Assembly: GCA_945881915.1 (NCBI GenBank)
Contig: CAMCVW010000016.1
Coordinates: 1 to 64,000, forward strand
Source: Thermoflexus hugenholtzii JAD2
Lineage (GTDB): Bacteria; Chloroflexota; Chloroflexia; Chloroflexales; Roseiflexaceae
Direction of reading: 5' to 3'
Length of the DNA stretch: 64,000 nucleotides
The notes beneath the pieces are model-generated. The model was given only the letters and a program-made list of their open reading frames with translations. It was not told where the DNA came from and searched no databases. Positions 1 through 64,000 of the stretch are shown here, piece by piece. Each line of letters starts with the position of its first letter. The first letter of the stretch is position 1. A program made the translations under genes and the position numbers.

Positions 1-228
1 GGTCTACTCAATCCCGATGCGCTGCGCTTGGGGATTGCCAACGGCATCGATGCCCGCTTGATCGATGGTACGGGGCAGACCATTCCCTGGCTGTGGACGA
101 TTGGACCGTTGCGCAAAGGCTTGTTGTGGGAGTGCATCGCCATCCCCGATATCCGCATCGAAGCCAAGACCCTCGCTGCCGACATCTATGCGACGTCCAC
201 GTCTCCGAGCGCAGAAGGTCCCCGATGA
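1..228 (+). CDS. FAD/NAD(P)-binding protein, C-terminal part only
   Basis: The window opens inside this gene, so only the last 75 codons are visible, open from base 1 to a TGA. The visible part contains WTIGPLRKGLLWE followed by IPDIRIEA. This resembles the C-terminal signature of YdhS-like FAD/NAD(P)-binding proteins, where a ...GPL..G.LWE...P..R.QA... segment closes the flavin domain. The stop codon overlaps the start of the next gene (ATGA), so the two are translationally coupled. The neighbours (rhodanese, persulfide dioxygenase) suggest a sulfur or thiol redox context. The N-terminal nucleotide-binding motifs lie outside the window, so the family call is moderate. Confidence 0.55.
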   Translation, partial: GLLNPDALRLGIANGIDARLIDGTGQTIPWLWTIGPLRKGLLWECIAIPDIRIEAKTLAADIYATSTSPSAEGPR

Positions 229-548
229 AGCTCGCGGCCCAGCATCTCGCAGTCTTGATTGATCGCGACGATGTATGCATCGTGGATGTCCGCAGCGCTG
301 CGGAATACCGTGACGACGGACACCTCCCCGGTGCCATCAACATTCCCGTCCAGACCATTCTGGCGCATGTTGCCTCCCTCGCAGGCTATGCCAGCATCGC
401 CTGTATCTGTGCCACCGGGACACGCAGCAAGAGTGCAGTCCGCCTGCTGCGCAGCGTGGGAATCGCGCACGCCTATGACGTCGTCGGTGGCTATGCGGCA
501 TGGCACGAGGCAAAATGTGTGGTCAGTCCAAGAGTCGTTCCCGCCTGA
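225..548 (+). CDS. Single-domain rhodanese (sulfurtransferase)
   Basis: A protein of 107 residues that is one rhodanese domain. It has the CH2A-like motif VDVRSAAEYRDDGHLPGA, then an active-site loop starting at Cys62 (CATGTRS), which matches the CxxGxRS loop of active persulfide-carrying rhodaneses. The C-terminal GGYAAW is also typical. The ATG overlaps the TGA of the preceding flavoprotein gene, which decides the start. Next downstream is a persulfide dioxygenase/rhodanese fusion, so a role in moving sulfane sulfur to or from that enzyme is likely. That role is inferred from the neighbourhood; the domain identification itself is secure. Confidence 0.88.
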   Translation: MKLAAQHLAVLIDRDDVCIVDVRSAAEYRDDGHLPGAINIPVQTILAHVASLAGYASIACICATGTRSKSAVRLLRSVGIAHAYDVVGGYAAWHEAKCVVSPRVVPA

Positions 549-587
549 GGTTTTGGTAGATTCGGATTGCACTGTGAAAGGCATATC

Positions 588-1940
588 ATGATATTCCGTC
601 AATTATTCGTCGAACCCATCGCCGCCGCGTCGTACCTCATCGGCTGTATCGCCAAAGGCGAAGCCGCCATCGTCGATCCCGGCTTGCCAGCTGAGCAATA
701 TGTGACCCTCGCCGCCGAAAAAGGCTTGCGCATCACCGCAATCTTCGAGACACACATGCACGCCGATTACTTTTCTACCGCTCGCGCCATCCAATCCCTG
801 ACCGGCGCCACCATCTATGCCCCTCGCCTGGCCGACATCCAATTCGTCCATCAGCCTATCGATGACGGCAGTGAGGTCCACATCGGCAACATCGTCATCA
901 GGGCCATGCACACCCCTGGGCATACCCCAGAGCACATGGCGTACGTCGTCAGCGACACACCCCGCTCCGACAAGCCATGGTTTGTGCTGACCGGTGACTC
1001 ATTGTTCGTTGGTGATGTGGGACGAGTCGACTTGGTCAGTATCCCTGGTACCGGCACCGACATTCAATACGCCAGCATGCAAAAACTGCTCGCTCTGCCC
1101 GACTACGTCGAAGTCTTCCCCGGTCACTTCGGCGGTTCTGCCTGTGGTGGTCGTGCCATGAGTGGCAAGGTGTCGAGCACCATCGGCTTTGAACGAAACT
1201 TCAATTGGGCCCTGCAGGCTCCCGACGAAGCGACGTTCAGCGCCTGGCTCAAACAGGAAGTGCGTGAAGCCGTCGAGAGTATCCTGATGCACCGCAATAC
1301 CAATCGTGGCGAGTTACCACTGCCCGCCAGCTACTACGGTGCCCACGAGATGTCGGCCAGCAGCGCCCAGATGACACAGGCCCAGCTGCAGGGCGCCATC
1401 CTGTTGGATGTTCGTGCGCCTGCGGCGTTCCACACGGGGTTCATGCCAGGTGCGATCAACATTCCTTATTCGCACGATATGTTACCGGTACGGTTGCCCA
1501 AAGTCGTTCCTGCTGGTCGACCTCTCGTCATCTACGCCGACACGCTGGTCACTGCCGAAGCCGCCAAACTCATCGCCGAAGCAGCAGGGTACCCGGTTGT
1601 CGCGCTCAGTAATGCCCCCATGACCCAAAACATCCAGGTGCTACCCGCCATCACCATCGAGACACTCCACGCCAAAGTGCTGGCCGGCGCGTTCATCCTC
1701 GATGTGCGCGAGACATATGAGCATGCCAAAGGCGTGATTGCCATTGCCGTCCTCGTCCCACTGCTCGAACTCACCACGGCCGACATTCCCGCAGTGCCGC
1801 TCGTCATCGTGTGCGAAAGCGGGCAGCGCGCCACCATCGCCGCCTCGTATCTGCGCCAAGCCGGCAAAATCATCGATGCCGTCGTCTACCCCGGTGGTAT
1901 GAGCGACTATCTCGCCACGTACGCAGTGGTCCACGCATAG
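588..1940 (+). CDS. Persulfide dioxygenase-like metallo-beta-lactamase protein with two rhodanese domains
   Basis: The 450-residue product begins with an ETHE1-type metallo-beta-lactamase domain. Visible metal ligands are H56, H58 and D60 in THMHADY, a His in HTPGHTPEH, the Asp of LTGDSLFVGDVGR and the His of FPGHFGG. In this family these bind one iron that oxidises glutathione persulfide to sulfite. Two rhodanese domains follow (about residues 260-350 and 365-450). The first has no Cys in its active loop (IYADTLV) and is probably inactive; the second has Cys409 in CESGQRA. The ATG at 588 has GAAAGG just upstream and is preferred to the in-frame TTG at 567. It is 39 bp from the rhodanese gene and probably in the same operon. 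Confidence 0.85.
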   Translation: MIFRQLFVEPIAAASYLIGCIAKGEAAIVDPGLPAEQYVTLAAEKGLRITAIFETHMHADYFSTARAIQSLTGATIYAPRLADIQFVHQPIDDGSEVHIGNIVIRAMHTPGHTPEHMAYVVSDTPRSDKPWFVLTGDSLFVGDVGRVDLVSIPGTGTDIQYASMQKLLALPDYVEVFPGHFGGSACGGRAMSGKVSSTIGFERNFNWALQAPDEATFSAWLKQEVREAVESILMHRNTNRGELPLPASYYGAHEMSASSAQMTQAQLQGAILLDVRAPAAFHTGFMPGAINIPYSHDMLPVRLPKVVPAGRPLVIYADTLVTAEAAKLIAEAAGYPVVALSNAPMTQNIQVLPAITIETLHAKVLAGAFILDVRETYEHAKGVIAIAVLVPLLELTTADIPAVPLVIVCESGQRATIAASYLRQAGKIIDAVVYPGGMSDYLATYAVVHA

Positions 1941-1945
1941 TCAGA

Positions 1946-1999
1946 GAAAAAAAGCCCGCAGCGGCGACCCGGTCCCCGGGAACAATCGCTCGCTGCGGG
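1946..1999 (-). terminator. Rho-independent terminator downstream of beta-galactosidase
   Basis: On the minus strand a branched GC-rich hairpin has a 9-bp outer stem (CCCGCAGCG at 1955-1963 on the plus strand against CGCTGCGGG at 1991-1999) and an inner CCCGG/CCGGG stem. A run of seven T follows at 1954-1948. It lies 120 bp beyond the stop of the minus-strand lacZ gene. Confidence 0.75.
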
Positions 2000-2067
2000 T
2001 GCTTCACTCCGAAGGCTCCCGTGTCCGAGTTGCAGACCCACCCGTTCCGCCCCTTCAGTACGCGCAA

Positions 2068-2095
2068 AGCCCCTCATGCACGTGCAAGAGGGGCT
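2068..2095 (-). terminator. Hairpin just after the beta-galactosidase stop
   Basis: A perfect 8-bp stem (AGCCCCTC at 2068-2075 with GAGGGGCT at 2088-2095) encloses a 12-base loop that is itself palindromic (TGCACGTGCA). On the minus strand only three T follow, so it may act as a weak terminator or an mRNA 3'-end stabiliser ahead of the stronger terminator at 1946-1999. Confidence 0.5.
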
Positions 2096-2116
2096 GTCAG
2101 TGATTCCGAGCGTGGC

Positions 2117-5245
<3,129 letters not shown>

Positions 5246-5265
5246 CTAATACCATCACACATGCA

Positions 5266-6423
5266 TCATCGCGAGCGGAAGTTCAGCCCGATGATGCTCA
5301 TAAACAAACTGGTAAATCCAACTTGTCCTGCCAGAATCAGTGCCACGGCCCCGACAATCGTCTGTCTAGCACTCTGTGCCGGATCGAGATTTTGGAAGGC
5401 GACGCTCTGCCAAATACTAAATACCCTGGTTATCAGCACAATTCCCGCAATAAACAAGACCAACCCCGTCAATAACCCTGCTTCGAGGGTCAGATTGGCA
5501 TTGATTTTGGCAAAGCGTGGCGATTCAGGCAGTAACCCGCTGGCAATCATGTACTTCTTTGCGAGCATCCCAAACAGCGCCAACTGTACACCAAACAACA
5601 TCACAGCGGCTGCGACCGTCAGCGTATTGATGTCGAGCGTAACCGCTCCGATGTGCTGTGCGCCTGGCAAGAGCCAGAGCATTACCAATGCGCCTATCAG
5701 CGATAACACAATACCCGGGGTAAGCAAGACCCAGTTTGGTGCGTAGGCCAGCATGAAACGGAGATGCCTCCAGCCATCGCGCCATGTACGCAGATGCGGT
5801 GGCCGCGATCGCCCATCTTTGTAGAGGGTAATCGGCACTTCTTCGATGCGCATACCGAATAACGACGCTTTGATGACCATCTCGCTGGCGTACTCCATCC
5901 CGCTCGTCTGCAGGTGCATCGCAATCCAGGCGTCTTTTGTGAATGCACGCAACCCACAATGGAAGTCGCCGACGTTGCTCGCGTAGAGCGTCCGTCCTAA
6001 CCAGCTCAGCACCGGATTCCCGAGCCATTGATGCAACCATGGCATTGCTTTGGGCATAATGCGCCCTGCGAAGCGGTTGCCCATGACGACATCGGCACCG
6101 TTGCGGAGGTGCTCCAGGAATGGGTCAATAGCTGCCAGGTCGTAACTATCATCGGCATCCCCCATCACCACGTAGGATGCCCGTGCGACACTGATGCCAC
6201 CGTGGAGCGCTGCCCCGTAGCCACGCTGTGGTACATGGACCACTGTCGCGCCTTCCACGCGAGCAATTTCCTGTGAACCATCGGTGCTGCCATTGTCAGC
6301 AACGATGATTTCGCCGATGATTCCTTGGCGTTGCAACCCGGCAGCGGTTTTTTGAATGACCGTGGCGAGTGTTTCGGCTTCGTTGAGGCACGGAATGACA
6401 ATCGATACTATTGGATTGTGCAT
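5266..6423 (-). CDS. Family 2 glycosyltransferase with four C-terminal membrane segments
   Basis: The 385-residue protein has an N-terminal GT-A domain (SIVIPCLNEAETL, then VADNGSTDGS, then VMGDADDSYD as the metal/nucleotide-binding acidic motif) like dolichyl- or undecaprenyl-phosphate mannosyl/glucosyltransferases. Four hydrophobic stretches follow, at about residues 235-260, 275-300, 315-340 and 355-380. It probably transfers a hexose from a nucleotide sugar to a polyprenyl phosphate at the membrane. The ATG at 6423 has GAGGAG seven bases upstream and is preferred to an upstream ATG in the same frame. It is followed by lacZ only 32 bp away, but a functional link is not evident. Confidence 0.85.
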   Translation of the reverse strand: MHNPIVSIVIPCLNEAETLATVIQKTAAGLQRQGIIGEIIVADNGSTDGSQEIARVEGATVVHVPQRGYGAALHGGISVARASYVVMGDADDSYDLAAIDPFLEHLRNGADVVMGNRFAGRIMPKAMPWLHQWLGNPVLSWLGRTLYASNVGDFHCGLRAFTKDAWIAMHLQTSGMEYASEMVIKASLFGMRIEEVPITLYKDGRSRPPHLRTWRDGWRHLRFMLAYAPNWVLLTPGIVLSLIGALVMLWLLPGAQHIGAVTLDINTLTVAAAVMLFGVQLALFGMLAKKYMIASGLLPESPRFAKINANLTLEAGLLTGLVLFIAGIVLITRVFSIWQSVAFQNLDPAQSARQTIVGAVALILAGQVGFTSLFMSIIGLNFRSR

Positions 6424-6513
6424 TGGTGACTCCTCAACAACACCATTATTTGGTTGAAGCATTACTGCTATGTCCTTAGTATAATGGATAATCACAGAAA
6501 TTTAACATAATTC

Positions 6514-6852
6514 TTAACGATTATCGCCGTCTCCGCGAATACTGTTGCGTTCGAGGCGATCGGAGAGCTTCGTCAAGTTGGCACTCGCGACGTCTTCTAG
6601 CGTCAAATCAAGTTCCGTGCAAATCTGGGCGAGGTACCACAGCACATCGCCGAGTTCGTATTTGAGTGCATCGCGGTCGGCATCGCTAATGACACCATCG
6701 CGATCACGGAAGATTTTCTTGATTTTGCCGGCCACTTCACCGGCTTCGTTGGTCAACCCAAGCGTAGGGTACACAATTGCGTGGTCAGTCTGGATGCGGC
6801 TCCAGGTTTTGCGGGAAGCAATTTGGTAGGCATTGAGTGAATCGACGTTCAT
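6514..6852 (-). CDS. MazG-like nucleotide pyrophosphohydrolase
   Basis: A 112-residue all-alpha protein with the paired acidic motifs of the MazG/dUTPase superfamily: EAGEVAGKIKK (ExxE-type) and, after a short insert, ELGDVLWYLA (ExxD). These bind Mg2+ and the nucleotide triphosphate. Single-domain MazG proteins of this length hydrolyse (d)NTPs to monophosphates and often clean the nucleotide pool; the exact substrate cannot be read from the sequence. The ATG at 6852 follows AAGGA with good spacing; an in-frame TTG two codons upstream is less likely. A tRNA gene lies directly upstream on the same strand. Confidence 0.85.
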   Translation of the reverse strand: MNVDSLNAYQIASRKTWSRIQTDHAIVYPTLGLTNEAGEVAGKIKKIFRDRDGVISDADRDALKYELGDVLWYLAQICTELDLTLEDVASANLTKLSDRLERNSIRGDGDNR

Positions 6853-6874
6853 CAACAAATCCTTGTTTTGTATG

Positions 6875-6951
6875 TGGCGCGGACGGCGGGGATCGAACCC
6901 ACGACCAACGGTTTAGAAGACCGCTGCTCTAATCCACTGAGCTACGCCCGC
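6875..6951 (-). tRNA. tRNA-Arg (anticodon UCU)
   Basis: Read on the minus strand, the acceptor stem GCGGGCG pairs with CGTCCGC (one G-T). The D arm has GCTC...GAGC, the anticodon loop is CTTCTAA with anticodon TCT, and the T loop is TTCGATC between GTGGG and CCCGC. The discriminator is G and CCA is encoded at 6877-6875. A TATTAT element at 6972-6967 may be its -10. Confidence 0.96.
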
Positions 6952-7143
6952 AAATGGATATTCCGTATAATAGCATATTCTTTTTTTTATTGAGGTTCAA
7001 TTATTTCTTGGTCACATTCACTCCATTTTCTGTCGATTTTGCAATTTGTCGTTGATTGTGAGAGGTATTGACAGCTTATTGGGCACTGTTGAGAGTTTTT
7101 GCACGGTACTATGTCACTGTTGTCAGCGTGCGGGAAGGTGTAT

Positions 7144-8445
7144 ATGGCATCTGGAGTGAATTCACGTATCGAAGGGTTGTACCGACACAACCCCGAAGAA
7201 CGACGTCGGCGAATCGCGGACGAGACTGGCCTGACCGCGACGGCAACCGATGCACTGGCTGGGTGTGTGCTCGGCCAAGAGCGGGCAGACAAAATGATAG
7301 AAAATGTTGTGGGATTATACGAATTACCATTCGGAATTGCCACGAATTTTACCATAAACGGACGAGACTATTTGATACCCATGGTCGTCGAGGAACCATC
7401 CATCGTTGCCGGCGCAAGCTACGCCGCGCGCATGGCTCGTGCCACGGGCGGGTTCATCGCCACACATGCTGAGCCGGTGATGATTGGACAAATTCAACTC
7501 ATCGAAGTACCCGATAGTCGCGCGGCCGAAGCGGCAATTCTCGGCCAAACAATCGAGCTCATTGAGCGTGCCAATGCGCAGAGTATGAGCATGGTTGCCC
7601 GCGGCGGTGGGGCACGATCTGTCGAGGTACACCGCTTTGATTCCTCCCCAATGGGTCCGATGATGGTCGTCCACTTGCTGGTTGATTGTCGAGATGCCAT
7701 GGGCGCAAACGCAGTCAACAGCATGTGCGAAGCCATCGCGCCGTTGCTCGAAGCTGCCAGTGGCGGCCGGGCAATGCTCAGAATTTTATCTAATCTTGCC
7801 GACAAACGCACAGCCACGGCACGGGTTCGTATCGCAGCCGATGCACTGACGCGTGATGGCATCGACGGCCACGAGGTCATCGAGCGCATCCTCTGGGCCC
7901 ACGCCTTTGCAGTGGTCGATCCGTATCGCGCTACGACCCACAACAAAGGCATCATGAACGGTATCGATCCCGTCATTGTCGCCACCGGCAACGACTGGCG
8001 TGCCGTCGAAGCCGGTGCACATGCATGGGCTTCCCGCTCCGGCAGGTATACGTCGATGAGTCATTGGTATCGTGATGCGCACGGCTTTCTGTGTGGTGAG
8101 TTGACCATACCGTTGGCGGTCGGCATCGTCGGTGGGGCGACCCGGGTACACCCCGCAGCCCGGGCAGCACTCGATATTCTGGGAGTCCGCAGTGCCGGCG
8201 AACTCGCCGAGGTGTGCGTCTGTGCCGGCTTGGCGTCGAATCTGGCTGCCATGCGAGCGCTGGCCACCGAAGGAATTCAGCGCGGACACATGTCCCTCCA
8301 TGCACGGCAGATTGCTCTGGCAGCCGGTGCTGAAGCGACAGAAGTCGCCACCATTGCCCAACAAATGATCGATACAGCCAGTATCAAGCCCGCCGCGGCC
8401 GAGCAGTTTTTGGCGGCGCTGCGCAACTGTCTGACCGAAGCCTGA
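7144..8445 (+). CDS. mvaA: Hydroxymethylglutaryl-CoA reductase, class II type
   Basis: A 433-residue HMG-CoA reductase of the class II (bacterial, P. mevalonii-like) branch. All four catalytic residues are visible: Glu in MVVEEPS (E83/E84), Lys in NKGIMNGID, Asp in ATGNDWRA and His in GHMSLHAR. DAMGANAVNSMCE, also a family hallmark, is present. Class II enzymes interconvert HMG-CoA and mevalonate. Since HMG-CoA synthase lies just downstream, the biosynthetic direction towards isoprenoids is likely. The ATG at 7144 has GGAAGG upstream, and residues before it look non-coding. It leads the module that continues to 11110, but a small hairpin with TTTT separates it from the next gene. Confidence 0.95.
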   Translation: MASGVNSRIEGLYRHNPEERRRRIADETGLTATATDALAGCVLGQERADKMIENVVGLYELPFGIATNFTINGRDYLIPMVVEEPSIVAGASYAARMARATGGFIATHAEPVMIGQIQLIEVPDSRAAEAAILGQTIELIERANAQSMSMVARGGGARSVEVHRFDSSPMGPMMVVHLLVDCRDAMGANAVNSMCEAIAPLLEAASGGRAMLRILSNLADKRTATARVRIAADALTRDGIDGHEVIERILWAHAFAVVDPYRATTHNKGIMNGIDPVIVATGNDWRAVEAGAHAWASRSGRYTSMSHWYRDAHGFLCGELTIPLAVGIVGGATRVHPAARAALDILGVRSAGELAEVCVCAGLASNLAAMRALATEGIQRGHMSLHARQIALAAGAEATEVATIAQQMIDTASIKPAAAEQFLAALRNCLTEA

Positions 8446-8461
8446 CATAACGCGACGTAAC

Positions 8462-8480
8462 GCGCCGTCATCGGCGTTTT
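8462..8480 (+). terminator. Short intergenic hairpin plus TTTT between HMGR and HMGS genes
   Basis: CGCCG (8463-8467) pairs with CGGCG (8472-8476) over a TCAT loop, with a possible extra G-T pair, and TTTT follows at 8477-8480. The stem is only 5-6 bp, so it is at most a partial terminator or attenuator within the operon. Confidence 0.4.
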
Positions 8481-8499
8481 GAGTATATGAGGATACCGC

Positions 8500-9546
8500 A
8501 TGAAGCCCAATCGTCCGGTCGGTCTGGTAGGATACGGGGCATATGTGCCGCGCTACCGCATCGCCGCAAAAGAAATCTCACGGGTCTGGACCGATGGTCA
8601 CGGCGGAGTACCGGTCGTCGCCAAGAGTGTCCCCGGTCCAGACGAGGACGTGATTACCATGTCGCTCGAAGCCGGCCGCAATGCGGTGGCACGTGCCGGA
8701 ATCAACGCCAATGATTTGAGTGCGGTGTGGATCGGGAGCGAGTCGCACCCCTATAGCGTCAAACCATCGGGCACGATCGTCGCCGAAGCACTCGGGGTCA
8801 CTCCATTCGTGAGTACCGCAGACTTCGAATTCGCCTGCAAAGCCGGCACTGAAGCGATGACCGCCGGAATGGGTATGGTCGGCAGTGGTATGGCCAACTA
8901 TGTGCTGGCTATCGGTGCCGACACCGCCCAGGGACGCCCCGGTGATGCCCTCGAATATACCGCTGCTGCAGGAGCCGCTGCGGTCATCATCGGTCCCGCC
9001 GAAGAGAGTGTCGCGGTCATCGAGGAGACTATTTCGTACGTCAGCGACGTCCCAGACTTCTTCCGCCGCGCCGACCGGCCATACCCGGTACACGGCAATC
9101 GCTTCACCGGCGAACCAGCCTACTTCCAGCAAGTGCGGAGTGCCAGTGCTGCGCTATTGGCCAAATTGGGGATGACCCCACAAGACTTCACCTATGCCGT
9201 TTTTCATCAGCCGAATGCGCGCTTCCCACAGGTCGTCGCGAAGCAACTGGGCTTCACTCCCGACCAACTGGCCCCGGGATTGTTGGCTGGCAGTATCGGC
9301 AATACGTATTCGGCAGCGGCAATTCTGGGGCTTTGTGCCACATTAGACATCGCCAACCCTGGTGATGTCATCCTGATGACCAGCTACGGCTCCGGCTCCG
9401 GCGCCGATGCCTATGTGCTCCGCGTCACCGAAGCCATCATCGCGCGCCGCAGCCGTGCACCACTGACCGAACGATATCTATCCCGCGAAACGATGATCGA
9501 CTACGCCGTCTATGCAAAATGGCGCAATAAATTGGTAATGGGGTAA
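8500..9546 (+). CDS. Hydroxymethylglutaryl-CoA synthase, archaeal-type
   Basis: The 348 residues match the short HMG-CoA synthase family found in archaea and some bacteria. The enzyme condenses acetyl-CoA with acetoacetyl-CoA. Cys113 in EFACKAG is the acylated nucleophile, and His236 in FHQPNARFPQ and the GSIGNTYSAA segment complete the thiolase-fold active site, so this copy looks intact. The ATG at 8500 follows TGAGGA. The next gene begins 2 bp after the stop. In archaea this synthase forms a complex with an acetoacetyl-CoA thiolase bridged by a DUF35 protein; the same three genes are in order here, although the two partners look altered. Confidence 0.93.
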   Translation: MKPNRPVGLVGYGAYVPRYRIAAKEISRVWTDGHGGVPVVAKSVPGPDEDVITMSLEAGRNAVARAGINANDLSAVWIGSESHPYSVKPSGTIVAEALGVTPFVSTADFEFACKAGTEAMTAGMGMVGSGMANYVLAIGADTAQGRPGDALEYTAAAGAAAVIIGPAEESVAVIEETISYVSDVPDFFRRADRPYPVHGNRFTGEPAYFQQVRSASAALLAKLGMTPQDFTYAVFHQPNARFPQVVAKQLGFTPDQLAPGLLAGSIGNTYSAAAILGLCATLDIANPGDVILMTSYGSGSGADAYVLRVTEAIIARRSRAPLTERYLSRETMIDYAVYAKWRNKLVMG

Positions 9547-9548
9547 GC

Positions 9549-10691
9549 ATGCGACCTGTGTATATCGTGGGCGTTGGTCAGACTGCCGTTGCAGAGCATT
9601 GGGATAAAACCGCACAGGATTTGGCGTTGGATGCAGGGTTGCAGGCAGTGCGGGACTTCAGCGGGACCATTGGTGCCGTCTATGTCGCCAATGCACTCAG
9701 CGCCGCCCTGGGCAATCAGAGTAATCTGGCACCGGCAGTGGCAACCGCTTTGGGATTACGCGGGGTCGAGACCCTGACCATCGAATCGGGAGGTGCTGCC
9801 GGTGGCTTGGCCATTCGTCAGGCACAATTGGCAGTGGCAGCGGGTCTCGCCGATGCAGTGCTGGTAGTCGGGGTCGAAAAAGTTTCGGATGTGCTCGACG
9901 AACGTCGCGAGGCTGCGCTGGCACTCAGCATGGATGCCGATTGGGAGGCATTCCACGGCGTCACAGTGACCGCCCAATGGGCAATGCTGATGCGTTCCTA
10001 CATGCATACATATGCCATCGGCGCTCAGGAATTTGCAGCGTTCCCCGTCAACGCACACGCCAATGGCGTCGCCAACAAAAAAGCCCTCTATCGGTTCCCC
10101 ATCAGTGCCGACAAGTATCAGATTGCCGCCGCAGTGGCCGCACCGCTCGGTTTATTGGACTGTTCGACCGAGGCAGATGGTGCTGCGGCAGTGCTCATCA
10201 GTGCCACGCCTCCCGTGGGAGGTGCGGTCATTCGGATTGCGGGTTCTGGAGTGGCGAGTGACACCGTGGCACTGCATTCACGCACGGATCTCCTCAAGCT
10301 CGACGCGGTGCGCCTGTCGTTTGAGCGTGCATTGGTGCAGGCTGGCATTGAACGTTCCGACGTCGATGTGTATGATTTGCATGATCCACACGCCATTGCA
10401 GCGATACTTGCGTTCGAAGCAATGGGCTATGCAGCACGAGGGACGGGCTATTCGCTCGGCACCGTCGGGGCGATTCGACCGGACGGCAGCGTTCCATTGG
10501 CATTGGCAGGCGGCTGCAAAGCGCGCGGGAATCTGGTCGGTGCACTCGGAGTCGCCCAGATTGTCGAGTTATGCGCGCAGTTGCAGGGCAGTGCCAGCAC
10601 CCAAGTCGCCGATGCCCGAATAGCCCTCGCGCAGTGCATGTCAGGGATTGCCAATACTGTCGCCACTCATATTTTGGTCCGAGACGCATAA
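9549..10691 (+). CDS. SCPx/archaeal-type thiolase-like protein lacking catalytic residues
   Basis: A 380-residue thiolase-superfamily protein in the position of archaeal acetoacetyl-CoA thiolase. The fold signatures are clear: MHTYAIGAQEFAAFPVNAHAN, LHDPHAIAAI and LAGGCKARG..VGALGVAQ. Key residues are changed. The nucleophile motif, normally ExxCASG, reads ESGGAAGG with Gly82 in place of Cys. The GHPxGATG loop reads GNLVGALG with Asn328 in place of His. It should therefore be unable to do normal thiolysis or Claisen condensation, unless another residue compensates. It starts 2 bp after the HMG-CoA synthase stop and is followed by a DUF35 protein, so a structural role in a synthase complex is the best inference. 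Confidence 0.85.
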   Translation: MRPVYIVGVGQTAVAEHWDKTAQDLALDAGLQAVRDFSGTIGAVYVANALSAALGNQSNLAPAVATALGLRGVETLTIESGGAAGGLAIRQAQLAVAAGLADAVLVVGVEKVSDVLDERREAALALSMDADWEAFHGVTVTAQWAMLMRSYMHTYAIGAQEFAAFPVNAHANGVANKKALYRFPISADKYQIAAAVAAPLGLLDCSTEADGAAAVLISATPPVGGAVIRIAGSGVASDTVALHSRTDLLKLDAVRLSFERALVQAGIERSDVDVYDLHDPHAIAAILAFEAMGYAARGTGYSLGTVGAIRPDGSVPLALAGGCKARGNLVGALGVAQIVELCAQLQGSASTQVADARIALAQCMSGIANTVATHILVRDA

Positions 10692-10735
10692 TAGACACAC
10701 AATCATGCGCTGCAGCGCACGGGAATGAGGCATAC

Positions 10736-11110
10736 ATGGAACTCGCACGACATTGGCGCCAACGGAATGCCCGATACCGACTCGAAGGGTCCCGGCACAG
10801 CACGACACACGCGGTGGCATTCCCAGCAGCACAGGGGAGCGAATGGCTCCCCTACACTCTGTCGGGACGCGGCAGTGTGCTTACCTATGCAGTCGTCCAC
10901 CAAGCCAGTACCGGCCACGATGCCGAATCACCCTACATCGTTGCAATCGTGCAACTCAGCGAAGGCCCCCGTATCACCGCCCAATTGACGGACGTCAGCG
11001 CCAACGAGGTCGAGATGGGCATGCAGGTCGAAATGGTGACGCGGCTCATGGGCGATACCGGCCCCGATGGGTTGTTGCTGTACGCCTACAAGTTCCGGCC
11101 GGTGCTATAG
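10736..11110 (+). CDS. DUF35 OB-fold protein without the usual zinc ribbon
   Basis: A 124-residue protein with the DUF35 layout: N-terminal helix (ELARHWRQRNARYRLEGS), a ribbon region, then an OB fold (GSVLTYAVVHQAS through YAYKFRPVL). In the family the ribbon carries CxxC...CxxC after RYxLxG; here that stretch reads SRHSTTHAVAFPAAQGSEW and no cysteine occurs anywhere in the protein, so zinc binding by that site is lost. DUF35 proteins bridge thiolase and HMG-CoA synthase in archaea. The ATG at 10736 has GAGG five bases upstream. It lies 44 bp after the thiolase-like gene and closes the operon. Confidence 0.78.
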   Translation: MELARHWRQRNARYRLEGSRHSTTHAVAFPAAQGSEWLPYTLSGRGSVLTYAVVHQASTGHDAESPYIVAIVQLSEGPRITAQLTDVSANEVEMGMQVEMVTRLMGDTGPDGLLLYAYKFRPVL

Positions 11111-11117
11111 ACTCACG

Positions 11118-11156
11118 AAAAACACCCCCCGCCACGGAAAACCGCGGCGGGGGGTG
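11118..11156. terminator. Strong hairpin between the mevalonate module and lexA
   Basis: An 11-bp GC stem (11123-11133 with 11146-11156) is topped by a CGG-AAAA-CCG inner hairpin. On the minus strand it is followed by five T, making it the lexA terminator; on the plus strand the following bases are T-poor, so it would act less well for the convergent DUF35 operon. Confidence 0.8.
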
Positions 11157-11170
11157 GTGTGTTGGGTCGA

Positions 11171-11839
11171 CTACATGCTGCGCATTACCCCGACGACGCG
11201 GCCCTGGATGCGGACGTTGGTGGCAGGGACGTAGATGGGGTCCATGGTGACATTGGCGGGTTGCAAGCGGACCTTGTCGCCCTCTTTGTAGAAGCGCTTG
11301 AGTGTCACCGAGTTGTCCGAGATGATGCGCACGGCCACCATGTCGCCTTGTTGGGCTGTCTCTTGGTAGCGGAGCAGCACGATATCGCCGTCGGCAATCA
11401 GGGCGTCGACCATCGAATAGCCACGCACTTTGAGGGCATAAACGTTGGCCAGCTTGTTGCTGGGAACGACCTCGGGCGGCACATCGATGTACTCGGTGGT
11501 ACCGCTGCTCAGATCCTCGGGGTCGGGTAGGGGTGAGCCAGCGGTGATGGTGCCCAAGAAGGGTACTTGGTTGGCGTTGGCCTCGAAGGCAGCCTCGACC
11601 TTGGAGATCGAAATCCCCCGTGAGACTTTGCCCTCGCGACGCAACATGCCGCGCTGCTCGAGGATGTTGAGGTTGTAGACAACGACCGACGTCGACGAAA
11701 TCCCCAGGTCTTCTTGGATCTGGCGGATAGCCGGTGGATAGTTGTGCTGGTCGACGAATTGTTCGATGTAGCCCAGGATTTCGCGTTGGCGATTCGATAA
11801 GGATGGTTGTGGTTGCACGCAGTCGTCCTTTGGTGCCAT
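11171..11839 (-). CDS. lexA: LexA SOS repressor
   Basis: The 222-residue repressor has an N-terminal winged helix (SLSNRQREILGYIEQFVDQHNYPPA onward) and a C-terminal S24 peptidase domain. The self-cleavage site is Ala100-Gly101 (ITAGSP), with catalytic Ser142 in RGYSMVD and Lys181 in VTLKRFY. RecA-stimulated autocleavage lifts repression of DNA-repair genes. The ATG at 11839 is chosen because the upstream in-frame ATG at 11872 falls inside the -10 box of its promoter. Two SOS-box-like sites overlap the 5' leader, so it should repress itself. The leader shows no clear Shine-Dalgarno. A strong terminator follows. Confidence 0.95.
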   Translation of the reverse strand: MAPKDDCVQPQPSLSNRQREILGYIEQFVDQHNYPPAIRQIQEDLGISSTSVVVYNLNILEQRGMLRREGKVSRGISISKVEAAFEANANQVPFLGTITAGSPLPDPEDLSSGTTEYIDVPPEVVPSNKLANVYALKVRGYSMVDALIADGDIVLLRYQETAQQGDMVAVRIISDNSVTLKRFYKEGDKVRLQPANVTMDPIYVPATNVRIQGRVVGVMRSM

Positions 11840-11840
11840 G

Positions 11841-11870
11841 CGAATATATGTTCGGTAGAACTTATGTTTC
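11841..11870 (-). promoter_or_regulatory. Two tandem SOS boxes in the lexA leader
   Basis: CGAATATATGTTCG (11841-11854) and AGAACTTATGTTTC (11857-11870, plus-strand reading) each match the Gram-positive LexA site CGAAC-N4-GTTYG/C with one or two changes. They lie between the lexA -10 box and its start codon, covering the likely transcription start. Confidence 0.8.
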
Positions 11871-11898
11871 ATTATACCGAAGTACTACATATTGTCAA
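11871..11898 (-). promoter_or_regulatory. lexA promoter
   Basis: On the minus strand TTGACA (11898-11893), a 16-bp spacer and TATAAT (11876-11871) form a near-consensus sigma-70-type promoter. Transcription would begin about base 11864, giving a leader of about 25 bases fully occupied by LexA sites. Confidence 0.82.
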
Positions 11899-12350
11899 GC
11901 TGTTTTTGGGGTGATTCGTGGCGCACCAGACCGCGTGGCGCCGAACCCCGGCCCGACTGCTCGATGCCTACCCAACCGCACGCGTCTATGGAAGCGTAAA
12001 ATCATGCGCATCTCTGCCATGAAGCGCATGATTTGTATCTCTGCGACTGAGAAAACGCAAATGACAATTGTTTGGCGTCGGTCGCCGCGCGGGGCGCTGT
12101 GGTTGCGCGGGGAGTGCCGGTGAAACCAGGTTGCTCCTGCGTGCGTGGCGCTTGGAACGACAGTGGTGAGGTGCAGTGGTGACGGATGTAGACAGGCAGT
12201 AGACGACTCAATTACTGCAAGATAACTGACGATTTATTTTGTATTGAGATTGTTGGGATGACGAAAAAACAATTTTCGTAGAAACAAAAACATGCTGCTG
12301 TGATTGATGACTTCAAAACTGATATGATGAAAAAAACGCAGGAGGACAAC
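11899..12350. other. Intergenic region between lexA and a glycosyltransferase gene
   Basis: No convincing protein gene is visible in these roughly 450 bases. An 11-bp perfect inverted repeat (AAATCATGCGC at 11999-12009 and GCGCATGATTT at 12024-12034) forms a hairpin that, on the minus strand, is followed by TTTTACG, so it may terminate an unseen minus-strand transcript. Direct repeats of CGTGGCGC and GCGCGGGG are also present. The A/T-rich 150 bases before 12351 presumably hold the promoter of the next gene. Confidence 0.45.
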
Positions 12351-13640
12351 ATGACAACGGTCACACTGGTGATTGTCACGTATAACAGTAGCGGCGCGCT
12401 GGCGCGCTGTGCGGCGAGTCTGGCGGCAGTGGTGGTGGTTGGCGGGTATGAGCTGATTATCGTCGACAACGCGTCTCATGACGATAGTCTGACGCAGGCA
12501 TGTGCATTGTTCCCCACGGCTATTGTGCTGCAAAATGCGCAAAATCGTGGGTTTGCCGCAGCGGTCAATCAGGGTGTCGCCGCGGGGGTGGGACGGATTG
12601 TCGCGACGCTGAATCCTGACACCGAGGTAGCCGCAGGTTGGTTGCAGGCATTGGTGGATCGTCTGGATGCGGATGCGACGATCGGCGTAGTGGGCAGTGT
12701 GATCCGCGATGAAGACGGACAGGTGACGCACACGGCGGGGACGGTCGATGCATTGACCTACCGGACCGGGCACCACGAAGGAGTGGTCGGGTCGCTGGAC
12801 GATGTGGCGTATGTGACGGGTGCCGGGATTGCATTGCGGCGGGCGGATTGGGATGCGCTGGGCGGGTTCGACGAAGGATTTTTTCCGGCGTACTTCGAGG
12901 ATCTCGATCTGTGCCTGCGTGTCCGTGCACGCGGTCAGCGCTGTGTCGCTGTGGCCGAAGCACAGCTGATACATCGTGAATCGTCGTCGACCGGCAAGTA
13001 TAGCGGTGCGTTCTATTATTACTATCACCGCAACCGGTTGCGCATGGTGCGCAAACAGCTGACGCGGGCGGCGTTGTACGGGTCGTTTGTGCTGGCAGAG
13101 GCGCAGGCGTTGGCGGCGACCAACGTGCTCGATTGTCTGACTGCGCTGTTGCCGTTGCGCACGGGCTTGCCGAGTGTGGCCTGGGGATTGCCCAGTGCTA
13201 CCGAGCAGGCGCAGGTGCTGGCATATGGGGCGACGTTGAGCCAGATCCGGCCGGAGCAACGGATGGTCCCGCTGCAGTGGGATGCGGCGACACGGCAGTT
13301 GTTGGGGTTGAGTGACGGCCAGGCCTTGGCCTATAGTGTGCTGTACGGCGCCATCGATGGCCAGCATGCGTTGCCGATTGAGCCACAGGTGGTGGCGTTG
13401 AGCAAGCCGTTGTATCAACTGATGTACGGGACTGGCCGCCTTGCTGATGTGCGGGTGCGCGTGGTGGGTACTGAACTGATTGCGTTGATCGAGGGTATGT
13501 TGGCGACACGCAATAGTGATGTCTTTTGGACGACGGCAGCCATCACGCAGCTGCGTCGGGCGGCAAATCAACAGCCGCTGGTGCTCGAGGCGACCATCCG
13601 GCTGGGGTTGCTGGCCGACATGCAGGAGGTGCGTGAATGA
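12351..13640 (+). CDS. Family 2 glycosyltransferase (rhamnosyltransferase-like)
   Basis: The 429-residue protein starts with a GT-A domain: [39 protein letters not shown] (DxD-type motif) and the C-terminal motif [19 protein letters not shown], which is characteristic of the WcaA/RfbN-like rhamnosyl- and N-glycosyltransferases. It probably adds a sugar to a cell-surface glycan at the cytoplasmic face. After about residue 260 there is a further 170 residues of unassigned, helix-rich sequence, longer than the core family. AGGAGG lies six bases before the ATG. The last codon overlaps the start of pdxH (ATGA), so the two are co-translated although their functions seem unrelated. Confidence 0.87.
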
Positions 13641-14272
13641 ATGTAGCAGATATGCGCAAGGACTACACGCAGCATGGGCTGTTGGAGGGCGAAGCCGCCG
13701 CCGAGCCGTTTGCACAGTTCACGGCCTGGTTCGATCAAGCGGTGGCAGGCAATGTACACGAACCCAATGCGATGACGGTGGCCACGGTCGACCCCGACGG
13801 GCGGCCGTCGGCGCGGATTGTCTTGCTCAAGGGGTATGACGCGCGAGGGTTTGTCTTTTATACCAACTACGAAAGTCGCAAGGGGCGCGCGTTGGCAGGT
13901 CATCCGTATGCGGCGTTGATTTTTTATTGGCCCGAGTTGGAGCGCCAGATCCGCATCGACGGGCGGGTCGACAAAGTCGCCGCTACCGAGGCAGACACCT
14001 ACTATCACAGCCGCCCGGTGGGGAGTCGGTTGGGCGCGTGGGCGTCGCCGCAGAGTCAGGTGATAGCCGATCGGAGTGCCCTCGAAGGTGCATTGGCCGA
14101 CGTGCAGGGCACGTATACGGGGTCAGCCCCCAGCCGCCCGCCGTTTTGGGGCGGCTACCGGGTGGTGCCCGATGCGGTCGAGTTCTGGCAGGGTCGGCCG
14201 AGTCGGTTGCATGACCGGTTGCGCTATCGGTTGACGGCGACCGGGTGGGTCCGTGAGCGCTTGGCGCCGTGA
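13637..14272 (+). CDS. pdxH: Pyridoxamine 5'-phosphate oxidase
   Basis: A 211-residue FMN enzyme of vitamin B6 metabolism that oxidises pyridoxine or pyridoxamine phosphate to pyridoxal phosphate. Family landmarks run from [12 protein letters not shown] at the N-terminus through [62 protein letters not shown] and the C-terminal [14 protein letters not shown]. These are essentially full length and intact. The start overlaps the glycosyltransferase stop by four bases, with an AGGAGG-like site at the end of that gene. Confidence 0.96.
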
Positions 14273-14288
14273 CGAGAGGATGGCTGCG

Positions 14289-15164
14289 ATGAATCCATTG
14301 CTCCAAAAGCTGGGCTACGGGCCGCACGACCGGGTGGCGATTGTACACGCCGACGACATCGGGATGTGTCAATCGTCGACGGGTATCTTGGCCACGTTGT
14401 TTCGGGATGGGGTCCTGACGTCTGGGTCGTTGATGGCTCCGTGCGCCTGGTTCCCCGCCGCGGCGCAGTGGGCCAGCGCGCACCCGGCAGTCGATTTGGG
14501 CGTGCATCTGACCCTGACCTGCGAGTGGTCCACCTATCGCTGGGGGTCGCTGACCGGTGGGCGCACGTTGCACGACGACGAAGGGTACCTGCACCGGACG
14601 ATGGCGGCGGTATTTGCGACGGTGTCGACGGAGGATGTCACGGTCGAAATCGATGCCCAGTATGCCCGTGCGCTCCGCTATGGGATGCAGCCGACACACA
14701 TCGACTCACACATGGGGACGATGTTTGGGGCGGCGACATTTGCACCATACCGTGCGCTGAGCCAGCGCACGCAGACGCCAGCATTTGTGGCGCGGTTGAA
14801 TGCGGCGCGGCTCGAGGCGGGGGGGTTCGACGCGGCGACGGCTGCCTACCAGGTCAGTCAACTGGCGACCTTGGAGGCAGCCGGCTTGCCGCTGTGTGAT
14901 CACCTGCGTTGGCTCGACTTGGGCAATCCGGCGCAGAATGTCGCCGATGTGCAGGCGTTGTTTGCGGCGTTGCCGGCGGGGTTGACGTACGTCATTTGCC
15001 ACCCCGCCGCTGATAGCCCCGAGTTGCGCGCGATTGCACCTGATTGGCAATCGCGCGTGCGCGATTACGCCGTGATGACCGATCTTACATTGCGCACCTA
15101 CGTCGACGCGCAAGGAATCCATCTCATTGGCTGGCGCGAGATTCAGCAGGCGATGCGCGGGTAA
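14289..15164 (+). CDS. ChbG/YdjC-HpnK family carbohydrate deacetylase
   Basis: The 291-residue protein has the YdjC fold motifs: IVHADDIGMCQSS (metal-binding Asp-Asp pair), DLGVHLTLTCEW (His) and PTHIDSHMGTMF (two His). Members remove acetyl groups from N-acetylated sugars such as chito-oligosaccharides or hopanoid glucosamine; the substrate here is unknown. Two in-frame ATGs exist, at 14280 and 14289; GAGAGG lies nine bases before the second and touches the first, so 14289 is preferred. It lies 16 bp after pdxH and its stop codon abuts the stop of convergent radC with no spacer. Confidence 0.83.
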   Translation: MNPLLQKLGYGPHDRVAIVHADDIGMCQSSTGILATLFRDGVLTSGSLMAPCAWFPAAAQWASAHPAVDLGVHLTLTCEWSTYRWGSLTGGRTLHDDEGYLHRTMAAVFATVSTEDVTVEIDAQYARALRYGMQPTHIDSHMGTMFGAATFAPYRALSQRTQTPAFVARLNAARLEAGGFDAATAAYQVSQLATLEAAGLPLCDHLRWLDLGNPAQNVADVQALFAALPAGLTYVICHPAADSPELRAIAPDWQSRVRDYAVMTDLTLRTYVDAQGIHLIGWREIQQAMRG

Positions 15165-15872
15165 TCAACTGCCAAAGCCGAGGCCGCGCTCGCGCATACT
15201 AATCCACTGTCCCTGACCGATGATGAGGTGATCGAGCAGGTCTACATCGAGGAGTTTGCCGGCGGCGAAGACATCGCGGGTGACTTGGATGTCGTCTGCC
15301 GAGGGCGTCGGATCGCCGGATGGGTGATTATGCACCAGGATGATGGCAGCGCTATTGAGGCGGATCGCTTCTTTGTAGACTTCGCCGACGCGGAGCAACG
15401 ACGAGTTGAGTGAGCCCACGTAGAGGGTTTGGATCTTTTGGACGCGGTTTTTGGTGTCGAGGCAGATGACTCTGAGGTGCTCTTGGTCGAGGTGGCTCAT
15501 CTCGATGAGCATTAACTGGGCGGCGTCGGCCGGTGCTCGAATCTGGAAGCGGTCTTCGAACCCAGCCAAAATCAAGCGCCGGCACAGTTCGAGGGCCGCT
15601 TTGATGCGGATGGAACGTACACTACCGATGCCGGGGAGTTGTTGGAGTTCTTCGACGCTCAGTCGTTGTAAACCGAGCAGACCGCCAGCGGCACCGAGCG
15701 CGTGCTGGGCGTTGCGCAAGGTGGTGTCATAGTCGCCACCGTCGCCGTAGAGGAGTGTGACCAGTTCGGCATCACTCAGTGCAGTCGGTCCATGCATTGC
15801 CAGGCGCGTGCGCGGATGTTGAACGAACGGTGTTTCGCGGATTTGGAGTGGGAACGAGAGTGATAAACCCAT
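15165..15872 (-). CDS. radC: RadC family JAB-domain protein
   Basis: A 235-residue protein with a helix-hairpin-helix segment (LQQLPGIGSVRSIRIKAALEL, about residues 75-95) followed by an MPN/JAB metalloprotease-like domain with the JAMM signature HNHPSGDPTPSADD. The family name implies DNA repair, but the biochemical function is unproven; links to replication-fork repair and natural transformation have been proposed. AAGGGGG lies upstream of the ATG. The gene ends directly against the convergent deacetylase gene without any visible terminator, so some transcript overlap is expected. Confidence 0.93.
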   Translation of the reverse strand: MGLSLSFPLQIRETPFVQHPRTRLAMHGPTALSDAELVTLLYGDGGDYDTTLRNAQHALGAAGGLLGLQRLSVEELQQLPGIGSVRSIRIKAALELCRRLILAGFEDRFQIRAPADAAQLMLIEMSHLDQEHLRVICLDTKNRVQKIQTLYVGSLNSSLLRVGEVYKEAIRLNSAAIILVHNHPSGDPTPSADDIQVTRDVFAAGKLLDVDLLDHLIIGQGQWISMRERGLGFGS

Positions 15873-15953
15873 AGAAAAGCCCCCTTTGCGGACGATCTCG
15901 TGCAGACTGCACAGAGGTACTACCGTTACAAGAGGGCAAAAGGGTACGGGTGG

Positions 15954-16883
15954 TTAGTCGAGAATCTGAATCACCGCTGCACTGCGGAACAGTTCTACAT
16001 CAGCCATTGTAAAAACTCCCGCGTGCGGGGCGAGGGCATTGGCACTCCCACAGGACACGCCGGCACTGAGTGCGTCGGCGAGGCTCGCACCGCGGTCGAG
16101 CGCATCGACCAATCCCGCCAGCGTGCAGTCGCCGCTGCCGACCGGACTGACCGCTCTGATGGGCGGGGCCGAGATGAACCAGGCGCCGCCAGCGCTGACC
16201 GCGAGGGCCCCTTGGGCACCCATGGTCACTACCACCGCGCGTGGGCCAGAAGCAACGACCTGTCGAGCTGCTGCAACGGTGGAAGGCGTGTCTATGAGCG
16301 GCATACCGATGGCTTGGGCCAGTTCATCGCGATTGATTTTGAGCAGGGCGATGGGTGCAGTCATACATGCTTGCAACGGTGCCCCGCTGGTATCGAGGGC
16401 TATGTTGCAGGTGGCGGGGATAGCCGCGATGAGGGTGCGCAGGTCGTTTGCAGCGATACCAGGGGGTACGCTCCCCGAAATGGTCAGCCAGGTCGCCGAT
16501 TGTGTCGCCTTCGTCACTGCGGTCTGCAGCGCGTGCCATTCGGACCCATTCATGTTCGGACCCGGTTCGTTGACGACCAGTTGGTCTGGGGCAGCGGGGT
16601 CTGTGATGAGCAGGCACGTGCGCGTCTCGCCGCTGATGGACACCGCCTCGATCCGCAGACCTTCGGCGGCGGCGAGGGTCATGATGTGTAAGCCAGTGAC
16701 GCCGCCCAGGGGTGCAATTGCCCTGTAGGAAGCTCCAATGGTGTGCAGGGCACGAGCCACATTGAGCCCTTTGCCGCCGGCTGCGTCGTGGCGTTCGCGC
16801 ACACGGGTTGTATCAGCGTGGCGAAAGCCAGGCACGATGAGGGTACGGTCGAGGGCGGGATTGGGCGTCAGCGTGACAATCAT
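15954..16883 (-). CDS. 1-phosphofructokinase/tagatose-6-phosphate kinase family (PfkB) sugar kinase
   Basis: The 309-residue protein follows the FruK/LacC subgroup of PfkB kinases: MIVTLTPNPALDRT at the N-terminus, AGGKGLNVARAL, the sugar-binding LLKINRDELA and a C-terminal ATP/base motif PVGSGDCTLAG, where Asp is the catalytic base (usually GAGDS; here GSGDC). It probably phosphorylates a hexose phosphate at C1 or C6. No PTS or tagatose genes are adjacent, so the substrate is uncertain. Its ATG overlaps the TGA of the upstream oxidoreductase gene by four bases, so the pair is translationally coupled. Confidence 0.85.
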   Translation of the reverse strand: MIVTLTPNPALDRTLIVPGFRHADTTRVRERHDAAGGKGLNVARALHTIGASYRAIAPLGGVTGLHIMTLAAAEGLRIEAVSISGETRTCLLITDPAAPDQLVVNEPGPNMNGSEWHALQTAVTKATQSATWLTISGSVPPGIAANDLRTLIAAIPATCNIALDTSGAPLQACMTAPIALLKINRDELAQAIGMPLIDTPSTVAAARQVVASGPRAVVVTMGAQGALAVSAGGAWFISAPPIRAVSPVGSGDCTLAGLVDALDRGASLADALSAGVSCGSANALAPHAGVFTMADVELFRSAAVIQILD

Positions 16884-17257
16884 GCGTTGGCACGAATCTC
16901 GATGTACGCGCGGTTTTTGTTGCCGCCATTGAACAACGCCATGAGGTCAAAAACGCGCTTCATGAGGCCGTATTTGGTATTGAGGAGTGCATTTGCTTTG
17001 GCATTCTCGGTCTCGTCGAGGATGCGTGCGAAGGCAGGTTGCGTGTCGCCAAGCATATTGCCGGAGCGGTCACATGGGCCGAGGGTGACGGCTGGGAAGT
17101 TCCGAATGCGTTTGACCTTGCCTGCCTGCTTGCCGGTCATGACATACAGGACGTCGCCGTCGTTGACAAACCAGACCGGCGTACCAATGATTTCGCCAGA
17201 TTTTTTGGTGGTAGCGAGGTTGATGAATTGTTCTTTGCTGAGGGGTGCGAACGACAT
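16880..17257 (-). CDS. PPOX-class flavin/F420-dependent oxidoreductase
   Basis: A 125-residue split-barrel protein of the pyridoxamine-oxidase-like (PPOX) superfamily: FINLATTKKSGEIIGTPVWFV, LYVMTGKQAGKVKRIRNFPAVTLGPCDRSGN. This arrangement, with LxTxxxxGxxxxTPVWF and a KxxRIRxxPxVxL core, is typical of the small F420H2-dependent enzymes described in actinobacteria and also found in Chloroflexota. The substrate is unknown and FMN use is possible. GGAGAAATA precedes the ATG, which itself shares one base with the stop of a tiny upstream gene (TAATG). It is part of a tight three-gene operon with the sugar kinase. Confidence 0.8.
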   Translation of the reverse strand: MSFAPLSKEQFINLATTKKSGEIIGTPVWFVNDGDVLYVMTGKQAGKVKRIRNFPAVTLGPCDRSGNMLGDTQPAFARILDETENAKANALLNTKYGLMKRVFDLMALFNGGNKNRAYIEIRANA

Positions 17258-17373
17258 TATTTCTCCTTTGTGCGCCGACCACGGCCACGCACGATGCCAG
17301 CCCGATATGCGAAGCCAATGGTAAAGCCAATGACCATCAAGATGATGAGTATTTCTTGAACGCCGAGTTTCAT
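17257..17373 (-). CDS. 38-residue single-pass membrane protein (TatA-like N-terminus)
   Basis: A short gene, ATG at 17373 to TAA at 17259-17257, encoding 38 residues: a start MKLGVQEILIILMVIGF, one hydrophobic helix (about residues 7-24) and a strongly basic tail RGRGRRTKEK. The opening resembles the N-terminus of TatA-type translocase proteins (G-x-x-E-I-L-I-I-L), but the FG hinge and amphipathic helix are missing. Its stop overlaps the next start (TAATG), which supports real translation and coupling to the oxidoreductase. It could be a small membrane anchor or a remnant; I cannot assign a function. Confidence 0.6.
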   Translation of the reverse strand: MKLGVQEILIILMVIGFTIGFAYRAGIVRGRGRRTKEK

Positions 17374-17457
17374 CCCGCCCTACAATCTACGTATGGGTTT
17401 GCTAGATGGATTGTAACATGTGGGGTGCGCGTACCTGCACCAGCAGGATGCAGTCGG

Positions 17458-17463
17458 TATAAT
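17458..17463 (+). promoter_or_regulatory. -10 element of the upp promoter
   Basis: TATAAT lies 27 bp before the upp start, in the divergent gap opposite the 38-residue membrane protein gene. No good -35 hexamer is seen at the expected distance. Confidence 0.55.
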
Positions 17464-17489
17464 AGAATCAATACGAGAAGGGCTACGCC

Positions 17490-18116
17490 ATGACAAACGT
17501 CCATGTGTCGATGCACCCGTTGGTACGCACCAAACTTGCGGTGTTGCGAGACCAGCAGACAAAACCCAAGATATTTCGCGAGTTGGTGGGCGAAATCACG
17601 CAGTTCTTGATGTACGAGGCGACTGCAGATTTGCCGATTAGCCCCATCACCGTGCAGACGCCGATGGCGGAGTACGAAGGGCAGACCTTGGCGGTGCGCA
17701 TCGGTTTGATTCCCATCCTCCGGGCAGGGCTGGGGATGGTCGACCCCATTCTCGACATGATTCCAATGGCGCAGATATGGCACCTGGGTTTGTATCGCGA
17801 CCATCAGACGCTTCAACCGGTCAGTTATTACAACAAGCTCCCTGCCAGCCCGTCGGTGGACGTCTGCCTGGTGCTCGATCCAATGTTGGCGACGGGCGGA
17901 TCGGCGGTTGCGGCGGTTTCGGTGCTGAAGCGCTGGGGAGTGCCCAGAATCAAATTTGTCGGGCTTATAGCCGCGCCCGAAGGCGTGGCACTGATGCAAA
18001 AAGAACACCCCGATGTGCCCGTACACTTGGCTGCAGTAGACGAACGTCTGAACGACATCGGGTACATCATCCCTGGGTTGGGTGACGCCGGTGATCGCCA
18101 ATTCGGCACACGCTGA
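17490..18116 (+). CDS. upp: Uracil phosphoribosyltransferase
   Basis: A 208-residue type I phosphoribosyltransferase that salvages uracil to UMP using PRPP. The N-terminal [36 protein letters not shown], the PRPP loop [12 protein letters not shown] and the uracil-binding C-terminus [15 protein letters not shown] are all present at the expected positions, and the length is typical. GAGAAGGG lies before the ATG. The WecA-type gene starts 12 bp after the stop and is probably in the same transcript. Confidence 0.97.
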
Positions 18117-18127
18117 CAGGAGGACGC

Positions 18128-19243
18128 ATGGCAGGATTCATCGCCGCGGCCATAGCCGTGATTGCGTGTCTGAGTGCATTGATCGCAACGCCACTAGTAA
18201 TCCGGTTGTGCATCAAGCGCGGCTGGGTGGTGCAGCCGGGCGGTCGACGTACCCACCAAGGAGTGATGCCCACCATTGGCGGGATTGCCATATATGGCGC
18301 ATTTGTCATTGCAATCGCCGCCTCGTGGTTGGCGGGGTTGTTCGTGCCTGAATTAGCACGCAGCGAAAAAGATACGCTGCAACTGGTGTTGTTGGCGATT
18401 GGTGGGACGTTGACCTTTGTCGTGATGTGGATCGACGACGTCGTCGAGTTGCATTGGCTCCCCAAATTTGCAGTGAACATCCTCGCCGGTGTCGTGGCTG
18501 TCGGCCCCTTTCTCTGGGAGCAGGTTCTCTCTGCGGATGCAACAGGGCAGTTGACACAGGCCAACGGAATTGTTTTTTTGGGCTTCAATATGCCGTTTGG
18601 TGAGTACGTGGACTTCTATGCGCTGTCGCCCTGGGTCGCCATTCTCGTGACGATTTTCTGGTTGGGGTGGATGGTCAATACCGTCAACTGGATGGATGGC
18701 GTGGATGGCCTCGCGGCAGGGGTTTCGGCGATTGCTGGCCTCATGCTGGGCATTCATGCGTTGCGGTTGGACCCGGCGCAATACACCGTCGCGGTTGTGC
18801 CATTGGCGTTGGCCGGGGCTGCTGCCGGGTTCTTGTGGTTCAACTTCCCGCCGGCCAAGGTGTTTATGGGCGATGCGGGAGCGGAATTCTTGGGATATGT
18901 GCTCGGCGTCAGCGCCATTATGGGCGGTGCTAAGTTTGCCACCGTTTTGTTGGTGTTGGGTGTATGGATTTTGGACGTCGCATGGCTCATCGTCTCGCGC
19001 ATGTTGGCGGGCCGTTCGCCGACGCACAGCGGCCGTGATCATCTGCATCAACGCTTGACCGATGCGGGATTCTCAGCGCAACACATTGCCTGGTTTTTCT
19101 ATACATTGAGTATGACTTTTGGGATTCTGGGTATTGCTGATATCGGTTCCACCGGCAAAATGTGGGCGTTGGTGTTGTTGTTGGTCGTCGGGATTGTGAC
19201 GATTGGGTATACGATGAAAATTCAGCCGCGGAAAGTGGACTGA
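18128..19243 (+). CDS. WecA/TagO-type polyprenyl-phosphate sugar-1-phosphate transferase
   Basis: A 371-residue polytopic membrane enzyme (about ten hydrophobic segments) of the MraY/WecA superfamily. Landmarks are GRRTHQGVMPTIGG (usually RxxHxxxxPxxGG), WIDDVVELHWLPKF with the Asp-Asp pair, NWMDGVDGLAAG (NAxNxxDGxDGLA-like), VFMGDAGAEFLGY and the basic HSGRDHLHQRL loop. It probably transfers a HexNAc-1-phosphate from a UDP-sugar to undecaprenyl phosphate, starting surface polymer synthesis. AGGAGG lies six bases before the ATG. It converges on birA, 51 bp away. Confidence 0.92.
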   Translation: MAGFIAAAIAVIACLSALIATPLVIRLCIKRGWVVQPGGRRTHQGVMPTIGGIAIYGAFVIAIAASWLAGLFVPELARSEKDTLQLVLLAIGGTLTFVVMWIDDVVELHWLPKFAVNILAGVVAVGPFLWEQVLSADATGQLTQANGIVFLGFNMPFGEYVDFYALSPWVAILVTIFWLGWMVNTVNWMDGVDGLAAGVSAIAGLMLGIHALRLDPAQYTVAVVPLALAGAAAGFLWFNFPPAKVFMGDAGAEFLGYVLGVSAIMGGAKFATVLLVLGVWILDVAWLIVSRMLAGRSPTHSGRDHLHQRLTDAGFSAQHIAWFFYTLSMTFGILGIADIGSTGKMWALVLLLVVGIVTIGYTMKIQPRKVD

Positions 19244-19294
19244 GTCGCGATGTTTATGCGAAAAAAATGAAACGTGTGTCTGACTACGGCGTAT

Positions 19295-19927
19295 TCACCG
19301 GGTGGTATTCTGGCTTCGGTATTGAATTGGCTGATAGGCCTCGAACACGGCTAGCAACAGGGCAGTCCGCGTTTGGGGCACGCATGACCAGTCGTTGATG
19401 GCTGTACTGGCGGTGCTGAGGTCGACCCCGTCGACGATGCCCTGTGGGGCTGCACCGATGTTCACCCCAAAGCCGACGCTCATCCATTGCTGCCCACCGG
19501 GTTGGACCGCTCCTTCGGCGATGACGCCGGCGAGTTTTTTGGTGCCGGTGGGAGTGTCAATGACAACATCGTTGGGGTGTTTGAGGTGGACGGAATACCC
19601 GGGGATGGCTTCGCCAATCACCCCGCAGAGTGTCTGCGCAAAGTGCAACAGAATGGCTGGTGTGTCGGCAGGAGTGGGCCGCAGCAAAAACGAACACAGG
19701 AGCGTCTGGCCAGGAATATCACGCCAGCTGCGCCCGAATTGCCCACGTCCCGCATGCTGATGATCGGCGATGACGACGAGGCCAGCCGGTTCGCCATTGA
19801 CTGCTGTGGCGCGCACCATGTCTTGGGTCGACGAAGTATCGGGTACATGCACGAGCCGCCGCACAAAGCCACTGCGCGGCAACTGCTGCGTCAGCATGGC
19901 GATGTCCAGATCAGAAGGGGATGTCAT
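19295..19927 (-). CDS. birA: Biotin--[acetyl-CoA-carboxylase] ligase, catalytic domain only
   Basis: A roughly 210-residue BirA/LplA-fold protein without the N-terminal DNA-binding domain, so a monofunctional ligase. It shows STQDMVR, the biotinyl-AMP loop HQHAGRGQFGRSW, LKHPNDVVI...KKLAGVIAE and SVGFGVNIG. It attaches biotin to the carboxylase carrier protein. The start is uncertain: ATG at 19927 has no Shine-Dalgarno and lies inside the 3' end of the Doc-like gene, while a GTG at 19948 in the same frame is also possible. Coupling to translation of the upstream gene is likely. Confidence 0.9.
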   Translation of the reverse strand: MTSPSDLDIAMLTQQLPRSGFVRRLVHVPDTSSTQDMVRATAVNGEPAGLVVIADHQHAGRGQFGRSWRDIPGQTLLCSFLLRPTPADTPAILLHFAQTLCGVIGEAIPGYSVHLKHPNDVVIDTPTGTKKLAGVIAEGAVQPGGQQWMSVGFGVNIGAAPQGIVDGVDLSTASTAINDWSCVPQTRTALLLAVFEAYQPIQYRSQNTTR

Positions 19928-20306
19928 TGGAGGAATTGAGGTGATCACACAGCCATGTATACAACATGGTGTCGTCGGATTGTTGGTGTACTGCGATGAT
20001 GTGTGAAATTAATTCGCGCTGTGGGAACGAAATGTGAAAGCCGTTGTGGTGGCACAGCCAGAGGAGCGCGAGAAGCGCAGTGGTTTCGTTGTTGCTCTGG
20101 AACGGTTGGCGCTTGACTAGTGCGTAGACAAGAGCGCTCATTTTGGCAATGTCACCCGGATAGCGGTGCGCACCAAAATGAACCTGATGGGGGGTCGCCA
20201 CGACCGCCTCAAGGACATCGTTCGACACAATTCCAAAGCGGCCGCCGTAGCGACCCACAAGCATTGTATGCATGTCGAGGATATGTTCGCGGGTGAGCGT
20301 CGCCAT
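19911..20306 (-). CDS. Doc/Fic-fold protein with a degenerate catalytic motif
   Basis: The 131 residues match death-on-curing (Doc) toxins: LTREHILDMHTMLVGRYGGRFGIVSNDVLEAVV, a Pro-containing turn, YPGDIAKMSALVYALV and a helix ending HHNGF. The Fic active motif, normally HxFxDGNKR, reads RQPFQSNNETTAL: the catalytic His aligns with Gln, Asp with Ser, Gly with Asn, Lys with Glu and Arg with Thr. It should not phosphorylate EF-Tu as active Doc does. It follows an antitoxin-like gene by 3 bp and overlaps birA by 17 bases, in an operon headed by greA-lysS or lysS. It may be a retired toxin kept for another role. Confidence 0.75.
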   Translation of the reverse strand: MATLTREHILDMHTMLVGRYGGRFGIVSNDVLEAVVATPHQVHFGAHRYPGDIAKMSALVYALVKRQPFQSNNETTALLALLWLCHHNGFHISFPQRELISHIIAVHQQSDDTMLYTWLCDHLNSSNDIPF

Positions 20307-20309
20307 TAC

Positions 20310-20528
20310 TTATTCGAGTCCTGCGAGGCGTCGGAAGGCACGGTCGTATTCATCGACGATAGGCTCTGCCCACTTGCGCAGCGACTCAGAGTGTGGCTTG
20401 CGGATAAGGACTTCGCTGTCGGTAAAGACAATCTCGACCTCGGGCACGTCGCCCAAGTTCGCGGCTTTGAGCCAGCCTTTGACGACGTGTGGTAGATTTT
20501 CGGGTTCAACTAAAAAGCTTTTGGGCAT
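20310..20528 (-). CDS. Small antitoxin-like protein paired with the Doc-like gene
   Basis: A 72-residue protein, MPKSFLVEPENLPHVV...FTDSEVLIRKP followed by an amphipathic, charged C-terminal helix (ESLRKWAEPIVDEYDRAF). Size, position directly before a Doc-like gene and the beta-rich start with a helical tail suit a type II antitoxin; an AbrB/SpoVT-like or Phd-like fold is possible but not clear. GAGGG lies before the ATG. It starts 17 bp after the lysS stop, so it is likely transcribed with lysS. The function is inferred from context. Confidence 0.6.
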   Translation of the reverse strand: MPKSFLVEPENLPHVVKGWLKAANLGDVPEVEIVFTDSEVLIRKPHSESLRKWAEPIVDEYDRAFRRLAGLE

Positions 20529-20545
20529 CGTTCCCTCGTCCTCTG

Positions 20546-22015
20546 TTAGTCGCGGGGGCGCAGATGGGGGAATACGACCACATCACGGATGGTCGATTGA
20601 TTGGCAAAAATCATCGACATGCGGTCGATGCCCATGCCTAAACCACCCGTCGGTGGCATGCCATACATCAACGCGTTGATGTAGTCGTCGTCGAGCTGAT
20701 GGGCTTCGGTGTCACCGGCGGTGTGTGTTTTGAGTTGTTCTTCGAAGCGCTGGGCTTGATCGAATGGGTCATTCAGCTCACTATAGCCGTTCCCTATCTC
20801 CATCCCAGCGACGATGGCCTCGAAGCGTTCGGTGAGTGCCGGGTTGTCGGCGTGGCGCTTGGCCAGCGGGGACAACTCGACCGGATGGTCGACGATGAAG
20901 GTGGGTTGGATGAGGGTCGGCTGGATGATTTCGCTGAACAATTCATCGACCTGTTTGGCCCAGGATGCCTTGTTTTCGACCGGTAATTTGCGGGCGCGGA
21001 TTTCGGCGATCAACCCATCGAGGGTTTTGTGTTGCAGGATGTCGATGCCGGTCTGCTCCAGAATCGCCCCGGGAATGGACACGCGGTTCCACGTTTTGCC
21101 AAAATCGATGCTCTGCCCCTGGAATTCGATGATAGCAGACCCATGAATCTCGCTGGCGGTGGTACGGCAGACATCCTCGACCAACTGCATCATGGTGCGG
21201 TAATCGCCGTATGCCTGGTAGCATTCCATCATGGTGAATTCGGGGTTGTGCGTGCGATCGACGCCTTCGTTGCGGAATACTTTGCTTATCTCGTAGACGC
21301 GTTCGAATCCACCGACGATCATTCGCTTGAGATACAGTTCGACGGCGATGCGCAGGTAGAGGTTTTGGTTGAGTTGGTTATGGAACGTCGTGAACGGTCG
21401 GGCCGTTGCACCACCATAGATGGGCTGCAGGGCCGGTGTCTCGACCTCGAGGTAGTCCTGGCCGTCGAGGACGCGGCGCATGATGCGTACGACCTGTGCG
21501 CGTATACGGAAGTTTTGGCGCACGTCATGGTTGACAATCATATCGAGGTAGCGCTCACGCAACCGTGCTTCGACATCGGTGAAGCCGTGCCACTTGTCTG
21601 GGGGTGGGTTGATGGCTTTCGATAGAATGTTCATCCCGTCGACGTAGACCGATGCTTCGCCTGCTTTTGTGCGGCGTAGGGACCCGGTCGCTTCGATGAT
21701 GTCGAACGTGTCGAGCTCATCCGCGAAGCGGTCGAACCAGGTATCACCGAGCTCGGCACGGCTGAGCCAGATTTGGATTTTACCGTGTTCGTCTTCGATG
21801 TGTGCAAAGGCCAATTTGCCCATGACGCGGCGGGCACCGACGATGCGACCGACGACGGTGACCCGCTCGGAGCGCTCCATCATGCCATCGAAGTCTGCCA
21901 ATACGGCCGAAATAACGTGGCTGCGCTGTGTGCGGGCGGGGTACCCATCAATGCCGGCAGCACGCAGGCGGTGCAGCTTTTCGGCGCGCTGGAGTTGTAG
22001 TTCGTTGAGTTCCAT
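20546..22015 (-). CDS. lysS: Lysyl-tRNA synthetase, class II
   Basis: A 489-residue class IIb synthetase. It has an N-terminal OB-fold anticodon-binding domain (VTVVGRIVGARRVMGKLAFAHIED) and a catalytic domain with motif 2 (VFRNEGVDRTHNPEFTMMECY) and motif 3 (GGLGMGIDRMSM). It charges tRNA-Lys. Length and motifs are normal. A weak GTAGG precedes the ATG. The upstream neighbour greA, 93 bp away on the same strand, is a common partner in bacteria. Confidence 0.97.
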   Translation of the reverse strand: MELNELQLQRAEKLHRLRAAGIDGYPARTQRSHVISAVLADFDGMMERSERVTVVGRIVGARRVMGKLAFAHIEDEHGKIQIWLSRAELGDTWFDRFADELDTFDIIEATGSLRRTKAGEASVYVDGMNILSKAINPPPDKWHGFTDVEARLRERYLDMIVNHDVRQNFRIRAQVVRIMRRVLDGQDYLEVETPALQPIYGGATARPFTTFHNQLNQNLYLRIAVELYLKRMIVGGFERVYEISKVFRNEGVDRTHNPEFTMMECYQAYGDYRTMMQLVEDVCRTTASEIHGSAIIEFQGQSIDFGKTWNRVSIPGAILEQTGIDILQHKTLDGLIAEIRARKLPVENKASWAKQVDELFSEIIQPTLIQPTFIVDHPVELSPLAKRHADNPALTERFEAIVAGMEIGNGYSELNDPFDQAQRFEEQLKTHTAGDTEAHQLDDDYINALMYGMPPTGGLGMGIDRMSMIFANQSTIRDVVVFPHLRPRD

Positions 22016-22108
22016 TGCCTACTCGATTCCGTTCAAGAATGGACGCATGATATGAAAAAACAGTACCCGAAAACGGCCTGGCCGCCCACGAGTACCGTCG
22101 AACGACAC

Positions 22109-22582
22109 TTAGCGAATGGACTTGATGGTGCACTTGGTGGGACCATTGGGGGTCTGCACGGTGACCTTGTCCTTGACGCGGCGGCCGATGAGTGCGGTGC
22201 CCAGCGGTGACTCGTTCGAGATGCGCTGTTCCTTTGGATTGGATTCGGCGCTGCCGACGATGCGATATGTCTCGGGATCGGTCTCGCCCTCGTAGACGAT
22301 GGTGACGGTTGAACCGATGCGGACTTCCTTGACGTCGCCGGTGTCTTCTTCGATGATTTGATGGCGGGCCAAAATGTCGCGGATTTCTTTGATTTTGCCT
22401 TCGAGGAACCCCGAAGACTTCTTGGCGTCTTCGTATTCGCCACTCTCGGAGATATCGCCGAGTTCTTTGGCTTGGTTGATGCGTTCTGCGACTTCGGCGC
22501 GACCTTCGGTCTCGAGCAGTTTGAGCTCTTCTTCGAGTTTGGTTTTGCCGTCGCGTGTTAGGTAGGTAATTCGGTCGCTCAT
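22109..22582 (-). CDS. greA: Transcription elongation factor GreA
   Basis: A 157-residue GreA: N-terminal antiparallel coiled coil (LTRDGKTKLEEELKLLE through the acidic tip around GDISESGEYEDAK) and a C-terminal FKBP-like domain ending SPLGTALIGRRVKDKVTV. It rescues backtracked RNA polymerase by stimulating transcript cleavage through the acidic tip residues in the secondary channel. The ATG at 22582 is preceded by GAGGTAA. The gene lies upstream of lysS in the same orientation. Confidence 0.96.
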   Translation of the reverse strand: MSDRITYLTRDGKTKLEEELKLLETEGRAEVAERINQAKELGDISESGEYEDAKKSSGFLEGKIKEIRDILARHQIIEEDTGDVKEVRIGSTVTIVYEGETDPETYRIVGSAESNPKEQRISNESPLGTALIGRRVKDKVTVQTPNGPTKCTIKSIR

Positions 22583-22724
22583 GGTAGGGTTACCTCTCGT
22601 ACCGGTCGAGAATGGCAAACAATAACAAAACTGAGAGGTGTGCTCTCAGTTCAACAGTGAAGACAACGCCATTCCTGACAACAGTATAGCGCGTTTGTCA
22701 TCGTATTGCAATTATTGCGTGTGT

Positions 22725-22754
22725 TTGACACAGCAGCCTTGCGTCTCGTACAAT
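22725..22754 (+). promoter_or_regulatory. Promoter of tRNA-Gly
   Basis: TTGACA (22725-22730) and TACAAT (22749-22754) are separated by 18 bp and end ten bases before the tRNA 5' end. Confidence 0.78.
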
Positions 22755-22763
22755 GCAGGTCAT

Positions 22764-22837
22764 GCGGGAGTGGCGTAGTGGTAACGTAGGAGCCTTCCAA
22801 GCTCATGTCGAGAGTTCGATTCTCTCCTCCCGTACCA
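22764..22837 (+). tRNA. tRNA-Gly (anticodon UCC)
   Basis: Acceptor GCGGGAG pairs with CTCCCGT (terminal G-T), the anticodon arm is GGAGC-CTTCCAA-GCTC with anticodon TCC, and the T arm is GAGAG-TTCGATT-CTCTC. The discriminator is A, followed by encoded CCA at 22835-22837. Confidence 0.95.
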
Positions 22838-23204
22838 AATCTTAGCGATGTGTTTGTGTACTGCTTGACGATGCACCAATTGCCGGACTCACTACGAGTG
22901 GCACCTGGTGCATTCTATTTCTGTGGATCCCCATTCATCCACTTGCGCGTGTTTGTCCCGATTCACAACATCCCCGTTGCTCTCTCCACCGCGATCCAAT
23001 CGTCTTTGCTGCACGAAATATGCCCATCCACACGTTCCTCCAAAGTGAAACAATCCTGGCCCTTTCGCATGCATCATGTGGGTGGCCTTGCAATGGATTG
23101 TGGTTCCCAAGGAACGATTGCGGCGTGCAGTGTGCATGGCATCGCTGCAACGACGCACAAAAAGCAGACAATTCTTGGGTTGCGTCGCTTGGTTACGGCA
23201 CGTG
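22838..23204. other. Intergenic stretch with no recognised gene
   Basis: Between tRNA-Gly and the end of the TetR gene are about 370 bases. Both strands contain open frames of over 100 codons, but their composition (many His, Cys, Arg and Ser, no hydrophobic pattern) does not look like a real protein and there are no plausible ribosome-binding sites. I see no RNA gene or clear terminator here. Confidence 0.4.
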
Positions 23205-23786
23205 CTAGAGCAGTGATACGGTCCTGCGTGGCTTATGGATGCTCGTGATGTAGGTGCTGACAATGATCTGGAAGCTCGCGTTCATGTCGATGGGGAAGCC
23301 GAACCCGCCTGCCGATTCGAGGGTCGCAAAGCCGTGCACGATGCTGCGGAAGCCTCGCAGTACGTGGGTCCGATCTGCCCCAGACAACTCAAATGGAATA
23401 ATGATGCGCTCGAGCAGCTCCATCAGCGATCGGTTGGCTTGGACTAACTCGGGGTTTGGTTGGCTTTGGGGGTGGAGGGTAGCGGCGTAGATGCCCGGGT
23501 TGAGGATGATGAAGCTCCGGTAGGCCACGGCAATCGCCAGCAACGCATCGGCCTCGCCGCGGCCGATGGCGGCGTCTTGGCAGCGCAAAAACAATGCCTG
23601 AGCACCAAATCCGGCCAGTGCCGCCTGGAGCGCATCAAGCCCATTGACGTGATTGTAGAGCGATGGAATTTTGATGCCCAGCTCTGCCGCGATGGGCGCC
23701 AACGTCAAAGCCGCAAACCCGTAGGTGTTGACACGCCGGGCTGCGGCTTCGACGACGAGCGCGCGGGTGACGCGATGTTTGGCCAT
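23205..23786 (-). CDS. TetR family transcriptional regulator
   Basis: A 193-residue TetR-type repressor: helix-turn-helix near the N-terminus (VTRALVVEAAARRVNTYGFAALTLAPIAAELGI then SLYNHVNGLDAL) and a ligand-binding C-terminal domain with LRGFRSIVHGFATLE, the WHG-like motif of the TetR C-terminal subgroup also seen in MftR/RutR-like proteins. The ligand and target are unknown. No divergently transcribed target gene lies next to it; the neighbour ileS is on the same strand upstream and ends in its own terminator. AAAAGAG precedes the ATG. Confidence 0.88.
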   Translation of the reverse strand: MAKHRVTRALVVEAAARRVNTYGFAALTLAPIAAELGIKIPSLYNHVNGLDALQAALAGFGAQALFLRCQDAAIGRGEADALLAIAVAYRSFIILNPGIYAATLHPQSQPNPELVQANRSLMELLERIIIPFELSGADRTHVLRGFRSIVHGFATLESAGGFGFPIDMNASFQIIVSTYITSIHKPRRTVSLL

Positions 23787-23881
23787 GTCATGCTCTTTTG
23801 ACGAAAACTAATGTGGATTGATTTTATACGAAAAATGTAAGTGTGGTGGTTTTTTTGGTATTGATGCAGGTGGAAGGGAAT

Positions 23882-23913
23882 AGAGCGGGGCTTTTTGCAA
23901 AAAGCCCCGCTCT
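23882..23913. terminator. Bidirectional terminator downstream of ileS
   Basis: A perfect 15-bp stem (AGAGCGGGGCTTTTT at 23882-23896 and its complement at 23899-23913) has a two-base loop. The A5/T5 ends make it usable in both directions; on the minus strand it ends the ileS transcript before the TetR gene. Confidence 0.85.
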
Positions 23914-23935
23914 GTAATTGCGACCAGATAAGAGA

Positions 23936-23962
23936 TGGCACCGCACTGAAGGTGCGATGCCA
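23936..23962 (-). other. Stem-loop in the ileS 3' region
   Basis: TGGCA-C-CGCAC (23936-23946) pairs with GTGCG-A-TGCCA (23952-23962) around a TGAAG loop with one C-A mismatch. It sits between the ileS stop and the terminator, in about 180 bases without a protein gene; it might be an mRNA stability element or part of a small RNA. Confidence 0.4.
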
Positions 23963-24091
23963 TGACGGGTAGGCAGGGGCGAGGTACCATGCTTCACGGG
24001 GCATCACGGCCTCTCCTGTCAACCAAACCGAGGCGCGCTGCGTAAGGAGCATCGGAAGCAAGCGCAAGTGCAGACGCGGTGGATGATGGAA

Positions 24092-27000
24092 TTATTCGGC
24101 TTTCGTGATAGCGATGGTCAGGGTGACGGCGTCGAGTTCGAGGGACTCGATGTGTGCACCTGCATGCGATGAGCCGAGGACGAGCTGATCAGCCAGGGTC
24201 TCGGTGCGGATGTAGTCGTGCCAGAGGGCAATGGTGGCTTCGAGGTTGGCGTTCCCGCTGACGCCGTCGATGGCCACAGTGATGCGGTCCGATATGGCGA
24301 AGCCGGCGTTTTTGCGGGCATCCTGGATGTAGCGGACGACCTCTCGGGCGATGCCTTCGGCGACCAGCTCGGGGGTGAGTGTGGTATCGAGAGCTGCCAA
24401 GACGCCGTTTTCTTCGGCGACGGCATAGCCATCGGGGGATGACGTCTCGACCAAGACTTCGTCGGGGCTGATGCTCAAGGTCTGACCATCGACGACGAGA
24501 TCGAAGGAGTTCCCTTGTTCGACTGCGACGGCAATGGCACGTGCGTGGTCGCCGCTGAGGGCTTTGAGGGCCTCGCCGAGGGCTGGGACCAACTTGCCGT
24601 ATTTTTTGCCGACGGTACGCAGGTTGGGTTTGAAGCGATAGTCGATAAAGGTCGCACCGGTCTCGAGCCAGCGAACTGCTTTGACATTGAGTTCCTCGCG
24701 GATGTCACTTTCGAACGCGGGCATCGAGGCCGCCACTGCAGACGGCACACGGACCAGAATGGCTGGCAGTGGCTGGCGGATTTTGAGAGCGGCGGTACGA
24801 CGGGCTGCCCGACCAAGGCCGACCAACGTCTGGACGACGTCGATGCTGGCGACTAGCGTGTCGTCGCGCCAGGAGGGCACGCTTTGTGGCCATTTGGCCA
24901 TGTGGACCGAAGGGCCGGCGTTTGGTGCTTTAGAAAGGACCAGGTTGCTGTACATTTCTTCGGCCAAGAACGGCATGAACGGTGCCAACAACTTGCTGAG
25001 CGTTACCAGACATGTGTATAGGGTGGCGTAGGCGGCCTGCGTGTCACTGTCGTTTTCGGTCTTCCAGAAGCGGCGGCGGCTACGACGGACATACCAGTTG
25101 GACAGCTCTTCGACGAAGCGTTCGATGGCCTTGGCGGGTGCATGGATGTCGTAGCTGTCGAGCTCGCTGCTGACCGTACGCACCAGGTGATCGAGGCGCG
25201 CCAATGCCCAGCGGTCGAGCGGGTTGGTCAAGGTAGCGACATCGAGTGTCAACGAGCCGTCGGCATTGAGCAGACCGGCAGGCGTCCAGCCGTCGAGGTT
25301 GGCATAGGTCACAAAAAACGAATACGTGTTCCACAACGTCAGGGTGAACTGGCGCAGCATGTCGCCGACCAACTCGCGTGAGAAGCGGCGGGGGTTGTAC
25401 GGGGGCGCCGAGGCGAACATATACCAGCGTACGGCGTCGGTGCCAAACTCGTCGATGATTTCCCATGGGTTAACGATGTTGCCACGCGACTTGGACATCT
25501 TTTCGCCCTTGCCGTCGAGGATATGGCCCAAGCAGATGACGTTTTTGAAGGCTGGTCGGTCGAACAATAGCGTCGAGACAGCGTGCAGGGTGTAGAACCA
25601 GCCGCGGGTCTGGTCGATGGCTTCCGAGATGTAGTCGGCTTGGCCGGCGTACTTCTCGAAGAGTTCTTTGTTTTCAAACGGATAGTGCCATTGTGCGACC
25701 GGCATGGCACCGGAGTCGAACCAGCAGTCTGCCACATCGGGGATGCGGCGCATGATGCCGTGGATGGGGTCCTGCCAGGTTATTTCGTCCACGTACGGGC
25801 GATGAAGGTCAAGTTCGCTGAGCGACCGACCAACTTTGGCCTCGAGTTCGGCGACCGAACCGATGCACTCGCTGTGTTTGCCATCGTCCGAAATCCAGAT
25901 GGGCAGCGGGGTGCCCCAATAGCGCTCACGGCTGATGGCCCAATCGATGTTGTTGGACAACCAGTTACCGAAGCGACCGTTTTGGATGTGGTCTGGCACC
26001 CAGTGGACCTCTTGGTTGGCCGACACGAGGCGGTCTTTGAGCGCCGTGGTGCGGATATACCAGCTGGGTTTTGCATAGAACAACAATGGTGTTTTGCAGC
26101 GCCAGCAGAAGGGATACGTGTGCTTGACGCGGGCGCTTTTGAACAAATCACCGCGCTCTTTGAGGAACTTGGTGATGACCGGGTCGGCGGCCTTGAAGAA
26201 CATATTGGCAAAGCCCATCGATTCGAATTGGGGCATCGTATTGCCGCTCAAATCGACCGAAAAAAGGGTCGGCAAGCCGTGTTTGCGGCCCACATCGAGG
26301 TCACCGTAGGCTGGCGCGATGTGGACAATGCCGGTACCGTCGTCGAGCGAGACGAAGTCGTCGCCGATGACGCGGTAGCCCGTGCTCAGGTCGGGTTTGT
26401 CGCCGGGTCCAGGGACGCCGTCAAAGAGGCGGGTGTATTTTGCACCAACGAGCTGGCTGCCAGTGTAGGTTGCCAAAACGGTGTGGTGCTCGCCGAGGAC
26501 GTTGGTGGCCAGACTGGCAGCCAGGATGACTTTTTCACGCGTATTGTCGGGACCACATTCGGCCAACACATAGTCGGCGTCAGGATTGACGGCCAGTGCG
26601 ACGTTGGCAGGCAGGGTCCAGGGCGTGGTGGTCCAGGCGAGGAAGGCAGCGCCGGCTAGGGCTGCGTCGAGGGGATGACCACTTGGGTCGAGGCGGAAGC
26701 GCAGCCAGACGGATGGATCGTCGACGTCGTCTTCGTAGCCCTGATTGACTTCGGCGTCGGACAAGGTGGTGCCGCAGCGTGGGCAGTGCATGGTGACTTT
26801 ATAATCGCGGAAGAGCAAATCGCGATCCCAGAACTGGCGCAGAATCCACCAGAGTGACTCGATGTAGGAATTGTCGTAGGTGGCGTATGGTTTTTCCATA
26901 TCGATCCAATAGGCGATACGGTCGGTCATGCGTTCCCATTCGCCGATGTAGGTCTGGACCGAGGATTTGCATTCGGCGTTGAAGGCTGCGATGCCGAAGC

Positions 27001-27334
27001 GCTCGATGTCGGGTTTGCCGGCGAAGCCGAGCTTTTTTTCGACCTCGATTTCGACCGGGAGGCCGTGGGTATCCCAGCCGCCACGGGCGCCGATGACGTG
27101 CTCGCCGCACATCCGGTGGTAGCGGATGATGATGTCTTTTGAGACGCGGGCTTCGACGTGGTGGACGCCCGGCTTACCGTTGGCAGTGGGTGGGCCTTCG
27201 AAGAAAATGAACGGTTTGGCATGGTCACCGTGGGCCAAAGCTTGTTTTTTGATGTCGTTGCTGCGCCAATAATCGCCGATGCGATCTTCGAGGGCGACGA
27301 ACGACGCGCGTGTGTCGACGGCACGAAAACTCAT
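24092..27334 (-). CDS. ileS: Isoleucyl-tRNA synthetase, type 2 (GXHH signature)
   Basis: A 1080-residue class I synthetase close to the eukaryote-like type 2 IleRS. The N-terminal signature reads G56-V57-H58-H59 within GKPGVHHVEARV instead of the usual HxGH, and KMSKS lies at 612-616 (GEKMSKSRGN). An editing domain and a long C-terminal anticodon domain complete it. Type 2 enzymes are known for mupirocin resistance, and those with GXHH for very high resistance. The ATG at 27334 (MSFRAVDTR) is used; the open frame upstream is the T-box leader. Regulation is by uncharged tRNA-Ile through that leader. Confidence 0.95.
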   Translation of the reverse strand: MSFRAVDTRASFVALEDRIGDYWRSNDIKKQALAHGDHAKPFIFFEGPPTANGKPGVHHVEARVSKDIIIRYHRMCGEHVIGARGGWDTHGLPVEIEVEKKLGFAGKPDIERFGIAAFNAECKSSVQTYIGEWERMTDRIAYWIDMEKPYATYDNSYIESLWWILRQFWDRDLLFRDYKVTMHCPRCGTTLSDAEVNQGYEDDVDDPSVWLRFRLDPSGHPLDAALAGAAFLAWTTTPWTLPANVALAVNPDADYVLAECGPDNTREKVILAASLATNVLGEHHTVLATYTGSQLVGAKYTRLFDGVPGPGDKPDLSTGYRVIGDDFVSLDDGTGIVHIAPAYGDLDVGRKHGLPTLFSVDLSGNTMPQFESMGFANMFFKAADPVITKFLKERGDLFKSARVKHTYPFCWRCKTPLLFYAKPSWYIRTTALKDRLVSANQEVHWVPDHIQNGRFGNWLSNNIDWAISRERYWGTPLPIWISDDGKHSECIGSVAELEAKVGRSLSELDLHRPYVDEITWQDPIHGIMRRIPDVADCWFDSGAMPVAQWHYPFENKELFEKYAGQADYISEAIDQTRGWFYTLHAVSTLLFDRPAFKNVICLGHILDGKGEKMSKSRGNIVNPWEIIDEFGTDAVRWYMFASAPPYNPRRFSRELVGDMLRQFTLTLWNTYSFFVTYANLDGWTPAGLLNADGSLTLDVATLTNPLDRWALARLDHLVRTVSSELDSYDIHAPAKAIERFVEELSNWYVRRSRRRFWKTENDSDTQAAYATLYTCLVTLSKLLAPFMPFLAEEMYSNLVLSKAPNAGPSVHMAKWPQSVPSWRDDTLVASIDVVQTLVGLGRAARRTAALKIRQPLPAILVRVPSAVAASMPAFESDIREELNVKAVRWLETGATFIDYRFKPNLRTVGKKYGKLVPALGEALKALSGDHARAIAVAVEQGNSFDLVVDGQTLSISPDEVLVETSSPDGYAVAEENGVLAALDTTLTPELVAEGIAREVVRYIQDARKNAGFAISDRITVAIDGVSGNANLEATIALWHDYIRTETLADQLVLGSSHAGAHIESLELDAVTLTIAITKAE

Positions 27335-27355
27335 GATGTTACTCCCGAAAAAAGA

Positions 27356-27610
27356 ATACAAAAATACCCGCCCCTGCAGACAGGGACGAGGTCGAAAACC
27401 CCGCGGTACCACCCTGATTGTCATGCCCTGCATGACCACTTGTCGGCGCTGACACGCCGTACCCTGCTAACGGAGGGTGCCCGGTCGGCTTACACACCGC
27501 GGCGCGGCTTGGGCCTTCTGCTCGGAAGGGATATCGACGACGGGGGCCGTTGCGCCTCTCACCAGTTGCGCATTCGCTGGAACGGTCGGATTCGTGGTCG
27601 ACATGTCTTC
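27356..27610 (-). promoter_or_regulatory. T-box riboswitch leader of ileS
   Basis: On the minus strand the invariant T-box AGGGTGGTACCGCG occupies 27415-27402. It is followed by a terminator hairpin (27388-27381 with 27376-27369, one G-T pair) and a TATTTTTG tail at 27366-27359. Upstream lie several GC-rich stems; a possible Ile specifier triplet ATC is at 27532-27530, but I could not fold stem I with certainty. When uncharged tRNA-Ile binds, the antiterminator replaces the terminator and ileS is expressed. The ileS start is 25 bases beyond the T run. Confidence 0.92.
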
Positions 27611-27627
27611 GTCATGACAATACGCAA

Positions 27628-27633
27628 AGTATA
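27628..27633 (-). promoter_or_regulatory. Likely -10 element for the ileS leader
   Basis: TATACT on the minus strand (27633-27628) sits just upstream of the T-box leader. No convincing -35 hexamer is seen; the divergent promoter of the next gene lies about 45 bp away. Confidence 0.45.
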
Positions 27634-27677
27634 GCATAATCTGGCAGTGATTCCTGCAGATGGATTATTTTGTATGG

Positions 27678-27683
27678 TATAAT
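27678..27683 (+). promoter_or_regulatory. -10 element for the 64-residue protein gene
   Basis: TATAAT lies 37 bp before the start codon at 27720, preceded by TATGG. The -35 is weak (TGCAGA at 27655-27660, 17 bp away). Confidence 0.55.
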
Positions 27684-27719
27684 CAGTGAAGTTTTGATAC
27701 GCATACAAGAGGTACTATC

Positions 27720-27914
27720 ATGGCAAAAGAAACCAAGGGCAAATCCAAGACAGACGTTACATCACGTGACAAGAGCGGTCGCGCCACGGACCACACCTGC
27801 GCCAACTGCAACGAGCGCATCATGAACGACCGTGAAATGATTGTCTTGATGGACGATCGCCGCCGCAACAAGACCTACCATCACCGCACCTGCCACCAGA
27901 AGACCCTCGGCTAG
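27720..27914 (+). CDS. Small protein with a CxxC...HxxxC putative metal site
   Basis: A 64-residue protein: a Lys/Thr/Ser-rich, probably disordered first 24 residues, then THTC-like ...HTCANCNERIMNDREMIVL... and YHHRTCHQKTLG. The CANC pair with the C-terminal HHRTCH gives enough Cys/His ligands for one zinc knuckle. GAGGT precedes the ATG, and a -10 box and a strong terminator frame it as an independent single-gene transcript, which supports that it is real and fairly well expressed. I do not recognise the family; a small nucleic-acid-binding or ribosome-associated zinc protein is possible. Confidence 0.75.
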   Translation: MAKETKGKSKTDVTSRDKSGRATDHTCANCNERIMNDREMIVLMDDRRRNKTYHHRTCHQKTLG

Positions 27915-27937
27915 GGTGTAGCATCTTTGAAGTAGAC

Positions 27938-27970
27938 AAACCCCGGACGCATAAGCGTCTGGGGTTTTCG
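27938..27970 (+). terminator. Terminator of the small zinc-like protein gene
   Basis: A 13-bp stem with one G-T pair (AAACCCCGGACGC 27938-27950, GCGTCTGGGGTTT 27955-27967) and an ATAA loop, ending in TTTT. Confidence 0.85.
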
Positions 27971-28056
27971 TATTTACAACAATCCGCGGAAAACGATCAC
28001 GCAGAGGCGCTGCGCAGCAGAGGGCGGAGAGGATGACGGTTGTACGAAGGATGTCA

Positions 28057-28109
28057 CCCATAGCCCCACGGCATGCCGTGGGGCTATGGGCATGCCGTGG
28101 GGCTATGGG
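28057..28109. repeat. 34-bp perfect palindrome with its right arm duplicated
   Basis: Bases 28057-28090 form a perfect palindrome centred on GCATGC (arms of 17). The last 19 bases (CATGCCGTGGGGCTATGGG) are repeated immediately at 28091-28109. It lies 5 bp beyond the stop of the minus-strand Hsp70-like gene, so it may be its transcript end or a dispersed hairpin repeat unit. No T run follows on either strand. Confidence 0.85.
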
Positions 28110-28114
28110 AACGG

Positions 28115-29482
28115 CTATTGCATATTCTCCTGTAACTCTTCGAACAGCGCATCATCGTTGGCGGCGATGCCGAGGCCTTGGGCGACACCGGTGAATGGGT
28201 CCATTTCGACCATGGCGGCGGAGCCAAACTTGGCGGTCAGCATGTTCACAAACACGGGAATGCGTGACGAGCCGCCGGTGCGCAAGACGATATGGATATC
28301 ACTCGGCGCAAGACCAGCAGTAGCCAATGCCCGGTCGACGCAAGCAGCCACGGTGCGCACGTCGGGGCCGATCATGCGCTCGAAGTCCCAGCGTTCGACG
28401 GTCTGATCGATGTCGATGCCGGGGACGTGCATAGCGACGTCGGCGTTGGCTTGGCTACTGAGGGCGACCTTGGTTTTCTCGACGATTTCGTAGAGCGGCA
28501 GCGCATAGTTTTGGTTGACCAGCGTCTGCAACTGGGCGACTTTGGTGGGTTGGGTACTCGTTCCCAGTACTTCTTCGATGATGCGTTGGAACTTGGGGTG
28601 CGACAATTCGAGGATGCTCTGCCACTCGCTCAGATGGTCGATGATGACCGCCGGGAACGGCAAGCGCTGTGGACCGATGGTCGCAGTCGACCCGAAGTGT
28701 GGCAGCATTTTGCCCATCATGATGCGCCGATCCATGATGTCGCCGCCGACGGGCACACCGTCGTTGGACAACACGACGCTGCCGCCTTTGCCGTCGGTCT
28801 CGATAATGGTGACGTCGAGGGTACCACCACCGAAGTCGAAGACGAGGGCTTTTTGGCGTTCGGTGGCGGTACGGGCATACGCGAGCGCGGCGGCGTTGGG
28901 CTCGGGCAAAAACGCGAACTCAGGGATGTCGGCCAGAAAACAAGCCTCGGTCATACGCGCAATCGCCGTCTCGTCGCCGTCTGGATGATTGGAGTAGTGG
29001 ACCGGACGACCAATGACCATGCGGGTGACGGGTTTGTGGGTAATGGACTCGACGCGATCGACGATTTGGCGGAGCACGATGGCGATGAGGTATTCAATGG
29101 TATAACGTTTGCCGAAGACGTTGGTATCGGTGAATTCGACGTCACGCAGATGGGTTTTGAGGGATTGGAATAAGCGACCGGGCTGGTTGGCATCGACCAG
29201 TGCTCCGATGGACTGCTTGGTGATTTCGCCTTTGTCGTTGACGAGTTCGTATTCGCCGAAGTTGCGCCAGACGTATTCGATTTTGCGACCGACATTTGCA
29301 GTGGTGAAGCGGTCGATGGCATCACGGCCGATATAGCGTTCGCCTTCACGCGTCATAAACAGCGTGGTGCGCATGACCTGTGGATTGGGACTGCTGGGGT
29401 CGAGCGGCAACAGAGTGACCGTGTGACCATCGTACAATGATGCACTAGAATTAGTGGTACCGAAGTCGAGTCCGACGTTCAT
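28115..29482 (-). CDS. Hsp70-family protein (YegD-like, without substrate domain)
   Basis: A 455-residue actin/Hsp70-fold ATPase: phosphate-1 motif MNVGLDFGTTNSSASLYDG, VIGRPVHY, phosphate-2 motif ALVFDFGGGTLDVTIIE and adenosine motif IHIVLRTGGSSRIPVF. It is shorter than DnaK and ends soon after the nucleotide-binding domain, without the beta-sandwich substrate domain or lid, like YegD-type proteins of unknown role. ATG at 29482 is preceded by AAGG. Its start lies 16 bases from the divergent pyrE start, so the two promoters must lie inside the partner's coding region or overlap it. Confidence 0.88.
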   Translation of the reverse strand: MNVGLDFGTTNSSASLYDGHTVTLLPLDPSSPNPQVMRTTLFMTREGERYIGRDAIDRFTTANVGRKIEYVWRNFGEYELVNDKGEITKQSIGALVDANQPGRLFQSLKTHLRDVEFTDTNVFGKRYTIEYLIAIVLRQIVDRVESITHKPVTRMVIGRPVHYSNHPDGDETAIARMTEACFLADIPEFAFLPEPNAAALAYARTATERQKALVFDFGGGTLDVTIIETDGKGGSVVLSNDGVPVGGDIMDRRIMMGKMLPHFGSTATIGPQRLPFPAVIIDHLSEWQSILELSHPKFQRIIEEVLGTSTQPTKVAQLQTLVNQNYALPLYEIVEKTKVALSSQANADVAMHVPGIDIDQTVERWDFERMIGPDVRTVAACVDRALATAGLAPSDIHIVLRTGGSSRIPVFVNMLTAKFGSAAMVEMDPFTGVAQGLGIAANDDALFEELQENMQ

Positions 29483-29498
29483 AACAGGAGCCTTTTCT

Positions 29499-30119
29499 AT
29501 GTCGAATCGCACCACCGTGGCATTGGCACTTTTGCAGGCGCAGGCAGTGTTGTTGCGTCCACACGAGCCGTTTACGTTTGCCTCGGGGATAAAATCGCCC
29601 ATTTATTGTGACAACCGCTTGCTGCTGGGCAATGTGGCAGCCCGGACGGTCATCAGCGATGCATTCGCCGCCATGGTCGGCGATGCAGAGGTCGTTGCTG
29701 GTACAGCCACCGCCGGCATCCCGTGGGCGGCCTGGGTGGCCGAGCGCGCCAACACACCCATGGCGTATGTGCGCAGCGGCGCCAAAACACACGGACGCGG
29801 CCGCCAAATCGAGGGCGCCAGCGTCGCAGGGAAGCGCGTGTTGTTGATGGAAGACACCGTGTCGACCGGCGAAAGCGCCGTGACCGCTATCGAAGCATTA
29901 TACAGCGAAGGCGCCGCCAGCGTCACCTGTGCCTGTATCTTCACGTATGGCTGGCAGGCTACCTACGACCGCTTTGTGGCAGCCAATGCACCGTTGACGG
30001 CGCTGACAACACTGATGCCCGTGCTCGACGCAGCTGTGTCAGCGGGATACATCAAGCCCGAGCAGCGTGCGACCGTCGAGGCGTGGAGCGCCAATCCCAA
30101 AGAGTGGGGAAATATGTAG
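29499..30119 (+). CDS. pyrE: Orotate phosphoribosyltransferase
   Basis: A 206-residue type I phosphoribosyltransferase of pyrimidine synthesis, converting orotate to OMP with PRPP. Landmarks are FTFASGIKSPIYCDNR at the N-terminus, the flexible loop YVRSGAKTHGRGRQIEG and the PRPP motif VLLMEDTVSTGES. AGGAG lies eight bases before the ATG. It is divergent from the Hsp70-like gene with a 16-bp gap between start codons; candidate -10 sequences TACAAT (29434) and TAGAAT (29448) lie within the other gene. The 3' end runs into a repeated hairpin element. Confidence 0.95.
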   Translation: MSNRTTVALALLQAQAVLLRPHEPFTFASGIKSPIYCDNRLLLGNVAARTVISDAFAAMVGDAEVVAGTATAGIPWAAWVAERANTPMAYVRSGAKTHGRGRQIEGASVAGKRVLLMEDTVSTGESAVTAIEALYSEGAASVTCACIFTYGWQATYDRFVAANAPLTALTTLMPVLDAAVSAGYIKPEQRATVEAWSANPKEWGNM

Positions 30120-30254
30120 GTCGCCGCCATGGTGGCGACGGGAGCATATGAAGCCCCCCGGCGTATAGCCGGGAGCATGCCCCCGGCGTACGGAATGTGT
30201 AGGTCGCCGCCATGGTGGCGACGGGTGGCGAAGGAGCCCCCCGGCGTACGGAAT
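30115..30254. repeat. Composite intergenic repeat: two hairpin units plus three GC-rich units
   Basis: Between pyrE and the esterase gene, a 28-bp unit containing GTCGCCGCCATGGTGGCGAC (nearly perfect palindrome) occurs twice, identically, at 30115-30142 and 30198-30225. A second unit beginning GCCCC(C)CGGCGTA occurs three times (30153-30168, 30179-30196, 30236-30254), the last two sharing GGCGTACGGAAT. The first copy starts inside the pyrE stop region. No open frame spans the array with a plausible start, so it is a structured, repeat-rich spacer. Confidence 0.85.
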
Positions 30255-30266
30255 ATGAGGTGTGTC

Positions 30267-31166
30267 ATGGCACAGAGTATGGGTAGCCGCATTTTTGGGT
30301 TGATCATCCGGCTGATGCGCCTCAAGCGGCAGATGTCGGACCCCCAGCGCGTCCAAAAGATTGTGGATGATGCACGTGCCGCCGGCCCACAGCCCTATGT
30401 GATGTCGGCCAAGCTGAAGCTGACGTCGACGGTTGACCAGACGATCGAATCGGGCATGCAGGTGTATACCTTCACGCCGCAGGGTCAGCCGACGCGCGCT
30501 GCGGTGTTGTATCTGCACGGCGGGGCGTATATCTATCAGGCGTCGGATTTTCATTGGCAATTCATCGATGCGTTGTGCCAAAAAACCGGCGCGACGGTCG
30601 TTGCCCCGCTATACCCCAAAATCCCGTTTGCCAGTGCCGCCGATGCCTACGCGGCCGTCGAGCCGCTCTACCACTGTCTGATTGGTCAGTATGGCTGTGA
30701 TTCGCTACAGCTTATGGGTGATTCGGCCGGTGGTGGGCTGGCATTGGGACTGGTACAACGCATGCGTGATCAGGGCGTAGCGTTGCCCAAACGTGTGGTT
30801 GCGATGTCGCCGTGGGTCGATGTGACCATGAGCAATCCGGCGATTGCGGCGTTGGAGTCGGGTGATCAGGTGTTGAGCAGACATGGCCTGCAGGTGTTTG
30901 GGGCATTGTGGGCCGGCGTCGAAAACCCGCGCGCGCCGCACATCAGCCCGCTCTATGGCGACATGACCGGGCTCTGCCCGTTGGTTGTGATTGCGGGCGG
31001 GCGCGAGATCTTTGTGCCTGACATTGAGACCTTTTGTGACAAGGCACGGGCTGCAGGCGTAGCGGTGACATATCGAAAATACGCCGGGATGATGCACGCG
31101 TTCCCGGTCTTCCCCATGCCGGAAGCGACGCAGGTCGTTGAAGAAATAGTAATGAGTAATGAGTAG
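30267..31166 (+). CDS. Alpha/beta hydrolase, HSL-type esterase
   Basis: A 299-residue esterase of the hormone-sensitive-lipase (family IV) group. It has the oxyanion-hole motif YLHGGAY, the nucleophile elbow GDSAGGG with the catalytic Ser, the acidic residue in GGREIFVPD and the His of GMMHAFPVF. It probably hydrolyses short acyl esters in the cytoplasm; no signal peptide is seen. GAGG lies six bases before the ATG at 30267. The C-terminal codons (VMSNE and the stop TAG) are formed by a TAATGAG tandem repeat, so the last residues look like an insertion-derived extension. Confidence 0.9.
   Translation: MAQSMGSRIFGLIIRLMRLKRQMSDPQRVQKIVDDARAAGPQPYVMSAKLKLTSTVDQTIESGMQVYTFTPQGQPTRAAVLYLHGGAYIYQASDFHWQFIDALCQKTGATVVAPLYPKIPFASAADAYAAVEPLYHCLIGQYGCDSLQLMGDSAGGGLALGLVQRMRDQGVALPKRVVAMSPWVDVTMSNPAIAALESGDQVLSRHGLQVFGALWAGVENPRAPHISPLYGDMTGLCPLVVIAGGREIFVPDIETFCDKARAAGVAVTYRKYAGMMHAFPVFPMPEATQVVEEIVMSNE
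31150..31163 (+). repeat. Heptamer repeat TAATGAG (2 copies) at a stop codon
   Basis: Two exact tandem TAATGAG units lie directly before the TAG stop at 31164-31166 of the esterase gene and encode its last residues. Similar 7-bp repeats occur at two other gene ends in the window. Confidence 0.7.
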
Positions 31167-31223
31167 GCGTCAGAAGTCAGCTGAGATATGCGGGTGTGTT
31201 GACACGTTGAAGAGGAACATGTG

Positions 31224-31451
31224 ATGAAACTTCGTTTTCGCATCCCATCATTGGCAAAAAGAATTGCGTCGCGATTGTCCGTTAAGCGGTATGTGCGCCA
31301 TAACCTCGGCATCAAAGCGCCGCGTGGCTGGGGCTGGCTTACCAATCCGCGCCGTGCGCTCTACAACCGCATCTACACGCGTACCACGCGCGGTTGTGGG
31401 TCGGTGTTGAGTGTTGGTATTGTGGTTTTGGTGGTGGTGTCGGTGGTGTGA
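31224..31451 (+). CDS. Small conserved-looking membrane protein, 75 residues
   Basis: A 75-residue protein with a very basic first part (MKLRFRIPSLAKRIASRLSV), a central segment PRGWGWLTNPRRALYNRIYT and a C-terminal hydrophobic helix GSVLSVGIVVLVVVSVV ending at the stop. GAGGA lies before the ATG at 31224. The topology would be basic side in, tail anchored. I do not recognise a family with a known role; the aromatic/Arg-rich central motif looks constrained rather than random. It lies 57 bp after the esterase gene on the same strand and may be co-transcribed. Confidence 0.62.
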   Translation: MKLRFRIPSLAKRIASRLSVKRYVRHNLGIKAPRGWGWLTNPRRALYNRIYTRTTRGCGSVLSVGIVVLVVVSVV

Positions 31452-31628
31452 TAAAACCCGACGGGCGACGTCGTCATGCCCCGCGTAGGGGGGTACTCGC
31501 CCGCCATTACCACCCCCAACCTCAACAGAACAAACCCACCTCGCCCGCAACAATTGACCATTGCTTCTCTTTGATAACTGCGCTGTTGTCCCGTCCATTT
31601 TTGGAACAATCATTGCATCTGGTACACG

Positions 31629-31685
31629 ATGGCATGCCGACGAGGCGAATCTGCTGGTAACACGCAGCTGCTGTCGGCATGCCAT
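31629..31685. repeat. 13-bp inverted repeat in the gap before the first LacI gene
   Basis: ATGGCATGCCGAC (31629-31641) and its complement (31673-31685) form a perfect 13-bp stem with a 31-base loop; AGGCATGCCT follows at 31700-31709. The roughly 300-base gap (31452-31750) otherwise shows no gene. It lies downstream of the minus-strand LacI gene and may mark its transcript end, although no T run follows. Confidence 0.6.
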
Positions 31686-31750
31686 GACGGTTTGGGGCCA
31701 GGCATGCCTCGCCCGCTATAGATACGCTTCGCCCTCATTGCATACCAACA

Positions 31751-32782
31751 TCACCCCAACTGCTGCATCGCCTTCGGTTCCGGTTTGTTCGGTCCGGGTC
31801 CGGTCGATTTGCGGATGATGAGTTCACCGGGGAAGGTCAGATTCTCGGTGGTTTTGTTGTTGATGCGGAGCACCAGTGTCTGTAACGCTGCTTCGCCGAT
31901 GGCCAAGCGCGGCTGGCGCAGCGTTGTCAACGGCGGTGTGCTGTACTGGGCCATGTCGATGTCGTCAAATCCCACGACGCTCATCTGATCGGGTACCGAT
32001 ATGTTGTGTTGTCTGCAGGCAGACAGCAAACCAATCGCACTCGAATCGTTGTAACAAAACACCGCCGTCGCTCCGCGCTGTGCAAACGCCGGTGCTGCCG
32101 CATAGCCGTTGGCCAGATGGTCGGCCCGATTACCGATGAGCACGAGTTCGGGGTCGGGGGTAATCCCCCGCGCAGTCAACGCATCATAGTACCCGGCGAC
32201 ACGTGGTTTTTGTGAGGCAGGACGGTCGTGTACCCCCAGATATCCGATGCGTATATGTCCCAAATCGAGCAAGTGGTTGGTCGCCAACTGTGCACTCGAA
32301 TAATCGTCTGTACGAACCACCAGCACGTTGTTTTGGAGCTCTTGCTCGCTTATCACAACGGTGGGGATGTGGAGGTCGTCGAAGAGCTGGTGATAGCGGG
32401 CCGCCATCTGTGAGGCGATGAGGATGATGCCGTCGACGCGCCGTTGCCGGGCACTAGCGACTATCTGCTGCTCGCGGCCGAGGTCGTTGCGGCTCATCGC
32501 CAGCATGATGTCATACCCAGCTGTAGCCGCCTGACGCTCGATGCCCTCGACCACACTGCCCACCGATGGGTCACTGATGGTCGACAAAATGAGCGCAATC
32601 GTCTGACTGCGCTGCGTGCTCAGGTTGCGGGCGGCACTGCTGGGGACGTAGCCCAACTCGTGCGCTATTGCGATGATGCGCGCCACCGTGGCCGTGCCGA
32701 CGCGCGAATTGCCCTGGAGGGCGCGTGAGACGGTCGATGGCGAGACGTTGGCTGTTCGGGCAATATCGTAGATTGAAACCAT
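31751..32782 (-). CDS. LacI family transcriptional regulator
   Basis: A 343-residue LacI/GalR repressor: N-terminal helix-turn-helix SIYDIARTANVSPSTVSRAL with the hinge AARNLSTQRS, then a periplasmic-binding-protein-like effector domain with typical TDDYSSAQLATNHLLDLGHIRIGYLG and SVVGFDDIDMAQYSTPPLTT. The effector is presumably a sugar, but no sugar-use genes adjoin it. ATG at 32782 has no good Shine-Dalgarno; an in-frame TTG two codons upstream is an alternative. Heptamer repeats occupy its upstream region, where its promoter would be. Confidence 0.92.
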   Translation of the reverse strand: MVSIYDIARTANVSPSTVSRALQGNSRVGTATVARIIAIAHELGYVPSSAARNLSTQRSQTIALILSTISDPSVGSVVEGIERQAATAGYDIMLAMSRNDLGREQQIVASARQRRVDGIILIASQMAARYHQLFDDLHIPTVVISEQELQNNVLVVRTDDYSSAQLATNHLLDLGHIRIGYLGVHDRPASQKPRVAGYYDALTARGITPDPELVLIGNRADHLANGYAAAPAFAQRGATAVFCYNDSSAIGLLSACRQHNISVPDQMSVVGFDDIDMAQYSTPPLTTLRQPRLAIGEAALQTLVLRINNKTTENLTFPGELIIRKSTGPGPNKPEPKAMQQLG

Positions 32783-32793
32783 GGTCAATTATC

Positions 32794-32847
32794 AATGAGG
32801 AATGAGGAATGAGGAATTCCCCACTCTAATTCCTAATTCCTAATTCC
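32794..32847. repeat. Heptamer repeats between LacI gene and threonine aldolase stop
   Basis: Three AATGAGG units (32794-32814) are followed by AATTCC and, from 32827, three TAATTCC units (to 32847). The second block runs into the threonine aldolase gene and supplies its stop codon (TAG, 32842-32840) and last residues. Confidence 0.8.
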
Positions 32848-33880
32848 TCATTACCTTACGGACGGTCTCGAGGGTTTGTTCGATGTGATTGCCGTCGATG
32901 CCATAGTGGGTCACTGCGCGGACGCTGGTTCCACCAAAGCCACCGACGAGTACCCCAGCAGCCGTCAATTTCTGCATGAATTGCTGCATGTCACGCCCGT
33001 CGGTGATGGTAAAAATCACCATATCTGTTTCGGTACGAACCACGTCGCAGCTGATACCAGCGATGGTGTTCAACCCGGCGGCCAGGATTTTCGCATGCTG
33101 ATGATCCTCGGCCAAGCGATCAATCATCTCGTTCAGCGCCACAATACCGGCAGCCGCAATCACGCCGGCTTGGCGCAACCCGCCACCGACCATTTTGCGC
33201 AATCGACGGGCTTTGCTGATGAAGGCTGCATCGCCGGCCAGAATCGACCCAATCGGCGCCGAGAGGCCTTTTGACAGACAGAATTGCACCGTGTCCACAT
33301 GCTTGGTAATCTCACGCACATCGGCGTGGAGTGCTACCGCAGCGTTGAACAAGCGGGCGCCGTCGAGGTGCACCTTGAGGCCGGATTTGTCGGCAAATGC
33401 CTTGACTTGTGCCATGTAGCTGGGTTGGACCACGATGCCGCCCACGCCGCCGTGCGTATTCTCGAGGCAGATGAGCCGCGTCAACGCCGCATGTAAATTG
33501 TCGGGGTCGCGCACTGCGCCGGCCAGCGCGTCGAGCGGAATCTCGCCCATGTTGGTATTGTGGAGCGGATGGTATGCGACGCCGCCGAGGACCGATGCGC
33601 CGCCGGCTTCGTGGTTGTAGATATGGCATTTGTCGCCGAGCAAAATCTCGTCGCCGCGACCACAATGTGCCAGCACACCGCACAAGTTGCCCATAGTGCC
33701 GCTCGACACAAACAGCGCGGCTTCTTTGCCTACTTTGACGGCGGCGAGTTTTTCGAGGGCATTGACGGTTGGATCGTCGCCATAGACGTCGTCGCCCAAT
33801 GGGGCGTCGAACATGGCTTGGCGCATGGCGGGCGACGGATGCGTGACGGTGTCACTGCGCAGGTCAATGATGGTGCTCAT
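32840..33880 (-). CDS. ltaE: Low-specificity L-threonine aldolase
   Basis: A 346-residue PLP enzyme of fold type I that splits threonine (and allo-threonine) into glycine and acetaldehyde. It has IDLRSDTVTHPSPAMRQAM at the N-terminus, GDDVYGDDPTV, SSGTMGNL, LENTHGGVGG, the Asp of VHLDGARLFNAA and the PLP lysine in FCLSKGLSAPIGS. CAGGAGT lies before the ATG. The final residues MRN and the stop are encoded by an AATTAGG-type tandem repeat, so the original C-terminus may have been altered slightly. Confidence 0.95.
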   Translation of the reverse strand: MSTIIDLRSDTVTHPSPAMRQAMFDAPLGDDVYGDDPTVNALEKLAAVKVGKEAALFVSSGTMGNLCGVLAHCGRGDEILLGDKCHIYNHEAGGASVLGGVAYHPLHNTNMGEIPLDALAGAVRDPDNLHAALTRLICLENTHGGVGGIVVQPSYMAQVKAFADKSGLKVHLDGARLFNAAVALHADVREITKHVDTVQFCLSKGLSAPIGSILAGDAAFISKARRLRKMVGGGLRQAGVIAAAGIVALNEMIDRLAEDHQHAKILAAGLNTIAGISCDVVRTETDMVIFTITDGRDMQQFMQKLTAAGVLVGGFGGTSVRAVTHYGIDGNHIEQTLETVRKVMRN

Positions 33881-33934
33881 AATAGTACTCCTGTGGGTGG
33901 ATGTGGCTATTATAGTCGTATTTACAGGTCCCTA

Positions 33935-33979
33935 TTGACAGCATGAATTCCACTCGGTATAATCGGTTAATCGATTAAC
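33935..33979 (+). promoter_or_regulatory. Consensus promoter with overlapping LacI-type operator
   Basis: TTGACA (33935-33940), a 17-bp spacer and TATAAT (33958-33963) form a perfect sigma-70-type promoter. The perfect palindrome GTTAATCGATTAAC (33966-33979), with the central CG typical of LacI-family operators, covers the expected transcription start. The LacI-type gene begins 30 bp downstream, so negative autoregulation is likely. Confidence 0.88.
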
Positions 33980-34009
33980 TTCCACGTAATATTCCCATCC
34001 TGAGGCGCC

Positions 34010-35014
34010 ATGGTAACGATTAAACAAGTTGCCGTGCATGCAGGGGTATCGACCGCGACGGTGTCGTACGTGTTGAACGGTCAGGGTTCCATCCCTGCCG
34101 AGACACAGCGACGGGTGTGGGAGTCAGTCGATGCATTGCAGTATCAACCGCGGCATGCCGCCCGGTCGATGCGCGGGCGGAGCCACACGTTGGGCGTTTC
34201 GATTGCCCGTGGCTACGACCGTTTGGCCGATCCCGCCGCCGCCGAAATTCTAGCAGGAATGGCAGATGCGGCATCACAACGCGGTTTGGCACTGCTGCTT
34301 ATTCCCCGTACCGACAATCCCGCCAAGGGATGTGTGCAGGTCGCCCGCAGTGGGCAAGTCGATGGCGTAGTGGTCTTTGACCCCGAACACGACGACGCTC
34401 GTTTGGCAGCGCTGTACGACGCCGGAATCGCGCATGTGTGTATCGGGCAGGTCGGTGCCGTTTGGGTGACCCATGACGTGGCCCAGGGCATGGCGCAGGC
34501 AGTTCAACATCTGGTGCACTACGGTCATCGCTTGATTGGTCTGATTGCCCCCGATCCCGAATTGGTCAGCAGTGATTGGTATGTGGATGCATACAGTGCT
34601 GCGTTGGCGGCACACGGCTTGACAATTCCCGATGGTGGGGTGTTGGCCGGTGGTCGGCGCGAAGCCGATGGCGAAGCCGCGATGGCAGAGTTGTTGGCCA
34701 GTGACGAACCCATGACGGCGGTCATCGCCGCCAGCGACGAGCTGGCATACGGGGCGATGCGGGCCATCCGCGACGCAGGGTTGGTGGTGGGTCGCGATGT
34801 ATCGGTCATCGGGTTTGACGATTTGCCCCCCGCGGCGTATCTGCAGCCACCGTTGACCACGATTCGGCAACCACGGTACGACGTCGGAGTGGCAGCGATA
34901 GAACTCTTGGAGGCGGTGGTACGGTCAGCGAAGCCCGCGCAGACGCACGTCGTACTCCCACCCAAGCTGATGGTCAGGGCGAGCACGGGACGCATGGTGA
35001 TGCACGACAGCTGA
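34010..35014 (+). CDS. LacI family transcriptional regulator, autoregulated
   Basis: A 334-residue LacI-type repressor with helix-turn-helix TIKQVAVHAGVSTATVSYVLNG and hinge PRHAARSMRGRSHTLG, then the effector domain ending SVIGFDDLPPAAYLQPPLTTIRQP. A strong promoter with a palindromic operator precedes it. The downstream gene, 47 bp away, is a sugar-type ABC transporter ATPase whose leader carries an 8-bp match to one side of the operator, so this regulator probably responds to a sugar and controls that ATPase or the transporters it powers. The region before the ATG shows CCTGAGG, a usable ribosome-binding site. Confidence 0.93.
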   Translation: MVTIKQVAVHAGVSTATVSYVLNGQGSIPAETQRRVWESVDALQYQPRHAARSMRGRSHTLGVSIARGYDRLADPAAAEILAGMADAASQRGLALLLIPRTDNPAKGCVQVARSGQVDGVVVFDPEHDDARLAALYDAGIAHVCIGQVGAVWVTHDVAQGMAQAVQHLVHYGHRLIGLIAPDPELVSSDWYVDAYSAALAAHGLTIPDGGVLAGGRREADGEAAMAELLASDEPMTAVIAASDELAYGAMRAIRDAGLVVGRDVSVIGFDDLPPAAYLQPPLTTIRQPRYDVGVAAIELLEAVVRSAKPAQTHVVLPPKLMVRASTGRMVMHDS

Positions 35015-35029
35015 TTTTGGCTGTCTGTA

Positions 35030-35050
35030 TATAATGATTCGCTAACCGAT
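35030..35050 (+). promoter_or_regulatory. Possible -10 box and operator half-site before the ABC ATPase
   Basis: TATAAT (35030-35035) is followed by TAACCGAT (35043-35050), the complement of ATCGGTTA, which also occurs at 33962-33969 at the left edge of the LacI operator. There is no second half-palindrome and no clear -35, so this is tentative. Confidence 0.4.
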
Positions 35051-35061
35051 GGAGGTAGACC

Positions 35062-36165
35062 ATGGCTGGGATTAAGTTCGATCATGTGTGGAAGCGCTTC
35101 GGTGATTTCACGGCACTCAAAGACCTCAATATCGAAATCAGCGACCAGGAATTCTTGGTCCTCGTCGGCCCTTCCGGCTGTGGCAAAACCACTGCCTTGC
35201 GCTGCTTGGCCGGCCTCGAAGAAATCACCGACGGCCACATCTACATCGGCGACCGTGACGTCACCGACATGCCCCCCAAAGACCGCGACATCGCCATGGT
35301 CTTCCAGTCCTACGCCTTGTACCCACACATGTCGGTCTATGACAACATGGCGTTCGGCCTCAAGCTGCGCAAGACTCCCAAAGACGAAATCGATCGCCGC
35401 GTCAAAGAATCCGCCGAAATGCTGGCCATCGGGCATTTGCTCGACCGCAAGCCGAAGGCACTCTCGGGCGGTCAACGCCAACGTGTCGCATTGGGTCGCG
35501 CCATTGTGCGTAACCCGGCTGTCTTCTTGATGGACGAGCCGTTGTCCAACCTCGACGCCAAATTGCGCGTCCAGACCCGTGCCGAAATCTCGAAGCTGCA
35601 CCAGCGCCTCAAGACCACCTTCATCTACGTGACCCACGACCAGACCGAAGCCATGACCATGGGCACCCGCATCGCCGTCATGAAGGACGGCGTGTTGCAG
35701 CAGCTCGACACCCCACAGAACCTCTACGACAACCCATCCAACATGTTCGTCGCTGGCTTCATCGGTTCCCCATCGATGAACTTCTTCGACGCAACCGTCG
35801 GTCGTGGCGATGGTGGTCTGATGGTCGACACTGGTCCGTTCAGCCTGCCCGTCCCCGCTGACAAAGCCGGCCAACTCGAGCCGTTCATCGGCAAGCAGGT
35901 CTACTTCGGCATCCGTCCCGAGAATTTGCACGACGCCAACTACGTCCCCCGTGGCGTAGAAGAAGTCGCCAAGCTGACCGCACAGGTCACCGTGCGTGAG
36001 CCTCTGGGCTCCGAAGTCTATGCCTTCGTCGAAAACGGCGGCAAAGAAATGGTCAGCCGACTCGACCCACGCACTAGCGCCGCCATCGGCAAAGGTATCG
36101 ATTTGGTCGTCGACATGTCCAAGATGCACGTATTTGATCGCGACAGCGAAAAAGCCATCATCTGA
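35062..36165 (+). CDS. Sugar ABC transporter ATP-binding protein (UgpC/MsmK/MalK type)
   Basis: A 367-residue CUT1-type ATPase. It has Walker A GPSGCGKTT (residues 36-44), signature LSGGQRQRVALGRA, Walker B VFLMDEPLSNLD, the H-loop THD and a C-terminal OB-fold regulatory domain (FGIRPENLHDA). It would energise uptake of carbohydrates. No permease or binding-protein gene is nearby, as in bacteria where one shared ATPase serves several sugar importers. Codons end largely in C or G, more strictly than in neighbouring genes, which suggests high expression. GGAGG precedes the ATG, and a strong terminator follows, so it forms its own unit with the LacI gene upstream. Confidence 0.95.
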   Translation: MAGIKFDHVWKRFGDFTALKDLNIEISDQEFLVLVGPSGCGKTTALRCLAGLEEITDGHIYIGDRDVTDMPPKDRDIAMVFQSYALYPHMSVYDNMAFGLKLRKTPKDEIDRRVKESAEMLAIGHLLDRKPKALSGGQRQRVALGRAIVRNPAVFLMDEPLSNLDAKLRVQTRAEISKLHQRLKTTFIYVTHDQTEAMTMGTRIAVMKDGVLQQLDTPQNLYDNPSNMFVAGFIGSPSMNFFDATVGRGDGGLMVDTGPFSLPVPADKAGQLEPFIGKQVYFGIRPENLHDANYVPRGVEEVAKLTAQVTVREPLGSEVYAFVENGGKEMVSRLDPRTSAAIGKGIDLVVDMSKMHVFDRDSEKAII

Positions 36166-36180
36166 TTCATTCCCAACGCA

Positions 36181-36214
36181 ACGCCCCCCGTGCGCAGCAC
36201 GGGGGGCGTTTTTT
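36181..36214 (+). terminator. Terminator of the ABC ATPase gene
   Basis: A perfect 13-bp stem (ACGCCCCCCGTGC 36181-36193 with its complement 36197-36209), a three-base loop and six T make a strong intrinsic terminator. Confidence 0.93.
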
Positions 36215-36229
36215 ACCAAAATATACGAA

Positions 36230-36847
36230 CTACTGCTCGTCGATGACCGGTGCAATCACCAGCGGGATGAACGCATCACCGCTGTGGACCCCTTCGACCA
36301 GCAACGCTGCCCCATCCATCAGCCGCACCGGTGCGTTGTCGGCCTGCCACGGTGGCGCAAATCCCAACGCGATGCGCGGGTCACTGCGGTCGACCAGCAT
36401 CGCGAGGGGATTGGGGCTCTGCAGATACCCAATCACACGGATGAGTTGATTGGCGTCGTTGTGGGCCACCGTCTGCTCGCGGATACTGGTGTCGATGTCC
36501 GTCACATCGACAATGACCACCGTCGTACCGGACAGCTGTGTCGTGCCCGTCAAGATGAGGGGCGCGTAGACCAGCCCGGCTTCGACCCGCAACGGCAATG
36601 CTGCCAGCTGCGCCGCTGTCAGCGTGATTGGTATCTGCGCAGGGGAGCGTTGCGCCGGGATGTCGGGATTGATGACGACCCATTCGGTCAGGAACGGCTG
36701 GCGTGCATCTGCCACATAGACCGCCGCGATGCGCAGTGTGCCTGTGGCACGGCGTGTCGCCACATCATGCAACGCAATGGCATCCGGCGGCCATAGGCCA
36801 CAGGATGCCAGGAATGTCCAAAGCAGGATGGTCGTTAGGACGCGCAT
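36230..36847 (-). CDS. Putative lipoprotein, 205 residues
   Basis: The N-terminus MRVLTTILLWTFLASCGLW is a lipoprotein signal with lipobox LASC, so the mature protein would be anchored by a lipidated Cys outside the membrane. The rest is beta-rich (for example VEAGLVYAPLILTGTTQLSGTTVVIVDV) with no motif I recognise. It starts 4 bp after the stop of the MFS transporter gene, in the same operon, which might mean a role at the cell surface linked to transport. No catalytic residues are evident. Confidence 0.7.
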   Translation of the reverse strand: MRVLTTILLWTFLASCGLWPPDAIALHDVATRRATGTLRIAAVYVADARQPFLTEWVVINPDIPAQRSPAQIPITLTAAQLAALPLRVEAGLVYAPLILTGTTQLSGTTVVIVDVTDIDTSIREQTVAHNDANQLIRVIGYLQSPNPLAMLVDRSDPRIALGFAPPWQADNAPVRLMDGAALLVEGVHSGDAFIPLVIAPVIDEQ

Positions 36848-36851
36848 GGGG

Positions 36852-38111
36852 CTATTGGAATGCCGCGGCGTTGCGGACTTTGAGACGGCGGAACATCAGT
36901 ACCAGCAACGGCGCGCAGGTCAGCACACTGGCAATGACGCACAGAATGGTAAAGCCCAAACCGGCCAAAATAAAGCCCGAGCTCAGACTGCCCGCTGCTG
37001 ACGCAATGTTGACCGTCAGCTCGACTGCGCCTTGGTAGCGACCGCGTTCGTTGGGGGCCAAATTGTCGGCCAGCAACGACGAGCCGCCGATATAGCACAT
37101 GTTCCAACCGACGCCGACGAGGAACAAGCCAATCGCCAGCGGCAACACGTCGGTAGACAACGGTGCCACCACACAGCCGAGGATCAGCACCAGTGCACCG
37201 GTGGCAATGACCGTATTGCGACCGTAACGGTCAGCGATGGTGCCGGTCAGGAACGACAGGCCGAACATGCCCAGCGTATGTGCCATGATGACCAGCGAGA
37301 TGTCGGCCAGATTGTGTTTGTAGTGCTGCATATGTAACGACGTGACGGTCATCACCAGCACCATCATGGCTTGGCCGATGAGCATCGACAAGGCGGCCAG
37401 CTGGACGCCGTGCAGGCGCGCAATCACCTTGAGTTCGCGGGCAGCAGCGATAGGTTCGTCGTCTTCTTTTTTGAGGGCATCCGAGATGATTTTGCCGATG
37501 TCGCGCGGGTCGGGTCGCAACAAGCCGCTTATCAACAACCCAGAGATGGCAAAAAGGACTGCGCCACCAATCATCGGGCCGGCCAGCGCATCAAAACCAA
37601 ACACCGTATTGACCAAAATCCCGAGCGGTGCGACCAGCAACGGACCACCGACCGCGCCGACGGTGCCTGCAAAGACGACCGTGCTGATGGCACGGGCTCG
37701 GTTTTCGGGCAGATTGGCGTCGGCAGCAGCGTAGCGGCTCTGATCGACGGCACCGCGGGCACCACCAATCAAGAACAACCCGAGCAAAAAGAGCAGAAAC
37801 GACCCCAAGACGATGGCGTACCCGCTGACTGCCATGCCGAAAGCGCCGAGGTAGAAGCCCAGCGCCAACCCGGGGCGCCGTCCGATGCGTTGCATCAGAA
37901 TGCCTGCCGGGTACGATGCGATGGCTGCCCCGAGCAACAGCAATGTGCCCGGGACGCCGGCCAGTATATCGCTGCCGCCTAATTTCGAACCGATGATGGG
38001 ATTAACCGTGGCGTTCGCGATGAGCGCTGCCGACCCGAGGCTTTGGGTGATGAATAAAATCTGCGCGATGCGCTTCCCAACCTTGGGATTAACAATCGGT
38101 GCAATGGTCAT
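36852..38111 (-). CDS. Major facilitator superfamily transporter
   Basis: A 419-residue MFS permease with about 12 membrane segments. The loop 2-3 signature is present as GILMQRIGRRPGLALG and a repeat in the second half as GTIADRYGRNTVIATG. A charged central loop (ISDALKKEDDEPIAAARELK) separates the two halves. The substrate is unknown; drug/proton antiporters have this size and signature. ATG at 38111 follows AAGGGCG. It lies 25 bp after the SH3-domain membrane protein gene and 4 bp before the lipoprotein gene. Confidence 0.9.
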   Translation of the reverse strand: MTIAPIVNPKVGKRIAQILFITQSLGSAALIANATVNPIIGSKLGGSDILAGVPGTLLLLGAAIASYPAGILMQRIGRRPGLALGFYLGAFGMAVSGYAIVLGSFLLFLLGLFLIGGARGAVDQSRYAAADANLPENRARAISTVVFAGTVGAVGGPLLVAPLGILVNTVFGFDALAGPMIGGAVLFAISGLLISGLLRPDPRDIGKIISDALKKEDDEPIAAARELKVIARLHGVQLAALSMLIGQAMMVLVMTVTSLHMQHYKHNLADISLVIMAHTLGMFGLSFLTGTIADRYGRNTVIATGALVLILGCVVAPLSTDVLPLAIGLFLVGVGWNMCYIGGSSLLADNLAPNERGRYQGAVELTVNIASAAGSLSSGFILAGLGFTILCVIASVLTCAPLLVLMFRRLKVRNAAAFQ

Positions 38112-38136
38112 GAAGTGGTCGCCCTTCTGTGCGGTC

Positions 38137-38733
38137 TTATGGGACTGGAACGATCCAGTAGGTTCCTTCGTTGTCGTGTTCGGCACTCCAGCCCGTGCCC
38201 GAAGCCCCGGTAATGTTCCACCACACAAACCCATCCGCCATAATCGGCCCGCTGTTCACACTGACTTGCTCGTTGTCGCGGATATAGGCAATCACCGTCG
38301 CATTTTTGGAGGGCGATATCCGTACCCGTAGCGGATTGACGTCGGTGTTTTGGATCAGCGCCCGACCTCCTTCGCGGAGCAGAATCGGTGTGGGTGTCAA
38401 TGGCCATGGCGTGTTGGTGGCAAAGAGCAATTGACTCGACGCAGCCAGCGTCGGCAAAATCACTGGCGTCGGTTTCGTTTTGGTGGGTCGAATGATGCTC
38501 GTGGTCGTAAACAAATAGACCACAAAGCCCAAGACCACCAGCCCCACCACAAACACCCCATTCAAAGCCCAGCGTCGCACATCAATCACCGGGATGCTAC
38601 CGGTTTTGTGCATGCGCTTGCGGGTCTGGTCGTAGGCCCGTTTGTAGGGTTCGTAGTGTTCATAATAAAACGGGTGCCGTTCGCCGCGGTAGGCGTCGGC
38701 AATACCCCGTTCAAACATCTCGTCAGTATCCAT
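38137..38733 (-). CDS. Single-pass membrane protein with extracellular SH3-like domain
   Basis: The 198-residue protein has a cytoplasmic, Tyr/Arg-rich head (about residues 1-55), one membrane helix (about 58-80, GVFVVGLVVLGFVVYLF), a Pro/Thr linker and a C-terminal bacterial SH3-like domain (LRVRISPSKNATVIAYIRDNEQVSVNSGP...WWNITGASGTGW). Such domains often bind peptidoglycan. GAGGAG precedes the ATG. It heads the operon with the MFS transporter and the lipoprotein. Function is otherwise unknown. Confidence 0.78.
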   Translation of the reverse strand: MDTDEMFERGIADAYRGERHPFYYEHYEPYKRAYDQTRKRMHKTGSIPVIDVRRWALNGVFVVGLVVLGFVVYLFTTTSIIRPTKTKPTPVILPTLAASSQLLFATNTPWPLTPTPILLREGGRALIQNTDVNPLRVRISPSKNATVIAYIRDNEQVSVNSGPIMADGFVWWNITGASGTGWSAEHDNEGTYWIVPVP

Positions 38734-38939
38734 GGAGCTCCTCAGTGATTTCTCATAATACCACGTTCCTCATCGTCAGGGTACGCAGTTTGGGAAAGCG
38801 CTTCGCGCGTTCTGGCGCGCCAGGCAGTCCATGCGCAGGAGGTGCCCGGTCGCGTGCAGACATTGCTCGTTCTGCGTCGCCGTGCTGGCGCGAAACGGCG
38901 GTCCCTGCGCTTCACCAGCTCCTGCGCACCCACACCCTT

Positions 38940-40055
38940 CTAGACATCGTGCCAGAGTTGTGCAAATGCCAATGCAGGATTGTGGAGGTAGCGTTCGGCG
39001 TCGATACTGGGCGCCTGACCGGCGCTGGTCTGCCACGAAGGAACGGGCAGTAATCCACCCTCCTGCGTGCCCAATGGGACGGGATAGACGACGCCTGCGG
39101 CGCCGTACTGGGCCAGCCCAGTGATGACCGCCTCGTGGTAGCGCTGCACGTCTTCTGCGGGCAGATGGGCAACCGCGATCTGTACCTGGTGCCAGGGAAT
39201 CTGACCCCAGCTGCGCTGCGGGGCATGCACCAGTGGCGCGAGTTGCGCAATCACGGGGCGCTGCCCCAAGGCCGCCACCAGCGCCACCAAGACCAATGCC
39301 GGCGCGCTGAGGCGTAACTCGCTGCGCCGCGGAATCTCGGGCATGGCGCAGTCGACCATCAGCAGATCAAAGACGCGCGCCAGACGCTCGACGGTGAGCA
39401 CATGCCCCAACAGATTGGGGCCGTCGACGGTGCTCAGCAGTGGGGTTTTGGGTGCAACGCGACGGATGGTCGTGTGCACTGCCTGGAGCCACGCATCGGC
39501 GTGGCGTGGCGTCGTGTCGGCCAGCCGGCTCCATCCATCCGCGATGTGCCAATGACTGATGGCCGGGTGGCCGTCGAAGTAGCCAATCACGGTGCGCAAC
39601 AACAGTAATTGCGCATCGCGCCATGATTCGGTGGCATAGGGATCAGCCAGATTGAGCTTCTGGAGGCGACCACTAATCTGCGCCGGGGTGCCCTGTGTTT
39701 TGACGGGTTGGCGTGTACGGCCGGCCAACCAGCCGACGGCGTCAGGGCCGTTGTGCCAATCAGGCAGCATCAACAGGCCGTCGGCGCGCACACTGAGCAG
39801 CCCCGGAATGACCCGCAAGCCGGCGTGCTGTGCTGTGTCGTACAAACGCTCGAGGGTCAGCATCATCACTTTGTCGATGTGTCGGGCACTCGGTTGGAGC
39901 ATATACCAGGGTGGGACGATGCGCACATGGCTGATACCACGCTCGCGGTGGGCCGCATACGTCTCGCGTACCAAGCCCAGATCGAGTGCGTTCCAATCAA
40001 GCGCGTCGCTGATGATCTGGAGTGGCATGGTTGCCGGAACGGCGGTCGTCGTCAT
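38940..40055 (-). CDS. TIM-barrel glycosidase-like protein, probable pseudoenzyme
   Basis: A 371-residue protein with the outline of a GH5/GH-A (beta/alpha)8 barrel: SHVRIVPPWYML, LYDTAQHAGLRVIPGLLS, LLLRTVIGYFDGHPAISHWHIADGWSRL, VFDLLMVDC and AGVVYPVPLG. In active clan A enzymes the strand-4 motif ends in NE(P); here the matching segment reads HWHIADGWS and has no Glu, and no clear nucleophile Glu is visible later. It may bind rather than cut glycans. No signal peptide. The ATG overlaps the VanW gene stop by four bases (ATGA), so the two proteins probably act together. Confidence 0.6.
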   Translation of the reverse strand: MTTTAVPATMPLQIISDALDWNALDLGLVRETYAAHRERGISHVRIVPPWYMLQPSARHIDKVMMLTLERLYDTAQHAGLRVIPGLLSVRADGLLMLPDWHNGPDAVGWLAGRTRQPVKTQGTPAQISGRLQKLNLADPYATESWRDAQLLLLRTVIGYFDGHPAISHWHIADGWSRLADTTPRHADAWLQAVHTTIRRVAPKTPLLSTVDGPNLLGHVLTVERLARVFDLLMVDCAMPEIPRRSELRLSAPALVLVALVAALGQRPVIAQLAPLVHAPQRSWGQIPWHQVQIAVAHLPAEDVQRYHEAVITGLAQYGAAGVVYPVPLGTQEGGLLPVPSWQTSAGQAPSIDAERYLHNPALAFAQLWHDV

Positions 40056-41980
40056 GGTGTTGCTTTGGGGCCAGTGCCACGCAGGAACACATCTGGCCAG
40101 GGCCGGAAGTCCGTCGAGAATTCTTCGCCCGCTGCATCCTTGCCGCCGCGATTGACAATGCGGAACACCACCACGTTCATCCCATCCTTGGCTTTATCGG
40201 TCTGCTTGACCTCCCCCGTCGGCAGACTAGGGTCGTCGACGTAGACAGGTTCTTTGGGCGCAGGAGTCGTCCCCGTGATTTTGGGGCCGACCAGACGTAC
40301 GGTGGTGCCGTTCGCCACTCCGCGCAGATTGATATCGAGGATTTGGTTTTTTGCGTCGACAATCGTCTCGATGAGGAGCCAGTTACCGGAATTATTGCGG
40401 AACCGGAAGTCGAGCTCGCCCGTAAAAATCGCCGCATCGAGCCCCGGGCCGGCAGCATCGGGGAAGGCGTATTCGTCGTACCAGCGAATGTAATACGGAT
40501 GCGCATGCCGCTCGACAATGGGCAATCCGGCGTAGAACGCAGCGCGGAACATCGAGGTCGACACCTGACAGACGCCGCCGCCCCATTCGAGCTGGGTGCG
40601 ATTGCCGACGACCGCATACCCCTGCACAAATCCGTTGGCTTCGTCGATTTCACCTACTTCGGTATTGAACGAAAAAACCGCATCAGGAGCTATCAGCACA
40701 CCGTTGATGTGTTCGGCACCAGTGGTGATGTTGGTAATACGATACGCAGCAGATCCTTTGAAGCTACTGCGGCCGGTGCTCAGGATGTCGGCAAAAGACA
40801 AATCTGCGATCTGCGCAGCGTTGAGCTTGGGTTCGACCGGGATTGTCGGCAGCGCGATGGTTCGGTTTTCTGCATAAAACGCATTCCCAATCGCCTGCAC
40901 CGCTGCAATACGGTCCAACAAAAAGCCTGTTTTGCCCGCTTGAATAATCGTCGGTACCCCATCGACCAACGCCACCCGTGGCTCGGCACTCCCACTATCG
41001 ATGTGTTGTGCCAAGCGTTCGACCTCGAGGGTGATTGCCGCGGCATCTGGGCTGACTGTAATGCCGTCGGCAGATTTGGTGGTGATAATCATCGTCGACA
41101 GACGGTCACGGTCCCAGGTCCAGGTTTTGTCACCACTCGTGAGCACCAGCGGTGCACTGAGGAATCGTTCCGCCGTGTCGGCAGATACGGTGAGTTTTGC
41201 GGTGTCGCTGATGGTGTCCAGCGTACGTGTGCGCAGGGTGACCGTGGTGACGGTGGTGGAGGCAATTGCCTGATAAATATCAATCATGCTGTCGTCGATG
41301 AGCAGCTGGCGCCCGGTTTGGGCCGGTAATGCTTCGGCTTGGCCGGTCTGATTATCGATGAGGAGGTCTGCAGTCACGATGGGCTGATCTATTTCGGCAC
41401 TCAAGGTCATCAGGTAGCGTTGCATTTTGGGACCATTGATGACAAACTGCGGGCCGACATCGAGCACACGCATCCAACGCGCCCAGGTCGCACGCAGCTG
41501 GGTGCTCAAATCGGTACCGGTGCTGAGTCCGAGGAGGGCGTTGTTGGTCTGACGAATATCCAGCGATACTCCCAGTTCGCTGGCGGTCGGCTGCCAGATG
41601 CGGTCTTGGTAGACCAGCGTGACTGGCTGCATCAGGAATCGTTCGTAGCGCTTGGCGACATGCTCGTCGAGCATCGCCCGTGTCATCCCTTGTAACCCTT
41701 CACCCTGGAGCGATACGCCGGCACCGACAGAGACGTCGTTTGACGGCAACACGTACGGCGTCAGCAGCACGAGGACCAGCACGGCAATACCAATCCACAA
41801 CGCGGACAGATTCCCCACGGTGATGGGCATTGTCAGCAATTGCCCACGACCGGTCAACCCACCCCCGACGATACGGCTGGGGGGCTTAGGGGCTGCTTTG
41901 GGCAGCAGGTTTTCGGGCGGCGTATACCCACTGCGACGCCGTTCCATGGGACTGTACTTCGAAATGTACTGTTCGGGCAT
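40052..41980 (-). CDS. VanW family membrane-anchored protein
   Basis: A 642-residue YoaR-like protein. A short basic N-terminal region precedes one membrane helix (about residues 58-78, ALWIGIAVLVLVLLTPYVL). Two putative peptidoglycan-binding (PG_binding_4-like) domains follow, then a VanW domain with NGVLIAPDAVFSFNTEVGEI, LEWGGGVCQVSTSMFRAAFYAGLPIVERHAHPYYI and a G5-like C-terminal part. It should sit outside the membrane at the cell wall. VanW's biochemical role is unknown. ATG at 41980 is used; a promoter lies just upstream. It is translationally coupled to the barrel protein gene. Confidence 0.88.
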   Translation of the reverse strand: MPEQYISKYSPMERRRSGYTPPENLLPKAAPKPPSRIVGGGLTGRGQLLTMPITVGNLSALWIGIAVLVLVLLTPYVLPSNDVSVGAGVSLQGEGLQGMTRAMLDEHVAKRYERFLMQPVTLVYQDRIWQPTASELGVSLDIRQTNNALLGLSTGTDLSTQLRATWARWMRVLDVGPQFVINGPKMQRYLMTLSAEIDQPIVTADLLIDNQTGQAEALPAQTGRQLLIDDSMIDIYQAIASTTVTTVTLRTRTLDTISDTAKLTVSADTAERFLSAPLVLTSGDKTWTWDRDRLSTMIITTKSADGITVSPDAAAITLEVERLAQHIDSGSAEPRVALVDGVPTIIQAGKTGFLLDRIAAVQAIGNAFYAENRTIALPTIPVEPKLNAAQIADLSFADILSTGRSSFKGSAAYRITNITTGAEHINGVLIAPDAVFSFNTEVGEIDEANGFVQGYAVVGNRTQLEWGGGVCQVSTSMFRAAFYAGLPIVERHAHPYYIRWYDEYAFPDAAGPGLDAAIFTGELDFRFRNNSGNWLLIETIVDAKNQILDINLRGVANGTTVRLVGPKITGTTPAPKEPVYVDDPSLPTGEVKQTDKAKDGMNVVVFRIVNRGGKDAAGEEFSTDFRPWPDVFLRGTGPKATP

Positions 41981-42021
41981 TGCGTCATCCCGCGTACGAT
42001 TAAGTGCGTTGTGTGTACTAC

Positions 42022-42050
42022 AGTATATCGTATAAATGAATGATTGTCTG
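42022..42050 (-). promoter_or_regulatory. Promoter of the VanW gene
   Basis: On the minus strand CAGACA (42050-42045), a 17-bp spacer and TATACT (42027-42022) lie about 40 bases before the VanW start codon. Confidence 0.6.
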
Positions 42051-42084
42051 TATTTTGTAGACATAAAAAACTATCGGATACGCA

Positions 42085-42118
42085 AAAAACCACCGTGCTC
42101 ACCGGCACGGTGGTTTTT
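42085..42118. terminator. Bidirectional terminator after the DUF952 gene
   Basis: A perfect 14-bp stem (AAAAACCACCGTGC 42085-42098 with its complement 42105-42118) and a six-base loop. The A5/T5 ends allow termination on either strand; it serves the minus-strand DUF952/KorAB transcript. Confidence 0.88.
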
Positions 42119-42132
42119 GTGGTTGAGGATGC

Positions 42133-42483
42133 TCAAACCAGAGCGGTGAAATGGCCTTTGGCGTCGCGCAGCATGGTTTTCACATCGACAACGGCATCCA
42201 AATTGATGGGTCCATAGATGTGCGGGAACGTGGGGGCGAGGTCATCCCCCGCCGAAGGTGCTTCCCACTCGAGGCGACTCGTGAGCAACCCGGTTTCGAC
42301 CACCAGGGCGAGGAAGTTCCCAGGCACGCTACGGTAGAAGGTATTGGCAACCTTGATCATCAACGCGTCGCCCGCGGTACAGTGAATAAACCCATCAACG
42401 GCGTAGGCCTCGGGGAGGTACGGCGTGTTTTGGGGCCATGAGTGCCAACGGCTGGCGAGTGCCATGTGATAGATCTGCGCCAT
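42133..42483 (-). CDS. DUF952 family protein
   Basis: A 116-residue protein with the DUF952 pattern: QIYHMALASRW, GFIHCTAGDAL (the GFIHC segment is the hallmark), VANTFYRSVPGNFLALVVE, LEWEAP and FPHIYGPINLDAVV. The family is related to ART-fold proteins but has no established function. AGGAATCG lies before the start. It lies 21 bp after korB in the same orientation and shares its terminator. Confidence 0.9.
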   Translation of the reverse strand: MAQIYHMALASRWHSWPQNTPYLPEAYAVDGFIHCTAGDALMIKVANTFYRSVPGNFLALVVETGLLTSRLEWEAPSAGDDLAPTFPHIYGPINLDAVVDVKTMLRDAKGHFTALV

Positions 42484-42504
42484 ACGATTCCTCCGGTCTG
42501 TGAC

Positions 42505-43536
42505 CTAGAATTCTGCCATCACGGCAGCGAAGGCTGCGCGACTCGGCCGCAATTGAGCTTCAGTCTGATATGCCAACGGCTCGTCGATGAGACTCATGGT
42601 CTGTTGCAAGGTAGGCCGTGATTCGTTGATGTGGATCAACCCGGTCACAAAGATGTCGGCATTGCGCGATTCTTCGAGAAGTTTGATGGCTGCCCAACGG
42701 TCGGTCGCATCGTATTCACGAGTCAATTTGCGCAACTTGATGGTCGGACCGTCATGGAGCTTGACGATTTGTTCGCTGCCGGGCTCGTAGTCGACGACTA
42801 CTTCTTCGAAGCTCTGGATGAACTGAATGTCTTGGATGCGTTCTTCTTTGTCTTTGCCGTAGGCATAGCTCTTTGACGAATCATCTTCGTTGTTGAAGGT
42901 GACACACGGGCTGATGATGTCGATGACGGCGGTGCCTTCGTAGCTGATGGCGGCTTTAATCAGCTCGCGCAACTGCTTGGCATCGCCAGAGAACGAGCGG
43001 GCCACAAAACCACAGTCGGCCGCGATGGCCTCGGCGCAGATATCGATCGGAGGCAAAGAATTCGTGCCGGCATACTTGAGGTGCTGCCCGACGTCTGCCG
43101 TGGCCGAGTGTTGTCCTTTGGTGAGGCCGTAGACGCCGTTGTTTTCGACGATATAGACCATCGGCACATTGCGGCGCATCATGTGCTTGAATTGTCCAAA
43201 GCCGATGCTGCCGGTATCACCATCGCCCGAAACGCCGATGGCCGTCATGGTACGGTTGGCCAACATTGCACCGGTAGATACCGACGGCATACGCCCATGC
43301 AGGGTGTTGAACCCAAAACTGCGACCCAAGAAGTAGGCTGGGGTCTTGCTCGAACAGCCGATGCCGCTCATCTTGATGACCGATGCCGGGTCAAGGGACA
43401 AATCATAACATGCCGAGATAATCTGGCTGGTGATGGAATTATGACCGCAGCCGGCACAGAGGGTCGAAGTACCCCCCTGATAGTCTTGGGTGGTGAGGCC
43501 GATGCGGTTGGTTGGTCGTGTCGTCGTTGCAGTCAT
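42505..43536 (-). CDS. korB: 2-oxoacid:ferredoxin oxidoreductase, beta subunit
   Basis: A 343-residue thiamine-diphosphate subunit. C27 and C30 in LCAGCGH, C61 in GIGCSSK and a later Cys in SPCVTFNN are the usual four ligands of the proximal [4Fe-4S] cluster. The ThDP/Mg motif is GDGDTGSIGFGQ...VENNGVYGLTKG. With the alpha subunit it oxidatively decarboxylates 2-oxoglutarate (or another 2-oxoacid) to acyl-CoA, reducing ferredoxin; the reverse direction is possible. The size of the pair and LTKGQHSAT favour the KorAB type. It starts 12 bp after korA. Confidence 0.94.
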   Translation of the reverse strand: MTATTTRPTNRIGLTTQDYQGGTSTLCAGCGHNSITSQIISACYDLSLDPASVIKMSGIGCSSKTPAYFLGRSFGFNTLHGRMPSVSTGAMLANRTMTAIGVSGDGDTGSIGFGQFKHMMRRNVPMVYIVENNGVYGLTKGQHSATADVGQHLKYAGTNSLPPIDICAEAIAADCGFVARSFSGDAKQLRELIKAAISYEGTAVIDIISPCVTFNNEDDSSKSYAYGKDKEERIQDIQFIQSFEEVVVDYEPGSEQIVKLHDGPTIKLRKLTREYDATDRWAAIKLLEESRNADIFVTGLIHINESRPTLQQTMSLIDEPLAYQTEAQLRPSRAAFAAVMAEF

Positions 43537-43548
43537 GAACGTCCTCGT

Positions 43549-45402
43549 CTATTTCTGTGCTGAAGCACGATGTGCCAGAATGCGATTGGTGATGAATGTC
43601 GCGGTCAGTGGTAACCCGTCACACAAATTGACTGGGGCCAGGTTACCGGCGTGTTTGGGTGCATGGGCACACAGCAATTGGAGCATCTGGCTGTCTTGAT
43701 TGAGTTCGACGACGTAGACCACATCGAATGCGGCCACAAAGGCACGGACTTCGTCGTTGAGCGGCAATGAACGCAGGCGCATGCTGCTGGTCTCGATCCC
43801 TTGCGCACGCAGTTGGTCACGCGCTTCTGCGATGGCATCACTGGTCGAGCCGTAGCCGATGATCCCGACGGTTGCGCCGGCTCGTGCATCCACAACCGGT
43901 GCGGGCACATGGGTGCGTGCGGTCTCGAGCTTGCGGCTCAATCGTTCCATGTTGCGCTGCCAGTCTTCGCTCCGTTCGCTGTAGACGGCTTGTTCGTTGT
44001 GGCCCGTACCGCGGCCCAACCAGCCAGCACGTGGGTGTTGATTGCCCGGAATGGTGCGGTAGGTGATGCCGTCGCCGTCGACGTCGCGGTAGCGACCCCA
44101 CTTGTTGTCGTGGTCTGCCAAAAACTGCTCGAAGCTGGCCGTGTGCAATATCTTGCCGCGATCGAACGGGGTTTCGGGGTATTCGAACGGTGCGGTCATC
44201 CAGTTGTTCATCCCCAAGTCGAGGTCACTGAGGACCAAGACGGGTGTCTGGAAGCGTTCGGCCAGGTCAAACGCGGTACCGGCAAAACTGAAACACTCGG
44301 ACATATCGCCGGGGAGCAGACAGATGTGCTGGCTGTCACCGTGACCGAGGTAGTAGGCCGACAATATATCCCCCTGCGAGACGCGGGTGGGCAAACCGGT
44401 CGACGGACCCATGCGCATGATGTCCCAGATGACGATAGGCACTTCGGCGAAGTGGGCCAGGCCACCGAATTCGTTCATCAACGACAATCCTGGGCCAGAG
44501 GTCGCCGTCATGGCGCGCACACCGGCCCACCCAGCCCCGACAATCATGCCTGCAGCGGCGAGTTCGTCTTCGGCTTGGATGATTGCATAATTGACTTTGT
44601 CGTCGACAGCTGGGCGCAATTTGGGCGCGTATTCGGTGATGGCATCGACCAGACTCGTCGACGGGGTAATCGGGTACCAGGCCACGATGCCCACACCACC
44701 GACGACCGCGCCAATCCCGGCAGCGGTGTTGCCGTCGATGAGAATCTTGCCAGCGGTTTTGTCGAGGGGTTCGACGCGGAATGGGTCCTGTTTGGGCAAG
44801 GAGGCGACGGTGTGCGCAATTGCCAAATCGACCATGCGCAGATTGAGGTCGACCGCTTTGCGTTTGCCGTTGAAGTGATGCATCAGGGCGCTTTCGATTT
44901 CGTCCCGGCTGATGTTGAACAGCTGCGTGACGACGCCGACGTACGACATATTGATGATGTAATCGCGGAGGTGTTGGGGGGGAGCAATCTCTTTGAGGAA
45001 GTCTTTGACCGGGACCGGGTAGTAGACAACGTCGCTGCGGGGCGTGGTGAACTTCATATCGGCAGGGTGAATGCAGACGCCGCCGGCCGGTAGCTTGGAT
45101 AAGTCTTCGTCCGAGGTACGTGGGTTATACGCGACCAGAATTTCGGAATATTCGCGGCGTGCGGCATAGCCCTGGTGGCTGACGCGGATGGTATACCAGG
45201 TGGGCAAGCCCGAGATGTTGGACGGGAAGAGATTTTTGCCACTGACGGGGACGCCCATTTTGAATATGGCACGAATCAATGTGTTGTTGGCGGTTTGGCT
45301 CCCCGAGCCGTTTTCGGTGGCGACAACCAGAGAAAAATCGTTGATGATCGGAATCGACGGGTCGATGATGGGTGCGCTGACGACGGTGTCGTGAGATGTC
45401 AT
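43549..45402 (-). CDS. korA: 2-oxoacid:ferredoxin oxidoreductase, fused gamma-alpha subunit
   Basis: A 617-residue subunit in which the gamma domain (about residues 15-190, DFSLVVATENGSGSQTANNTLIRAIFKMG) is fused to the alpha domain (about 200-617, with GNTAAGIGAVVGGVGIVAWYPITPSTSLVDAI and ATSGPGLSLMNEF). YPITPST is the substrate-binding signature. The fusion is the usual form in KorAB enzymes of Chloroflexota and actinobacteria. GGAG lies six bases before the ATG at 45402; an in-frame TTG four codons upstream is less likely. Confidence 0.94.
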   Translation of the reverse strand: MTSHDTVVSAPIIDPSIPIINDFSLVVATENGSGSQTANNTLIRAIFKMGVPVSGKNLFPSNISGLPTWYTIRVSHQGYAARREYSEILVAYNPRTSDEDLSKLPAGGVCIHPADMKFTTPRSDVVYYPVPVKDFLKEIAPPQHLRDYIINMSYVGVVTQLFNISRDEIESALMHHFNGKRKAVDLNLRMVDLAIAHTVASLPKQDPFRVEPLDKTAGKILIDGNTAAGIGAVVGGVGIVAWYPITPSTSLVDAITEYAPKLRPAVDDKVNYAIIQAEDELAAAGMIVGAGWAGVRAMTATSGPGLSLMNEFGGLAHFAEVPIVIWDIMRMGPSTGLPTRVSQGDILSAYYLGHGDSQHICLLPGDMSECFSFAGTAFDLAERFQTPVLVLSDLDLGMNNWMTAPFEYPETPFDRGKILHTASFEQFLADHDNKWGRYRDVDGDGITYRTIPGNQHPRAGWLGRGTGHNEQAVYSERSEDWQRNMERLSRKLETARTHVPAPVVDARAGATVGIIGYGSTSDAIAEARDQLRAQGIETSSMRLRSLPLNDEVRAFVAAFDVVYVVELNQDSQMLQLLCAHAPKHAGNLAPVNLCDGLPLTATFITNRILAHRASAQK

Positions 45403-45486
45403 GCCAAGCTCCAATGCAGTGCAATTTCGCGCCTTATTATAGCATTGCTAGCGGATTCAGAAAAACGCTGCCGCGTGAACATTCCC

Positions 45487-46677
45487 TCACACTGCATGCT
45501 GTTGTAACACTGCGCGGCCCACCAGCTCCAGTGCGGTGTCGTCATTGGGAGGGTGCGTGATTCCTGCCCGCACATCACGGAAGAACCGCTCGAGCGGCAA
45601 ATCGCGCGTAATCCCAAAGCCGCCGGCGATACGCAATGCCTGATCGGTCGCCACCAGCGCTGCATTGGTGGCTGCGTATTTGGCTGCAGCGATACGCGGA
45701 GCAAGCTCCATGCGGGTATCGAGTTGTTCACTCCAGCTGTCGGCCACATCATAGAGCAGCGCTCGGGCTGCTTGGAGCGGAATACTCGCCTCGCCGATGC
45801 GGTGCTGGATGTGGGGGAGCGACGAAATGGGCTTGCCCAATGCAGTGGGCACTCGTGTATTGGCATAGCGCGCAATACAATCGACCGCAGCCTGCCCGAT
45901 ACCCAGGTACACACCAGCCAGGGTCAGGGCAAACCAGGCCATACCAGCGGGTGGCTCGGCGGGGCTGGGCGCACCTGCAGATTTGCGCTCGATGAGCCAG
46001 GCATCGTCAACGGCAACATCGGTATAGATGACGTCGCCGCTGCCGCTACTGCGCAGGGCCAGGGCGTCACTCCAAGTATCGGCGCTGGTCAACCCGCTCG
46101 CGTCACCGCGGACCACGGCATTGGCGGTGCCGCCGTGGGGCATCCCGTCAGTCACCGGCAACGCCACATTGGTAATCAGGTAGCGCAGGATGGGCGCCAT
46201 GCTGACAAATAATTTGTGGCCGTTGATACGCCATTGGCGCCCGTCCCACGTCGCCGTGGTGGCTGGCAAACCACCGCGCGACGGGCTGCCGAGGTCTTTT
46301 TCGCTGGCGACGGCATTGACCAACGCGCCAGAGGTGACGATGTCGCGACAGATGGTCTCGTAGATGGCAGCCGGGTAACTGCGCGTCTCACCGATACGGC
46401 CGATGACGTGTACCGTCATATCGACGGCCATGGCGGTCGAGCCGCAGCCCATCGCCAACAGTTCTTGGCAGCGCACCATGTCGGCCAGACTGGCACCGCG
46501 GCCGCCGAACTCGGTCGGGACCACGAATGCCAGGTAGCCGGATTGGTGGAGGGCATGGTAGAACGGCTCGGGGAACGTGCCGCGTCGGTCATAGGAATCA
46601 GCCGATTCGGCAAAGACCGATGCGAGGTCACGCGCAATAGCACACATGGCGGCTCGGGTGGACGGTGGCGTGCGCAT
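45487..46677 (-). CDS. Acyl-CoA dehydrogenase-like flavoprotein
   Basis: A 396-residue member of the acyl-CoA dehydrogenase fold: N-terminal helical domain (ESADSYDRRGTFPEPFYHALHQSGYLAFVVPTEFGG...), middle beta domain (AVASEKDLGSPS, WRINGHKLFVSMAP) and C-terminal helices (RIAGGFGITRDLPLERFFRDVRAG). The middle domain SEKDLGSPSRGG differs from the usual TEPxxGSD, and the catalytic Glu region is not obvious; the pattern resembles DszC/monooxygenase-like relatives that use reduced flavin. So either a true acyl-CoA dehydrogenase or a flavin-dependent monooxygenase. It is divergent from dus. Confidence 0.82.
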   Translation of the reverse strand: MRTPPSTRAAMCAIARDLASVFAESADSYDRRGTFPEPFYHALHQSGYLAFVVPTEFGGRGASLADMVRCQELLAMGCGSTAMAVDMTVHVIGRIGETRSYPAAIYETICRDIVTSGALVNAVASEKDLGSPSRGGLPATTATWDGRQWRINGHKLFVSMAPILRYLITNVALPVTDGMPHGGTANAVVRGDASGLTSADTWSDALALRSSGSGDVIYTDVAVDDAWLIERKSAGAPSPAEPPAGMAWFALTLAGVYLGIGQAAVDCIARYANTRVPTALGKPISSLPHIQHRIGEASIPLQAARALLYDVADSWSEQLDTRMELAPRIAAAKYAATNAALVATDQALRIAGGFGITRDLPLERFFRDVRAGITHPPNDDTALELVGRAVLQQHAV

Positions 46678-46702
46678 ATGAGACTCCGTTTGGTGGTTTT
46701 GG

Positions 46703-46708
46703 TATAAT
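46703..46708 (+). promoter_or_regulatory. -10 element for dus
   Basis: TATAAT lies 44 bp before the chosen dus start codon. The first ATG downstream (46716) would be almost leaderless. No good -35 is seen. Confidence 0.5.
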
Positions 46709-46751
46709 ACACAGCATGCCAGATCAATGGCGTCAGGGAGCGCGTTTATCC

Positions 46752-47771
46752 ATGAGTATATATCAGAACATTCCCAGCGAATATCACGTCGGTCATATCC
46801 GCATCGCGCCCAATATCGTGTTGGCGCCGATGGTCGGCGTGACCGATAGTATCTTCCGACGCATGATTCTCAGCCTGGGCGGGTGTGGATTGGTCTCGAG
46901 CGAGATGACCAATGCTGCCAGCGTCAGCCCGCGCGCACGCTCCCGGCACAATCAGCTCGAGTTTTTGCCCGAAGAGCGCCCCATCACCATGCAGCTCAGC
47001 GGCAATGAGCCCGACTTGGTCTCGCAAGCTGCGCGAACGGTCGAACTGCTCGGTGCCGACATCCTCGACATCAACTGCGGCTGTCCGTCACCCAAAGTGA
47101 CCGGAGGCGGCCACGGTTCGGCACTCCTCAAGGACCTCTGCAAGATGGAAGTCCTCATCAAAGCCGTCATCGCCGCGGTCCAAATCCCCGTGACCCTCAA
47201 ATACCGAGCTGGCTGGGACGACAACAGCCTCAACTACCTCGACACCGCCCGGATGGCCGAGGCTGCCGGTATCAAAGCACTCGCACTGCATCCCCGCACA
47301 CGTGCCCAGCTATACACCGGTACGGCAGATTGGTCACGTATCCGCGAGGTGCGTGACGTCGTGTCGATCCCCGTCGTCGGTTCCGGTGATGTCAAAGACG
47401 CACCCGAAGCACTGCACCGACTCGAAGTCTACAACGCCAGCGGCATCATGATCGGCCGTGGCGCGATGGAGAATCCGTGGATATTCATGCAAATCGCCCA
47501 ACTGCGTCGCGGCGAACCGATGTTTGTGCCCCAACCCAGCGATAAATGCGACTTTTTGGTGCGCTACATCGAACTCCTGCGCGAAGAACTCGGCGAGCGC
47601 TTGGGCCTCAACAAAACCAAACAACTCATCGGACAGTTCGCCGTCGACCTGCCGTATGCCGCCAAACTGCGCGAGCACGTGCATCGTTCGACTACACTCG
47701 ACGAAGCCCGCAACCTCATCGAAGTCTTTTTTGCGCAACACAGCGAAGCGATTCTCGTTCCCTCGGTATAG
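46752..47771 (+). CDS. dus: tRNA-dihydrouridine synthase
   Basis: A 339-residue FMN-dependent TIM-barrel enzyme that reduces uridine to dihydrouridine in tRNA D loops. APMVGVTDSIFRRM is the N-terminal FMN motif, DINCGCPSPKV contains the catalytic Cys, then LKYRAGWDD, LHPRTRAQLYTG and IPVVGSGDV follow, with a C-terminal helical tRNA-binding domain. DusB-like features are evident. The ATG at 46752 is chosen with GGGAG upstream; an in-frame ATG at 46716, 8 bases after the -10 box, would give a leaderless start and 12 extra residues. A hairpin follows the stop. Confidence 0.94.
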   Translation: MSIYQNIPSEYHVGHIRIAPNIVLAPMVGVTDSIFRRMILSLGGCGLVSSEMTNAASVSPRARSRHNQLEFLPEERPITMQLSGNEPDLVSQAARTVELLGADILDINCGCPSPKVTGGGHGSALLKDLCKMEVLIKAVIAAVQIPVTLKYRAGWDDNSLNYLDTARMAEAAGIKALALHPRTRAQLYTGTADWSRIREVRDVVSIPVVGSGDVKDAPEALHRLEVYNASGIMIGRGAMENPWIFMQIAQLRRGEPMFVPQPSDKCDFLVRYIELLREELGERLGLNKTKQLIGQFAVDLPYAAKLREHVHRSTTLDEARNLIEVFFAQHSEAILVPSV

Positions 47772-47780
47772 GGCCAAAAT

Positions 47781-47816
47781 CAGAACCCCCGCTGGCATGC
47801 GCCAGCGGGGGTTCTG
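47781..47816. terminator. Hairpin between convergent dus and DUF6069-like genes
   Basis: A perfect 16-bp stem (47781-47796 with 47801-47816) has a four-base ATGC loop. T runs are short on both sides (TTTTG on the minus strand), so it acts more surely in the minus direction. Confidence 0.8.
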
Positions 47817-47832
47817 TGCATCGTGACCGAGA

Positions 47833-48216
47833 TTACTTGCTCTCGGGGAGTGCCTTGGCGACCGCTGGAATGATGAACACTGCAGCGACGGCGTGCATCA
47901 CGTTGAACCAGATTGCCGTGATTGCGCCGGCCGACAAAAACGGCGGGATGCCGTACAGCGTCACCCCAATGACCGCAATCAACACCCAGGTGCGTCGTGG
48001 ATTGGCGGTACGCATGGCAATGAACGATACAATCAGGCTGCCGATGATTCCCAGCAATGCGGTGAATATGAATGGCTCTGCCACGGTGATAGTCATGGGA
48101 GCAGGCATCGTCACCAACAATTCTCCACTGATGGCTGTTGCGATCAAAACGACAATGGCATTGACGACTGCTGCAATCAGGGCAGCAATTGCGGCGGACT
48201 TGGCTATCTTTTGCAT
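47833..48216 (-). CDS. DUF6069-like four-helix membrane protein
   Basis: A 127-residue hydrophobic protein with four membrane segments (about residues 5-30, 45-67, 75-95 and 100-122) and short loops; FIFTALLGIIGSLIVSFIAMRTANPRRTW separates the pairs. The pattern suits DUF6069-type proteins of unknown role. Its start lies 140 bp from the divergent MarR gene, with two operator-like palindromes between, so it is probably the MarR target. An export or stress function is possible but not shown by the sequence. Confidence 0.7.
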   Translation of the reverse strand: MQKIAKSAAIAALIAAVVNAIVVLIATAISGELLVTMPAPMTITVAEPFIFTALLGIIGSLIVSFIAMRTANPRRTWVLIAVIGVTLYGIPPFLSAGAITAIWFNVMHAVAAVFIIPAVAKALPESK

Positions 48217-48245
48217 GGGGTTCGCTCCTATCGCGTATGATGATG

Positions 48246-48263
48246 TAGTTCGTTAGTGAACTA
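48246..48263. promoter_or_regulatory. MarR-type operator 1
   Basis: TAGTTCGTTAGTGAACTA is an inverted repeat with perfect TAGTTC/GAACTA arms. It lies in the divergent gap, 30 bp from the DUF6069-like start. Confidence 0.78.
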
Positions 48264-48269
48264 TCTACA

Positions 48270-48287
48270 TAGTACGATAACGTACTA
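48270..48287. promoter_or_regulatory. MarR-type operator 2
   Basis: TAGTACGATAACGTACTA is an inverted repeat with perfect TAGTAC/GTACTA arms, closely related to operator 1 and centred 24 bp from it. Both have AT-rich flanks that could hold the divergent promoters. Confidence 0.78.
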
Positions 48288-48355
48288 TTATTCCGTTGTC
48301 AAATCGAATGGCCCGTGTCACAATACGGATGTGGTGTACGGAAGAGGGGGCAGGA

Positions 48356-48808
48356 ATGGCACACGAGCATGAGGCGCTGGCAGCAGCGTTGTTGCAATTC
48401 GGCCCACTCTACCGGAGTTGGGTAGAGGAGTGCGCGCCGACACACTGTCAGGGAGCGCGGGTGCGGCTGTTGACGATGCTGTACCACAAGCCGTCGTTGC
48501 CGATGGGTTTCTATGCGCGAATCCTGGGTATCTCGAAGGCACACATGACGACGGTGGTCGACGACTTTTTGGCGGCTGATTTGCTCACGCGCAGCCACGA
48601 CGAATATGATCGCCGGGCCGTGCACCTGTGTCTGACCGACACAGGTCGGGCGCAAGCCGAGGCGGTGTGGGTGCAGTGGGTGGCCCAGAGTGCGCTTGCA
48701 TTTGCCGATGTGACGGAAGCTGAGAAGGAAGTCTTTTTGGCGGTGTGTGGCAGAGTCTCCGAACGCATGAAGGGGACGAGTTGTCCGCTGCAAGATACAT
48801 CCTGTTAG
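48356..48808 (+). CDS. MarR family transcriptional regulator
   Basis: A 150-residue winged-helix repressor: dimer helix, then LLTMLYHKPSLPMGFYARILGISKAHMTTVVDDFLAADLLTRSHDEYDRRAVHLCLTDTGRAQAE, the wing DEYDRRAVHLCLT being typical of MarR. The C-terminus GTSCPLQDTSC places two Cys six residues apart, the last being the final residue, which could form a redox switch as in some OhrR-like proteins (inference). GAGGGGG precedes the ATG. It faces the DUF6069-like gene across two matching palindromes. The dehydrogenase gene starts 11 bp after its stop. Confidence 0.9.
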   Translation: MAHEHEALAAALLQFGPLYRSWVEECAPTHCQGARVRLLTMLYHKPSLPMGFYARILGISKAHMTTVVDDFLAADLLTRSHDEYDRRAVHLCLTDTGRAQAEAVWVQWVAQSALAFADVTEAEKEVFLAVCGRVSERMKGTSCPLQDTSC

Positions 48809-48819
48809 GAAGGAACGCC

Positions 48820-49758
48820 ATGCACATCCTCATTCCCGATACCATCGCACTCGATATGCCAGTGGGTGCCGATACATTCCAGATCTACGACGCCAGCGCG
48901 CCGTTCGATGCGCGCCACACCGCTGCCGAGATGCTGGTCACCTGGGCCAATACCAACGCAAACATGCAGTCGGCCACCCAGCAATTAACGCAATTGCGGC
49001 TGGTGCAGACGTTGTCGGCCGGGCCGGATCAGGCAGTGGCAGCGGGTTTTGCAGCGCACATCCAGATTTGTTCGGGTCGCTCGCTCCACGACGGCCCCGT
49101 GACTGAGCATACATTGGCACTGATTTTGGCACTGCAACGACGCATCCCTGAGCTGCATGAGGCCCAAAAACGCAGCGAATGGGTGGGTGCGATGGTGCCC
49201 GCCCAGGCAGCTGCCGAGACGCGCCAGCAATATACGCTGGCGGGTGCGACGGTCGTGATTCTGGGCTTCGGCTCGATTGCGGCCACGTTGACGCCGGTGT
49301 TGCGCGCGTTGGGTGCTCACGTCATCGGCGTGGCGACGCGGGCTGCCGAGCGGGCAGGTGCGCAGGTCGTCGCCTGGAGCGACCGTGCCGCGGTGTTGGC
49401 TGGCGCCGATGTGGTAGTGTCGATTTTGCCGCATACCACAGCGACTGACAAGATCTGCGACGCGGAGTTTTTTGGCATGCTCGCTCCGATGGCGATATTT
49501 GTCAATGTCGGTCGTGGCAAAACGGTCGACGAAGACGCCTTGATTGCTGCGCTGCGCGCCGATCAGTTCCGGGCGGCGGCGTTGGATGTGACGGCAATCG
49601 AACCGTTGCCACAGCAGTCGGCGTTGTGGGATTGCCCCAATCTGCTGTTGACGCCGCACGTCGCCGGCGGGCGACCCATCAACGCCGCGGCGCTTGTGCA
49701 GGCCCAAATTGCGGCCTACAAGGCTGGTCAGTCACTCCAAAATCTGGTCACCCGCTGA
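48820..49758 (+). CDS. D-isomer 2-hydroxyacid dehydrogenase family protein
   Basis: A 312-residue NAD(P)-dependent dehydrogenase with the two Rossmann-like domains of the family. The nucleotide motif is VVILGFGSIAATL (usually GxGxxG; the third Gly is Ala here), and the catalytic Arg (FVNVGRGKTVDEDAL), Glu (DVTAIEPLP) and His (LLTPHVAGG) are present. It probably reduces a 2-oxoacid or oxidises the hydroxyacid; the substrate is unknown. AGGAAGGA precedes the ATG. It sits 11 bp after marR in the same orientation, so it may belong to the same regulon. A strong terminator follows. Confidence 0.88.
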   Translation: MHILIPDTIALDMPVGADTFQIYDASAPFDARHTAAEMLVTWANTNANMQSATQQLTQLRLVQTLSAGPDQAVAAGFAAHIQICSGRSLHDGPVTEHTLALILALQRRIPELHEAQKRSEWVGAMVPAQAAAETRQQYTLAGATVVILGFGSIAATLTPVLRALGAHVIGVATRAAERAGAQVVAWSDRAAVLAGADVVVSILPHTTATDKICDAEFFGMLAPMAIFVNVGRGKTVDEDALIAALRADQFRAAALDVTAIEPLPQQSALWDCPNLLLTPHVAGGRPINAAALVQAQIAAYKAGQSLQNLVTR

Positions 49759-49774
49759 CGTCGTGCGCAATGAT

Positions 49775-49810
49775 ACAGGCAGTCTGCCGCGGCAGACTGC
49801 CTGTTTTTTT
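49775..49810 (+). terminator. Terminator of the marR-dehydrogenase unit
   Basis: A perfect palindromic hairpin (CAGGCAGTCTGCC 49776-49788, GC, complement 49791-49803) ends in eight T. Confidence 0.93.
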
Positions 49811-49827
49811 GACCAGAAAAAGATGAA

Positions 49828-50790
49828 CTAGCGTTCCTTGAGACGTTCGATTTCGTCCCGGCGGATGCGATAGAGGATTTCTTCCTCGACACGGCGCACC
49901 CCGCCGATGCGGTCGGCGATGACCCCAAAGAGGAAGATGATAAAGCCGAGGATGAGCGACGTGCTGCCTACCGTCAGTGCTTGGTCGTTGGTCGCCTCGA
50001 GGCCGAACTGGCGACCGATGTAGACGTACGCTGCGCGGCCGAGAAAAACAACACCGATGAGGAGGAATGGCACTGCCAAATACGAGAAGCTCTTGAGCGG
50101 TTCGTACGTCGCGTAGGTACGCGCAATGGTGGCGGCTTGGCGTTTGATGAAGTTCCAATTGCCGGTGAACAAGCGTGATTGCCGGGTCACCAGGTTTGTT
50201 TTGATGGGCACGTGATGGATGGCCAATTTGCGCTTGCCCGCCTGGATGAGGACTTCGATGGTATACGAAAAATCACTCGTCACGAAGGTACGCAACGCGG
50301 CTTCGCGCGACAGTGCGCGGAATCCCGAGACCGTGTCGGGCACATCGGTCCCCGATGCCCAGCGCACCACCCCAGAGCCGATGTATTGCAGGAACTTTTT
50401 GAGGGGTGAAAAGTGCTCCAGCTGCTGCACCTGTCGGTCGCCGACGACCATGTCGGCTTGGTTGGCCAAAATAGGCCTCACGAGCAGGGGAATCTCGCTG
50501 CCGGGGTATTGATGGTCGGCATCGGTGTTGACGATGATGTCGGCACCGAGGCGCAAGCAGGTGTCGATGCCGGTCTGGTAGGCATAGGCCAACCCACGCC
50601 GGGCGGTGTGGCTGACAACGTGGTCGACCCCAGCGGCCCGGGCGCGGGCGACTGTTTGGTCGGTGCTGCCATCGTCGATGAGCAATACTTCGATGACGTC
50701 AATGCCGGGGATGCTCCGCGGCACGTGACTGATGACTTCGGCGATGGTTTCTTCTTCGTTGAGCGCCGGGATTTGGACAATCAGCTTCAC
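49828..50790 (-). CDS. Polyprenyl-phosphate-type family 2 glycosyltransferase
   Basis: A 320-residue enzyme: GT-A domain with LIVQIPALNEEETI, LLIDDGSTDQTV and IVNTDADHQYPG (DxD), SGFRALSREAA, and after about residue 215 two membrane helices (SYLAVPFLLIGVVFLGRAAYVYI and STSLILGFIIFLFGVIADRIG) with a charged C-terminal tail. It resembles dolichol-phosphate mannosyltransferase/ArnC relatives. It starts with GTG, supported by GAGGAGA seven bases upstream; the ATG five bases before reads straight into a stop. It stands alone, convergent with the dehydrogenase unit. Confidence 0.88.
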   Translation of the reverse strand: MKLIVQIPALNEEETIAEVISHVPRSIPGIDVIEVLLIDDGSTDQTVARARAAGVDHVVSHTARRGLAYAYQTGIDTCLRLGADIIVNTDADHQYPGSEIPLLVRPILANQADMVVGDRQVQQLEHFSPLKKFLQYIGSGVVRWASGTDVPDTVSGFRALSREAALRTFVTSDFSYTIEVLIQAGKRKLAIHHVPIKTNLVTRQSRLFTGNWNFIKRQAATIARTYATYEPLKSFSYLAVPFLLIGVVFLGRAAYVYIGRQFGLEATNDQALTVGSTSLILGFIIFLFGVIADRIGGVRRVEEEILYRIRRDEIERLKER

Positions 50791-50846
50791 GGCATGTCTC
50801 CTCAGGTCGGTATCGCCATTATACCCGCAGCGGCGGTTTTGGGAAG

Positions 50847-50912
50847 AAATCAGAAATCAGAGATCAGAACTCAGCTTAATCACCAATTCCTAATTCCTAA
50901 TTCCTAATTCCT
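50847..50912. repeat. Heptamer repeats after the aldolase/dehydrogenase stop
   Basis: Four imperfect AAATCAG units (50847-50874) and four exact AATTCCT units (50885-50912). The second block abuts the stop codon of the minus-strand aldolase/dehydrogenase gene (50918-50916) and lies between it and the glycosyltransferase start. Confidence 0.82.
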
Positions 50913-50915
50913 AAT

Positions 50916-52880
50916 TCAAATCACGCGTTCATTCCCGCCATCAATCGGAACCTGCGCGCCGGTTGTGCGCGAGAACGCCGCGCCGCACAAGGTTGTCACC
51001 ATGGCGGCCACGTCGTGGCTGGTGATGGTGGTGTGCAGGATATTGTTCTTTTTGTAGTCGTCGATGCTCATGCCGTAGTTGGCCGCCCGACTGGCGAGGA
51101 TGTCGTCGCTCCAGATCCCCGTGTCGAAGACCTGATTGGGGTGCACAACGTTGACCCTGATGCCGCTGTCGCCCCATTCGAGCGCTGCCACACGCGCCAA
51201 TTGCGTGATGGCAGCCTTGGAGGCAGAGTATGCCGCTGCACCGGGTCCTGGCGCCGGGACGTTTTTGGAACCGATGATGACCACGCGCCCGCCGCGCAGG
51301 GACTGGGCCAGCAGGGGTTGACACTCCCGCATGAGAACCACGTTTGCGTCCAGATTGATGGCCATGGTGCGGCGCCATTCGTCCATGGGCATGGCACTGA
51401 TGGCCCTGCTTTTGGGGAAGATGCCGGCATTCAGCACAATCATGTCGATCCCGCCGAACGCCACCACCCCGGCATCGACGGCTGTCACAATGGCTGCGTC
51501 GTCGCTGATATCGCACACAATCGCGCACACATCGGGTCGATCAAACACCGTCGCGACTGCCGGATTGATGTCGAGTGCGACGACGGCAGCGCCGAGCGTG
51601 AGGAACGCTTCGACACAGGCCCGACCAATCCCCGAGGCAGCCCCGGTCACCAAGACAACCTCGCCACTGTGCACGGGAGGGGTGCCCGCCAGGCGGAGTT
51701 TGGCCTGCTCGAGCTCCCAGTATTCGATGGCGAACAAATCTGCATCGCCCAACGGTGTGTAGCCGCCCAGTTGTTCGGCGGCGCAGATGACGGGGATGGA
51801 CTGGCGGTAGACGTCCGCGGCGATGCGCGCGTCTTTGACCGAGCGGCCGACGGTCAGCATGCCCAATTCGGCATCGAGGACGATACGTGGCGCGGGATCG
51901 AGCATGGTCAGCGGTGTGGCCGCCCCGACCGCCTGGGCGGTGTACCAATCACGGTAGCGTTGCGTATAGGCGGCCACATCACGCCCGACGAGGGGAATCT
52001 GGCGGGTGCGGATGATATGGTCGGGCGTGACGCAGCCGCGCGTGGCTAGCGTCTGGATGTCGGCGCGGGCCGCATAGGCACGCGTCGTGTCGTCGCGATG
52101 CGACTGCACGATCATGGGCACGCCGGCAGCACGCGTAATGTCAGCCCGCAGCGTGGCCCGGGTCATGCGTGCCGCGGGGAATGTAGGCACATTCGCAGCC
52201 GCCGCGCGGATGCGTTTTTCTGCATACTGTTCTGCTGCATCGACGGCGGCTATCATCCGTTCGTAGCTGGTTTGGGCGTCGTCGCCCCAGGTAAAGATGC
52301 CGTGCTGGAGCAAGATGATGCCCTCGTGCTGGGGGGTGAGTTCGCGTGCGAGTTGGAGCGCACAGTGCCGTGCCAACGCAAACCCCGGCATCACATAGGG
52401 GACGATGAGGAAGCGGTCGCCGTACAGTTCGCGCATGTAGTGCTCGGCGTGCGGAGTGTCGAGCAGGGTCAACACCGCATCGGCATGGGTGTGATCGACG
52501 AAGGTGGCTGGGATGATGGCATGCAGAATCGCCTCGACCGACGGCGTCGGTGCGCTCGCATCGGTCATGGCGGTGCGCATGGCATTGACCATCGCCGCAT
52601 CGCTCAGTTGTTCAAGCTGAGCCATGCGCAGTAAGGCATCGAGGCGCACCGGCGCGAAGCCACGAGCGTCGATGGTACCCAAATCGTGGCCGCTGCCTTT
52701 GATATACAGAATTGTTTCTACATCGCCGAACAGATTGCGTTCACGGATTTTGACCGAGGTGTTGCCGCCGCCGTGCAGTACGAGGCGTTGATCTGCACCG
52801 AGCAAGCGCGACGTGTAGATGCGCAGTGCGAGCGGGGTCGTATGCTGTTGGGCGTCTGTGTCGTTCCAGCGGCTGTGCAT
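50916..52880 (-). CDS. Bifunctional class II aldolase / short-chain dehydrogenase (RhaD-ADH type)
   Basis: A 654-residue fusion. The first 400 residues are a class II aldolase domain (LHGGGNTSVKI, then HTHADAVLTLLDTPH with the metal His pair, and LQHGIFTWGDDAQ). The last 250 are a short-chain dehydrogenase with VTGAASGIGRACVEAF, NAG (LNAGIFPKS) and YSASKAA. In the family such proteins split rhamnulose-1-phosphate and oxidise the lactaldehyde formed; related versions act on other deoxysugars. No rhamnose isomerase or kinase adjoins. ATG at 52880 is used, with AGAGGA upstream. Its stop lies against heptamer repeats. Confidence 0.9.
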   Translation of the reverse strand: MHSRWNDTDAQQHTTPLALRIYTSRLLGADQRLVLHGGGNTSVKIRERNLFGDVETILYIKGSGHDLGTIDARGFAPVRLDALLRMAQLEQLSDAAMVNAMRTAMTDASAPTPSVEAILHAIIPATFVDHTHADAVLTLLDTPHAEHYMRELYGDRFLIVPYVMPGFALARHCALQLARELTPQHEGIILLQHGIFTWGDDAQTSYERMIAAVDAAEQYAEKRIRAAAANVPTFPAARMTRATLRADITRAAGVPMIVQSHRDDTTRAYAARADIQTLATRGCVTPDHIIRTRQIPLVGRDVAAYTQRYRDWYTAQAVGAATPLTMLDPAPRIVLDAELGMLTVGRSVKDARIAADVYRQSIPVICAAEQLGGYTPLGDADLFAIEYWELEQAKLRLAGTPPVHSGEVVLVTGAASGIGRACVEAFLTLGAAVVALDINPAVATVFDRPDVCAIVCDISDDAAIVTAVDAGVVAFGGIDMIVLNAGIFPKSRAISAMPMDEWRRTMAINLDANVVLMRECQPLLAQSLRGGRVVIIGSKNVPAPGPGAAAYSASKAAITQLARVAALEWGDSGIRVNVVHPNQVFDTGIWSDDILASRAANYGMSIDDYKKNNILHTTITSHDVAAMVTTLCGAAFSRTTGAQVPIDGGNERVI

Positions 52881-52964
52881 GGTGTGTGTCCTCTGGCGGA
52901 ATAGGTTGCTGTTAGCATACCCGATTTGGCGCACTCCAAATCCCAGATGCACTGTGGCGAGGAG

Positions 52965-52970
52965 TATAAT
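52965..52970 (+). promoter_or_regulatory. -10 element of the lipoprotein-rel unit
   Basis: TATAAT lies only 7 bp before the GTG start of the lipoprotein gene, so the mRNA would be nearly leaderless if that start is right. Confidence 0.5.
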
Positions 52971-52976
52971 ACAGCG

Positions 52977-54128
52977 GTGAAAACGTTCTATGCATGGTCA
53001 CTCGGTGCGATGGTCATCGTGGTATTGGGAAGCGCATGTGCGTTGCCGCAGCCACCAACGGTCGCACTGCCATTGATACCTCCCGATTCACCGACGACGA
53101 CTCCCGTTCCTGCCCTGCAGGGATGGCGCTCGCCCGACGGCAGGGTTTCGTTGCAGGTGCCGACCGGCTGGCAAATCGAGCACCACGAGGACGCCGGTCG
53201 CACCCTCTGGATCTGGAATGCACCAGACCGGCGCGGCTTACTCTCGTTGTTGATTATCGCTAGTCCGACGTTGCTTGCAGAGCCCCAGCGCCGCGAGTTA
53301 TTGCTCCAGGCCGTCACGCAGCTCGATGCGACGCCACAGGGCGACGTCGCTACTGCAAGCGACGGTACACTCGTGCTCGAAGCACGTGCGACGGGCAAAA
53401 CGACCAACGGCAGCAGTGTCCCCCTGTGGGTCCGGGTCAGCGCACAGCAGTTCGAAGACAGCGAAGCCATCGTCGTGATGGCCGTGCCCAGTGTCGAAAG
53501 CGCGCCGTTGATCGCCCATATGCCCACCGTACAGGCATCATTGGGCATCGCACCGTTGCCTACGCTGACACCCGTGCCGACGGCCACACCCGCACCATTC
53601 ACGCGCGACTCGTTCGATGTCGACGAAGGCCGCTGGTTCATTGGTGACGACCTACGGCGTGCCATGACCATCCAAGACGGCGTCTATCATATGTATCTGC
53701 GCATGGCAGAGAGTTATTATCTGAGCGCACCGGCCGAAGTCGAACGTGCAGATCAATCCATCCATGTCAGCACACGCTTCGACGGCGTGGCCCGCATCGG
53801 GGTGGCCGTCCGCTTCCGCTACCGGCCAGACGATAGCCGCGATTACGTGGCGTGCTGGATCAGTCCGATTCAGCGCTATGGCTGCTTCCGCTCCGAAGGC
53901 GATGTCTGGACGGCGTACAAAGATGTCGAGACGAGCGATGTCATCATTCCCGATGGAGAAAACATCCTCGACCTCGCGGTCGAAGGGAGTGACTACGTCT
54001 TCCGCGTCAATGGGACCCAAATGGCGACGTTTTCGATCGACATCCCCGATCCGGGTGTGCCGGCGTTGTACGTCGAAACGTTCGACAGCGCAGCGGGTGG
54101 TTTTTTTGATGGTGTCGAAACAAAGTAG
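52977..54128 (+). CDS. Putative lipoprotein with a C-terminal lectin-like domain
   Basis: The GTG at 52977 gives a 383-residue precursor with signal VKTFYAWSLGAMVIVVLGSAC, whose lipobox LGSAC predicts a lipid anchor. After a Pro/Thr linker there is an N-terminal domain (WRSPDGRVSLQVPTGWQIEH..., PsbP/DUF1795-like), a second Thr/Pro linker and a C-terminal jelly-roll domain (DSFDVDEGRWFIGDD...VAVRFRYRPDDSRDYVACWI) like family-16 or LamG-type carbohydrate-binding modules. It would sit outside the cell. It ends 22 bp before rel and is probably co-transcribed, though no functional link is obvious. Confidence 0.78.
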   Translation: MKTFYAWSLGAMVIVVLGSACALPQPPTVALPLIPPDSPTTTPVPALQGWRSPDGRVSLQVPTGWQIEHHEDAGRTLWIWNAPDRRGLLSLLIIASPTLLAEPQRRELLLQAVTQLDATPQGDVATASDGTLVLEARATGKTTNGSSVPLWVRVSAQQFEDSEAIVVMAVPSVESAPLIAHMPTVQASLGIAPLPTLTPVPTATPAPFTRDSFDVDEGRWFIGDDLRRAMTIQDGVYHMYLRMAESYYLSAPAEVERADQSIHVSTRFDGVARIGVAVRFRYRPDDSRDYVACWISPIQRYGCFRSEGDVWTAYKDVETSDVIIPDGENILDLAVEGSDYVFRVNGTQMATFSIDIPDPGVPALYVETFDSAAGGFFDGVETK

Positions 54129-54150
54129 CCCAGGTGAGGATTCGCAGACC

Positions 54151-56406
54151 ATGACAAACGGCTTTTCACCGCTGCCTGAACAACGCAAATCGAGTCCGCT
54201 CACGCCGACAGGTCTGCTGTATCCCGATCACGAATTGATGTATGCTCCGGTCATCAATGACCTGACCACGCGGTTTCGTGCCATCGCAACCCACGACCCG
54301 CACATCGAAGCATACGTCGAAAAAGTCCGCCAGGCATTCGCAGTCGCTGCTTCTGCGCACATCCATCAGTTGCGTGAATCAGGCGAACCGTACATCAACC
54401 ATCCCGTTGCGGTCGCTCTCATCCTCATCGAACTGCATATCGACGCCGATACCATCATTGCCGCCCTGCTCCACGACGTCATCGAAGACACCAGCGTCAG
54501 CTATGAACAAATCGAGGCGTTGTTTGGATCCGACGTGGCCACCTTGGTCGATGGCGTCACCAAATTGTCCGAACTCGAAGTGCGCCCCAAAGAGGAAGCA
54601 CAGGCCGAAAACTATCGCAAAATGTTCGTGTCGATGGCCAATGACCCCCGCGTCGTCCTGGTCAAACTCGCCGACCGACTCCACAACATGCGTACCATCT
54701 ATGCGACAAAACCCGAGAAACAACAGCGCATTGCCCACGAGACGATGGAAATCTACGTCCCGCTGGCCCATCGCCTCGGCATCGGTCAGCTCAAATGGGA
54801 GCTCGAAGACCGCTCGTTTGCTATCCTCGAACCCGATCACTACACCGAGATAAGCCGTCAGCTGGCCATGCGCCGCGAACTGCGTGAAAAAACCGTCCAG
54901 CGCGTGGTGGATCGCCTCAGTGAACTCCTCACCGCCGAACACATCGTCGGCGACGTCACCGGTCGCCCCAAGAATATCCATTCTATCTATCGAAAAATGC
55001 AGCGAAAAGGCGTCCGCCTCGAGCAGATCTACGATCAGTTGGCCGTACGAGTCATGGTCACCACGGTCCCGGAGTGCTATCAGATGCTCGGCTTGGTTCA
55101 CACCGCCTGGCCTCCGGTGCCGGGCGAATTCGACGACTACATTGCCAATCCCAAAGAAAGTCTGTACCGTTCGCTGCACACCACCGTGCTCATTCCGGGT
55201 GGTCAGCCCTGCGAAGTGCAAATCCGTACCTACGGGATGCACGAGGTCGCCGAGCATGGCATCGCCGCGCATTGGCGCTACAAAGACGGCTACAAGAATT
55301 CGGACCAGAACTTCGATGCCAAAATCGTCTGGCTGCGCGGCTTGATGTCGTGGCGCAACGAAGTCGCCGACGCCACCGAATTCGTCGAGCGCTTCAAAAG
55401 CGACTTTCTCGAAGAACAGGTATTTGTGTTTACTCCGCGCGGCAAAATCATCGACCTGCCCTTGGGATCTACTCCGGTTGACTTCGCCTACCGCATCCAT
55501 TCCGATGTGGGCAATAACTGCGTCGGTGCACGCATCAATAATCGCATGGTGCCACTGGACTATCAGATCCAGACCGGCGAAATGATCGAAATCATGACCA
55601 AGCGCAGCTCGAACGGTCCCAGCAGGGACTGGATGAACTTCGTCAAAACGGTCAGTGCCCGCGCACACATCCGCCGTTTTTTCAAACGTGCCGATCGCGG
55701 CGAAAACATCAACGCGGGCCGTGAAATGCTCGAAAAGGAGTTCAAGCGCCTCGGGCTCATCGTATCGCTCGAAGAAGCCGCCAACCTGGTCGGTATCAAA
55801 ATCATCGACGATATGTTTGCCCAAATCGGCGACGGCGAGCTGTCGGCCCGCACCATCGGCCAAAAAATCCTGGCCGTACAGATGAAGGAAAACGAGCCGG
55901 TCGATCCGCCGATGCCCAACGCCCCCAAGACGACCACGGTGGGCAGTGCCGACATCCGGGTGCGCGGCATCGATGGCATGCTGACGCGCCTCGCGCGCTG
56001 CTGCAATCCCGTTGTCACCGAGCCCATCGCCGGCTATGTGACGCGCGGGCGCGGTGTCACCATTCATCGGGCCGACTGCCACAACATCCTCAACGAGCCC
56101 GATCGCAATCGCATCGTAGCAGTCAATTGGGGCGGATCTGTACCAAAATTGGGCTTCTCGGTGCCGTTGCAAATCGAATCGTGGGACCGCGTCGGGTTGT
56201 GGCGTGATATCTCGTCGACGATTGCCGATGCGGGCATCAATATCGATGTCGTCGAGCAAGTCCCCACCAAGCGCCACAATGTGTCGATGCTGCGTGCCAT
56301 CATCCGGGTGCAGAGCGTCGAACAATTGACGCGTCTGTTGGACCGGCTCAACCGTCTGCCCGATGTCATCGAGGCTCGGCGCGAGACCGGTGCCCGCAAG
56401 GTGTAG
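54151..56406 (+). CDS. rel: Bifunctional (p)ppGpp synthetase/hydrolase Rel
   Basis: A 751-residue RelA/SpoT homologue with all domains. The HD hydrolase is intact (INHPVAVALILIEL, ALLHDVIEDT, KLADRLHNM). The synthetase has GRPKNIHSIYRKM and DYIANPKESLYRSLHTTV. A TGS domain (VFVFTPRGKIIDLPLGSTPVDFAY), a Cys-containing zinc-finger-like domain (ARCCNPV...HRADC) and a C-terminal ACT domain follow. It should both make and degrade (p)ppGpp in response to ribosome state. The ATG at 54151 is chosen from domain alignment; GTGAGG lies 13 bases upstream, a little far. A bidirectional terminator follows. Confidence 0.97.
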   Translation: MTNGFSPLPEQRKSSPLTPTGLLYPDHELMYAPVINDLTTRFRAIATHDPHIEAYVEKVRQAFAVAASAHIHQLRESGEPYINHPVAVALILIELHIDADTIIAALLHDVIEDTSVSYEQIEALFGSDVATLVDGVTKLSELEVRPKEEAQAENYRKMFVSMANDPRVVLVKLADRLHNMRTIYATKPEKQQRIAHETMEIYVPLAHRLGIGQLKWELEDRSFAILEPDHYTEISRQLAMRRELREKTVQRVVDRLSELLTAEHIVGDVTGRPKNIHSIYRKMQRKGVRLEQIYDQLAVRVMVTTVPECYQMLGLVHTAWPPVPGEFDDYIANPKESLYRSLHTTVLIPGGQPCEVQIRTYGMHEVAEHGIAAHWRYKDGYKNSDQNFDAKIVWLRGLMSWRNEVADATEFVERFKSDFLEEQVFVFTPRGKIIDLPLGSTPVDFAYRIHSDVGNNCVGARINNRMVPLDYQIQTGEMIEIMTKRSSNGPSRDWMNFVKTVSARAHIRRFFKRADRGENINAGREMLEKEFKRLGLIVSLEEAANLVGIKIIDDMFAQIGDGELSARTIGQKILAVQMKENEPVDPPMPNAPKTTTVGSADIRVRGIDGMLTRLARCCNPVVTEPIAGYVTRGRGVTIHRADCHNILNEPDRNRIVAVNWGGSVPKLGFSVPLQIESWDRVGLWRDISSTIADAGINIDVVEQVPTKRHNVSMLRAIIRVQSVEQLTRLLDRLNRLPDVIEARRETGARKV

Positions 56407-56433
56407 GTTTGCTCTTTTCTATCCAAAAAAAGT

Positions 56434-56463
56434 GTCGTGGCGATAATTCGCCACGACGTTTTT
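56434..56463. terminator. Bidirectional terminator between rel and the polysaccharide operon
   Basis: GTCGTGGCGA (56434-56443) pairs perfectly with TCGCCACGAC (56448-56457) around a TAAT loop. It is flanked by seven A on the left and a T run on the right, so it can end both the plus-strand rel and minus-strand operon transcripts. Confidence 0.9.
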
Positions 56464-56493
56464 GTGCAGACGACAGACGCTGGGTAACAGCAC

Positions 56494-57186
56494 TCAGCGA
56501 CTGATGAGCCGACCCGGTGTGTGCACAAATAAGCGCTCGGCCGTCTCTGTGCCGTAGCGTTCGCTGACTTTGGTGTAGCCCGTGCCCATCTGCGTTGGTC
56601 GGTAGGTATCGCCGTGGGCATCACTCGCGACCAGGTCGACCAAGGCATGTTCGAATAATGTCGTGCTGTTCTGTTCGGAGACGGCATTGGCCGTTATCTG
56701 GAACAAGACGCCTGTTTCGTGGATGCGTCTGAGATCATCGATGTCGCGCTGATTGTAGATGTAGCGTTCGGGATGTGCCAGAACGACGTGGTAGCCTTCT
56801 TCCATGAGCTCGATGGCTGTGGGCAAAAAGCGCATGTCGACGGCAAAAACCGGCATCTCGATGAGCACCGTCCGACTGCCTGCCAAGGGGATGATGGTCT
56901 CGGTTTTGAGCTGCTTCGAGATTTGGTTGTGGTAGTTAATCTCGGTACCGGGCAAAATCGCTATGTCCAACCCATCGGCCTGTGCGAGTTCTTGGAGCTC
57001 ATAGGCCCGCTCACGAATCAGGGCCGGGCTGTACTTGCGCGACGCCGACGAATTGGGACTGTGCGGCGTGCCGATAATCGTGGTCACGCCGGCGGCGTGT
57101 TGTTGGCGCACCATATTGAGCGAGACATCGCGATTGCGTGGGCCGTCGTCGAGGTCGTGGAAGATATGGCAATGGATATCTATCAT
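56494..57186 (-). CDS. CpsB/CapC-type (YwqE) protein-tyrosine phosphatase, PHP fold
   Basis: A 230-residue PHP-domain phosphatase: MIDIHCHIFHDLDDGPRN (metal His residues), GTPHSPNS, ILPGTEI, HPERY and ASDAHGDT are the five metal-site motifs. In Gram-positives such enzymes dephosphorylate the BY-kinase that controls polysaccharide export. It lies 8 bp downstream of the kinase gene in the same operon, which makes that role likely. Confidence 0.92.
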   Translation of the reverse strand: MIDIHCHIFHDLDDGPRNRDVSLNMVRQQHAAGVTTIIGTPHSPNSSASRKYSPALIRERAYELQELAQADGLDIAILPGTEINYHNQISKQLKTETIIPLAGSRTVLIEMPVFAVDMRFLPTAIELMEEGYHVVLAHPERYIYNQRDIDDLRRIHETGVLFQITANAVSEQNSTTLFEHALVDLVASDAHGDTYRPTQMGTGYTKVSERYGTETAERLFVHTPGRLISR

Positions 57187-57194
57187 GTGTTCTC

Positions 57195-57866
57195 TTAGCC
57201 GTAGTAGTCGGTGGTGGCATTCAGTTCGGCATCGTTGAGGACGATGCCGACGATGTTTGCCTTGGATTTTTCGAGCACGGAGCGGGCCTGTTTGGCGGGT
57301 TCCCGACGTGTGTGGCCAGCCCGCAGCACAAGTATGACGCCGTCGACGCGCGGTGCCAGTACGACTGCATCGGTGACTGCCAAAACCGGTGGTGTGTCGA
57401 TGATGATGACGTCGGCCACGTCACGCAGCGCGTGCAAAATCTCGCCGATGCGTCGTGACCCGAGGATGTCGGCAGGGCGCGGCGGCAAGGGTCCGCTGGC
57501 CAGCAATTGCAAGCCTGGCACCGATGTTTGTTGCAGTGGGGCTGGGGTGCCCTCGCTGGCAAGCAACATCGTGGTGATGCCGGTGTCGTTGCTCAAGCCA
57601 AACAGTGTGTGCAAGGCAGGTCTGCGCAAATCACAATCGACCAAGACGACGCGTTGCTCGGCCTGCGCCATGGTGATTGCCAGATTGGCGGCGACCTGAG
57701 ATTTGCCTTCGTCGATGCCGGCGCTGGTGACGGTCAGGAGCTGCAGGGTACGGTCGAGTCCGGCGAATTGGATGTTGGTACGCAGGGTGCGGAACGCCTC
57801 AGCTGCTGCAGACTGCGGATCGCTCAATGCCACGAGCGAAGATTGACTCATCGGTGCGCTGGTCAT
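57195..57866 (-). CDS. BY-kinase (CpsD/CapB-type tyrosine kinase), separate ATPase subunit
   Basis: A 223-residue P-loop kinase: EAFRTLRTNIQFA at the N-terminus, Walker A SAGIDEGKSQ (usually SAGPGEGKST), Walker A' VVLVDCDLRRPALH and Walker B IIIDTPPVLAVTDA. The C-terminal tail ends TTDYYG, so only two Tyr are left of the usual tyrosine cluster. The partner membrane subunit is the adjacent Wzz-type protein, which overlaps it by four bases (ATGA). GGAGG precedes the ATG. Together they would tune exopolysaccharide length. Confidence 0.92.
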   Translation of the reverse strand: MTSAPMSQSSLVALSDPQSAAAEAFRTLRTNIQFAGLDRTLQLLTVTSAGIDEGKSQVAANLAITMAQAEQRVVLVDCDLRRPALHTLFGLSNDTGITTMLLASEGTPAPLQQTSVPGLQLLASGPLPPRPADILGSRRIGEILHALRDVADVIIIDTPPVLAVTDAVVLAPRVDGVILVLRAGHTRREPAKQARSVLEKSKANIVGIVLNDAELNATTDYYG

Positions 57867-58555
57867 TGCGTCTTCCTCCCTGCACTACGGCGGTCAGCAT
57901 TGGCAGATTGCGTCGGGATAGCTCCAATGACGGTCAGTCCGACGAGTGTTTCGACGTCTTCGCTGTTTTTGAGCGTGTCGTCGAGTGCATTCAAGACCAG
58001 TGCCAACAAGAGACCGATAATCAATCCGAGGAATGCTCCCGCCGCGACATTGATTTTGGTCTGCGGGCGGTAGAGTATCGGCGGGGTGGCCGGTGTGGTC
58101 ATCCGCATGTTGATTTTGTCGGTGCCTTCGAGTCCATCATTGAGTGAACTGACCAGGGCTGCCATGTTTTCGCCCACTGCGTTGGCTAATTTGGGTGCCA
58201 AATCGACGTCTGGGTAGTCGACTTGCACAATCATCTTGCGGTCATCCGCGTTGGCTTGGATGGATATGTGCTCGAGCAACCATTCGGGTGTACGGTCCAA
58301 CTGCAGCTGAGCACTCAGTTTTTCGATTTGTGGGCGGGCCAACGCCAGTTGTTTGTAGCTGTTCATATTGTTGGTCAACACAATCGACAAGCCGTTGTCG
58401 TTCCGGTTGGGAACGACTAAGTAACTTGCTTCGGAGCGGTATAGGGGCTCTTGGAGCTTGCTAAAAACGTAGGCAGCCACGGCGGTTACCATCATCGCCA
58501 AAAAAACGGGTAGCCAGCGGCGCCGGAAGATTTTGAAGTATTCACTCATGCGCAT
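57863..58555 (-). CDS. Wzz/CapA-type polysaccharide co-polymerase
   Basis: A 230-residue protein with two membrane helices (about residues 13-33 and 175-198) enclosing an extracytoplasmic domain, the Wzz topology. The Pro-rich segment before the second helix (TPATPPILYRPQTKINVAAGAFLG) is the family mark. The short cytoplasmic tail after helix 2 (DDTLKNSEDVETLVGLTVIGAIP) is the kinase-activating region. It begins 14 bases inside the end of the upstream gene and overlaps the kinase gene, so the operon is tightly coupled. Confidence 0.9.
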   Translation of the reverse strand: MRMSEYFKIFRRRWLPVFLAMMVTAVAAYVFSKLQEPLYRSEASYLVVPNRNDNGLSIVLTNNMNSYKQLALARPQIEKLSAQLQLDRTPEWLLEHISIQANADDRKMIVQVDYPDVDLAPKLANAVGENMAALVSSLNDGLEGTDKINMRMTTPATPPILYRPQTKINVAAGAFLGLIIGLLLALVLNALDDTLKNSEDVETLVGLTVIGAIPTQSANADRRSAGRKTQ

Positions 58556-59135
58556 GCGCTTCTTCTCCCTTTCGTCCGCGGAAGGTAATCACCAATAAGC
58601 CGACCAATGCACCAGCCATTGCGCGCAGAAAAAGAGACGCGATGCGGTCGCGCCACACCGACACCCGCACGGGGTCGTCTTGCTGGTCCAGGGGCGCAAT
58701 GTTGACGGTCGTTTGCCCGCTCGTGTTCCCCCACAGTAGTGTACCATCCCGCGCGAGGACTGCCACGGCGGCGTTGCGGATCGCCAACAGTCCCTCTGGG
58801 CGGACCCCCGTCACCGTAAAGGTCACCGCACGGTCTTGGTTGCGTACATCCAACGCCGCTGTGATGACGGCTACCGTTGTCTCATTCCCCACCACATCTG
58901 CCACTGCTTGGCGATAGCGTGCACTGCGACTAATCGCTGGGAAGTCATACGCCAACGTATCGCCCGTGTCGTTCATCGGCGCACGGTTGGTCAGTAGAAT
59001 CGTCTGCGAAACAGCAAAACGCTCCGGTGCCTGCGCAATCGGCACAATTGCCGTCGCCATCAATACGAGCGCGGGTACCATCAACGCCCACCACTGCTGG
59101 CGAACGATCCGTGCAAGTCGACTGAAGTCATCCAT
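58542..59135 (-). CDS. Second Wzz-like membrane protein, shorter
   Basis: A 197-residue protein with the same layout: membrane helix near the N-terminus (about 18-38, WWALMVPALVLMATAIVPIA), a beta-rich extracellular part (SQTILLTNRAP...) and a second helix near the C-terminus (ASLFLRAMAGALVGLLVITFRG) followed by only a few charged residues. It lacks the long tail and kinase-contact region of typical Wzz proteins, and may pair with the neighbouring one. ATG at 59135 follows GAGG; it overlaps the glycosyltransferase stop by eight bases. Confidence 0.75.
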   Translation of the reverse strand: MDDFSRLARIVRQQWWALMVPALVLMATAIVPIAQAPERFAVSQTILLTNRAPMNDTGDTLAYDFPAISRSARYRQAVADVVGNETTVAVITAALDVRNQDRAVTFTVTGVRPEGLLAIRNAAVAVLARDGTLLWGNTSGQTTVNIAPLDQQDDPVRVSVWRDRIASLFLRAMAGALVGLLVITFRGRKGEEAHAHE

Positions 59136-60225
59136 TGACAGCCTCGTGGTGATTGGCGATGAAGTCACGCATCCGTGCAACGAAGCGATCGCGACCAAAG
59201 TACTCGGCATGGGCACGAATCGCCGCTGCGTCCCAGTCGATGGTGTCGGCGCGCGTGATGGCGTCGCGGAGCGCGTCTGCTTCTTGGGTATGGAAAAATA
59301 TCCCGGTCGCACCCTCGACCACCGTGTCGAGTGCACCACCGCCATGGAATGCAATCACAGGCCGTCCAGCGGCCATGGCTTCGAGTGGCGTGATGCCGAA
59401 GTCTTCTTCACCGGGGAACAGGAAAGCCTTGCAGCCGGCGTACAAATCGAGGCGCTCTTGCTCACTGATGCGCCCCACAAAGCGAATGCTCGGCCCTGCC
59501 ATTGCCATTAATTCCGCTTTGTCTCGCCCTTCCCCAAACACCACCAACGGCACGCCCAACGCGCTGCACGCCCGAATCGCCAGGTCGATGCGTTTGTAGG
59601 GCACCAGTCGACCACCGGTCAAGTAGTAATCACCCGCTGGCTGCTCCCGGAACGGCGCCAAATCGACCGGCGGAGGGATAACGGTCGCCGAACGGCCATA
59701 GTGGGTGTTGATGCGTGCGGCGACGACCTTCGAATTCGCAATAAAATGCGTGACCCGTGCAGCGCTCGTCACATCCCAGTGACGCAACGCCGCCAGCATC
59801 GGTTGCATGAGGAGCCGACGCAGTCCGTCGATGCGTTCGCGGGCCACGTATTGTTCGGTTTGCCAGGCAAAACGCATCGGGGTGTGACAGTAGCAGATGT
59901 GTGTCGCGCCGGGCGGGGGGATGATGCCCTTCCCATAGGCGCTACTGCTACTGATGATGAGGTTGTACGGGCGCATATCGAACGCTTCGAAGGCCCGTGG
60001 ATAGAGCATAAAATAATGCCGGAAGTAGCGTCTCCATGCGGGGAGGTGCTGCATCCAGCTGGTGCGAATATCCCACGATTGCATTTCGAGGGGCATCGCC
60101 AGCGGGTCGTAGATCGACGTATACACCGGTGCATGTGGGACGATCTCGTGCAGCGCCTCGAGCACCCGTTCTGCGCCGCCGTATTGATTGAGGTAATCGT
60201 GTACCAGAGCAGTTTGCACAGACAT
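59128..60225 (-). CDS. Family 4 glycosyltransferase
   Basis: A 365-residue GT-B enzyme: TALVHDYLNQYGGAERVLEALHEI at the N-terminus, ICYCHTPMRFAW, VTHFIANSKVVAARI, VIPPPVDLAPF and the C-terminal nucleotide-sugar motif FLFPGEEDFGITPLEAMAAGRPVIAF (E-x7-E). It is a mannosyl- or glucosyltransferase typical of exopolysaccharide clusters. It heads the operon with two Wzz-type proteins, the kinase and the phosphatase. ATG at 60225 is chosen, with AGG directly before it; a GTG five codons upstream (60240) is an alternative. TATAAT on the minus strand (60277-60272) may be its -10. Confidence 0.9.
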   Translation of the reverse strand: MSVQTALVHDYLNQYGGAERVLEALHEIVPHAPVYTSIYDPLAMPLEMQSWDIRTSWMQHLPAWRRYFRHYFMLYPRAFEAFDMRPYNLIISSSSAYGKGIIPPPGATHICYCHTPMRFAWQTEQYVARERIDGLRRLLMQPMLAALRHWDVTSAARVTHFIANSKVVAARINTHYGRSATVIPPPVDLAPFREQPAGDYYLTGGRLVPYKRIDLAIRACSALGVPLVVFGEGRDKAELMAMAGPSIRFVGRISEQERLDLYAGCKAFLFPGEEDFGITPLEAMAAGRPVIAFHGGGALDTVVEGATGIFFHTQEADALRDAITRADTIDWDAAAIRAHAEYFGRDRFVARMRDFIANHHEAVNG

Positions 60226-60345
60226 CCTAATTTGCTTCACATTGGCTATTCACAGAACACCATATTGTGATTATAGTATGATGGCGCAACGATGCGATGG
60301 ATTCGCATGATTGATTGACGAATACGCTTCGTCAAAGGAATGGCA

Positions 60346-61353
60346 ATGAATACGTCCGAACAAGAGTTGCATCAACTCTTCACGAGTGCAAGTATGGGGC
60401 AAGTGGCATATCGCACTTGGGCAAATCAGGCCCGCAAAGAACGCCGCTTCAATATCGCGCGGCTGTTCGATGCGTTGTGCACCTCGCGTGGGGCCCGTGC
60501 GGAACGAGCCTTTGCCGCGACACGCGGCGTGGGTGATACCGCACACAATATCGAAAGCTCGCTCAAAGGTATCATCCCGCTCCAGGTCGAGATGCAACGT
60601 ATTACCGGCACAACTGACCAAGCCCGTGAACTCCTCGGTCGGGCAGCACATGCAATTGCCGAACGACGTGATATGAATGCCAACGAATTGGGCGACTTGT
60701 TCGTCTGCATCACCTGCGGTGAAACGCGTGAAGGCGAACTCGTGGGGGCATGCCCTGTCTGCGGAGCTGTCCCTGAAGCACACAAGCGCTTTTTGGCTAT
60801 CGAAGCAATGGGGACGCTCGGACCCCATGGCATCATGCACGCCCTCGAACACACCGAGGGAACCCTGCGGGCGATGCTGAGTGACGTCGACGATGCGATT
60901 TTGTCGTGCCTCGGTCGTGATAAAACACCGTCGCTCAAGGAAGTGCTCGGCCACCTGAACGACATGAACTTCGTGTTCTGTGAACGCGCCACCCTCATCC
61001 TCGATACCAACAATCCCCAATTATCGTCTGCACACCCTCCCAAACTCCTGGCTGCAGCGCACTACCGCAGCCGCGACATCCGGGCGATTCTGCAGGCCTT
61101 CCATGATTCACGGCACGAGTGCCTTATGATTCTGCGTGGCTTGACCAGTGCTGCCTGGCATCGCGGCGCTGACCATGTGTCGTATGGACATGTCAATCTG
61201 CTTCACCAGGGCAATTGGATGGTCCAACACGAGCGCGCGCATCTGATTGAAATGGCACAACAGCGCCATGATTTATTGGTGGACTGCGGCAAAGCGCAAA
61301 TCGACGCCGAACGCTGTGACTTGATCGGCGAACGTGTGAATGAAGGCGAATAA
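60346..61353 (+). CDS. Rubrerythrin-like / rubredoxin-like / DinB fusion protein
   Basis: A 335-residue fusion. Residues 1-115 form a rubrerythrin-like four-helix part (ASMGQVAYRTWANQARKERRFNIARLF) in which the usual diiron EExxH ligands are not conserved. Residues about 118-145 hold a rubredoxin-type knuckle, CITCGETREGELVGACPVCGAVPEAH, which should bind one Fe or Zn. The rest, about 155-320, resembles a DinB/YfiT helical bundle (HGIMHALEHTEGTLRAML, HLNDMNFVFCERA, SRHECLMILRGLT, HVNLLHQGNWMVQHERAHL) with several His. AAAGGA lies six bases before the ATG at 60346. It overlaps the next gene by 14 bases. Redox or thiol-related function is likely but unproven. Confidence 0.7.
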   Translation: MNTSEQELHQLFTSASMGQVAYRTWANQARKERRFNIARLFDALCTSRGARAERAFAATRGVGDTAHNIESSLKGIIPLQVEMQRITGTTDQARELLGRAAHAIAERRDMNANELGDLFVCITCGETREGELVGACPVCGAVPEAHKRFLAIEAMGTLGPHGIMHALEHTEGTLRAMLSDVDDAILSCLGRDKTPSLKEVLGHLNDMNFVFCERATLILDTNNPQLSSAHPPKLLAAAHYRSRDIRAILQAFHDSRHECLMILRGLTSAAWHRGADHVSYGHVNLLHQGNWMVQHERAHLIEMAQQRHDLLVDCGKAQIDAERCDLIGERVNEGE

Positions 61354-62140
61354 AGCTCCCAAATACGCCATCGAAGAAATAACCCCCAACCACTTCATCG
61401 TCAATGATGTCCGGGTGACACCTTTTCTGCGTGGTGAGGGTGACCTCGTCGGCAATCGGTTCACGCTGACGTCTTGGCGCCGTAACGGCATGCTGGCGCG
61501 CATCGCTGAACGTGGTCTGACGGTCTATGCACTCGAGCAGATGATTGAAAAACTTCCGCATCTGCCGATGACCATCCCTATCGGTGAAGAGGTTTTTCAT
61601 CCGCAGCACAATACCACTGACCGCTATAGCTTCTTCCACCCGGTGACGTACAGCATCACCCCGTGCGAACCGTACACACATGAAGGAGTGGATGGCGTGA
61701 TTATGCGCTTGGGCACGATTATCCGTGTCCGACGCAGTCGCGGTATGACCGAGTGGTATGTCTGCCGCATGGGTGGTCGGCAACTGCAGTGGACGCACCC
61801 ACTCAGCGAACAGACCGCATTGCTGCATGGTTTTTCGCAGGCCCAGTTCGAAGCGCCAGAGTTGACCGCTTCGGTCGTTGATGATGTTGTATCCGTTGCC
61901 CTTCCGGCCCTTCCCGATGCATACGAGCGCTTGCTGCGCAAGTGTGCGTTGCCTGATGCGCAGGTACGCGCGTGGACCTTCCCGATGGCGCACGCAGTGT
62001 TTGTGGTGCAAATCCTGGCCCACTTGGGTATCACGCTCGACACCGCAAATCTCGTCCTCCCAGAACCCGACGAAGACGAAGCGGGCATTGATGACGACGA
62101 TGACGACGATGCGGATGATGAGGACGACGACGATGAGTGA
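61340..62140 (+). CDS. Unknown protein with a poly-acidic C-terminal tail
   Basis: A 266-residue protein I do not recognise. The first 235 residues look like a compact alpha/beta fold (NHFIVNDVRVTPFLRGEGDLVGNRFTL, GEEVFHPQHNTTDRYSFFHPVTYSITPCEPYTHEGVDGVIMRLGTIIRVRR). The last 25 are almost all acidic (EPDEDEAGIDDDDDDDADDEDDDDE) and could bind metal ions or basic partners. It overlaps the gene before by 14 bases and the methyltransferase gene after by eight, so the three are translated together. The weak similarity in mid-protein to cupin-like strands is not enough to assign a role. Confidence 0.65.
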   Translation: MKANKAPKYAIEEITPNHFIVNDVRVTPFLRGEGDLVGNRFTLTSWRRNGMLARIAERGLTVYALEQMIEKLPHLPMTIPIGEEVFHPQHNTTDRYSFFHPVTYSITPCEPYTHEGVDGVIMRLGTIIRVRRSRGMTEWYVCRMGGRQLQWTHPLSEQTALLHGFSQAQFEAPELTASVVDDVVSVALPALPDAYERLLRKCALPDAQVRAWTFPMAHAVFVVQILAHLGITLDTANLVLPEPDEDEAGIDDDDDDDADDEDDDDE

Positions 62141-62834
62141 CTTCCGTGACATCTATGCAGATGTCAACCATGCTCGCGCCTACCACCAACTCGTCAGTTG
62201 TGAAGATTATCAGGGTCATCTTGGGCAGTACATCCGCAGTCATGCAGATTTGTCTCAGAGCCGTGTTTTGGACATGGGCTGCGGCACCGGTCGCGTTGCC
62301 GCCCTGATGGTCGAACACTGCCGCACACTGACCGTCTGTGACGGTGCAGCGGCCATGTTGACCGTTGCGCGCGAACAGCTCCCCGCGACGGTCCGCTTCG
62401 ACGAAGCCGACAATACACACCTCCCGTACGCGGATGATTCATTCGACCTGGTGACTGCCGGTTGGAGTTTTGGACATGCCACCGAGTGGCTCCCTGGAAT
62501 TTGGCAAGACAATGTGCGGGCCGCTGTACGCGAGATGTTGCGTGTGCTGGCACCAGGCGGAGTGGCGATTATCTTCGAAACACTGGGATCTGGTGTGTCT
62601 GAGCCCGCTCCCCCCAATCAAAATCTACAGGCGTGCTACGAACTGTTCGAGCACGAATTCGGGTTCGTCTGTACCCCGCTCGTGACCGACTACCGATTTG
62701 TATCTGCAGCCGAGGCTGCCCGTTTGACGGAATTCTTCTTCGGTGTCGCCATGCAGAGTGTCGTACAGTCAGACGGAAGTGCCGTTGTGCCCGAATGGAC
62801 GGGTGCATGGCAGGTCCGGCGCACGCGGGTATAA
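62133..62834 (+). CDS. Class I SAM-dependent methyltransferase
   Basis: A 233-residue methyltransferase of the UbiE/Methyltransf_11 kind: motif I VLDMGCGTGRVAALM, motif II-like TVCDGAAAMLTVAREQLP, EADNTHLPYADDSFDLVTAGWSFGHATEW and the post-motif MLRVLAPGGVAIIFETLG. The substrate is unknown. Its start overlaps the poly-acidic gene (ATGAGTGA), and the TATAAT spanning its own stop codon is the likely promoter of murT. Confidence 0.9.
   Translation: MSDFRDIYADVNHARAYHQLVSCEDYQGHLGQYIRSHADLSQSRVLDMGCGTGRVAALMVEHCRTLTVCDGAAAMLTVAREQLPATVRFDEADNTHLPYADDSFDLVTAGWSFGHATEWLPGIWQDNVRAAVREMLRVLAPGGVAIIFETLGSGVSEPAPPNQNLQACYELFEHEFGFVCTPLVTDYRFVSAAEAARLTEFFFGVAMQSVVQSDGSAVVPEWTGAWQVRRTRV
62829..62834 (+). 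promoter_or_regulatory. -10 element for murT
   Basis: TATAAT overlaps the stop codon of the methyltransferase gene, 52 bp before the murT start. The murT leader shows no clear Shine-Dalgarno. Confidence 0.45.
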
Positions 62835-62886
62835 TACACACATTCAAGTGCGCAAGCACCTATATTAGCTGACGAGTTACCCGTGC

Positions 62887-64000
62887 ATGCGTGAGCAACT
62901 GGCAATTTGGATGGGTCGAGCGGCGGGGTCGTTGAGCCGGCGCCTCGGGCGTGGCGGTGGAACGACGCTGCCCGGGCGTGTTGCGCGCCGGATCGCACCA
63001 GCAGTGTTGACGCACCTGACGCAGCGCCTCCCGCAGGGAGTGATTGTCGTGGCCGGCACCAATGGCAAAACAACCACCACTCGTATGATTGCCGCGTTAC
63101 TTGCTGCAGCAGGCTGGCAAGTTCTCCACAACCGTTCCGGAGCTAATCTCATCAGCGGTGTGACCGCGACCGTCATCGACGGCGTGCGCTGGAACGGGGC
63201 GTTGCCGTACGACGCTGCGCTGTTTGAATGTGACGAAGCAGCACTGCCCCAGATTGTCCGCGAAGTACAACCACGCCTCGTCGTCTTGCATAATCTGTTT
63301 CGCGATCAGCTCGATCGCTATGGTGAGGTAGATACCATCGCCGCCAATTGGCGCAGTGCACTACTGACGCTGCCAGTCAGCACCGTGGTACTCATCAATG
63401 GTGATGATCCGTCGCTCGCCCGTTTGGGGCGCGAACTCGATTGTACCGTCGTCGCGTATGGCAATGACGATGTGCACAGCGCAAGAAGCTCGGTCGAACA
63501 TCTGGCAGATGCGGGATTTTGTCGCTGTGGGAGCGCATTGGACTACCGCGTACGGTTTTTTGGGCATATCGGTCATTATTCCTGCCCGCAGTGTGGGTTT
63601 GCACGACCGGATGCAGCATACGCGTTGCGGGACGTGGTACCGCACGCACTGCGCGGCAGCGACTTGACGCTGCAGCTACCCACCGGTGACATCCGGCTCA
63701 CGTTACCGATGCCCGGGCTCTACAATGCGATGAATGCATTGGCTGCCGTGGCTACCAGCGACATCCTCGGCTTGGCACCACCGTATGCCGAGGTATTTGC
63801 CCTGTTCCAAGCGGCATTCGGTCGGTACGAAGTCGTCCAGACACCGAACCACACACTGGTGCTGGCCCTCATCAAAAACCCCGTCGGCGCAAGCGAAACG
63901 CTGCGCATGTTGACCGAAGCATGGCATTCCCGCGTACCTATGCTGATTGTCATCAACGACCGTGACGCCGATGGGACCGATGTTTCGTGGCTCTGGGATG
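62887..64000 (+). CDS. murT: MurT-type Mur ligase (lipid II isoglutaminyl synthase subunit), 5' part
   Basis: The gene runs off the window end after 371 codons. The product starts GRAAGSLSRRLGRGGGTTLPG, then the ATP loop VVAGTNGKTTTTRM, NRSGANLISG, FECDEAALP, NLFRDQLDRYGEVD and a zinc-ribbon insert (CRCGSALDY...YSCPQCG), followed by GRYEVV and INDRDADGTDVSWLWD. This is the MurT signature. With the glutaminase GatD, usually the next gene, it amidates the D-Glu of lipid II. It implies amidated, monoderm-type peptidoglycan. The start is the first ATG (62887), in a region without a strong ribosome site. Confidence 0.93.
   Translation, partial: MREQLAIWMGRAAGSLSRRLGRGGGTTLPGRVARRIAPAVLTHLTQRLPQGVIVVAGTNGKTTTTRMIAALLAAAGWQVLHNRSGANLISGVTATVIDGVRWNGALPYDAALFECDEAALPQIVREVQPRLVVLHNLFRDQLDRYGEVDTIAANWRSALLTLPVSTVVLINGDDPSLARLGRELDCTVVAYGNDDVHSARSSVEHLADAGFCRCGSALDYRVRFFGHIGHYSCPQCGFARPDAAYALRDVVPHALRGSDLTLQLPTGDIRLTLPMPGLYNAMNALAAVATSDILGLAPPYAEVFALFQAAFGRYEVVQTPNHTLVLALIKNPVGASETLRMLTEAWHSRVPMLIVINDRDADGTDVSWLWD

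Follow-up and report, generated by a model that had tools for sequence, protein, structure and literature searches.

Three overlapping genes, here called A, B and C, lie on the forward strand toward the end of the window (the whole 64,000-nt stretch that was analyzed). Gene A encodes a rubrerythrin-like helical bundle, a rubredoxin-like knuckle and a DinB-superfamily domain in one protein, gene B encodes a protein that matches no database family and ends in an acidic tail, and gene C encodes a methyltransferase (Table 1). The coordinates, reading frames and overlaps of the three genes agree with those of the first-pass annotation. An ATG at 60340, two codons upstream, is also a possible start of A. 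The start of C is most likely the ATG at 62133; a 318-aa ORF that begins at TTG 61878 is a mechanical extension. Comparison with locus L013 gives omega values of 0.043 (A), 0.067 (B, body only) and 0.066 (C), which indicates strong purifying selection on each of the genes and shows that they are not chance ORFs. The overlaps suggest that the genes may be translationally coupled. At gene A, however, overlap is weak evidence, because the partner that A overlaps varies from lineage to lineage. A murT-like gene begins 52 nt downstream of C. In a near relative (L027), argS and a gene for a HAD hydrolase come after such a gene, and no gatD was identified adjoining it.

Table 1. Features of the A-B-C locus, with positions in the window unless residues or another locus are named
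Feature	Position	Strand	Length	Remark
Gene A: rubrerythrin-like bundle, rubredoxin-like knuckle and DinB	60346..61353	+	335 aa	
Bundle of A	about residues 3-115			without diiron ligands, by alignment
Knuckle of A	C121, C124, C136, C139			rubredoxin-like CxxC..CxxC
DinB-superfamily domain of A	residues 163-303			His triad H203/H295/H299
Gene B: order-restricted orphan protein	61340..62140	+	266 aa	no database family
Acidic C-terminal tail of B	about residues 242-266			
Stretch of B coding for the last 25 residues	62063..62137	+	25 residues	20 D/E
Overlap, end of A and start of B	61340..61353	+	14 nt	
Gene C: class I SAM-dependent methyltransferase (Methyltransf_11)	62133..62834	+		genus-level neighbor of B
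Overlap, end of B and start of C	62133..62140	+	8 nt	ATGAGTGA
murT-like lipid II isoglutaminyl synthase subunit	62887..63999	+		runs off the window; outside the claimed unit
Epimerase-like gene and A in genus g12	L061:7927-9500, L062:7574-9039, L063:7472-8898			

The first-pass annotation had proposed that A, B and C form one system. Comparison of gene neighborhoods corrects this idea, and we rejected the three-gene system because in relatives the genes occur apart and with other neighbors, the outcome that the annotation itself had named as speaking against it: B stands with ruvC elsewhere, A lies apart from B in family f4, and C is a neighbor at the level of the genus only. The part of the synteny that is conserved is the A-B pair, within the window's family.

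Gene B is present in 29 of the 301 genomes of the phylum, which are all 29 genomes of the window's order, and was found in none of the 8 other genomes of the class and none of the 264 genomes elsewhere in the phylum. The gene immediately before B, in the same orientation, is ruvC in all 27 B loci from outside the window's family; the gap between the two is mostly under 130 nt and measures about 610 nt in L091 and about 705 nt in L074. Because ruvC also directly precedes B in genomes G027, G030, G036 and G039, the arrangement holds in 31 of 31 genomes outside that family. The canonical order in this neighborhood is yebC-ruvC-ruvA-ruvB, and yebC precedes ruvC in the majority of f2 and f4 loci (families f2 and f4), as well as in the window's own genome. 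The linkage of B to ruvC is absent from the window's family; in the window's genome, ruvC is followed by a glycosyltransferase-like gene and then by ruvA (L132:3483-6940, contig G000:C51). Gene B thus resembles ruvC-linked genes in its location outside the family, and differs from them in lacking any match to RuvA, RuvB or YebC and in having come apart from ruvC in the window's family. We found no report of a ruvC-yebC-linked hypothetical protein of Chloroflexus in the open-license literature. Most likely, B was ancestrally linked to ruvC. The position of B is what suggests a role in recombination, and the linkage may be only historical.

Gene A directly precedes B in 17 genomes, which all belong to the window's family, and several of them, from different genera, share the 14-nt overlap. 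Other genomes depart from this pattern. A broken A stands beside B in G021, and three genomes (G012, G016 and G017) carry B but lack a complete A; in G016, B stands beside the glycosyltransferase gene that flanks A in the window, although A itself is gone. Neither gene was shown in G001, G018 has no B and only an A match in the DinB range, and adjacency is undecidable in G020, where the genes lie on separate contigs. In family f4, B is absent from the fetched flanks of A (up to 1.5 kb) in all 18 loci. In three loci of genus g12, which belongs to f4, the gene before A is methylmalonyl-CoA-epimerase-like (VOC), and the two overlap by 4 nt.

The window's genus is the only one in which C neighbors B, and it does so there where the contig allows the comparison. 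Strong matches to C were found in 10 of the 11 genomes of the genus and in G027, whose C locus holds neither A nor B, and in none of the other genera of the window's family. The protein matches Methyltransf_11 (73.3 bits, cut-off 21.2) and the MenG/UbiE subfamily (64.2 bits). These matches liken it to the UbiE/MenG-type class I methyltransferases, from which it is set apart by falling below every NCBIfam cut-off shown.

We suggest that A, B and C are genes with separate histories that were joined in the window's lineage, namely, a scaffolded DinB enzyme, a ruvC-linked orphan and a methyltransferase of the small-molecule type that was recruited beside B within the genus, and we regard this explanation as probable. 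The A-B adjacency with its shared overlap counts against it, as it could reflect a functional link. In the alternative that builds on this adjacency, A and B would be a functional pair, such as an enzyme with a regulatory or delivery partner, and C would have been added in the genus to give a lineage-specific modification pathway. The recurrence of the overlap across genera speaks for such a pair, as does purifying selection on all three genes. However, B persists where A is broken or incomplete, retains in G016 the neighbor of an A that is gone, and outside the family stands beside ruvC in every genome, while A and B are apart in every f4 locus. We consider the functional pair unlikely.

The reading of A as a rubrerythrin-rubredoxin-DinB fusion, put forward in the first-pass annotation, is upheld by profile comparisons. 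A profile built from 14 A proteins matches the Pyrococcus furiosus rubrerythrin (PDB 3mps, 1nnq) at an E value of 1e−15 over query residues 8 to 149 and the DinB-superfamily protein BH0186 (2rd9) at 1.7e−8 over residues 163 to 303. Like rubrerythrin of the P. furiosus type, A has an N-terminal helical bundle that is followed by a rubredoxin-like CxxC..CxxC domain. It differs in its appended DinB domain, in the loss of the diiron ligands, and in the absence of some 20 residues from the second half, which carries ligands. The same annotation had noted the lack of clear iron ligands, and the alignment agrees with it. Four canonical rubrerythrins of the same phylum all keep E20, E53 and H56, and one of them has Q at one later ligand position. 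In contrast, all 14 A proteins have A, G or M at the position of E20, K or R at that of E53, and R at that of H56; all of them also lack two stretches, about 7 and 13 residues long, in which the other ligand positions lie. By this alignment, every diiron ligand is lost from the rubrerythrin part of A. A passage of PMC11926857 describes the rubrerythrin site as built from four Glu and two His. Structure prediction served B but not A, whose model (pLDDT 44.6) is too poor for use, and the claim of ligand loss therefore rests on the alignment. Because the ligands are gone and conserved Arg/Lys residues stand instead, A should not act as a peroxidase.

The four cysteines of the knuckle are invariant in the 14 A proteins, and a Pfam scan gives a rubredoxin-like match there that is below threshold. 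The rubrerythrin family PF02915 is present in 16 of the 40 genomes searched, and no match to it was found in the 11 genomes of the window's genus. In the open-license literature, we found no report of a rubrerythrin-DinB fusion and only unrelated reports for the combination of DinB and rubredoxin domains; a search there on rubrerythrins with lost or degenerate diiron ligands likewise gave only an unrelated paper.

The DinB domain, in turn, appears to keep its metal site. It matches Pfam DinB_2 with 39.2 bits (cut-off 24.8), the A protein of L061 does so with 65.0 bits, and the A profile also matches YfiT/BstA (1rxq) at an E value of 0.0034. In the relevant passage of PMC5815605, the metal-binding histidines of BstA are H67, H160 and H164. 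The corresponding triad of A is kept in 13 of the 14 A proteins, the exception being that of L041, in which two of the three histidines are lost, and in all six other fusions that were aligned. Hence, A proteins keep the DinB metal site in 13 of 14 cases and the diiron ligands of rubrerythrin in none. A resembles the DinB/S-transferase-like superfamily in this triad and in a match over most of the domain; its difference lies in the fusion of that domain to a rubrerythrin shell and a knuckle. Three further DinB-family genes stand in tandem elsewhere in the window's own genome (G000:C24:31200-33600; L139).

Enzymes of the DinB superfamily typically couple low-molecular-weight thiols to electrophiles or are related transferases or isomerases. 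Given its DinB domain, A may have a thiol role, in line with a guess in the first-pass annotation. A scores far below the cut-off of the YfiT equivalog NF009807 (23.5 against 160 bits). Bacillithiol was rejected as a co-substrate, because a search for BshC, which acts in bacillithiol synthesis, found it in none of the 40 relatives; as a control, the same search finds BshC in 3 of 14 named genomes. For MshC (mycothiol), no genome scored above the cut-off, and a short CysRS-like protein scored about 330 to 401 bits. This protein, of about 400 aa, is distinct from the longer CysRS copy and occurs in most of the 40 relatives; in the window's genome, it is encoded at G000:C18:32117-33316 (L127:6145-7341), and its 366 bits as CysRS (cut-off 340) exceed its 336 bits as MshC. 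It could belong to some cysteine-containing thiol pathway, although the tested copy scores better as CysRS. According to a passage of a commentary (PMC6336425), novel thiols have been detected in listed bacteria that include Chloroflexus aurantiacus.

Seven shorter fusion ORFs were found in distant Chloroflexota (L115 to L121). Six of them resemble A in joining a reduced, knuckle-bearing N-terminal part with both CxxC pairs to a DinB domain, and L121 has one CxxC pair only. Their N-terminal part is much shorter and more degenerate than that of A. Whether the fusions have a single origin is left undecided by the tree, in which the ultrafast bootstrap support (UFBoot) is only 68; a FastTree tree without L118 places six fusions on one side.

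Conservation of the knuckle raises the possibility that A is a redox-gated enzyme, in which an iron knuckle passes electrons to the DinB metal center or senses the redox state. It would explain why the four cysteines are invariant although the usual diiron partner of rubredoxin is gone, and why the knuckle is kept in six of the seven distant fusions. On the other hand, rubredoxin-like knuckles are often structural zinc sites, and the DinB match of A is to thiol transferases, which require no electrons; we therefore hold redox gating to be doubtful. We propose that A is most likely a DinB enzyme that depends on a metal, may be an S-transferase, and is built on a rubrerythrin scaffold put to new use. 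The three histidines of the DinB domain would probably hold a divalent metal, and the rubrerythrin module would be an inactive scaffold, probably for dimerization or for positioning the Fe/Zn rubredoxin-type knuckle.

Gene B encodes a protein that is hard to place. It belongs to no Pfam family and has no NCBIfam match stronger than an E value of 0.076. A scan of 21 B relatives returned four Pfam families, each matching a single member at 0.0023 or weaker. An AlphaFold model of B (7 sequences; mean pLDDT 81, pTM 0.71) had no Foldseek match at E ≤ 0.001, which does not show that the fold is new. When the Foldseek matches were looked at again by structural alignment, no Z score exceeded 4.8. That value came from the C-terminal third of B and an XPB-type N-terminal domain (VIA Z 4.8, rmsd 2.8, 61 residues); it is below the level of trust, and profile comparison did not back the structural match (probability 0.7%). 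A match to a trypanosome mitoribosomal protein (E 0.01 to 0.03) extends over about 60 residues rich in arginine and was attributed to chance. One scan for viral relatives of B found none. PADLOC, which searches for defense systems, matched neither A nor B and matched C to methyltransferase parts only, and a defense-system reading of the locus was rejected.

Five arginines of B (R47, R54, R129, R131 and R134) are invariant in 21 of 21 proteins. The 25-residue Asp/Glu tail that the first-pass annotation had described is real and exceptional in the window: 20 of the last 25 residues are D or E, whereas none of 51 other ORFs (non-overlapping and at least 150 aa; this set held the TTG-extended C in place of B, which was scored apart) has more than 7. 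In the comparison of the tail with L013, synonymous sites are saturated and 70% of the aligned residues are kept. Such tails are present in family f3 as well as in the window's subclade but are missing from the sister subclade of the window's genus, which implies repeated gain or loss. In f3 (L043 and L053 to L056), the Asp-rich C-terminal tail is independent of gene A.

These features invite the hypothesis that B is a partner of RuvC in the processing of Holliday junctions or its regulation, and that the acidic tail imitates DNA or masks a basic surface used for DNA binding. The unbroken ruvC-B order outside the family, the invariant arginines and the presence of acidic tails in two separate branches all fit. 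However, the window's family broke the ruvC link and lost neither gene, and neither profile nor structure comparison recognized a nucleic-acid-binding fold or a DNA-binding domain in B. Nor is B a substitute RuvA, as it has no RuvA match and a separate RuvA is present in 36 of 40 genomes. A partnership with RuvC thus seems improbable to us. We suggest that B is likeliest a cytoplasmic accessory factor, perhaps one that binds nucleic acids through the invariant arginines, whose acidic tail may shield the arginine-bearing surface.

The boldest combination, in which A founds a family where a rubrerythrin stripped of its diiron site and bearing an Arg/Lys cluster instead is the scaffold of a rubredoxin-gated DinB enzyme, and B is a new-fold RuvC-recombination factor that moved into the operon of A, is very unlikely.

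If A were rubredoxin-gated and B of the RuvC type after all, redox or electrophile detoxification would be linked to DNA repair. A is a clear and conserved case of a rubrerythrin without its metal center whose rubredoxin partner is kept in a new enzyme architecture, and because A lost the one and kept the other, the role of the knuckle without a diiron site becomes testable. B, present in every sampled member of the order, almost always behind ruvC, and without a family name or a recognized fold, is a well-defined target in the search for an order-specific DNA-repair or housekeeping factor.
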